Shown here: piece after piece, positions 1-32,641 of the stretch | Layout of the letters: every line of letters begins with the position of its first letter | Position numbering within the stretch: position 1 is the first letter of the stretch | Source of the DNA: Syntrophorhabdaceae bacterium | GTDB lineage: Bacteria > Desulfobacterota > Syntrophorhabdia > Syntrophorhabdales > Syntrophorhabdaceae | Length of the DNA: 32,641 nt | Assembly: GCA_017992765.1 (NCBI GenBank) | Contig: JAGOOA010000030.1 | Location: 1 to 32,641, forward strand | Direction: 5' to 3' | Position numbers and translations under genes: made by a program | Notes under the pieces: model-generated | What the model was told of the DNA's origin: nothing | The model's database searches: none | Seen by the model: the letters and a program-made list of their open reading frames with translations, nothing else

Positions 1-544
1 CCGAGATCGTGAGCAGAAGCACGGTTATGATCACGATCCTGAAGAACTCCACGCCGGCCTTGGGGAAATAGAAGAACATCTCTCCGACTGATGACGAGGC
101 CTCCCTGCCGATATACATGAGCTCCCCATGTTTCTTCATATGGAAATAGCTGTACCGGTTCAGCAATATCTTCCGGAAGATCCTATCCTGAAGGTCAGTG
201 TAAAGCTGCAAATGATACCAGAGCGCGGTGCTCTCCGATATGATCCCGAAGATACGGCTCAATATGATCAATATAAGAAGAAGGAGGCTCGCGGCGACGA
301 GCGCATCATTTACTGGCAGCAACGACGAGACCGAATCGAGATATTCCAGAATCTTCCCGCCGTACTGTGCCGCCGAGTCGGCCTTCGAAAGGATCCTGCT
401 CAGGAAAGGATAGAGGGCGCCCACGCTGAGCGTCTCCAGTAGGGCATAGATGAAGAGCAAAAGAAAAACAAAGAATGCCTTCAGCCAGTAAGGCCTCAGG
501 AACCAGAGCATGATCTGAATATCACTTAGATGTTTTTTAGGCAT
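1..544 (-). CDS. ABC transporter permease/ATPase, N-terminal part (MsbA/PglK-like), cut by window edge
   Basis: Partial reading frame of about 181 residues starting at an ATG (542-544) and running off the left edge. It begins MPKKHLSDIQIMLWFLRPYW and has a hydrophobic stretch near residues 20-40, another near 88-105, and a third beginning near 165. This is the layout of the transmembrane half of an exporter with fused permease and ATPase domains. The Walker motifs would lie outside the window, so the ATPase half is assumed rather than seen. At the end of a nonulosonic acid and glycosyltransferase locus, a PglK/MsbA-type flippase for lipid-linked glycan is the likely role. The gap upstream is filled by repeats, so it may have its own promoter. 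No strong Shine-Dalgarno is visible. Confidence 0.75.
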   Translation of the reverse strand, partial: MPKKHLSDIQIMLWFLRPYWLKAFFVFLLLFIYALLETLSVGALYPFLSRILSKADSAAQYGGKILEYLDSVSSLLPVNDALVAASLLLLILIILSRIFGIISESTALWYHLQLYTDLQDRIFRKILLNRYSYFHMKKHGELMYIGREASSSVGEMFFYFPKAGVEFFRIVIITVLLLTIS

Positions 545-865
545 GGGGATTCAATCGACGAGTATCTGTAATCGTATATCTGGATTAAAAAGTGAAATAC
601 GAAATCCTAATATCGAAGCACTAAACAAATTCAAATGTTTAAAATTCGAAGCATAAATGTCATGCCTTTGTTCTGAACATTTAATATTTGATATTTTATC
701 CAGTGCATATAATTAGAGCATGACGTCGGGATATCCCGGAGCAAACCGTCGTGAGGCAAGGAAGCTTGGTCTTTTGCGAAGCAAAAGTTCCGAAGCCGAA
801 CGCGAGCGATTGGAGCCGCTGGAGCGGAATGAGCGTGTTTGCGGGGAAGAGTCCGACACCGATGC
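545..865. other. Gene-free gap filled by repeats
   Basis: The gap between the methyltransferase stop and the ABC transporter start holds two repeat elements and no credible gene. An AT-rich palindromic element occupies about 594-703 and a structured GC-richer element occupies 716-867. A small open frame read rightward from 720 lies entirely on the structured element and I do not accept it as a gene. Confidence 0.7.
594..703. repeat. AT-rich palindromic repeat, copy 1
   Basis: Contains GAAATCCTAA, CGAAGCACTAAACAAATTC and TGAACATTTAATATTTGATA blocks, shared with copies at about 17474-17546, 17819-17913 and 19181-19322. The arms are imperfectly complementary around a GC-richer centre containing CATGCC. 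It directly abuts the structured element at 716-867. The right arm looks truncated at about 700. Confidence 0.65.
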
Positions 866-867
866 TC
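716..867 (+). repeat. Structured dispersed element, copy A
   Basis: About 152 bp, roughly 90 percent identical by eye to the reverse complement of 17620-17773. The ends pair (GAGCAT with ATGCTC, then TCGG with CCGA further in). A second long-range pair is GCAAAC with GTTTGC. Internal hairpins are CTTTTGC-GAA-GCAAAAG and CCGC-TGGA-GCGG. A TATAAT box lies at 708-713, just before the 5' end on the plus strand. The element points against the surrounding genes. Its right edge overlaps the stop codon of the methyltransferase gene (866-868). It could be a MITE-like element or a repeated structured RNA; no transposase is present. Confidence 0.75.
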
Positions 868-1633
868 ATCCTTCCTTCTGGTTCTTTATAAATATCCTGA
901 GAAATTTTGAATCAAATTCGTGTTTTTTGGGGTCGTAGGGCTCAACCGGCATGCTGAAATTATGGTTCTCTCCATAGAAAAGCCTGTATTCAATAGTTGT
1001 AAAACCCAGATCCCGGAATATCTTTTCGTAGTTGTAGTTGAAGAGGCTCGATCGAACACTCGTAATGATCGCTATGTACCGTTTCGATACCCTTGCAACC
1101 TCGTTGAACAGGGCCTTGTCTTCGTACGGGATATGCTCAAAGACACCGATTGAGAACACGACATCGTAACGTTCATCGGGTACCTTCCTTATCGCGTCGA
1201 GGGCATTGCCTATGAAAAATGTTCCCTTTTCATAAAGGTCCGGGAAGTGCTCCTTCAGGACAATGTTTATCGAGGCATCGTTTATCTCTATCCCCGTGAG
1301 GTCCGTATAGCCATGCTTTAACAGGTAGTTCAGGTTCCTGCCGGCGTTGCACCCGATCTCCAGGAACGAGGCATTTTCTCCCAGCGCCTTAAGGATCCCT
1401 CCCTCGAACATAGCATAGGTACTGTTGTCTTCCTGGAGGTAATTCTCCGGCCCGTGTCTTTCACCCATCTCCCGTGAACGCCAGTACTCACGCTCATTCC
1501 TTTTCCATGGAGGACTGGCGCCGGCCAATCCTGAAACGGCGGACACGCCCGCCTCGATATTCTTGAAGGTATGGCTGTCCCGTATCTTCCTGTCAGGGTC
1601 TACAAACCTGTCGAATATACGTTTAAGCTTCAT
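866..1633 (-). CDS. Class I SAM-dependent methyltransferase
   Basis: 255 residues. A Rossmann-type SAM site is visible as FLEIGCNAGRNLNYLL near residues 90-105 (motif I), followed by an acidic GIEIND and then YDVVFSIGVFEHI (motif IV-like). The target is unknown; from its position it probably methylates a sugar or carrier-linked glycan in this locus. The ATG at 1633 has no strong ribosome site. The next gene upstream ends 57 bp away. The stop codon TGA (866-868) lies on the edge of repeat copy A, and the last two codons fall in sequence shared between the two repeat copies. The C-terminus may therefore have been set by the repeat insertion. GC content is higher than in the gene just upstream. 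Confidence 0.8.
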   Translation of the reverse strand: MKLKRIFDRFVDPDRKIRDSHTFKNIEAGVSAVSGLAGASPPWKRNEREYWRSREMGERHGPENYLQEDNSTYAMFEGGILKALGENASFLEIGCNAGRNLNYLLKHGYTDLTGIEINDASINIVLKEHFPDLYEKGTFFIGNALDAIRKVPDERYDVVFSIGVFEHIPYEDKALFNEVARVSKRYIAIITSVRSSLFNYNYEKIFRDLGFTTIEYRLFYGENHNFSMPVEPYDPKKHEFDSKFLRIFIKNQKEG

Positions 1634-1689
1634 AGGTTCTGAATCTGTACGATATTATTGCCGATCTCATTCAAAAAAGGAACATAAAA

Positions 1690-3627
1690 TTAAATGCTTT
1701 TATTATCTTTCAATACATCTACCAAAAGGTCTTGTATCTTATTTCTGACCTTTCCATGATAACAATTACTGTAAAATTCTCTTTGAATCTCCTCTACAAT
1801 TGCGTTGTCTAAGTAAATTCCGTTAATAAAATTGTTAATATGATAAGCGAGCTCATCATAATTAGATACAATTATCGGCAAATTATTATAATTAAAAATT
1901 GTATTTAAATAATTGGAAAGTTCATAAAATATTACTTTCCTGCCGGCTGCTAAAAGTTCATCAGCCAATGAAGTTTGACAGGCTATGGTCAAATCAGCTT
2001 TTTCAATTATATAAGACGGATTGTATTTGTTTAAATCAAGTTCAATATCAATGTTATCTATTTCTCTTATTTTATTTACAATATCTGCTATAAATGGACT
2101 ATTGTAGGATTCCGTTCCTTTTCCTTTAATTACAATATGAATCGACGGAAAATTTAAGGCCGTTTTTATCAAATCATTGTAAAATGTTCTTAATTGTGCA
2201 ATCTTTCCTACTTGACGATTTACGTCTTCAATTTCATCATATGGCACAGGATAGTCAAGAGCTATTATCAACTTTTTATCTTTCTTAATTAAATCGTACT
2301 TAATGTCAGGTAGATTTCTTTTTTCGTACTCATAAAGGTTATCAACTCTGACAAGACCAACTGGCAGGCATTTATGTATGAAATGTCTTTTTAAACCTTT
2401 ATTTGTAACTATTTTGCCTGCAACAAAGTAATAATCAAGAAAATAATATGACATCCCGGTTTCAGGCGAAAAGGCTGTTATAAACCTTTCCTGGCATGCG
2501 CATATTTTTACACCGGCTAGTGATAAAGCCATTGCAAGCTCACGCGGAAAAAGTATTTCATATCCTACGAATGCTATCTTTAGGTTAGATAAAGATGACA
2601 AAATATAGTTATATTTTAATATTCTCAATAGCGTCAATAGTGCCATTGCAATAAAATCAGCTCCATATTTGCATAGCTCCTGAATTAATTTAAACTTCAT
2701 CATAATTATCAATCGTAAACACTTTTTGTATATTAGCCAATTGTTGCATGGCAAGTTATTTATGTCTATATATGGAATATTGTTTTCCTGATAATATTGA
2801 TGACTATTTGCCATATATTGTTTATTCGCTTCATTGATTGAGATATGCAAGATATTAGATCTATATAACGGGGAATTGCCGTCCTCGCTGTAAAAATGAT
2901 CTTTAGCAAAAAAATTCCCAAAAAAAATACCCTGATGAGGGAAATAAGCAATTTCATACTTCCCACAGTCAGCGCAATTAATATTTGAATCAGTATTGGA
3001 GGTATTCATATCTGCTTTATTTCTTAAATTAAATTTATTAATAAATATTTTTTTAATGAAATCCAATAACGCGAAGCTTTGCAATTTTTTAAAACAATAT
3101 TCAAATAATTCCATTCCGGGTATAACAATTACTGTTATGTTTTTATCGAGAACGATATGTTTTTTTATGATTGAAGTCAGTGAGTTTGAAGAGACAATAA
3201 CAACCTTCTTATAAGACATATTATCAGTTAAAAATTCTCCTAAAGCGTATTGATAAGCAAAAGATTCTGCAAAATGATGAATGTTTTTCTTCCATAATAT
3301 GTCTATTTTAATTTTGAGTTCACCTGATATTGACAGGAGCCGATCAATAGATTTGATCAGGGAAGATTTGTTAATCTCTTTATCGATTAAATCCACATAA
3401 TTGTGTGATAAAAAATCTCCCCTTGCATGTTCGGAATATGATTGATATAGTTTTTTTGCCCACTTTATAGAATTTTTATCGAGATAATTAATTTTTGACG
3501 GGTGATCTTTGAAATAATCACTTATATTAATAAAATAGATATCATTATTTTTATTAAGATATCTTAGTATTATTGAAATTAAGTACGTTATTACCGATAT
3601 TTTAGGAAAAATAATTGCCCTTGTCAT
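1690..3627 (-). CDS. Large GT-B-like glycan biosynthesis protein of unknown specificity
   Basis: 645 residues, not recognised as a named family. The C-terminal third looks like the second half of a GT-B fold: KLIIALDYPVPYDE, then IHIVIKGKG, then ADLTIACQTSLADELLAAGRKVIFYE. That last pattern (Ser/Thr-rich turn followed by 'G..VI.YE') resembles capsule and CDP-glycerol-type transferases. The N-terminal half is Lys/Asn/Ile-rich, with CADCGKYEIAYFPHQG near residue 218, and has no clear signal peptide. The gene is strikingly AT-rich compared with the methyltransferase downstream, which suggests separate acquisition. It sits 13 bp after the radical SAM gene. It is a candidate glycosyltransferase for the modified nonulosonic acid made by the genes upstream; this is inference only. 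Confidence 0.7.
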   Translation of the reverse strand: MTRAIIFPKISVITYLISIILRYLNKNNDIYFINISDYFKDHPSKINYLDKNSIKWAKKLYQSYSEHARGDFLSHNYVDLIDKEINKSSLIKSIDRLLSISGELKIKIDILWKKNIHHFAESFAYQYALGEFLTDNMSYKKVVIVSSNSLTSIIKKHIVLDKNITVIVIPGMELFEYCFKKLQSFALLDFIKKIFINKFNLRNKADMNTSNTDSNINCADCGKYEIAYFPHQGIFFGNFFAKDHFYSEDGNSPLYRSNILHISINEANKQYMANSHQYYQENNIPYIDINNLPCNNWLIYKKCLRLIIMMKFKLIQELCKYGADFIAMALLTLLRILKYNYILSSLSNLKIAFVGYEILFPRELAMALSLAGVKICACQERFITAFSPETGMSYYFLDYYFVAGKIVTNKGLKRHFIHKCLPVGLVRVDNLYEYEKRNLPDIKYDLIKKDKKLIIALDYPVPYDEIEDVNRQVGKIAQLRTFYNDLIKTALNFPSIHIVIKGKGTESYNSPFIADIVNKIREIDNIDIELDLNKYNPSYIIEKADLTIACQTSLADELLAAGRKVIFYELSNYLNTIFNYNNLPIIVSNYDELAYHINNFINGIYLDNAIVEEIQREFYSNCYHGKVRNKIQDLLVDVLKDNKSI

Positions 3628-3640
3628 AGATTAATATTTG

Positions 3641-5185
3641 CTATTCAACATTTGTAAATGACAGTTTCTGCTCAATCTTATTGATAAAATGTTTTAATAT
3701 TTTCCCTGAGAGTATTTTTTCTGTTCGTGGTGATATTTTCCACAATTTTATAGAAACACGGCATAACAATATGATGATTTTTGACATAAGATAACCGTAG
3801 TGTTTCCTGCAAAAGTACCATAACAGCTTCCACGAAAAGTATTCAATATCTGATAGTTGCCGTTCAGAATAATGCCAGTATAAGTCGGGCGAATAGAAAA
3901 CAAGCAGTTTACGTGCAATTTTATAAAAAGCAGGTTGATAATTCCCTTTAGAAAAAAGCATCCAATGTTGCCAGTGCATTTCATGTTTTAACCACCAGTT
4001 GGTGAAACCATATTCCTTGTGGTACATATTGTATAATTCTGTATTCGGGTAAGGAATTGGTGTTGATACTGTCGTAAAATAATGTATCGAATCAGGTATA
4101 TTTGATATTATTTTTATATTTCTTTCATAGTGTTCGCGCGTTTCCCATGGGAAACCAACTATATTGTTAAAATTAACATTTGAGTAATCTGCTTCTACAA
4201 GCTGTTCAATCCCTTTTTCTATATCTTTTACTTTATATCTTTTATTCATTTTTATTAAAGAATCATCGTTCCAGCTTTCAATACCGAAGCTTATCCTGTT
4301 GAAACCTGCTTCCTTGCATATTCTTAAGAGCTCTGTATCTAAACTGTCGATGCGTGAACGGACGGATATTTTGATCTTCATTCCACTCGACTTTATTAAT
4401 TCACAAAGCTTTATTATCCTTTCTCTCTTAATCATCACTTCATCATCTTGAAACGCAAATTTATTTGCGCCATATTTTCTATATAGCTGTCTGATCTCTT
4501 CAAAGATATTTTCAGCGCTTCTCATTCTGTAAGTTCTTCCGAACACATTATGACCACAACAAAATATGCAGTTAAACGGGCAACCTCTGCTGCTAAAGAG
4601 ACTCCAGAATATTGGGTTAGAATCAGGGTCGTCACTGCCTGTATAGTTTTTTATGGGGAAGTCATCAAATTCCGGGAAAGGTATGCTGTCGAGATCTTTT
4701 ATTAATGGCCTGGATCCAGTGTGATAAACCTCTCCGTTCTGTCCTCTATAACATAGACCTTTTATTTCTTCCAGTTTTTCCCCATTGCCTGCAAAATAGT
4801 CAGCAAGCTCACCAATGGTAATTTCTCCTTCTCCCAATACAACTATGTCTGCACCATTTTCAAGCGCTTCTTCCGGGAGAGGATTTACATGGGGACCTCC
4901 GACAATAATCGGATATTTAAGATTCTTTAAGCTTCTCATATAATCGTATGTATAAGGAATATAGTCAATAGTCAGTGTTATCCCTATAAAATCAGGAGAA
5001 TAATCTACGACAATCTTTTCAACATCTTCCTGCGATAATCGCTTAAAAGGGGCAGTCGCATCAACAATTTTTACTTCGTGACCTTTTTTTCTTAATTCCG
5101 CAGCCAAGTAACCAAGGCCCAAAAGCGGTTCCGTTGATTCTGCTGCAGTAGGCGGGTTTAGCAATATCACTCTGGCTTTGTTCAA
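3641..5185 (-). CDS. B12-binding-type radical SAM protein
   Basis: 514 residues. The N-terminal 130 residues look like a cobalamin-binding Rossmann domain (VILLNPP, GLGYLAAELRKKGHEV, PIIVGGPH, VLGEGE). The radical SAM cluster motif CPFNCIFC follows at Cys202, Cys206 and Cys209, and a TIM-barrel region ends near residue 360. The C-terminal 100 residues are rich in aromatic and basic residues. This architecture is used for C- or P-methylation and other radical rearrangements; the substrate here is unknown. The start is a TTG at 5183-5185, chosen because GAGAGG lies 5 bp upstream and the protein then begins MNKARVILLNPP as expected for the family. It is AT-rich like its neighbours and probably co-transcribed with the amidotransferase 30 bp upstream. 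Confidence 0.85.
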   Translation of the reverse strand: MNKARVILLNPPTAAESTEPLLGLGYLAAELRKKGHEVKIVDATAPFKRLSQEDVEKIVVDYSPDFIGITLTIDYIPYTYDYMRSLKNLKYPIIVGGPHVNPLPEEALENGADIVVLGEGEITIGELADYFAGNGEKLEEIKGLCYRGQNGEVYHTGSRPLIKDLDSIPFPEFDDFPIKNYTGSDDPDSNPIFWSLFSSRGCPFNCIFCCGHNVFGRTYRMRSAENIFEEIRQLYRKYGANKFAFQDDEVMIKRERIIKLCELIKSSGMKIKISVRSRIDSLDTELLRICKEAGFNRISFGIESWNDDSLIKMNKRYKVKDIEKGIEQLVEADYSNVNFNNIVGFPWETREHYERNIKIISNIPDSIHYFTTVSTPIPYPNTELYNMYHKEYGFTNWWLKHEMHWQHWMLFSKGNYQPAFYKIARKLLVFYSPDLYWHYSERQLSDIEYFSWKLLWYFCRKHYGYLMSKIIILLCRVSIKLWKISPRTEKILSGKILKHFINKIEQKLSFTNVE

Positions 5186-5215
5186 GTTTTCCTCTCTTTT
5201 AATCGAACTTTAGGG

Positions 5216-6409
5216 TTAAAGATATTTTTTTTGCTCTTCAGCGGAAATATGGATAGGGCCATACGGAGAAGGCTCACCCCAAATATTATCTTTCCACCAC
5301 TGGTTATCTTCAATCCACCATATACGTGGATCGCGAAAACGGTCAGCAACTTGCCAAAACTCATCTTCTTTCATATTGACATAATTAAGCCAGTGATATA
5401 AATCTTGCGAAACCGCATGGTCATGTTTGCGAACCATCTTTATGCCTTCATCGCGCGTCATATAACCATTCCTTATATCTTTCGAAGCATGGTCTGAAGC
5501 CCTGCCATAACCAAACTTAATGAACTTCAGCAAATCATGCACACCGTTTTCGTATCTATCATCCAAGTTCGATATTCGTCTATACGTTCTCTCAAATGGA
5601 GTTCTTGATTCTCTCCACCCGTATTTCTCCTGAACTAATTTGGCATGTTTATTGGCGTCCCATTTAAAAAAGTTTCCTATATATATTCCTCGGACACCGA
5701 CATTCAATATTTCATCGTCAGGAGGATACTTAGCCCAAAGTAAATCTTTTTCAGTTAATTTGTCACTAGGGTCGTCGAGCATATCATACCACTCGTAACC
5801 ACGCAAACCATGCTCATGGCGTACCCTTGCACTAAATTCTACATAATCGTCTGGATCGTACATGCCGGAAATATCCCATGCAATTTCACCCCATATAATC
5901 AGAGGGATTTTAAATTTTGTTGCTATTTGAATGGGATAAGTAAAAATACCACAATGCGCATGCCAATTCATATCTCCCATTTTTCGAAAACAAAGCCTAT
6001 TAAGTTTTTTTAAAACCTCTACACTTGGCCCAAAAACAAGGTGATCAGCGTTGAATACATGCCTCATACGATCACGGTTATAATCACCCTCGGGTAAGTA
6101 ATTATTGCCATGGTAAGTAACAAGTAAAGGCTTCAGGCCATACTCCCCGGCAATAATATGAGTTTGGTAATAGCTGTCTTTTCCTCCGCTCACCGGAATT
6201 ATACAATCATAATCGGATATTCTGTTTTGAAGGGCCTCATTTATGATTTTTTCAAATCTTTTTTGACGTTCTTTCCAAAAGTTATAGTCAAGTTTATTAA
6301 ATTCTTCAAAGGTTCTGCAACTGCTGCAAACTCCTTCATCATCCAATGCCAAATTAACTCCTGCAGAAGGGTAAACACATCTTTTACAATAATTTATTTT
6401 TTTGTACAT
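5216..6409 (-). CDS. pseA: N-acetyl sugar amidotransferase (WbuX/WbpG/PseA type)
   Basis: 397 residues. It has a PP-loop ATP-pyrophosphatase motif SGGKDS at residues 74-79 and two Cys pairs at the N-terminus (C8/C11 and C28/C31) that could bind metal. WbpG/WbuX proteins use ATP and ammonia from a HisH/HisF-like pair to turn an acetamido group on a sugar into an acetamidino group. PseA does this for pseudaminic acid in Campylobacter. HisF and HisH paralogues sit immediately upstream (stop of hisF 11 bp away), and PseI comes just before them. Formation of an acetamidino nonulosonate is therefore the best reading. AGAGG about 8 bp before the ATG supports the start. The exact substrate is inferred from context. 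Confidence 0.88.
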   Translation of the reverse strand: MYKKINYCKRCVYPSAGVNLALDDEGVCSSCRTFEEFNKLDYNFWKERQKRFEKIINEALQNRISDYDCIIPVSGGKDSYYQTHIIAGEYGLKPLLVTYHGNNYLPEGDYNRDRMRHVFNADHLVFGPSVEVLKKLNRLCFRKMGDMNWHAHCGIFTYPIQIATKFKIPLIIWGEIAWDISGMYDPDDYVEFSARVRHEHGLRGYEWYDMLDDPSDKLTEKDLLWAKYPPDDEILNVGVRGIYIGNFFKWDANKHAKLVQEKYGWRESRTPFERTYRRISNLDDRYENGVHDLLKFIKFGYGRASDHASKDIRNGYMTRDEGIKMVRKHDHAVSQDLYHWLNYVNMKEDEFWQVADRFRDPRIWWIEDNQWWKDNIWGEPSPYGPIHISAEEQKKYL

Positions 6410-6420
6410 TTATTATACCT

Positions 6421-7227
6421 CTAAAATGTAATCAGGTCTGGAGGTCTTACGTTTAAACCTTTTTGATATAAATATTTTCTTGCTAAATACACGCTTTGAT
6501 CCGAATAATGAAAAATATTCGCCGCAGCGACGGCATCGACTTTTGTTTGCTCTAAGGCCTCAGCAAAATGTTCCCATTCGCCAACACCCCCACAGGCAAT
6601 TACCGGCACATTGACGTTATCAGTAATCTGTTTCAACAATGCAATATCATAACCGTTCTTTCTGCCATCCCTGTCGATGGAATTTATAAGTAATTCTCCT
6701 GCACCTCTACTCTCTGCCTCTTTTGCCCATTCGACCGCTGAATAATGAGTTTGCTGCGTCCCCCCGTTTGCGAAAACCCTGTATTGATTATCCATCATTT
6801 TAACGTCTATAGAAATTACTATACATTGTGATCCGAATTCATACGATGCTTCGCTTATAAATGCCGGATTTTCAATAGCAACAGTATTGATTGAAATTTT
6901 ATCAGCCCCTAATATTAACCTCCTTTCAATGTCTTTAAGCAATCTGATGCGTCCGCCAATCGTTATCGGCATAAAAGTTACTTTTGAAACATCTTTTATT
7001 ATTTCAAACAGATCATGTCTATTTGGATGCCCTAAGTCATCCCGACGCAAATCGTATCTTGCTTCACGGCTTATATCAAGATAGATTATCTCGTCTGAAC
7101 CCCATTCGCTCAATCTTTTAACTGCCGTTAAAGGGTTGCCGAGATTCTGATACCTTGAAAATGATTTGCTTTGAACCAGCCATCCATTGCGCAATAGAAG
7201 TATTGGAATAATCCTTTTCTTTTTCAT
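6421..7227 (-). CDS. hisF: HisF-like subunit of sugar amidotransferase system
   Basis: 268 residues with the beta/alpha-barrel pattern of imidazole glycerol phosphate synthase cyclase subunits (VPVIACGGVG, ISIDVK, ITIGGRI). Aligned with authentic HisF, the N-terminus reads RIIPILLLRNG where HisF has 'ACLDVKDG', so the catalytic Asp11 is Leu11. The second catalytic Asp (Asp130 of HisF) is kept as Asp141. Loss of Asp11 argues against a role in histidine synthesis. It favours a role in passing ammonia from HisH to the adjacent WbuX/PseA protein, as known for LPS-locus HisF homologues. It starts at an ATG overlapping the hisH stop (ATGA), so the two subunits are translationally coupled. No other histidine gene is in the window. 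Confidence 0.88.
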   Translation of the reverse strand: MKKKRIIPILLLRNGWLVQSKSFSRYQNLGNPLTAVKRLSEWGSDEIIYLDISREARYDLRRDDLGHPNRHDLFEIIKDVSKVTFMPITIGGRIRLLKDIERRLILGADKISINTVAIENPAFISEASYEFGSQCIVISIDVKMMDNQYRVFANGGTQQTHYSAVEWAKEAESRGAGELLINSIDRDGRKNGYDIALLKQITDNVNVPVIACGGVGEWEHFAEALEQTKVDAVAAANIFHYSDQSVYLARKYLYQKGLNVRPPDLITF

Positions 7228-7838
7228 TGAACACTCAAAAAATTTTCGACAAGTTTTATTCCCGCCTTTTGACTTTTTTCTGGATGAAATTGTACACCGA
7301 ATATGTTCTCATATTGAATTATGCTACAAAACTCTTCTCCGTAAAAAGACGTGGCAACTATAGTTTCAAGTTCGTACGGTTTAAAAACATAACTATGAAC
7401 AAAATAGAAATCCGGATTAGATTCGAGTCCCTTCAATATCGATGATTTTTTTTTGCAAATGATATTATTCCATCCAATGTGGGGAAGAGGCATACCACCC
7501 GGGTCGAGTTTTTCAACTCTGCCCTGGATCCATCCCAGCCCGGGGTGTTCACCAAATTCAAAACCAGTCGTTGCAAGTACATGCATTCCTATACATATTC
7601 CTAAAAACGGTTTTCTTTCATTGAACACAATATTCCTTATGTCATCAATCGGTAATAATTTTATGATTTTTTCCACTGTAGTTTCAAAGGCACCTACACC
7701 CGGTAAAACAATATGTGTAGAATCTTTTATTATCGACAAGTTATTCGACACATTGACTTCTGTATACATCTTAAAGATGTTATATACAGAATTTACGTTA
7801 CCAGCGCCATAATCTAAAATACATACTTTTTTATGCAT
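7224..7838 (-). CDS. hisH: HisH-like glutamine amidotransferase subunit
   Basis: About 204 residues, a class I glutaminase. The nucleophile Cys is in GICIGMHVL, the catalytic His-x-Glu is in VQFHPEKS, and the N-terminal VCILDYGAGN is typical of HisH. It supplies ammonia from glutamine to its HisF-like partner and so to the amidotransferase downstream. I chose the ATG at 7836-7838, giving MHKKVCILDYG, over an in-frame TTG seven codons upstream, because family members begin here. It overlaps hisF by 4 bp. The gene upstream (pseI) ends about 44 bp away, so the amidination trio probably shares the pse transcript. Confidence 0.88.
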   Translation of the reverse strand: MHKKVCILDYGAGNVNSVYNIFKMYTEVNVSNNLSIIKDSTHIVLPGVGAFETTVEKIIKLLPIDDIRNIVFNERKPFLGICIGMHVLATTGFEFGEHPGLGWIQGRVEKLDPGGMPLPHIGWNNIICKKKSSILKGLESNPDFYFVHSYVFKPYELETIVATSFYGEEFCSIIQYENIFGVQFHPEKSQKAGIKLVENFLSVQ

Positions 7839-7882
7839 TTCGTTTAAGTTTCTTCTCAATATTTAATATAACCTGATGTCAA

Positions 7883-8932
7883 TCATTTTACCAGCTTCCA
7901 GTCCAAAGGGGTTCCTTTTGATATTTTTTTAGACGCTTTTTTCCCAAGTAGTTTTTTCATGTACTTTGGAGAAAGACCATCTCCAGGTCTTATCGATCGT
8001 ATATTCATTTCTGTAAAAATACCGCCGGCAGGGATATCCTCTACCACAAAAAGGGACCTTGAAAAACGTCTGTTTTTTTCCATGCCTGGGGTTAGTTGAT
8101 ATTCTGAGTTCCCGAGAGCATCCTCGGTTTCGCGTATTATTTTTACCATTCTCCCGAATTCATCTGGTTCCAAAGAAAAAGCACTGTCAGGTCCACCTGC
8201 TTTACGATCTAAAATAAAATGTTTTTCAATAATAGATGCTCCGAGTGCCACGGCGGCGGCAGGGACTGCAATACCTGTTGTATGGTCCGATAAACCAATT
8301 ACCGTTTTGAATCGCCTTGCAAGCAAGGGAATATTTTTTAAGTTTATATCTTTCAAAACAGCCGGGTACTCTGATGTACATTTCAGCAGGGCGATCTTGT
8401 TATTCCCGGCCTTCCGGCATGCATAAACTGCATCCCCTATCTCTTCAATCGTGGCTATCCCGGTTGAGATAATTACAGGCTTATTTTTAGAAGCAAGGTA
8501 TTCGATAAGCGGCAAGTCGGTAATTTCGAAAGATGCTACCTTGTATGCGGGCACCTTCATATCTTCAAGAAAGTCAACTGCCGTTTTGTCAAAGGGCGTT
8601 GAAAAACATATAAGACCTAAATCTTCGGCGACATTCATTAATTTTGGTTGCCATTCCCATGGTGTATAGGCTGTCATATATAACTGGTAAAGGGTTTTCC
8701 CGTCCCACAGGGTGCCCTGTTTTATCTGAAAATATTTCTTTTCCGAATCGATTGTGATCGTGTCGGGTGTATATGTCTGGAGCTTCACGGCATCTGCTCC
8801 TGCTTTTTTCATTGCCTTGATCGTCTTTATGGCCGTACTTAAGCTCTGGTTATGATTGGCGGATAGTTCAGCAACAATAAATGCAGGGTGATTTTCTCCA
8901 ATATGCCTTTTTTGTATCTTTATGTCGTTCAT
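7883..8932 (-). CDS. pseI: Pseudaminic acid synthase PseI
   Basis: About 349 residues. PseI condenses 2,4-diacetamido-2,4,6-trideoxy-L-altrose with phosphoenolpyruvate to give pseudaminic acid. The NeuB-type barrel is clear (FIVAELSANHNQ, ADAVKLQTYTPDT, STPFDKTAV, IGLSDHTTG, IIEKHFILDR). The C-terminal antifreeze-like SAF domain (SRSLFVVEDIPAGG to the end) caps it. The GTLWDG...YTPWEW region separates it from ordinary NeuB. Two tandem ATGs occur; the second (8930-8932) has AAGGA 5 bp upstream and is preferred. The start overlaps the pseH stop, so the pair is coupled. It is a paralogue of the second synthase at 24398-25408. Confidence 0.93.
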   Translation of the reverse strand: MNDIKIQKRHIGENHPAFIVAELSANHNQSLSTAIKTIKAMKKAGADAVKLQTYTPDTITIDSEKKYFQIKQGTLWDGKTLYQLYMTAYTPWEWQPKLMNVAEDLGLICFSTPFDKTAVDFLEDMKVPAYKVASFEITDLPLIEYLASKNKPVIISTGIATIEEIGDAVYACRKAGNNKIALLKCTSEYPAVLKDINLKNIPLLARRFKTVIGLSDHTTGIAVPAAAVALGASIIEKHFILDRKAGGPDSAFSLEPDEFGRMVKIIRETEDALGNSEYQLTPGMEKNRRFSRSLFVVEDIPAGGIFTEMNIRSIRPGDGLSPKYMKKLLGKKASKKISKGTPLDWKLVK

Positions 8933-9477
8933 CATCGTCCTTCTTTATCGTTTATAATACCCATGACAATTACATCATGCCATTCTCCGCCTTTCATAAC
9001 AAATTGACGCAGCATACCTTCTCTCACGAAGCCCGATCTCTTGTAAAAAGAGATCGCTGTTCTATTGTTCTTCAAAACTTCCAGTTTAAGCGTGTGTAGT
9101 TTGAGGATATTGAATGAAAGGTTTTTGAGGCAATCGATCAATAGTCCGCCCGGTTTAGCGATACCGCTATCGGGATTAGCATAAATTCCAAGATAAGCAT
9201 TCCCATTTTTATGATCGATCTTTTTCAAATTGATGACGCCGATATATACGTTTTTCTTTTTCACGGTCCAGCAAAAGGTATCGTTGCATGTTGCCAGGTA
9301 TTTAATATAGGCGGCGTGCTCTTTCCTGGATATCCTGTGGTCCTGGTACATCCATTGCGATATAACCGCATTGTTTCTCCACCGCCGCACCATCTCTTTT
9401 TCTTCTCCGGTGAGGTTGAGAAAGCTGATCAACTGTACATTCCCGATATTGAAGTTTTTACTGAAATCCTTTTTCAT
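8932..9477 (-). CDS. pseH: PseH-type sugar N-acetyltransferase (GNAT)
   Basis: 181 residues, GNAT fold. Visible marks are EMVRRWRNNAVISQWMYQ near the N-terminus, YLGIYANPDSG, and KLEVLKNNRTAISFYKRSGFVREG near the acetyl-CoA site. PseH acetylates N-4 of UDP-4-amino-4,6-dideoxy-N-acetyl-L-altrosamine, the third step to pseudaminic acid. The length and the exact placement between pseG and pseI support the assignment. The ATG at 9475-9477 overlaps the pseG stop (ATGA), and the gene's own stop overlaps pseI. Confidence 0.9.
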   Translation of the reverse strand: MKKDFSKNFNIGNVQLISFLNLTGEEKEMVRRWRNNAVISQWMYQDHRISRKEHAAYIKYLATCNDTFCWTVKKKNVYIGVINLKKIDHKNGNAYLGIYANPDSGIAKPGGLLIDCLKNLSFNILKLHTLKLEVLKNNRTAISFYKRSGFVREGMLRQFVMKGGEWHDVIVMGIINDKEGR

Positions 9478-10544
9478 CTCTTTCTTGACATCTCTTGTAT
9501 GGCATTAGCAACCCTGTATGCTCCTTTTCCATCTACTATCTTTTTCCCTTTTAATATCATTTTCATCCTTTTTGTTGGATTATTAATAAGCCTTTTGATG
9601 GCAACCGCAATGTCTTCCGATGTGATATCTTCATACCATCCAAGGTTTACAGCGATGCCATGCCTGTGAAGGTTTTCAGATATTTCTATTTGGTTATTCG
9701 CAAAACTGGAAATGATTGATGGAACACCCGTAAAACATCTCTCCCATGACGCTGAACCTCCTGAACCGATCGCTATATCTGCCTTGAATAGCAGTGCTTC
9801 GATATTATCTACCTGACAGTGGTAATGGACGTTAGGCATCGAGCCGCAAGCTTTTTTGATACGGTCCCTGTGCGGATTGGTCGCACCCACCACAACATCA
9901 ACTTCGATGTCATCCCTGTCCAGCAATTTAAAGGCTTCAAGGCTCTTCAAGGTTTCATTTGTCGGATCGGTACCGCCAATTAGGATCATTATTCTTTTTA
10001 TATCCTTTTTAAATCTCTTCCGTCTCTTTCGTAAGGCCAGGAATTGTTCACGCAGCAGGATATATCGTGTGCCGAGCAGCATCCTGCATCCCTCCGGCAC
10101 CATCCCTCCATATCTTTTTTCCATATTTTTATATAAATTCTGATTTAACAAAAGATCGCAGTTGTGACGCCTGTTCGTAAAATCATCGATAACCATTATC
10201 TTCTTCACATAGTCCTTCACGTATGATTCCCACGTAAAATCGACATTGTAGTGGTCAACGATCAACCAATCGGGTTTTCCTTTCACCTTATTTAATATTT
10301 CTCCTGTCAATAACATGTCCATTTTACGCGTTATTTTAGAGGGCAGCTCGTAAACTGTGTAACCTCTATCTTTGATGATATGGTTTATATCTCCTTTATT
10401 TACCCGACAAATAAAATAAATGCTAAACCCGTTTTTTTTTAAAACATCAGCAAGCGAAAGGCATCTTATTACGTGCCCCGTGCCAATTTCAATTGATGAA
10501 TCCGCTCGAAAATAAATGCACCGCCTTTTCGTTTTGCAAATCAT
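9474..10544 (-). CDS. pseG: UDP-sugar hydrolase PseG
   Basis: About 356 residues. PseG removes UDP from UDP-2,4-diacetamido-2,4,6-trideoxy-L-altrose. The N-terminal FRADSSIEIGTGHVIRCLSLA is the family signature with its catalytic His. A GT-B-like C-terminal half follows (RIMILIGGTDPTN, ADIAIGSGGSASWERCFTGVPSI). An in-frame TTG at 10562 lies almost on the upstream stop and has no spaced ribosome site. I prefer the ATG at 10542-10544, though its own ribosome site is weak. It overlaps pseH by 4 bp. Confidence 0.92.
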   Translation of the reverse strand: MICKTKRRCIYFRADSSIEIGTGHVIRCLSLADVLKKNGFSIYFICRVNKGDINHIIKDRGYTVYELPSKITRKMDMLLTGEILNKVKGKPDWLIVDHYNVDFTWESYVKDYVKKIMVIDDFTNRRHNCDLLLNQNLYKNMEKRYGGMVPEGCRMLLGTRYILLREQFLALRKRRKRFKKDIKRIMILIGGTDPTNETLKSLEAFKLLDRDDIEVDVVVGATNPHRDRIKKACGSMPNVHYHCQVDNIEALLFKADIAIGSGGSASWERCFTGVPSIISSFANNQIEISENLHRHGIAVNLGWYEDITSEDIAVAIKRLINNPTKRMKMILKGKKIVDGKGAYRVANAIQEMSRKR

Positions 10545-10566
10545 TTCTTTATCGATTAACAACCTG

Positions 10567-11295
10567 TCACATTTTCTGTTTTATATGCATATTGATCTTT
10601 GACCATTCCGGATGCAATTCAATCAATTTTATACAGTCTTCCAAGGTAAACAAACGGGTGCGAGGGAAAATAGTTTCTATAATTAACTTTATTAACTCAA
10701 AATCTTCTTTTGTATCAACTGTCCACCTATGGCAACTATAATCTCTTTGATATCGTATATTTGCAAGTCTAAAATATCTCGGATTCATTCGGATAAATGT
10801 AGTTACGTGTTCTCTATCCGTCAGCGCACTGGCTTCAATGAATGCTTTTTCAAGGGCAACATATGAAATAACCTCCGTGTCCATACCACGGGGATATGTT
10901 CTCTCTAAACAGTTTGAAACATAATCATATCGTGGGTAGTTTGTTTTATAATAGTCGATTACCTTGTCAACCACTACCGGATCAATTAATGGGCAATCAG
11001 ATGTAATTCGCACGATTACATCAACCATAAATTTCTTTGCTGCAAGATAATACCTTGCAAGAACGTCATTTTCTGATCCCCTAAAACATTCAATACCCAA
11101 TTTATTGCATAGTTTAATTATTGGTTGATCATCCTCGTTGGTAGTTGTTGCAACAATAATCTGGTCTGCATGTTTCGATTTCATCAATCTTTCCATTTGG
11201 ATTTCCAACAATGGCTTGTTCAGGACTTCCATCAAGACCTTACCCGGTAACCTGGTTGATGTCATGCGCGCTTGTATTATTATTGCTGTTTTCAT
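10567..11295 (-). CDS. pseF: SpsF/PseF-like cytidylyltransferase
   Basis: About 242 residues. The nucleotidyltransferase start AIIIQARMTSTRLPGKVL is clear, as are VRITSDCPLIDP and RWTVDTKEDFELI, all hallmarks of the SpsF family. In pse operons this protein occupies the slot of the enzyme that activates pseudaminic acid with CTP, and I infer that role. The first in-frame ATG (11322) adds nine poorly conserved residues; I use the internal ATG at 11293-11295 that gives MKTAIIIQARM, and neither has a good ribosome site. It follows pseB by about 60 bp and precedes pseG by a few bases. A second, different CMP-sugar synthetase lies at 13561-14292. Confidence 0.83.
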   Translation of the reverse strand: MKTAIIIQARMTSTRLPGKVLMEVLNKPLLEIQMERLMKSKHADQIIVATTTNEDDQPIIKLCNKLGIECFRGSENDVLARYYLAAKKFMVDVIVRITSDCPLIDPVVVDKVIDYYKTNYPRYDYVSNCLERTYPRGMDTEVISYVALEKAFIEASALTDREHVTTFIRMNPRYFRLANIRYQRDYSCHRWTVDTKEDFELIKLIIETIFPRTRLFTLEDCIKLIELHPEWSKINMHIKQKM

Positions 11296-11357
11296 TAGGA
11301 TTGGTACACTTGATATCCTCATTTTATAAGGTCTTACGAATCGTTACTATTACTATG

Positions 11358-12344
11358 CTATAGGCAAGATATTATTTTTCTCATATCATTAACAGTCAAT
11401 TTTTGTGGATTACTTTCCGAGTTGTATTCAAAATTCTCCGGAACTAACTTACCGGAATTTATATTAAAACGTTTTCCCCAATAATTGAAATCCGGTTGTA
11501 TTAGATAATATTCATCGAATTCTATAGTCCTTCTTGCATCTTCCCTGGTAATCAAAACCTCATGCAACTTTTCCCCCGGCCTGATACCAATAACTTCGTA
11601 CTTGCATTTAGGCGCGATAGCCCTTGCAAGATCCATTATATTCATGCTTGGCAGTTTCGGAACAAACACTTCCCCTCCCACCATCCTTTCGATACCCTGC
11701 AAAACAAAATTGACGCCCTGCTCTAAAGTTATCCAGAATCTCGTCATCTTAGGATCTGTTATCGGCAAATAACCCTTTTCTTTGTATTCTAAGAATAAAG
11801 GTATTGCGCTTCCTCTACTTCCTACAACGTTTCCGTAGCGCACAACACTAAATATCGAATGATTGAAACCGACATAAGAATTACCGGCAATAAATAACTT
11901 TTCGGAACAAAGCTTAGTGGCACCATATAAATTTACCGGATTTGCGGCTTTATCCGTACTCAAAAATATAATTCTCTTAACCCCTTGATCTATAGCTACG
12001 TTAATTACATTTTGGCTGCCGAGAATATTTGTTTTAACAGCTTCAAAAGGATTGTACTCTGCAGATGGTACCTGTTTTAATGCGGCAGCATGGATCACTA
12101 TATCAACGTTATGAAACGCCCTGTTTAATCTTTCCTTGTCCCGTATATCGCCTAAAAAATAACGTATACAATGGAACTCTTTTTCGGAAAATTGCCGGGA
12201 CATTTCATATTGTTTTAGCTCATCCCGGCTAAAAATAATCAATCTCTTAGGTGTATATCGCTTTAAAATAGTTTCAGTACATCGTTTCCCGAAAGAACCT
12301 GTACCACCTGTAATTAATATTGTTTTGTCGTCAAAATTATTCAT
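11358..12344 (-). CDS. pseB: UDP-GlcNAc 4,6-dehydratase (inverting) PseB
   Basis: 328 residues. PseB converts UDP-GlcNAc to UDP-2-acetamido-2,6-dideoxy-L-arabino-hexos-4-ulose, the first pseudaminic acid step. The NAD site TGGTGSFG is at residues 12-19. The catalytic set Asp131, Lys132 and Tyr140 (in STDK and LYGATK) matches the D-K-Y triad known from Helicobacter FlaA1. AAGGAG four bases before the ATG supports the start, which lies 8 bp inside the end of the upstream gene. The aminotransferase PseC that normally follows is not here; the next gene is the SpsF/PseF homologue. Confidence 0.95.
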   Translation of the reverse strand: MNNFDDKTILITGGTGSFGKRCTETILKRYTPKRLIIFSRDELKQYEMSRQFSEKEFHCIRYFLGDIRDKERLNRAFHNVDIVIHAAALKQVPSAEYNPFEAVKTNILGSQNVINVAIDQGVKRIIFLSTDKAANPVNLYGATKLCSEKLFIAGNSYVGFNHSIFSVVRYGNVVGSRGSAIPLFLEYKEKGYLPITDPKMTRFWITLEQGVNFVLQGIERMVGGEVFVPKLPSMNIMDLARAIAPKCKYEVIGIRPGEKLHEVLITREDARRTIEFDEYYLIQPDFNYWGKRFNINSGKLVPENFEYNSESNPQKLTVNDMRKIISCL

Positions 12345-13545
12345 ATTTCTCCTTACTTTGAAAATCCGTTTTTAACCTTTTGGCAACAACTTCCCAAAAC
12401 GGCTCATTGATAGTATTCTCATCTTTTATATATGACTCTTTATAATGTTTATAAGCTTCTCTATTTACATAAATTTCCTGTTTTAAATTAATATTTTCCA
12501 ATCTATCTATTTCAACAGGATTCTTTCCATGCCATTTTGCCATTTCTTTTATAAAATAACCATCTCTTGTGTTTTGCATTTTGGTTGACGACATAAAAAT
12601 AATTGGTTTATAAAAGAGATTTGCAAAATTTACAGCAGTGCTATAATGAGCCATGACCAGATATGATTCTCTTATTAATTTAATTGTTTGTCCTTTTATA
12701 CATTTACGTCCGTTAAAACAGTCCGGCAAGCTATCATAAAAGGATCGTGGGTGTGCTGCTATAATAACTTCAATATTTAACTCTTTTTCTATATAATCAA
12801 AGAAACCGTTGAGTAAGTAAAAATATTCTTTAGAATTAATTCTTTGTTTAATATTATGCATGCTCATCTCGGGATCCATGGTGAACATGCTATCTAAAAA
12901 AACAGCAACGTATTTGTCTTTATACGGTAACTTTATTTCATCTAAATACAGATCATAATCAAAGGTATGTATTTTAATCAATTCAGTCTTATCATTTATA
13001 ACGTATTGGCTTATAGAGCTGTTTTTCCCACCAGTTAATGCTATTGCTGCAGGTTTAATTAGTTTTTTATAGTACTTAGAAAATCTTAAATAAATTTGTT
13101 TTAACAGAATAAAATAGCTACCATGACTCACCATATCAAAAAGACGTCGTGCCATGTGATTAAAATTCTTTATTTCTTCAGGCACCGGCACACTATTTGC
13201 GCAACAGACAGCGTAACCAGCTATAGATTTGCTTAAAATCCTGTAGATCATTAGACTCCACGGATCGTAAGTTAACATGTTAATGACAAAATCTCTTGAT
13301 GTTAACGATAACAAATTATATGTTACCTCTTTTTTGTCTTTAAATACTCTTATTTCACTATATTTGCATCCTTTGGAATCTTTATTTTCTTCAGGAGTAT
13401 CTGGATACAGTATATTTGTTAAATCCCACACTTCGACTTTAAACTTATAATTTTGTAATATCTCAATACCATATCTTTTATAGTCTCTTTCACCTAATCC
13501 ACCTACTACAATAAAAACTATTCTTTTAATCATGTTATTTTTCAT
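12337..13545 (-). CDS. GT-B-like capsule/nonulosonate transferase candidate
   Basis: 402 residues, no assigned function. The N-terminus VFIVVGGLGERDYKRYGIEIL looks like a nucleotide-sugar-fold start. The middle has ALTGGKNSSISQYVIND and KIHTFDYDLYL. The C-terminal half has VIIAAHPRSFYDSLP followed by MAHYSTAVNFANLFYKPIIF. A His-Pro motif followed by a Ser/Thr motif in a GT-B context is also seen in bacterial sialyltransferases and KpsC/KpsS-type capsule transferases. It lies between the CMP-nonulosonate synthetase and pseB, so transfer of a CMP-activated nonulosonate is plausible, but that is inference. It is AT-rich, and the composition changes sharply at the boundary with the gene upstream, 15 bp away. 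Confidence 0.72.
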   Translation of the reverse strand: MKNNMIKRIVFIVVGGLGERDYKRYGIEILQNYKFKVEVWDLTNILYPDTPEENKDSKGCKYSEIRVFKDKKEVTYNLLSLTSRDFVINMLTYDPWSLMIYRILSKSIAGYAVCCANSVPVPEEIKNFNHMARRLFDMVSHGSYFILLKQIYLRFSKYYKKLIKPAAIALTGGKNSSISQYVINDKTELIKIHTFDYDLYLDEIKLPYKDKYVAVFLDSMFTMDPEMSMHNIKQRINSKEYFYLLNGFFDYIEKELNIEVIIAAHPRSFYDSLPDCFNGRKCIKGQTIKLIRESYLVMAHYSTAVNFANLFYKPIIFMSSTKMQNTRDGYFIKEMAKWHGKNPVEIDRLENINLKQEIYVNREAYKHYKESYIKDENTINEPFWEVVAKRLKTDFQSKEKYE

Positions 13546-13560
13546 CTTTACAAACTTACT

Positions 13561-14292
13561 CTATTTTCGATTATCATTTTGAAGGGTTCTATTTTTTAGA
13601 ATAGTCTCGATCACCATAAAATCATAGATGTCATCAACTTCATAGCACTGCCATCTTTCTACAAAATAGGGGATTGTTCTCGGCTGATAAAAGCTTTGAT
13701 ATTTGTAGAAGGCGCTTATTTTTGTGAGGTATATTACACCGTACGGAAAATAGGCGGCGCTGTACCCCTGCCTTCCCGTCGCCTTTTCCGGGTTCTTCAC
13801 ATAGGGGACCATATATCCTCTGCTGCTTACCTTTTTAATTACCGCGGGATGCTCCAGCGTGACCTGCCCAAAGCTGACCAAGCTGTCAGCCTTTTTTTCG
13901 TTATCGATAAGCTTCGTTATTGCACCGTCTATGTCGGCCTTTTTCCTGAGCGGCGAGGTCGGCTCAAGGAGCGCCACATAATCAAAAACATCCCCTTTTC
14001 GGGCAAGGTATTCAATGGCATGGGCAACCACGTCGTAGGACCCTACCCTGTCGCCCGATAGCCTCTTCGGCCTTTTGAACGGCACCTCTGCGCCGTGCTC
14101 ACTGGCAACCGTGGCGATCTCATCGCTGTCGGTTGATACGACCACCCTGTCGATACAGGCGCTCTCCAGCGCCTTTTCGATCGTCCATACTATAAGCGGC
14201 TTTCCAAGGAGCGGCTTTATGTTCTTGCCGGGGAGGCCTTTGCTCCCTCCCCTTGCCGTTATTACCGCCAGTATCCTTTTGCCTTTATACAT
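13561..14292 (-). CDS. legF: CMP-nonulosonate (acylneuraminate) cytidylyltransferase
   Basis: 243 residues. It activates a nonulosonic acid with CTP. The N-terminal LAVITARGGSKGLPGKNIKPLLGKPLI is the NeuA/LegF/PtmB signature, followed by VVVSTDSDEIA, LLEPTSPLR and EVDDIYDFMVIE near the C-terminus. AAGGA about 9 bp before the ATG supports the start. The gene directly follows a PtmA-like SDR, the order seen for ptmA-ptmB in Campylobacter. With the NeuB/LegC/PtmE genes further upstream this favours CMP-legionaminic acid, but a sialic or pseudaminic acid substrate cannot be excluded by sequence alone. Moderate GC, unlike the AT-rich gene downstream. Confidence 0.88.
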   Translation of the reverse strand: MYKGKRILAVITARGGSKGLPGKNIKPLLGKPLIVWTIEKALESACIDRVVVSTDSDEIATVASEHGAEVPFKRPKRLSGDRVGSYDVVAHAIEYLARKGDVFDYVALLEPTSPLRKKADIDGAITKLIDNEKKADSLVSFGQVTLEHPAVIKKVSSRGYMVPYVKNPEKATGRQGYSAAYFPYGVIYLTKISAFYKYQSFYQPRTIPYFVERWQCYEVDDIYDFMVIETILKNRTLQNDNRK

Positions 14293-14372
14293 TGATTGTC
14301 TTCCTTATATAGCTTATCGTGATTTGCTTAACCTTAGCCTGAACCTCATCCTGCCTTTTTGCTGACGGTCTA

Positions 14373-15116
14373 TCAGTATATCGTCCATCCTCCGTCTACG
14401 AGGAGGTTCTGGCCTGTGATGTATTTGGATCTGTCGCTTATGAGAAATTTTACCGCCTCCGCGACGTCGCTGGAATCAGCCATCTTCCCCAGCGGCGTCC
14501 TTGATGCGTATGTCTTCGCGAATTCGCTTCCGCCCCTCTGGGAATCTCCCACACCGCCAGGAGATATGGCATTGCAACGGATGCCCCATTTCCCGTATTT
14601 CGCGGCCACCCATTTGCAGAAATGGATCATCCCCGCCTTTGCAACGGCGTACACCAGCGGCGACGTGATGTTCATGCCTTCATAGATCTGGAATGTGGGC
14701 GCAACAACACCCTGGATTGAACCTATATTGATGATGCTGCCGAACCCTTGCTTCTTCATGAAGGGAATCACCGTCTTCGTGAGCAGAAAGCTTCCTACCA
14801 GGTTTACGTCAAGGACCTTGCGGAATGTCTCTGCGGAATAATCGTCAAGCTCGTTGGTAAACCCCGGTGGCTGGCATGACGCATTGTTGATGAGGCCACA
14901 GACCTCGCACTCCATCGATGTCAGATGGCCCTGCAATCTTTTAATATCTTTCTCATCCGAGATATCACATTGGAACAGTTCACCGTAGATCTTCTTATCC
15001 TTCGGGATCTCTTTCGTGTCGAGTAAAAGTATGTCATAACCCTCTTCTTCCAGCGCCTTCGCGTAGCTCTGGCCAAGGACGCCGAGGCCTCCAGAAATAA
15101 TAACAAGCTTCTTCAT
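14373..15116 (-). CDS. ptmA: PtmA-like short-chain dehydrogenase
   Basis: About 247 residues, a classical SDR. The cofactor site GGLGVLGQSYA lies near residue 9, LINNAS follows, a Ser in INIGSIQG precedes the Tyr-x-x-x-Lys YAVAK, and the C-terminal part has NAISPGGV and GQNLLVDGGWT. The product is unproven; PtmA-type SDRs accompany legionaminic acid genes in Campylobacter flagellin-glycan loci. I chose the ATG at 15114-15116, which overlaps the upstream stop (ATGA) and has AAGGAG about 10 bp before it, over a start nine codons earlier. It is the penultimate gene before the CMP-sugar synthetase. Confidence 0.85.
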   Translation of the reverse strand: MKKLVIISGGLGVLGQSYAKALEEEGYDILLLDTKEIPKDKKIYGELFQCDISDEKDIKRLQGHLTSMECEVCGLINNASCQPPGFTNELDDYSAETFRKVLDVNLVGSFLLTKTVIPFMKKQGFGSIINIGSIQGVVAPTFQIYEGMNITSPLVYAVAKAGMIHFCKWVAAKYGKWGIRCNAISPGGVGDSQRGGSEFAKTYASRTPLGKMADSSDVAEAVKFLISDRSKYITGQNLLVDGGWTIY

Positions 15117-16114
15117 AGGGCAATCTCCTTCATGGCGATCCATTTCTCTTCCCTGTCAGACACCTCAATGGCATGAATGACCTTCATTGTTTCAACGGCA
15201 TGGGCAATGTCCACCTTGCTTTTCGCCCTGCCATTTATTACATCGATAAAATGTTTCAATTCATCTGTATAGGTCGTATTGAAATCGTAGCCGGGCCCTA
15301 CCGAAAAGGCCTCTTGGGAACCGGAGCTTCCTTTGTCAAAATATGATACGTTGCCTTCAGCCGGATTCCATTGCCATTCAAGGGTCCCGTTCTGCGCGAT
15401 GACCTGGCCCCCCCTCAGGTATTTATGCGAAAGATAGTCGAGGTGCACCTCAGCCACGGAACCATCGCCGTATTTCAATAAGGCCGAGCAGATATCGTCT
15501 GTGGATATCTCGAGGTCGCTCACCCTGTTCACATACCCGACCACCTTTTCCGGGCGCCCTATCAACCAGAGCATATAGTCTATGTCGTGGGCGAGCTCCA
15601 CGTGGACACCGCCTCCAAGTTCTTTTTTCGCGCTTGACGAATCGCGGTAATCGATCCCCTTCCTCCAGTATGGAAGATAGTAACCGACATAGATCTTCGT
15701 CGTGTAGATCTTCCCTACGTTCGGCAGGAAATCCTTGATGAACCCTATTACCGGATGATACCTCAGGTTAAACCCTATATCGTATAAGGTGAACTTTCTG
15801 GATTCTATGACCGCCTGCATCCGCCCGGCCTGCTCAAGTTCATAGGCGGGAGGCTTTTCCAGGAGAAAGGGTATATTACTGCCTATCAACCGCTCCACAT
15901 CATCCTGGTGGCTTGTTGTCGGCGAACAGATGATGGCGCCGTCGATGCCTTTTTCATTTTTGAGCGCCTCTTCGAGGCTATAATATTCCCTGAACCCTTC
16001 CCTGTTCTCATTGCCTTTGGCATGCCTGAGTAGGACGGCCTGATGGCCCAGAGAGACCACGTTGGCGGCGTGCCTTTTTCCTATCGAGCCGTATCCGATG
16101 ACAAGGAACTTCAT
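15113..16114 (-). CDS. Gfo/Idh/MocA-family oxidoreductase
   Basis: 333 residues. The N-terminal Rossmann site reads FLVIGYGSIGKRHAANV. The family's EKP motif appears as LLEKPPAYELEQAG, and the second-domain signature as GGGVHVELAHDIDYMLWLIG with its catalytic-region Asp and His. These enzymes oxidise or reduce sugar derivatives with NAD(P). The substrate is not determinable here; by position it is a possible counterpart of PtmF in legionaminic acid loci, which I recall only loosely as an oxidoreductase. It begins 6 bp after the aminotransferase stop and overlaps the SDR start by 4 bp, so the three are coupled. Confidence 0.85.
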   Translation of the reverse strand: MKFLVIGYGSIGKRHAANVVSLGHQAVLLRHAKGNENREGFREYYSLEEALKNEKGIDGAIICSPTTSHQDDVERLIGSNIPFLLEKPPAYELEQAGRMQAVIESRKFTLYDIGFNLRYHPVIGFIKDFLPNVGKIYTTKIYVGYYLPYWRKGIDYRDSSSAKKELGGGVHVELAHDIDYMLWLIGRPEKVVGYVNRVSDLEISTDDICSALLKYGDGSVAEVHLDYLSHKYLRGGQVIAQNGTLEWQWNPAEGNVSYFDKGSSGSQEAFSVGPGYDFNTTYTDELKHFIDVINGRAKSKVDIAHAVETMKVIHAIEVSDREEKWIAMKEIAL

Positions 16115-16120
16115 AGGCCG

Positions 16121-17416
16121 TTAATTCGACCTCACGCTAAAGGCGCTTATCGGCTTTCCTTCGATCCTATCCCTTAGGGTTCCGTCGTCTATCGCCTGCT
16201 TCATCATTGACAATACCTCGTCGTAGACCTTCAGGGTGCGGTCTATATGCTTTTTCCTGTGCGCGAAGCATATATGGTGGTAGCCCACGAAGAGGATTCC
16301 CCGCTTTACGCATTCCTGCTGCACAAACGACCTGATCTCGTTGACGGTAAAGCCCTTGTAATCGACCATTACAAAGTGCGTCATAGGGGCGAACCCAACG
16401 ATGTTGACAAACTCATGGAGGTTGTGTCTATTGATTATTTTTCTTACCCCTCTTTTGAGGACATCTCCCATCTTCCAGTTCTGCTCTATGACCTTATCCC
16501 TCTCAAGTATCTCCAGGGTCTTCAGCGCCGCGTTGAGAGAGGCCTTCTCGGTTGCATAGGATCCCGAGAAGAAACATGCTTCGTCCTCGAACTGCTTCAT
16601 GAGATACTTCCTGCCTGCAAGCGCGCTCAACGGGAACCCGTTGGAAAGCCCTTTCGCGTAGACTGCCAGATCGGGCACAACGTTCAAATACTTCTGCGCC
16701 CCTCCTATATGGAGGCGGAAGCCGGTCTTCATCTCGTCGTAGATCAGCACAATATTATTCTTCTCGGTCAGCTCCCTTATCCTCTCAAGAAAACCGGGCT
16801 TCGGCTCGTAGTTGATCACCGGCTCCATGATCAGCGCGGCTATCTCGTTGCCCTGGGCGCTGATCGTCTTTTCTATTGAATCTATATCATTATAGCCATG
16901 CGTCAGGATCCATTCCGCCATCACCTTGGGGACTCCTTTGTTCCGGGGCGTCGAAACGATGAACCAGTCATGGAAACCGTGGTAGCCTCCGACAGTCATG
17001 ATCTTCAGCTTCTGAGTGTAGTTCCGGGCAAGCCTTATGGCGCCCTCGCATACATCCGAGCCGTTCTTGCAAAAGCGCACCATCTCGGCGCAGGGTATGA
17101 TTTCGATAAGCCTCTCTGCGAGCATGGACTCCTCAGGCGAAGAGATCGTGTAGACAAGCCCCTCGTCTATCCCCTTTTTTGCGGCCTTGTTCACTTCGGC
17201 GTTCGCGTAGCCGAGGATGATCGGCCCCAGCGCCATCGAGTAGTCGATGAACTCGTTGCCGTCCACGTCATAGAGCATGCATCCTTTTGCCGACTGGATG
17301 TAGAGCGGCGAAGCGCCTATGACAAAGAGGTTCGGGTTCTTGCTGAACGTCGAGGTCCCCATCGGTATAACGTCCAGCGCCTTCTCGTAGATTTCCATTG
17401 AACGGTCAAATTTCAT
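16121..17416 (-). CDS. Class III PLP aminotransferase (glutamate-1-semialdehyde aminomutase-like)
   Basis: 431 residues. Features are the substrate and cofactor regions FCKNGSDVCEGAIRLARNYT and GGYHGFHDW, the PLP Asp in LIYDEMKTGFR, and the Schiff-base Lys in LAVYAKGLSNGFPLSAL. It is close to the HemL-like group, but its setting among sugar oxidoreductases argues for transamination of a keto sugar. It is not the DegT-fold enzyme normally used as PseC or LegC. AGGAG about 5-6 bp before the ATG is a strong ribosome site. The gene follows a 510 bp repeat-filled gap, so a separate promoter is likely; structured repeat copy B, with its TATAAT box, points toward it. Confidence 0.85.
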   Translation of the reverse strand: MKFDRSMEIYEKALDVIPMGTSTFSKNPNLFVIGASPLYIQSAKGCMLYDVDGNEFIDYSMALGPIILGYANAEVNKAAKKGIDEGLVYTISSPEESMLAERLIEIIPCAEMVRFCKNGSDVCEGAIRLARNYTQKLKIMTVGGYHGFHDWFIVSTPRNKGVPKVMAEWILTHGYNDIDSIEKTISAQGNEIAALIMEPVINYEPKPGFLERIRELTEKNNIVLIYDEMKTGFRLHIGGAQKYLNVVPDLAVYAKGLSNGFPLSALAGRKYLMKQFEDEACFFSGSYATEKASLNAALKTLEILERDKVIEQNWKMGDVLKRGVRKIINRHNLHEFVNIVGFAPMTHFVMVDYKGFTVNEIRSFVQQECVKRGILFVGYHHICFAHRKKHIDRTLKVYDEVLSMMKQAIDDGTLRDRIEGKPISAFSVRSN

Positions 17417-17473
17417 GCTATCTCCTCTTATTTTGATTTAATCCGGCAAGGAACCGGCTTATGGCTCATAATA

Positions 17474-17546
17474 AATCGTATATCGTAGTTCGTATATCGT
17501 ATATCGAAATGAAATCCAAAATCATAATATCGAAATCCTAAACAAT
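17474..17546. repeat. AT-rich palindromic repeat, partial arm (copy 2 left)
   Basis: CGTATATCG-type short units followed by GAAATCCTAAACAA, which matches the start of copy 3 at about 19203. The similarity stops abruptly at 17546, as expected if the element was interrupted by the sequence carrying structured element B. Confidence 0.55.
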
Positions 17547-17619
17547 TACCCATGCCGCGCTTCGCGTGGGACCCTTAAATAACGAAAATGATGCATTCAG
17601 GACCGTACTCCATAAGGAT

Positions 17620-17773
17620 GAGCATGGCGTCGGAACATCCCCCGCAAACACGCTCATTCCGCTCCTGCGGCTACATTCGCTCGCGTTCGGCTTCGGAACT
17701 TTTGCCTTCCGGCAAAAGACCGAGCTTCCTTGCCTCACGACGGTTTGCTCCGGGATATCCCGATACCATGCTC
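17620..17773 (-). repeat. Structured dispersed element, copy B
   Basis: About 154 bp, inverted relative to copy A. The terminal repeats are perfect over 8 bp (GAGCATGG with CCATGCTC). The long-range GCAAAC/GTTTGC pair is kept. The main hairpin is CTTTTGCC-GGAA-GGCAAAAG, one base pair longer than in copy A on both arms, so stem pairing is preserved despite the length change. CCGC-AGGA-GCGG is also kept, with only the loop altered. A TATAAT (ATTATA at 17776-17781 on the plus strand) precedes the 5' end on the minus strand. This copy points in the direction of the genes, toward the class III aminotransferase. Confidence 0.75.
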
Positions 17774-17818
17774 TCATTATATGCCAGGATAGACTATTTT
17801 CTACGTAAATTAAAATGC

Positions 17819-17913
17819 TCGAAATTCAAAAACGGCGACATGCCTTTGTTTTGAACATTTGATGTTTGAATTTAGATATTGTTTAGTGCTTCGTGCTTAG
17901 GATTTCGATATTT
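17819..17913. repeat. AT-rich palindromic repeat, copy 2 right
   Basis: Contains GAAATTCAAAAACGGCGACA, TTTTGAACATTTGATGTTTG, GATATTGTTTAGTGCTTCG and AGGATTTCGATA. It shares the ATGCCTTTGTT centre with copy 1 and the arm blocks with copy 3. It abuts structured element B in the same relative arrangement as copy 1 abuts element A. Confidence 0.6.
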
Positions 17914-17926
17914 TTTAGGATAGGGT

Positions 17927-19099
17927 CTATTTAAGCGAATAGATCGTCTCCTCTATCTCTTTGATGCCGAATGGTATCGGGTTCTGCTCAAAGGCCGCTT
18001 TCAGCTGCATCGAGTTATCGATGATCTGCCTCAGGTCTGCCTCGGTCTTCACGCCGAAGCCTTTAAGGGAAGTGGGTATGCGCAACTCCTCGCACAGTCT
18101 TACGATCTCGTCTGCGAATCGGAGCGATTTCTCCTGAGCAGAAAGGGCATTTTCGTTGAACACAAGGTCGAAGAGCTCCGCGTATTCAGCGTAGCCGGCC
18201 TTTACATTGTGCTTTATCACTGAAGAAAGGAACACTGAGCCCGCGAGTCCGTGGGGTACATCGAAATACACCCCGAGCGGATAGCTCAATGCGCCCGCTG
18301 GTCCCGCCCCTGCGTTCATCAACGCGATGCCCGCGCATCCGCTCCCAACGAGCAGGTTAAGCTTTGTCTCGTTCGAGAAATCGCCTTTTGCGATCTTCTT
18401 CAGGTTCTCGAACAACAACTTAAATGCCTGCCGGGAGAAGTTTCTCGACAGCACGGTGGCGTTCTTTGCAACGAAGCTTTCGAGAGTGTGCGTCATCGCG
18501 TCCATTCCCGACGAAGCGTATATATTGAAGGGACAGCTGTCGAGAAAATGCGGGTCGTAGAGCGCAAGCCTGGGATAGTTGTATTCCGTATTGATGCCGA
18601 ATTTCCATTTCTCCTTCGTGTCGATGAAAACAGCGTAAGGCGTCACCTCGCTGCCCGTACCTGCTGTCGAAGGCAGCGCGATCACCGGCAGCGGCACATT
18701 CTTCACCTTGCCGAATCCCCTGTAATTGATCGCATCTCCTTTGTTGGTCTTAAGCGTCGCGAGGCCCTTTGCCAGATCGAGGGTGCTGCCCCCTCCGATG
18801 CCGACGAAACAATCAAGGTCATGTGCCTCGAACTGCACTTTCACCTTATCCAGATAATCGTATGTGGGCTCAGGCATCTCGCTTACGAGAAGCACGACCT
18901 CCCCCAACTGCGCCCTCATAAGCTCGATGACCTCTTTCACATATGCATTGTTCTCATAGAGACCGCTGTCGATCACCAGCCCTGCCCTGCTCATCTCAAG
19001 GTCCTTCAAGCGGTTCGGCAGTTCCTTCGCGATCTCATTGCCGACAAGCATCTCCGTCCTCACGATAAAACGGACATTCTCACGCAGATAATCTTTCAT
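17927..19099 (-). CDS. Iron-type (group III) alcohol dehydrogenase
   Basis: About 390 residues. The NAD site GGGSTLDLAKG is near residue 102, with LPSTAGTGSEVTPYAV after it. Expected metal ligands Asp200 and His204 (SSGMDAMTHTLE) and His283 (DVPHGLAG) are present. The third His of the FucO-type site, 14 residues before the last ligand, aligns with Gly269 in AGALSYPLG. The metal site may therefore be altered. It probably interconverts an alcohol and aldehyde or ketone on a sugar precursor; Fe-ADH homologues such as KdnB act on Kdo, but I cannot assign that here. I chose the ATG at 19097-19099 over the TTG just before it; a G-rich ribosome site precedes it. It is isolated by repeat-filled gaps on both sides. 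Confidence 0.85.
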   Translation of the reverse strand: MKDYLRENVRFIVRTEMLVGNEIAKELPNRLKDLEMSRAGLVIDSGLYENNAYVKEVIELMRAQLGEVVLLVSEMPEPTYDYLDKVKVQFEAHDLDCFVGIGGGSTLDLAKGLATLKTNKGDAINYRGFGKVKNVPLPVIALPSTAGTGSEVTPYAVFIDTKEKWKFGINTEYNYPRLALYDPHFLDSCPFNIYASSGMDAMTHTLESFVAKNATVLSRNFSRQAFKLLFENLKKIAKGDFSNETKLNLLVGSGCAGIALMNAGAGPAGALSYPLGVYFDVPHGLAGSVFLSSVIKHNVKAGYAEYAELFDLVFNENALSAQEKSLRFADEIVRLCEELRIPTSLKGFGVKTEADLRQIIDNSMQLKAAFEQNPIPFGIKEIEETIYSLK

Positions 19100-19180
19100 C
19101 AATCCCCCTTCAAGTATATATTCTATTATAGGAAAACCACATTACAGCTAATGTCAATTCCCAAAATCAGATTTTATAAA

Positions 19181-19322
19181 TGAAATCCGAAATTCGAATA
19201 TCGAAATCCTAAACAAATTCGAATATTCAAAATTCAAAACGTGCTGGAAGGCACCTGTTTGGAACATTTGATATTTGAATTTTGATATTGTTTAGAATTT
19301 GGTGCTTCGATATTAGGATTTC
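19181..19322. repeat. AT-rich palindromic repeat, copy 3 (most complete)
   Basis: A long imperfect inverted repeat. The left arm contains GAAATCCTAAACAAATTCGA and the right arm GATATTGTTTAGAATTTGGT then ATTAGGATTTC. They meet at a GC-richer hairpin, GTGC-TGGAAG-GCAC, at 19241-19254. Blocks are shared with copies 1 and 2. It fills most of the 235 bp gap between the alcohol dehydrogenase and radical SAM genes and could act as a bidirectional transcript end, but no clear U-tract terminator is visible. Confidence 0.7.
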
Positions 19323-19334
19323 TCAGTATTTGCA

Positions 19335-21323
19335 TCATACCTCTTTTACATCATAGTAAAGATCGGTGATGCGCATATGCTCCGTCATCTTCCTCATCGT
19401 AACGTTCATATTCTGGTGCCGGTACTGATCGAGGAGCACGTTCAAGGCCTTCTCTTTCTCTTCGGGGAAATAGAAGAATTTCTTGTTCTTCCTCTTTTCA
19501 AGGTCGCCATCGTACCTGTTCCTCCTCCATGCGAGGATGTCATATGCAAACTCTACTTCCCTGGTTGCGCTGAAATCTATTCCATTGCTGAAATCGAGCA
19601 ATGCATGCGAAGTAAACGTAACCAAATCATCGATCTCGCTTTTGCAGTCGGGCAGCATTTCCGAGGCCACAGATCCGACATAGGAATCGAAATCCTTCTT
19701 GCATTCCAGGATAACGCGCCATGTATATTTACCGTTCATCTTTCCGACGCCGCCATCCCGAATAAAAGAGAAGTTTTCCTGCTTGCTGTAATAGCCGCGA
19801 AGGCCCTCGGGGGTCTCAAACCACTCATTTTTTGCCTCGTCGCGGAAATCATTGAAAAGAGAGCTGACCGACTGCGGCGCGCGATGTGAATTTTCTATCA
19901 CCGCAACGATGAAATCAACGGGGTTGATCCCTTTGGAATAGACGAATTTCATCAGATCGAAGTAGCACCGGTAGTTCCAGAAGAACTGGATGAGCCAGTG
20001 GACGGGGCGGAAAAAAAGAATCTCTTCTTCGGACATGGTCGACGTCGACCGGATGCCCTCCTCACACTCGAAGGACATGATGCCATCATATTGCCCGAAG
20101 GCGCTGTCGATAAGCCTGAACTTTGTCTCAAGCTGGAACCTTTTTCGCTGGTCCGGCAATGTCAATTCGCTGCCGTCGATGAGGAGACAGTTGTAGCAGA
20201 TTATATAGCTGACATCCCAGCTAAAAAGGGTTCTGAGGCTGTTCAGGTGGCTCTCTTTTGTCTCTCCCGGGAGCGCCAGGATTATCTCTGTGCCGGAAAC
20301 CCCTCCGGCCCTGTTGACATGATCTACGATCTCCCGGAAGTATTTACCGTCTATGTTGCTCCGCTTGACGTTCTTTAACGCCACCGGGTCAAGCGACTGC
20401 AAGGATGACACGAGGTATGTCGCCTCCCCCATTATCTCAGCGATCTCTATGCTCTTTCTTGTCTTTACCCAGTTGATCGTGCACCGTCTCGGATAGCCCC
20501 TTGTTTGCTGGAGGAACCTGATCCGCTCTGCTATTTTAATGTCCCTCCCCGCAATGCCGAAATTCGCGTCGGCGAAACAGAGGAGGTTTGTCTTTTTCAC
20601 GTGATCCGCGATATAATCCAGCTCTTCGAGCACCCTGTCGATATCATACATCTTGACCCTGTGCTGCGACACAAGCCCCTGGGCGCAGAAGGTACAGGTG
20701 AAAGGGCAGCCCCTGTTCGTTTCTATAATTGGGATCAGGTCGTAATCGAAAAACTTGTCGAGCGTTCCGGTAAGGTATGGCGACGGGATGATATCTACGT
20801 CTTCTATCCTATCGAGCCGTTTTCCGCATATCGGCTCTCCGTTAAAGAACACACAGCCGTCTATCGGACACTGTTTGCTTCTTTCGACGTCAGCGCTATT
20901 CTCAATGAACTGCCTGAGCAGGTTCGCAAACCCCGGCTCCCCTTCATTAATTGCATAAAAATCCACCATCGGATTTTTCCTGAAAAACTCAACATATCCG
21001 TCATTGGTCTGATTGATATTGGGCCCGCCCCACACTACCATGGTTGTTGCGTCAACAGACTTCGCAAACCCCGAGATCTCGTTGTTCAGATTGGCGCTCC
21101 ACGTATAATTGCTGAGACCGAGGATATGCGGTGGATCGCTCTTTAATCTTTCCATGAGCTCTCCCGGGTATTTATAAAGCTCTATATCGATCTCATCCCC
21201 AAAGACCTTTTTCGCGTACGATGACAGAAACCCTATATTGAGAGGGAACATATAGGATCCTCCGCCGAGGAAGTTGTGGACAAGATCGCCCAGGTATATG
21301 CGAAGCCTTCTATTGTCTTTCAT
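19335..21323 (-). CDS. Large radical SAM protein with N-terminal B12-binding-like domain
   Basis: 662 residues. The N-terminal 140 residues resemble a cobalamin-binding domain (LNIGFLSSYAKKVFG, PHILGLSNYTWS, VVWGGPNIN, INEGEPGF), but no Asp-x-His-x-x-Gly motif is evident. The cluster motif CPFTCTFC gives Cys206, Cys210 and Cys213. The barrel continues to about residue 390 (GTEIILALPGETKESH). About 270 further residues, of no family I recognise, include an Arg/Lys-rich tail. It probably carries out a radical modification of a glycan precursor or carrier. AAAGG 6 bp before the ATG supports the start. The methyltransferase upstream ends 15 bp away. Confidence 0.85.
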   Translation of the reverse strand: MKDNRRLRIYLGDLVHNFLGGGSYMFPLNIGFLSSYAKKVFGDEIDIELYKYPGELMERLKSDPPHILGLSNYTWSANLNNEISGFAKSVDATTMVVWGGPNINQTNDGYVEFFRKNPMVDFYAINEGEPGFANLLRQFIENSADVERSKQCPIDGCVFFNGEPICGKRLDRIEDVDIIPSPYLTGTLDKFFDYDLIPIIETNRGCPFTCTFCAQGLVSQHRVKMYDIDRVLEELDYIADHVKKTNLLCFADANFGIAGRDIKIAERIRFLQQTRGYPRRCTINWVKTRKSIEIAEIMGEATYLVSSLQSLDPVALKNVKRSNIDGKYFREIVDHVNRAGGVSGTEIILALPGETKESHLNSLRTLFSWDVSYIICYNCLLIDGSELTLPDQRKRFQLETKFRLIDSAFGQYDGIMSFECEEGIRSTSTMSEEEILFFRPVHWLIQFFWNYRCYFDLMKFVYSKGINPVDFIVAVIENSHRAPQSVSSLFNDFRDEAKNEWFETPEGLRGYYSKQENFSFIRDGGVGKMNGKYTWRVILECKKDFDSYVGSVASEMLPDCKSEIDDLVTFTSHALLDFSNGIDFSATREVEFAYDILAWRRNRYDGDLEKRKNKKFFYFPEEKEKALNVLLDQYRHQNMNVTMRKMTEHMRITDLYYDVKEV

Positions 21324-21338
21324 GCAGTGCCTTTCAAA

Positions 21339-22016
21339 TTATTTTTCGGCATAGCCGAGGAGCTGGACCTCTTTTGAAAATCTGATAAGTTTTTTGAATT
21401 CTGTCAGTTCGGTTGTCTGGGTATATTTTAACGGCATTAAGGCAAAAATCCTTGTGAGGCCTTTAAAGAATGGGTTTTTCCATGTAAAAGGAAGGTGGTA
21501 GAAGTGTTCAACGAAGAAATTCCTGAAGTCGAACATCTTGAACATGTCTTCCATGGACGCCTTGGTAAAGGGCGTTTTGTGAGTGTAGTCATCGTAGAAG
21601 ACCTTGTAATTCTTTTTCCAGTCGCAGGTTGTCGCGAGGAAAGACCCCCCCGGTTTCAGCACCCGGTAGACCTCGCTCATCACGTTATCGATATTGCGGA
21701 TATGCTCGATGGCGGACTTCATCATGATCGCATCGAAAAAATTGTCCTCAAAGGGGAAAGGTTCGTTCTCGATATCGGCGACGGCCACGTTGAGCCCCTT
21801 GTCCCTTGCAACGGTATCCATGTCGATCCCGTAGGCCTCGAAGCCTATCTTCCGAAAGATCTCCATGTGCTCTCCCCTGCCACAGCACAGGTCCAGCAGC
21901 TTACCCGATCTTCTCCTGAAATAATTATCCGCCAGGTGGTTGCAGAGCTTTTCCGGATATAGGGTATAAGGCCGTAATTCTTCGTTGTAATGGACTGTGG
22001 TATAACGGTTTTTCAT
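21339..22016 (-). CDS. Class I SAM-dependent methyltransferase
   Basis: 225 residues. Motif I is LLDLCCGRGEHMEIF near residue 40, followed by YGIDMD, VAVADIENEPFPFEDNFFDAIMMKSAIEHI (motif IV region) and VLKPGGSFLATT. This is the ubiquitous UbiE/Methyltransf_11 pattern, and the C-terminal 80 residues are specific to it. The start overlaps the stop of the PtmE-like nucleotidyltransferase (ATGA), so it belongs to the nonulosonate operon and probably methylates a product of it. The acceptor is unknown. It is paired with the radical SAM gene 15 bp downstream. Confidence 0.82.
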   Translation of the reverse strand: MKNRYTTVHYNEELRPYTLYPEKLCNHLADNYFRRRSGKLLDLCCGRGEHMEIFRKIGFEAYGIDMDTVARDKGLNVAVADIENEPFPFEDNFFDAIMMKSAIEHIRNIDNVMSEVYRVLKPGGSFLATTCDWKKNYKVFYDDYTHKTPFTKASMEDMFKMFDFRNFFVEHFYHLPFTWKNPFFKGLTRIFALMPLKYTQTTELTEFKKLIRFSKEVQLLGYAEK

Positions 22017-23092
22017 GAAAGGTTCAGACCTCCGAATTGTTCAACGCTTTTTTTGTATTCTTCCCATTGGCCGATGTCGATCCATCCCCCATATATTGGG
22101 TAGACGACAACCTTTTTGCGTTTGGACACTTTCTCAATCAGTTCGTTCATGTCCATATGTTTTTTTCTGCCGAGATGTTTCAGCGTCTCCGGTTCCATAA
22201 CATAGACGCCTGTATTGATGATCGTGTCGTGGACCGGTTTTTCGATGATCCCTTCGAGTACGCCGTTGCTCAGGTGGAGAACACCAAAGGGGATCTTTAT
22301 CTCGTTATGACAGCCGACGATGGTGATGGCGGCGCCGTTTGATCTGTGCCACCTCAGGACGTCTCCGTAATCGATGCTCAGGAGCGAATCGCAGTTCGTC
22401 ACAAAGAATGTCTCTTTAATATTGTCCTTAAGAAGAAACAGGCTGCCCGCAGTGCCGTAATAATCGTCTTCCTCGATCCAGTCGATCTCATAAGGAAGTT
22501 TTGCCTCCCTGAGAAAGAGCTTTATGTATTCTTTCTTGTAATTAAGAGAATAGATGAACCGGTGAAAACCGAATTTATAGAAGCTCTCCATGATAAGCTC
22601 AATGACAGGCTTATTGCCAATGGGGATCAACGGTTTCGGAAGTATGCGCGTAAACGGGTCCATGCGTGTGCCTTTGCCTCCGGCCATGACAACCACAGGG
22701 TTCTCAAAGGCCCTTTTCGGTTTTGCCCCTTTCCCTTTTCCAAGTATGTCGGTCCAGAGAAGGACGTCAATAATGATATCCTCGTTGTCGATTACCGGTA
22801 TCTGCTCAATCTTGTTCTCCACCATAAGCGCCTTTACGTATTGCCTCAGATCGGGCGTACCTTCCTTAACGGCAGTGAACTGGCGGTTCATGACCAACTC
22901 GATAATATCTGAGAATTTAAGCCCATTGATGAGTCCCGTCCTGATGTCTCCGTCAGTGACGGTTCCAAGAAGGGCTTCCCTTTCGCCTACAACGAAGAGT
23001 ATCTTCTCAGATGTCTCGCTGAGCCGCCGCATGGCCTTTTTAATCGTCGTATCCGGCGGGACAAGGAGCGATTTCAGTTTAATCTTGTCCAT
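22013..23092 (-). CDS. ptmE: CBS-domain sugar nucleotidyltransferase (PtmE-like)
   Basis: 359 residues. Two CBS domains span about residues 8-60 and 70-120, ahead of a sugar-phosphate nucleotidyltransferase domain. The nucleotide loop is MAGGKGTRMDPFTRILPKPL (GGKGTRM at 138-144), with VTNCDSLL and INTGVYVM further on. This fusion is the layout of PtmE, the glucosamine-1-phosphate guanylyltransferase that opens the GDP-linked legionaminic acid route. Neighbouring LegG, LegI, LegH and LegC homologues fit that. GAGGG 6 bp before the ATG supports the start. The CBS pair suggests control by an adenine nucleotide, which is not shown here. An alternative substrate such as mannose-1-P cannot be ruled out. 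Confidence 0.87.
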   Translation of the reverse strand: MDKIKLKSLLVPPDTTIKKAMRRLSETSEKILFVVGEREALLGTVTDGDIRTGLINGLKFSDIIELVMNRQFTAVKEGTPDLRQYVKALMVENKIEQIPVIDNEDIIIDVLLWTDILGKGKGAKPKRAFENPVVVMAGGKGTRMDPFTRILPKPLIPIGNKPVIELIMESFYKFGFHRFIYSLNYKKEYIKLFLREAKLPYEIDWIEEDDYYGTAGSLFLLKDNIKETFFVTNCDSLLSIDYGDVLRWHRSNGAAITIVGCHNEIKIPFGVLHLSNGVLEGIIEKPVHDTIINTGVYVMEPETLKHLGRKKHMDMNELIEKVSKRKKVVVYPIYGGWIDIGQWEEYKKSVEQFGGLNLS

Positions 23093-23110
23093 TCTGTACC
23101 CTCATTGCCT

Positions 23111-24286
23111 TCATCGAGGCATCTCGTGGAATTGCTTCTTTACTATGCCGCTTAGGTCCATTGTCTTCAGCGCCTTCACGATCTTTTCGCTGGCGTTGCC
23201 TTTCCCATAGGGGTTCTTAAGTCCCTTCAACGATCTTTTGAAATCATCGCCGATCGCCTTACGGATCGCCTTCAAGATGTCCTTTTTTCTGCATACAGGA
23301 ACGTCGATGATGTTCCCGGAACGTATCCTGCCGCCCTGCCTGTCGCCTATATTCACCACGGGGAGCCTGAATGAAGGCGCCTCGACGATGCCCGACGATG
23401 AGTTCCCAACCATTAGGTCGGCATGTTTCAGGAGTGAGAGATATCTCAACTGGCCAAGGGATGGGAACATCTTCGCCCTGGAGCCATTTTCCCGGACGAA
23501 CTTGTCCAGCAGGGTCTGTATGGATCTGCCGCCCGGGTCTGCGTTCGACATGGTGATCACCCAGAAGATGTCCCTTGCTTCCAAGAGCGCCCTTAAAAGT
23601 TCCTTTACCTGGGATTCAACATGAAAATCCTCGACGATCTCGGGGTGGAACGTGACGACGCCTGTCTTGCCTTTTTCGGGCAGGCCGAGTTCCCGGATGA
23701 TCTCTTTCCTGTTCAGCAGATTCAGCCGGTTTATGTTATCCATGCCCGGGGCTCCGAAGCAGTAAACCCTGTCTGGCCTCTCCCCCATCTGAATGATCCT
23801 GTCGGCATACCTCTTCGTTGCGGGAAAATGGATTGAGCTCATCTTGGTGATGGCATGGCGGAACTGCTCGTCCATGACGCCTTCCGTTGCCTCGCCGCCG
23901 TGGATATGGGCCACGGGTATCCTCAGGGGCACCGCGGCTGCGACCGCGGAGAATATCTCGAAGCGGTCTCCGAGGACAAGGATGATGTCAGGGCTCAATC
24001 TCTCGTATGCCCTTGCGAATCCTGTAATGCCGACGCCCATTGAGATGGCGGTCGATACCCCTGAATCTGAGGAAAGAAGCATCTCGACCCTGTCGGCAAT
24101 CGGAAAGCCGTCCTTCTCGATCTCCTTGACGGTATTGCCGAACTCGGCGGACAGGTGCATCCCGGTAGCTATGAGCTGCAGTTCAAGACCACGGTCTTCG
24201 TGGATGCCCTTGATGATCCAGTACAGGAGGCCGTACTCCGCCCGCGTCCCCGTCACAACTGCGATCTTACGTTTCGATTTGGCCAT
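23111..24286 (-). CDS. legG: Hydrolysing UDP/GDP-sugar 2-epimerase (NeuC/LegG)
   Basis: About 391 residues. It begins AVVTGTRAEYGLLYWII, the NeuC-type start, and has PVAHIHGGEATEGVMDEQFRHAITKMS, VTFHPE and MVGNSSSGIVEAPSF. NeuC makes ManNAc from UDP-GlcNAc; LegG does the same on 2,4-diacetamido-bacillosamine nucleotides. With LegC, LegH and PtmE beside it, LegG is favoured. I chose the ATG at 24284-24286 (MAKSKRKIAV). A longer open frame adds 26 residues rich in Ile, Tyr and Cys that are merely translation of the TATA-rich repeat upstream. No clear ribosome site is seen. Confidence 0.9.
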   Translation of the reverse strand: MAKSKRKIAVVTGTRAEYGLLYWIIKGIHEDRGLELQLIATGMHLSAEFGNTVKEIEKDGFPIADRVEMLLSSDSGVSTAISMGVGITGFARAYERLSPDIILVLGDRFEIFSAVAAAVPLRIPVAHIHGGEATEGVMDEQFRHAITKMSSIHFPATKRYADRIIQMGERPDRVYCFGAPGMDNINRLNLLNRKEIIRELGLPEKGKTGVVTFHPEIVEDFHVESQVKELLRALLEARDIFWVITMSNADPGGRSIQTLLDKFVRENGSRAKMFPSLGQLRYLSLLKHADLMVGNSSSGIVEAPSFRLPVVNIGDRQGGRIRSGNIIDVPVCRKKDILKAIRKAIGDDFKRSLKGLKNPYGKGNASEKIVKALKTMDLSGIVKKQFHEMPR

Positions 24287-24397
24287 ACAGTATATCGTAG
24301 AGCAGTATATAGTATATCGTATATAGTATATAGTGAACTGCAAAAGACTTTTAAAGCCTTTCACTATATACGAAATACTACCGCTTTCGTCCTTCCG
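24287..24397. repeat. TATA-rich short repeats and hairpin between legG and legI
   Basis: Units such as GTATATCGTATATAGTATAT resemble those at 17474-17510. A perfect 11 bp inverted repeat (TATATAGTGAA 24327-24337, TTCACTATATA 24360-24370) encloses a 22-base loop with an inner AAAAG/CTTTT pair. It separates two otherwise tightly spaced genes and may act as an mRNA stem-loop. Confidence 0.65.
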
Positions 24398-25408
24398 TCA
24401 TGCCTCTATCAGCTCATCCGCCCTGAAATCACGCTTTGCCTTTTTGCCGATCACCTTGTACCACATCATGGGATTTATGCCTGTGCCGGGGCGTTTCGCT
24501 GTGATGTTCTCTTCCGAGAATATCTCGCCTTTTTTAATATCCCTGGAGGCTACTATGCTCTTTCGCGCTATGTCCCTGTTCTTTATCTCGGAGGGCGACG
24601 GCCTTTTGATCCCGTCGCCGAGGGCCTTCTCGATATTTCTTATGGCGGCGACCATCGCCTCAAGCTCTTTCGGTTCAAGAGATGCCTTGTGGTCGGGGCC
24701 TTTCATCTTGCGGTCGAGGGTGAAATGCTTCTCGATGACCTCTGCGCCGAGGGCAACGGCTGCCACGGACGCCTCTATCCCCGGCGTATGGTCGGAATAG
24801 CCCACCTTCACGCCGAACCTCTTTCTCATTGCCATCATCGCAAGGAGGTTCACATCCTCAAAGGGCGTGGGGTACTCCGTATTGCAGTGGAGCAGCGTGA
24901 TGTTCCGCTTCGCGGTGCCCGCCTTGATAAGTGCCTTCAGTGCCCCGTCGATCTCCTTTATATCGGCCATCCCCGTGGACATGATGACCTTCTTTTTCAG
25001 GCCCCCTATCTTTTGCAGGTATGGCAGGTTTGTCATCTCGCCCGAGGGTATCTTAAACACTTTAAGACCAAGGCTGTTGAGGAGGTCGATACTCTGCATG
25101 TCGAAGGGGCTGGACAAAAAGACTATCCCTTTCCTGCCGCAGTATCCAAAAAGATTTCTATGCGCATCGTTGTCGAGCGCGAGCCTTCTTAGCATATCGA
25201 GCTGCGAGCCCCTGCTTCCCGTTGTCCGCTTCTGATATTCCGCCTTCGGGGCATCTCCGCATGCTATCCCTTCCGGCACAAAGGTCTGGAACTTGATCGC
25301 ATCGGCTCCTGCCCGTGCCGCTGCGTCGATCATCCTCTTCGCGATATCGACGTTCCCGTTGTGGTTCACGCCTGCCTCAGCGATGATGTATGTCCGTTCT
25401 TTTCCCAT
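24398..25408 (-). CDS. legI: NeuB-family nonulosonate synthase (LegI type)
   Basis: About 336 residues. It condenses an N-acetylated hexosamine derivative with phosphoenolpyruvate to form a nine-carbon acid. The barrel shows YIIAEAGVNHNG, ADAIKFQTFVPE, FLSSPFDMQS, VFKIPSGEM, LLHCNTEYPTP, VGYSDHTPG and VIEKHFTLDRKMKGPDH. A SAF domain follows (ARKSIVASRDIKKGEIF to the end). These differ from the PseI copy and fit NeuB/LegI; between the two, context favours legionaminic acid. The ATG at 25406-25408 overlaps the stop of the acetyltransferase gene (TGATG). It is the second synthase of the window. Confidence 0.9.
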   Translation of the reverse strand: MGKERTYIIAEAGVNHNGNVDIAKRMIDAAARAGADAIKFQTFVPEGIACGDAPKAEYQKRTTGSRGSQLDMLRRLALDNDAHRNLFGYCGRKGIVFLSSPFDMQSIDLLNSLGLKVFKIPSGEMTNLPYLQKIGGLKKKVIMSTGMADIKEIDGALKALIKAGTAKRNITLLHCNTEYPTPFEDVNLLAMMAMRKRFGVKVGYSDHTPGIEASVAAVALGAEVIEKHFTLDRKMKGPDHKASLEPKELEAMVAAIRNIEKALGDGIKRPSPSEIKNRDIARKSIVASRDIKKGEIFSEENITAKRPGTGINPMMWYKVIGKKAKRDFRADELIEA

Positions 25409-26037
25409 CAATGTCGTTGTCTTTCCAGTAGGATCTTCTTGCCCGGCGGAACGTTCCTTCTCACGCTTATTCCGCTGTTTATCAGTGAGCCCTCGCCGAT
25501 CTCGATATACTGCTTTGTTTCGCTATTGCTTCCCAGGAACGCCCTTTCTCCTATTGTCGTGCCGCCGTTCACCACCGCCGCTGTCGAGATGTGGCAATGG
25601 TCCCCGATGACGGCGTCGTGCTCGATGATCGCGCCTGTATTGATTATACAGTTCCTGCCTATCCTTGCGCCGGCGTTCACCACAACGTTATGCATGACGA
25701 TCGTCCCTTCACCGATAACGCCATGGCGGGAAACGTGGGCGCGCGGCGAAACGATCACCGGAAAGCTTGCTCCAAGCTCCTTCAAATGTTTAAATTTCTC
25801 TACCCTTATCTCAGCGCTTCCGATCTGTCCGATGGTAATAAGAAAATACCGGTACTTCTTCACCATACGGGCAAGGTCGTCATCGGTGCCGATAATGGGA
25901 TATCCGAGCACGGACTGGCTGACCTTTTCAGCCACATCTATGATACCGGCAATATGGTATTCCTTCCCCGCTTCGATGACATCGATGCAGGACCTGCAAT
26001 GGCCGCCGCCTCCAAAAAGTATCAGATCTTCCATCAT
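25408..26037 (-). CDS. legH: NeuD/PglD/LegH-type left-handed beta-helix acetyltransferase
   Basis: About 209 residues. The N-terminal sugar-binding domain begins LILFGGGGHCRSCIDVIE. From about residue 100 the hexapeptide repeats of a left-handed beta helix run to the C-terminus (GVIGEGTIVMHNVVVNAGARIG, NTGAIIEHDAVIGDHCHIST, the last with the acetyl-transfer His). It would acetylate the 4-amino group of the LegC product. A longer frame exists upstream, but the ATG at 26035-26037 overlaps the aminotransferase stop (ATGA) and gives the family's normal length. The synthase gene follows with a 1 bp overlap. Confidence 0.9.
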   Translation of the reverse strand: MMEDLILFGGGGHCRSCIDVIEAGKEYHIAGIIDVAEKVSQSVLGYPIIGTDDDLARMVKKYRYFLITIGQIGSAEIRVEKFKHLKELGASFPVIVSPRAHVSRHGVIGEGTIVMHNVVVNAGARIGRNCIINTGAIIEHDAVIGDHCHISTAAVVNGGTTIGERAFLGSNSETKQYIEIGEGSLINSGISVRRNVPPGKKILLERQRH

Positions 26038-27128
26038 TGCGATACAAGCTCCTTTATCGTTGCACAGACATAATATATGTCCTCTTCCGAGTTGAGCGTT
26101 GAGCTGGGAAGGCAAAGCCCTCTCTCGTATATCTCGCGGGAATTTCCGAACGCGCTGTTATCGGCCGCAAAAGGCGGGAATTCAATAACGGGCATAAATA
26201 CCCTCCTTGTCGGCACGCCTTTCTCTCTCAGAGCCTTTTGTAGAGAAGGCAGGTCTGTCCTTTCCCCAAAGGCCACGCAGGTAAGCCACCATGAGCTTGC
26301 GGCGCCCTCGTGTTGTCCCTGAAAGGAAATATCCGGTACGCTGCTCAGCTCTTTGCGGTAGATCTCGCTGAAACGCCTCTTTTTTTCAGAAAAGGTGTTC
26401 AGCCTTTCCATCTGCGCCATTCCAAGCGCTGCCTCAAGGTTCGTCATCCTGTAGTTGAATCCTATCTCAGGATGGTAGTACCCTTTTGACTCATCACGCG
26501 CCTGGTTGACGAGAAATTTGATATGCTCCAGACGTTCTTTATTCCTGCCGACGATCATACCGCCACCGCCCGTCGTGATCGTCTTGTTCCCGTTAAAGCT
26601 AAAGCAACCCAGGTCGCCGATCGTCCCTGTATGGCGTCCCTTATATATAGCCCCCAGGCTTTCCGTGGCATCCTCAATGACTACAAGCCCTGCCTTTTCT
26701 GCTATCTCCATGATTGCGTCCATGTTGCAGGGATTTCCGTAAAGATGGACGGGGATGATCGCCCTGGTCCGGGGCGACAGGCATTCTTCTATCTTTTTTG
26801 GATCGATGTTCCATGTATCTTTCTCAACATCGGCAAAGACGGGTCTCGCATGCACATACATCACAGGGGTTACCGTTGCGACAAAGGTGAGGGTGGGCAC
26901 GATGACCTCGTCACCCTTTCCGATCCCCATCTCATAGAGCGCCATATGAAGCGCCGCGGTTCCGCTTTGAGTAGACACCGCTCTTGCTGCGTTAAGGTAT
27001 CCGGCAAACCTCTCTTCGAACTCCGAAACATAGGGCCCGAAGGTAGAAACGAACCCGGAATCGATGACCTTTGAAAGGTAATCTTTCTCTATCTCGCCCA
27101 GGTTTGGCGCATCAAGCTCAATGTGCAA
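26034..27128 (-). CDS. legC: LegC-family DegT/DnrJ/EryC1 aminotransferase
   Basis: About 364 residues, PLP-dependent. The LegC-type start reads IELDAPNLGEIEKDYLSKVI. Asp and Glu of the PLP region lie in VVIEDATESLG, and the Schiff-base Lys in CFSFNGNKTITTGGGGM; NYRMTNLEAALGMAQ is also typical. It installs the 4-amino group on a 4-keto-6-deoxy GlcNAc nucleotide. I chose a TTG start at 27126-27128 because GGAGGG lies 5 bp upstream and the product begins where homologues do. The open frame 28 codons longer has no support and runs over the upstream gene. It overlaps the upstream SDR gene by 11 bp and legH by 4 bp. Confidence 0.9.
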   Translation of the reverse strand: MHIELDAPNLGEIEKDYLSKVIDSGFVSTFGPYVSEFEERFAGYLNAARAVSTQSGTAALHMALYEMGIGKGDEVIVPTLTFVATVTPVMYVHARPVFADVEKDTWNIDPKKIEECLSPRTRAIIPVHLYGNPCNMDAIMEIAEKAGLVVIEDATESLGAIYKGRHTGTIGDLGCFSFNGNKTITTGGGGMIVGRNKERLEHIKFLVNQARDESKGYYHPEIGFNYRMTNLEAALGMAQMERLNTFSEKKRRFSEIYRKELSSVPDISFQGQHEGAASSWWLTCVAFGERTDLPSLQKALREKGVPTRRVFMPVIEFPPFAADNSAFGNSREIYERGLCLPSSTLNSEEDIYYVCATIKELVSQ

Positions 27129-28101
27129 CGAAACCCTCCAGCCTCGGTGTTGTGTTGTAGTATATATCGGCGTCAGGGTCTTTGACGATCCCCAACGACA
27201 GCATATCCACAACCTCCTTCACGCCGTCCTTCACGGTAAAGAGGTTCTTCATCCCAAGGTATTTTTCAAGCTTTGTAAAATCCACCTGGTAATCCCTCAG
27301 GTCCGTGCCCTTCTCAACGACATCGATCTTCAGGTCTGGAATGAACTGCTTCACAATATCTGCGATCTTTATCTTCTGATAGTTCTCGCCGTTGAAGCCT
27401 ACGTTGAAGACATTGTTCCGCACCTTCCCGAACTGTTCTATCATCGTCATTATCACCCTCGCCGCGTCATAGACGTGGATATAGGGCCTGTACGTATAGG
27501 GCAAAAAGACGTCGAGGTACCTCTTTCTGTATGCGTTCATAGCGAAATCATTCACTGTAAGATCGAAGCGCATCCTCGGGGACGCACCGTAAACAGTGGA
27601 CATCCTGCAGATTATCCAGTCGATATCAGACGCGCCGTCCATGAGGAGCCTTTCCACCCTTACCTTCGTGTCGGCATAGAGAGAAAGCGGCTTCAGGTCT
27701 CCATCCTCTTTCGCAAGCCCTTCGGTTATGCCGTAGTTGGAGCAGGTCGAGAGGAAGACAAAACCCTTTACGCCCTTTTTCGCGGCAATCCCGATGATCT
27801 CCTTTGCCGCCGCGTAATTTGTCTTCTCCGTCAATTCAGGAAATTTGTTGCTCGCAGGCTCCCCCACGATTGCCGCTGTATGGATGATATAATCTACGCC
27901 TTTCAGGAGGGGCGCAATATCTTCTTTCTCAGACATATCGAGCCGTGAGAACTCGTAATTCGGGTTGTTTAGATGTATGAGGGGGACCTTGCTGTCGAAA
28001 TAAAGGGTATCGACCACCCCGACGTTGCAGCCCTGGCTGAGCGCGACATTCGTAAGGACGGAACCGACATACCCGGCGCCCCCTGTGATAAGTATCTTCA
28101 T
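27118..28101 (-). CDS. Extended SDR NAD-dependent sugar epimerase/dehydratase
   Basis: 327 residues. The NAD site ITGGAGYVGS is at residues 5-14, HTAAIVGEPAS near 93, and the catalytic Ser and Tyr-x-x-x-Lys as STCSNYG and LYADTK. A 4,6-dehydratase of the LegB type normally has an acidic residue after the catalytic Thr (STSEVYG). Here the motif is Thr-Cys-Ser, so I read it as an epimerase or reductase rather than the missing LegB. The tail has KDPDADIYYNT. It starts on the regulator's stop codon (TGATG) and overlaps legC, so it is the first enzyme of this operon. Confidence 0.85.
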   Translation of the reverse strand: MKILITGGAGYVGSVLTNVALSQGCNVGVVDTLYFDSKVPLIHLNNPNYEFSRLDMSEKEDIAPLLKGVDYIIHTAAIVGEPASNKFPELTEKTNYAAAKEIIGIAAKKGVKGFVFLSTCSNYGITEGLAKEDGDLKPLSLYADTKVRVERLLMDGASDIDWIICRMSTVYGASPRMRFDLTVNDFAMNAYRKRYLDVFLPYTYRPYIHVYDAARVIMTMIEQFGKVRNNVFNVGFNGENYQKIKIADIVKQFIPDLKIDVVEKGTDLRDYQVDFTKLEKYLGMKNLFTVKDGVKEVVDMLSLGIVKDPDADIYYNTTPRLEGFVAH

Positions 28102-28460
28102 CAGTCTTTTTCCCCTTTCACGGTATCCTCCGGTACGTCCTCTTCCAGGCTGGAGGCATCCTTCTTCAATTCGTCTATCTCCATCTTCAGTTTCTCATAT
28201 TCTTCCATCTTTACCTGAAGGAAATACTGGGTCTGCTTAACGCGCGCGTTGATGCCTTTTGGCGTCAATACATAGATATATGCTGCCTTATTGTATGCGT
28301 TCTTAAAACGCTGCGCCTTTACATAGCCCTTTTTTATAAGTTCCTTGACAATGTAGTTGACGCTCCCGAGGCTTAAGCCTATCTTTTTAGAAAGGTCCCG
28401 CTGTGAAATAGTACCTTCCACGGAAAACTCTTTCAAGGTCTTAAATTGGGCTTCGTTCAT
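28101..28460 (-). CDS. MarR-type EPS-associated transcriptional regulator
   Basis: 119 residues. A winged helix covers about residues 5-75: the helix-turn-helix is TISQRDLSKKIGLSLGSVNYIVKELIKKGYV and the wing is NAYNKAAYIYVLTPKG. A Glu/Lys-rich coiled-coil tail (about 78-119) should mediate dimerisation. Small proteins of this kind commonly head exopolysaccharide operons in environmental bacteria. The gene overlaps the SDR by 1 bp and so is first in the legionaminic-type operon. A promoter-like site and a perfect inverted repeat lie about 105-155 bp upstream, which fits autoregulation. The ribosome site is weak. Confidence 0.88.
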   Translation of the reverse strand: MNEAQFKTLKEFSVEGTISQRDLSKKIGLSLGSVNYIVKELIKKGYVKAQRFKNAYNKAAYIYVLTPKGINARVKQTQYFLQVKMEEYEKLKMEIDELKKDASSLEEDVPEDTVKGEKD

Positions 28461-28564
28461 AAAACCAGCCGAGGTTCGCTCTCAGCTCTCTGCTCAAAGC
28501 TTGTATTTATGGCAGGCTACCGCCGTTGCGTTCTGGTGAAGACGAAGGATAATAATGATTTTCG

Positions 28565-28587
28565 ATATGTTCAACCACTGAACATAT
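28565..28587. promoter_or_regulatory. Perfect 9-5-9 inverted repeat, candidate operator
   Basis: ATATGTTCA and TGAACATAT with a 5-base spacer, about 105 bp upstream of the MarR-type gene. It lies at the predicted transcription start of the promoter-like sequence next to it. The size and symmetry suit a winged-helix dimer. Its use by this regulator is inference. Confidence 0.5.
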
Positions 28588-28589
28588 TC

Positions 28590-28618
28590 ATCATGACAGC
28601 AAAATAAAGACAAGTCAA
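28590..28618 (-). promoter_or_regulatory. Sigma-70-like promoter candidate for the regulator operon
   Basis: On the minus strand TTGACT (28613-28618) is followed 17 bp later by CATGAT (28590-28595). The -35 box is good and the -10 box matches 4 of 6. Transcription would start near 28583, within the adjacent inverted repeat. Confidence 0.4.
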
Positions 28619-28666
28619 GACATATTTAAACATTATTGCCATATTATTTTTTGTTAGTTAGTTTAA

Positions 28667-29407
28667 TTATTTCTTGACTGCCCGTATGATAATGACCTCG
28701 CCTTCAAGGACTTCATCTGAGATCATATAAGGGTCACCTGGATATTTCTTTTTTGTCAGCGATAGGATCATTTTCTTTATGATCGGGTAAAATATGCTCC
28801 ATCTCTTCGCCTTTACATACCTGTTCGTGAATATTCCGGCTATCTCAAGGCCTGCCTTTTGCATTGCGTATCTGAGTTCCATAAAGGTCATCGGGTTAAT
28901 ATGCTCATGTTCATATTCCGGCAGCGCGTGGCGGAAATCCTCTCCTGGCCTTATAAAACGGAAAAAATCGTGATAACTGTAAAAGAGAAACCTGGTGCGG
29001 CTCTTTACGGACATTATGTTCGGTGTTGTAAGAATAAGGCTACCGCTCTTCTTCAGCACACGGGAGAACTCTCTTACGCATAGAAAGGGGTTCTCGAGGT
29101 GCTCTATCCCCTCGATAGAAACAACATAGTCAAAGAGGCTGTCATCGAAAGGAAGGGGTTGGTTGAGGTCTACCTTCCTGAAGGGAAGGCCTGTTAATTT
29201 AAAAAAGCCTTCATCAATATCTACGGGGGTAACATCATGAGTTTCTCTAAGCCGCTGCGAAAGTGCCCCCTCCCCTGCGGGCGCATCGAGAAGCTTCCCC
29301 GGCGCCATATTCTGCAATATCGAGAGCACCTTCTCCTGCGTTCCTGGTGCGTTTTTATCGACAAGAACCGGGGGGCGACCTTCCTCTCCCCCTTTATGCT
29401 CACTCAC
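28667..29407 (-). CDS. Class I SAM-dependent methyltransferase, paralogue 1
   Basis: About 246 residues. The SAM motif is KLLDAPAGEGALSQRL, then VTPVDIDEGFF, DYVVSIEGIEHLENPFLCVREF, and LTTPNIMSVKSRTRFLF. A basic region before the C-terminus (KKMILSLTKKKYPGDPY) may contact membrane or lipid-linked substrate. It is clearly paralogous to the protein at 31762-32499, with the same block order and spacing. I prefer the GTG at 29405-29407, which has AAGGA 6 bp upstream, over the TTG at 29422. It overlaps the glycosyltransferase stop by 8 bp. A 206 bp gap to the regulator gene follows. Confidence 0.83.
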   Translation of the reverse strand: MSEHKGGEEGRPPVLVDKNAPGTQEKVLSILQNMAPGKLLDAPAGEGALSQRLRETHDVTPVDIDEGFFKLTGLPFRKVDLNQPLPFDDSLFDYVVSIEGIEHLENPFLCVREFSRVLKKSGSLILTTPNIMSVKSRTRFLFYSYHDFFRFIRPGEDFRHALPEYEHEHINPMTFMELRYAMQKAGLEIAGIFTNRYVKAKRWSIFYPIIKKMILSLTKKKYPGDPYMISDEVLEGEVIIIRAVKK

Positions 29408-30515
29408 TCCTATTCCTTTCAATATGTTTCCTTAGTATATCTTCAAGCCTTCTTCCGATAGCCTCGATGGAGTACTTCTCTGACACCTCAAATCCCCGCC
29501 TGACAAGCGATTTCCGCAGCGCCTTGTTCCCGGCGATCTCCAGAATTCCCTCGGCGATCTTCTCCGGCCTGTGGACATTCACAAAGTAGGCGTAATCGTG
29601 GGTCTCGTCAAAGGCAAGAAATGGCGATATCTTTGTCAGGATCACCGGGGTCCCCGTGCTCATCGCTTCAACCGGTGGCAGTCCGAAGCCTTCTATCTCG
29701 GTTGAGGCCGAGATGAGGATATGGCTCTCCCGGTATAGATCCGCCATCTCCCTCTCTGAGACCTTTACAAGGAAGCGGTCCACCTCTCCATGGCGCCTTT
29801 CAGCATCGGGGATATCTGCCGGCGACACCCTGGTCAAATATACCGGCTCTCCCTGGTCCTTTAAGATCTTAACGGCATTCAGGATATCCGGTATCGCCTT
29901 ATATTCCAGGGTAAAATTGCCCACCGAAAGTATCTTCAACGTACCTGAGTAATCAAGCTCCCCTGCCTTTGGGAAAAAGACGTTCCGGTCTATCCCGTTC
30001 GGCAAAAGGTTGCACGCCACACCGTACCTCTTTTCCACACCCTCGACGAGATGGGGGGAGATTGCTATCTTGACCGCGGGGAGCCTGTAAAGCCTGTCGA
30101 ACCTCCTCAATTTCCGCTTCCATCCTAATATTTTTTTTGCGTACTTCAACCTCGTCAGGACGTCTTTGGAACGGAAAAACTCCGGAACCACATCCCCCCT
30201 GATCCTTTCGAGCACGTAGTCCGGCTCAAAACCCTGCATGAAATGGAAGAGCGGTATCTTCCTTCTCCGGGCGATCTCCCAGAGGTCTCTCACGTCTTTC
30301 GGCGTCGTAACAACAATACCGTCCGCCTCGGGCACGTACTCATCGCTGAAGGACGGAACGACCTCCGGCTCCACCTTGAACCCCCACTCTTCGTCGATAA
30401 ATCTCGTAATGAGGTGCACCCTGTGGCCCAGCTTCCTGAGGAGCTCCACGTGCTGAAAAAATACCTTCACCCCTCCCGTCATCCCGACGTGCCTTATCGC
30501 GTATACCAGCTTCAT
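29400..30515 (-). CDS. GT4-family glycosyltransferase
   Basis: 371 residues, GT-B fold. The N-terminal acceptor side starts YAIRHVGMTGGVKVFFQHVELLRKLGH. The middle has KIAISPHLVEGVEKRYGV and LLPNGID, and LKILSVGNFTLEYKAIPDIL opens the donor domain. The retaining GT4 Glu-x7-Glu is seen in ASTEIEGFGLPPVEAMSTG. It would act at the cytoplasmic face of the membrane, adding a sugar from a nucleotide donor to a lipid-linked glycan; donor and acceptor are unknown. AAGGGGAA lies somewhat far before the ATG. It follows wecB by 70 bp. Confidence 0.9.
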   Translation of the reverse strand: MKLVYAIRHVGMTGGVKVFFQHVELLRKLGHRVHLITRFIDEEWGFKVEPEVVPSFSDEYVPEADGIVVTTPKDVRDLWEIARRRKIPLFHFMQGFEPDYVLERIRGDVVPEFFRSKDVLTRLKYAKKILGWKRKLRRFDRLYRLPAVKIAISPHLVEGVEKRYGVACNLLPNGIDRNVFFPKAGELDYSGTLKILSVGNFTLEYKAIPDILNAVKILKDQGEPVYLTRVSPADIPDAERRHGEVDRFLVKVSEREMADLYRESHILISASTEIEGFGLPPVEAMSTGTPVILTKISPFLAFDETHDYAYFVNVHRPEKIAEGILEIAGNKALRKSLVRRGFEVSEKYSIEAIGRRLEDILRKHIERNRSE

Positions 30516-30585
30516 TTTAAAATGCTTCCCCTTTTTGGTCTTCCCGTACTATCAACCTATTATTACTTTATATCCAATAAACCGG

Positions 30586-31734
30586 CTATTGTAAAACAGA
30601 AAACAAAATATCTGTTATTTTCTTCGATGCCCTGCCATCGCCATAAGGGTTCGCGGACCGCGACATCTTTCTGTAAGCACTTTTATCTTCCAACAATTCC
30701 AGCGCGCCGTCGATGATGTCCTTTTCGCCCGTTCCTACGAGCTTCACGACGCCGGCTTCGATCCCTTCGGGCCTCTCGGTTGTATTCCTCATCACAAGGA
30801 CCGGCTTGCCCAGAGATGGCGCCTCTTCCTGGATACCGCCGGAATCTGTCAGGATCAGATAGGACCTGCTCATCAAAAAGACAAACTCTTCATATCCGAG
30901 GGGCTCGATAAGGCGGACGTTCTCTACTCTGCCGAGGATCTTTTTAACGGGCCTTTGCACGTTGGGATTCAGATGAACGGGATATACGACTGCCACGTCC
31001 TTTCTTTGTTCCGCGATCCTCCGCAGCGCGTTGCATATGTTTTCAAAGCCCTCCCCGAAGTTCTCCCGCCTGTGGCCTGTAACCAGAATCAGTTTCAAGT
31101 CTTTAGTTGATAGTTCCAGGTCATGCTTCTTTCTGAAAGACTCCTCAAAGAACTTTTTCCTGGCCCCTGACCTCTGGCCCCTGACCACCTGCATAAGCGC
31201 GTCTATCACCGTATTTCCCGTTACCCATATCCTGTTTTCCGGAATGCTTTCTTTTAACAGGTTCGACCTGCTCCACTCCGTAGGGGCAAAATGGTAATCG
31301 GTCAGCACGCTTAAAAGGTGCCTGTTTATCTCCTCCGGGAACGGGCTGTATTTGTTGTATGTACGGAGCCCCGCCTCAACGTGGCCGACAGGGATTTTAA
31401 AGTAAAACGCGGCAAGCCCCGCTATAAAGGCGGTTGTCGTATCGCCCTGCACCAGTATTATATCGGGGCGCACCGTCTCCAGAACATGCTTGAGCCCCTT
31501 CAGCGCTTTCTGCGTGATGTCGAAGAGGTCCTGGTTCGCCTTCATGATGTTCAGGTCATAATCGGGGGATATTTTGAAGATCGAGAGGACCTGGTCGAGC
31601 ATGTGCCTGTGCTGCGCCGTAGCGCAGACGACCGTGGTGAACGGCGAACTGCGGGCCTGCAGCCTCCTGATTACCGGCGCCAGCTTGATCGCTTCCGGCC
31701 TTGTGCCAAGTACTGCCAGCACCTTTTTTTTCAT
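30586..31734 (-). CDS. wecB: UDP-N-acetylglucosamine 2-epimerase, non-hydrolysing (WecB)
   Basis: About 382 residues. It interconverts UDP-GlcNAc and UDP-ManNAc. Signature blocks are VLAVLGTRPEAIKLAPVI at the N-terminus, VQGDTTTAF, GHVEAGLRTYNKYSPFPEEINR, VTGHRRENFGEGF, LTDSGGIQEEAPSLGKPVLVMR and TERPEG. The intact His-Arg-Arg-Glu and Glu-Glu regions point to an active enzyme. I start at the ATG 31732-31734 (MKKKVLAVLG); a TTG four codons earlier sits too close to its purine tract. It would supply a ManNAc donor for the glycan, possibly used by the GT4 enzyme downstream. Confidence 0.93.
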   Translation of the reverse strand: MKKKVLAVLGTRPEAIKLAPVIRRLQARSSPFTTVVCATAQHRHMLDQVLSIFKISPDYDLNIMKANQDLFDITQKALKGLKHVLETVRPDIILVQGDTTTAFIAGLAAFYFKIPVGHVEAGLRTYNKYSPFPEEINRHLLSVLTDYHFAPTEWSRSNLLKESIPENRIWVTGNTVIDALMQVVRGQRSGARKKFFEESFRKKHDLELSTKDLKLILVTGHRRENFGEGFENICNALRRIAEQRKDVAVVYPVHLNPNVQRPVKKILGRVENVRLIEPLGYEEFVFLMSRSYLILTDSGGIQEEAPSLGKPVLVMRNTTERPEGIEAGVVKLVGTGEKDIIDGALELLEDKSAYRKMSRSANPYGDGRASKKITDILFSVLQ

Positions 31735-31761
31735 AAAACCCCGCAACCTCTCATGCTATTT

Positions 31762-32499
31762 TCAATCAACCTTGCCGATCGAATTCTTCCTTGCGATAAA
31801 GATCAAATCCTCCCCGTCAAGCAGCGTATCAGATATGTAAAAAGGGTCCTTTGGGAATCTCTTTTTTGTTTTATGCCTGATAACCGATTTTATTAATGGG
31901 TGCATCAATCTCCATTTTTTCACCTTTTTATTCGTCGCGACCGCTTCTATGGAAAAACCGTATTTCGTAAGGATATGCTTCATCTCACCATAGAAGACAG
32001 GGTTGATATGCTGGTGGTCGAATTCTTCAACAAAAAATCTCGATTCCCCTTTAACGGGTCCGAAATACCTGAAATAATCGAGGTAGCTGCAGAAGAGAAA
32101 CCTCAGGCGCGATTTGACCGTCATCACATTCGGGGTTGTAACGATCAGGCAGCCGTTCTCCTTCAGGATCCTGGAACATTCCCTGACAAGATGGTGGGGG
32201 TTTTCTATATGCTCCACCCCTTCGATGCAGATCACATAATCAAAGCCGTCGTTCCTGAAGGGGAGGTTTTGATTCAGGTCGGCCTGCGCAACCCTGCGGT
32301 TCTGGTACAGTATATTGTTCACCTCCAGGTCGCTGAGGAAGACGGTGAATCCTATCTCTTCGAGGTCCTTTGAGAAGGCCCCTTGCCCGGAGGGAATATC
32401 GAGAACGGCCCCCCTTGGGTTTTTTTCCATATAGTGCAGGATCAACTCTCTCGTACCGCTCAGGGCATAACTTTTCAGCTCAGTCATGTTATCTTTCAC
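31762..32499 (-). CDS. Class I SAM-dependent methyltransferase, paralogue 2
   Basis: 245 residues. The SAM motif is VLDIPSGQGAFSKDL, then LSDLEVNN, DYVICIEGVEHIENPHHLVRE and IVTTPNVMTVKSRLRFLF. Block for block it matches the protein at 28667-29407, so the two are duplicates that have diverged around wecB and the GT4 gene. The GTG at 32497-32499 overlaps the stop of the upstream gene (GTGA); an ATG four codons on is the alternative. The target is unknown and is probably a glycan hydroxyl or carboxyl group. Confidence 0.82.
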   Translation of the reverse strand: MKDNMTELKSYALSGTRELILHYMEKNPRGAVLDIPSGQGAFSKDLEEIGFTVFLSDLEVNNILYQNRRVAQADLNQNLPFRNDGFDYVICIEGVEHIENPHHLVRECSRILKENGCLIVTTPNVMTVKSRLRFLFCSYLDYFRYFGPVKGESRFFVEEFDHQHINPVFYGEMKHILTKYGFSIEAVATNKKVKKWRLMHPLIKSVIRHKTKKRFPKDPFYISDTLLDGEDLIFIARKNSIGKVD

Positions 32500-32641
32500 A
32501 CCCCGCTTATTTTTATATCTTCGACATAAAGGGACGGCGACCCGAAGGTCCCGTAAAACATCAGGTCCGTTCCGACCGCCTTCACATTATTCAATAATTG
32601 AAAGATATTTCCCGAGAAGATGACCCCCTTGAAAGGCGTCG
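32496..32641 (-). CDS. C-terminal end of an unidentified protein, cut by window edge
   Basis: A continuous frame enters from the right edge and stops at TGA 32496-32498. It gives about 48 residues including FKGVIFSGNIFQLLNNV and ending GSPSLYVEDIKISGV. The ending resembles the last strands of a carbohydrate-binding or LamG-like beta sandwich ('lyvDdI.i'), as often found in secreted glycan-associated proteins. This is a weak resemblance. It overlaps the following methyltransferase start by 4 bp, so it belongs to the same operon. Confidence 0.6.
   Translation of the reverse strand, partial: TPFKGVIFSGNIFQLLNNVKAVGTDLMFYGTFGSPSLYVEDIKISGV

Follow-up and report, generated by a model that had tools for sequence, protein, structure and literature searches.

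Does the structured repeat found twice in this DNA represent a mobile element or a family of small RNAs? The window, that is, the whole analyzed stretch of 32,641 nucleotides, contains copy A (716-867, forward strand) and copy B (17620-17773, reverse strand). The initial annotation had described these as a two-copy feature and had offered two readings, either a mobile element that lacks a transposase or a small structured RNA that is repeated and driven by a promoter of its own.

The identity of about 90% that had been estimated for the two copies was reproduced by BLAST (89% over 183 bases, E 1e-60). Both copies were also found using covariance model R1, which was built from copies of the element family and gave no third match within the window. 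The terminal arms, the GCAAAC/GTTTGC pair and the CTTTTGC..GCAAAAG hairpin noted before were all confirmed in the sequence (Table 1). Furthermore, the hairpin of copy B had been described as one pair longer with the pairing kept, and this was found to apply family-wide. Since the extra apical pair varies between C-G, T-A and A-T across the family, the difference in hairpin length is real and compensated.

Table 1. Coordinates of the features of copies A and B and of their flanks in the window.
Feature	Position	Strand	Basis
Copy A, AT-rich left part of the composite repeat (limits approximate)	602-698	+	Consensus of 11 subfamily flanks
Copy A, degenerate left end tccagtgcatataattag	699-716	+	Copy alignment; counterpart of the intact end CCCRGATAWGTCATTAG
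Copy A, TATAAT in the left end	708-713	+	Within 699-716
Copy A, structured body (outer stem and core)	713-870	+	Covariance model R1, 177.3 bits, E 9.5e-45
Copy A, outer stem, 5' arm	716-730	+	Pairs with the 3' arm; helices 1 and 2 covary
Copy A, GCAAAC, 5' side of the core-closing long-range pair	741-746	+	Helix 4
Copy A, main hairpin CTTTTGC-GAA-GCAAAAG	771-787	+	Helix 6
Copy A, GTTTGC, 3' side of the core-closing long-range pair	837-842	+	Helix 4
Copy A, outer stem, 3' arm	852-867	+	Pairs with the 5' arm 716-730; fold and model match
Copy B, composite repeat arms	17526-17544, 17894-17912	.	19-nt inverted repeat, 95% complementary, 349 nt apart
Copy B, structured body	17617-17776	-	Covariance model R1, 173 bits, E 1.3e-43
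Copy B, main hairpin CTTTTGCC-GGAA-GGCAAAAG, one pair longer than in A	17699-17718	-	Sequence; loop survey
Copy B, TATAAT in the left end	17776-17781	-	Sequence; not conserved in the family

The end of copy A lies in the stop codon of an ORF for a methyltransferase (866-1633, reverse strand). On the same strand, positions 5216 to 32499 of the window form a surface-polysaccharide biosynthesis region with genes for UDP-GlcNAc 2-epimerases, a DegT aminotransferase, a PglD-like transferase and glycosyltransferases. A nucleotidyltransferase with CBS and B12-dependent radical SAM proteins are also encoded there.

An alignment of the copies with their flanks revealed that the element is longer than the previously given extent of 716-867. 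The full ends are CCC(A/G)GATA(A/T)GTCATTAG on the left and TAATGGAAAATCTGGG on the right, and in most genera the copies have the outer ends CCCRGATAWGTCATTAG and TAATGGAAAATCTGGG, with terminal inverted repeats common to the copies and with target duplications. The end-to-end length ranges between 51 and 300 bp and is usually 185-190 bp; two copies in G009, with 51 and 55 bp, consist of little beyond the ends. A coding sequence is absent from the element, and there is no common reading frame because of indels of 1-4 nt in loops and joints.

The outer ends are flanked by AT-rich 5-bp duplications (e.g., TTAAA, TTAAG, ATTAT, TTTAT, CTAAA and ATTAG). These were exact for 21 of 40 elements and contained at most one mismatch for 32 of 40, whereas a mean of 4.1 exact duplications was obtained with shuffled partners and none of 20,000 shuffles reached 21. 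For the identification of empty sites, the joined flanks of ten copies were compared with sister genomes. For four insertions (L015, L028, L011 and L226), five uninterrupted loci could be found, three in G002 and one each in G004 and G022. At these loci the 5-bp target is single, the flanks are 90-95% identical and the match is contiguous across the junction. For example, genome G000 contains element L028, and the orthologous site in G002 reads AAAAACAGCTTAAAAATATG. Since orthologous sister loci are empty, the element has moved.

The ends, the 5-bp duplications and the empty sites identify the element as a MITE-like non-autonomous transposon, in agreement with the first of the two readings proposed initially. 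Of the defining properties of a MITE that were tested, all but a known autonomous partner were found, namely a size below 500 bp without coding sequence, terminal inverted repeats, target duplication and mobility. Some observations on the window copies point in the other direction: the outer ends of copies A and B are degenerate, a clear target duplication is absent, and their bodies have a GC content of 57-58%, whereas MITEs are typically AT-rich.

The element is not limited to two copies. In its own genome (2.4 Mb), 44 BLAST matches and 24 full-length model matches were detected, the latter with a canonical middle in 16 cases and a replaced middle in 8. Many copies were present in each genome of the window's genus and in 16 of 60 relatives, all of which belong to the same family. 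Outside this family, a model search of 395 genomes in the phylum added one copy, in G396. The titles of public records containing the core refer to Deltaproteobacteria, Syntrophus and Syntrophorhabdus MAGs, and no match to the core was obtained in viral contigs or in phage or plasmid records. The element is almost entirely restricted to one family of Desulfobacterota. The copy in G396 (L205), a member of another family, is single and diverged (123 bits) and is flanked by the end of a small ORF on one side and a rubrerythrin-like gene on the other; it possibly results from horizontal transfer. At loci L129-L145 (G018 and G004), N runs in the assemblies fall exactly inside the element core. Since the repeats break short-read assemblies of the host genomes at this place, short-read MAGs undercount the copies.

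The search for a matching transposase covered the family's PF13701 and PF01609 loci. It revealed no autonomous element that shares the ends, which is a point against the MITE reading. Beyond the family, the end pattern matched only twice in 395 genomes (G231 and G289), and both matches were rejected as chance occurrences located inside genes. IS1380-type transposases (PF13701) were not found in the window's genus; they occur in other genera of the same family, where their elements have CCCAAATAATGCATT-like ends at TTAA. The CCCRRATNNNNCATTA form of the element's ends is similar, not identical, to that of three IS1380 elements of the family. For IS1247, a published member of the IS1380 family, the repeat measures 16 bp and the duplication 5 bp (PMC3281130). 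Based on the end sequence and the duplication length, an IS1380-type transposase appears to be the best candidate partner, although this is not proven. The likeness to the IS1380 family comprises similar CCC... ends, inverted repeats of about 16 bp and the 5-bp duplication (IS1247, PMC3281130); the difference is that IS1380 elements encode a transposase and the present element does not, and the search yielded no IS1380 copy whose ends are the same.

The PF01609 transposases were rejected as partners because their ends differ (TGTCCGGT, TGTCC-, CTAAAGTTTCGCA, CAGCAATTCTCGG etc.). One locus (L294, G027:C221, 741-2781) encodes a 604-aa DDE transposase (PF01609) between TTAACCCAACTTCATGA ends of weaker resemblance; this element is possibly a candidate, though a distant one, for an autonomous relative with related ends. 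The transposase fragment that follows the element at L180/L140 was found to be an unrelated IS remnant.

The second reading was analyzed by way of the fold. As proposed with the initial annotation, copies were collected by similarity search and used for a covariance model and a covariation test; many copies were obtained, and the outer stem covaries above controls. In the fold alignment (A1, 52 copies), 45 pairs were determined using RNAalifold, and 96.7% of the cells are paired. Double changes were found in 16 pairs and 47 cells, compared to 7.5 and 13.7 in shuffles, none of 500 being as high, and at most 9 pairs and 23 cells in slid-partner controls. Nearly all of this covariation comes from the outer stem. 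Helix 4 (GCAAAC/GTTTGC) is paired in 99.4% of the cells with one compensated change, and helix 6, the main hairpin, in 98.8%. Since the inner core is almost invariant, the fold of the inner helices is weakly tested. The CCGC/GCGG hairpin, which had been described as an unchanged stem, was rejected on the alignment, because 26 of 51-52 aligned sequences do not form its outer pair and no double change occurs. A further hairpin, RAGGAAGCTY (columns 49-51/56-58), was likewise discarded: its variable pair occurs in all four combinations, and its covariation is not above shuffles.

In comparisons between genera, identity amounts to 90% in the core and 65% in the outer arms. The ends of a MITE are expected to be its best-conserved part. 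This unusual pattern is the reverse of that expected for a transposon kept by its ends alone, and it argues against the MITE reading. When stem changes were counted by parsimony on a tree, 64 led to G-U and 23 to A-C on the + strand (p about 1e-5), with the caveat that the structure-choosing program accepts G-U and the G-U count is inflated. For the outermost stem alone the counts, summed by hand, are about 33 and 14. The excess of G-U over A-C fits folding of the + strand as RNA or single-stranded DNA. The folding z-score of single sequences (about -5.85) is equal on both strands and does not separate them. In the comparison with Rfam 15, which had also been suggested, no match was found at gathering or permissive thresholds (E up to 10). 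The original remark that no described family was recognized holds for Rfam, and a search of the literature did not reveal any MITE known from Syntrophorhabdus.

With regard to the promoter, a TATAAT had been noted just before the 5' end of each copy. The motif is present at both window copies, but it is not a conserved promoter. Among 105 unique copies, 14 contain it; these come exclusively from the window's genus, and the left end of this subfamily reads CCCRGNCATATAATGAG instead of CCCRGATAWGTCATTAG. TATAAT is thus a left-end variant of one subfamily, with no promoter above chance: the promoter scan revealed no sigma-70-like promoter in copy A and one site at chance level in copy B. A conserved promoter or terminator was not found in the element. 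Of the proposed structured RNA with its own promoter, the fold is supported by the outer-stem covariation; the promoter and the expression as RNA are not.

The middle of the element is modular. Both core joints are present in 96 copies. The middle is canonical in 74 of these, contains extra sequence in 7, is replaced in 14 and is unassigned in 1. The extra sequence of the 7 copies is mostly an 80-nt hairpin-rich insert, and the remaining copy has the same kind of insert. The replacement middles are other palindromes of the GTGAAAGG, CCCTCTCCC and CATGAGC types. BOX elements of Streptococcus pneumoniae are modular as well, with constant end modules and a variable middle; in BOX one module is repeated, whereas in the present element unrelated palindromes take the place of the middle. 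The structured insert of about 80 nt (AGCCCACACCGTGGGCGAGAGGGGGTGGCTCC..GGAGGGGGCGACGTGAGCCCCGGTAAC) was observed in L016 (G000:C11), L072, L077, L079 and L093. It is located in the loop of helix 7, in L093 at another place in the element, and has no match in Rfam. Another palindromic repeat, CCCTCACCCTGACCCTCTCCCGCGAGGGGAGAGGG (query positions 1283-1330), occurs in dozens of copies in G000, G002, G004 and G005 and also substitutes for the middle in some elements.

Insertion sites are intergenic in 74 of 81 cases. The flanking genes are convergent in 23 cases and divergent in 4, and no clear orientation bias was found among tandem flanking genes. In the window's genus, many copies lie inside a larger AT-rich inverted repeat (AAATCCTAAGCACGAAGCACTAAACAA...), forming a composite of about 390 bp.

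The element is very probably a MITE-type, non-autonomous DNA transposon; an IS1380-type transposase acting in trans is the candidate partner, and the core fold may be under selection. A DDE transposase supplied in trans would cut at the CCC...GGG ends and insert the element at TTWAA-like sites. The body would fold on the + strand of the element, either as RNA or as single-stranded DNA. Selection would keep the near-invariant core, which may serve as a stable RNA or may be bound by a protein of the host or of transposition. The middle hairpin is exchangeable, and other palindromic repeats can take its place. The element is classified as a new MITE family, which possibly carries a structured RNA. 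A reading in which the transposon carries a functional structured RNA or protein-binding nucleic-acid structure as its passenger and disperses it by transposition, with a core that is constrained beyond the ends, folds on one strand and tolerates exchange of its middle hairpin, is considered unlikely.

A related explanation, a mobile structured RNA in which the transposon has a functional non-coding RNA as its passenger and the core is kept by selection on this RNA, is also unlikely. It would account for the higher conservation of the core relative to the outer arms, for covarying pairs above controls and for the G-U excess on the + strand, which is expected if this strand is the folded molecule, and small RNAs derived from MITEs are known from QMITE1/2 of Coxiella (PMC5896051). 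The lack of a conserved promoter or terminator and of an Rfam match even at E 10, the equal z-scores of both strands and the inflation of the G-U count by the program argue against it, as do the copies with a swapped middle and a different hairpin and an orientation that shows no preference suggesting co-transcription. A free-standing family of small RNA genes with its own sigma-70 promoter is highly improbable: the TATAAT upstream of both window copies, on which it is based, is the rare end variant described above, and target duplications and empty sites indicate transposition.

The pairing of the outer stem could instead be kept by mutation, i.e., by hairpin template switching or gene conversion between the arms, and not by selection on the fold. 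This may apply but is less than likely. Some copies have wholly different yet perfectly paired outer arms, such as GAACGTCTGCGTCGGG/CCCGACGCAGACGTTC in L014 and AAAACCGGTGCCGG/CCGGCACCGGTTTT in L010. However, template switching would bring back Watson-Crick pairs; neither an excess of G-U over A-C nor the near-invariance of unpaired core bases is predicted by it. As the element is palindromic, intergenic, high-copy and close to the 3' ends of genes, an origin as a REP/BIME-type palindrome, with a RAYT (Y1 single-strand transposase) as the spreading enzyme, was also considered. REPs are 20-40 nt in size and lack target duplications, whereas the element has about 185 bp and 5-bp duplications, which makes this origin extremely improbable.

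The MITE-type transposon described here has counterparts in other bacteria. The Chunjie MITE of Geobacter uraniireducens is 178-235 bp in length, lacks a transposase and is present in dozens of intergenic copies (PMC10969869). It also resembles the present element in its inverted and direct repeats, its many partial copies and its host, which was formerly placed in the Deltaproteobacteria too (PMC10969869); this likeness is based on the published description. Correia/NEMIS of Neisseria and ERIC are short palindromic intergenic MITEs whose transcripts fold (PMC10969869) and which can carry promoters or RNase III sites; none was shown in the present element. QMITE1 and QMITE2 of Coxiella, with about 50 copies located in intergenic regions or 3' of genes, yield small RNAs (PMC5896051). 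They provide a precedent for an RNA function, but their direct repeats differ in length (2-3 and 7-11 nt compared to 5 bp).

With its empty sites and exact duplications, the element is a well-documented addition to the known MITE families and comes from a little-studied group of syntrophic anaerobes. It raises the question why the interior of a transposase-less element is better conserved than its ends. Should the core act as RNA or as a fold that binds protein, MITEs would be able to disperse functional RNA structures; otherwise, the pairing would be maintained solely by mutation, which is unusual.
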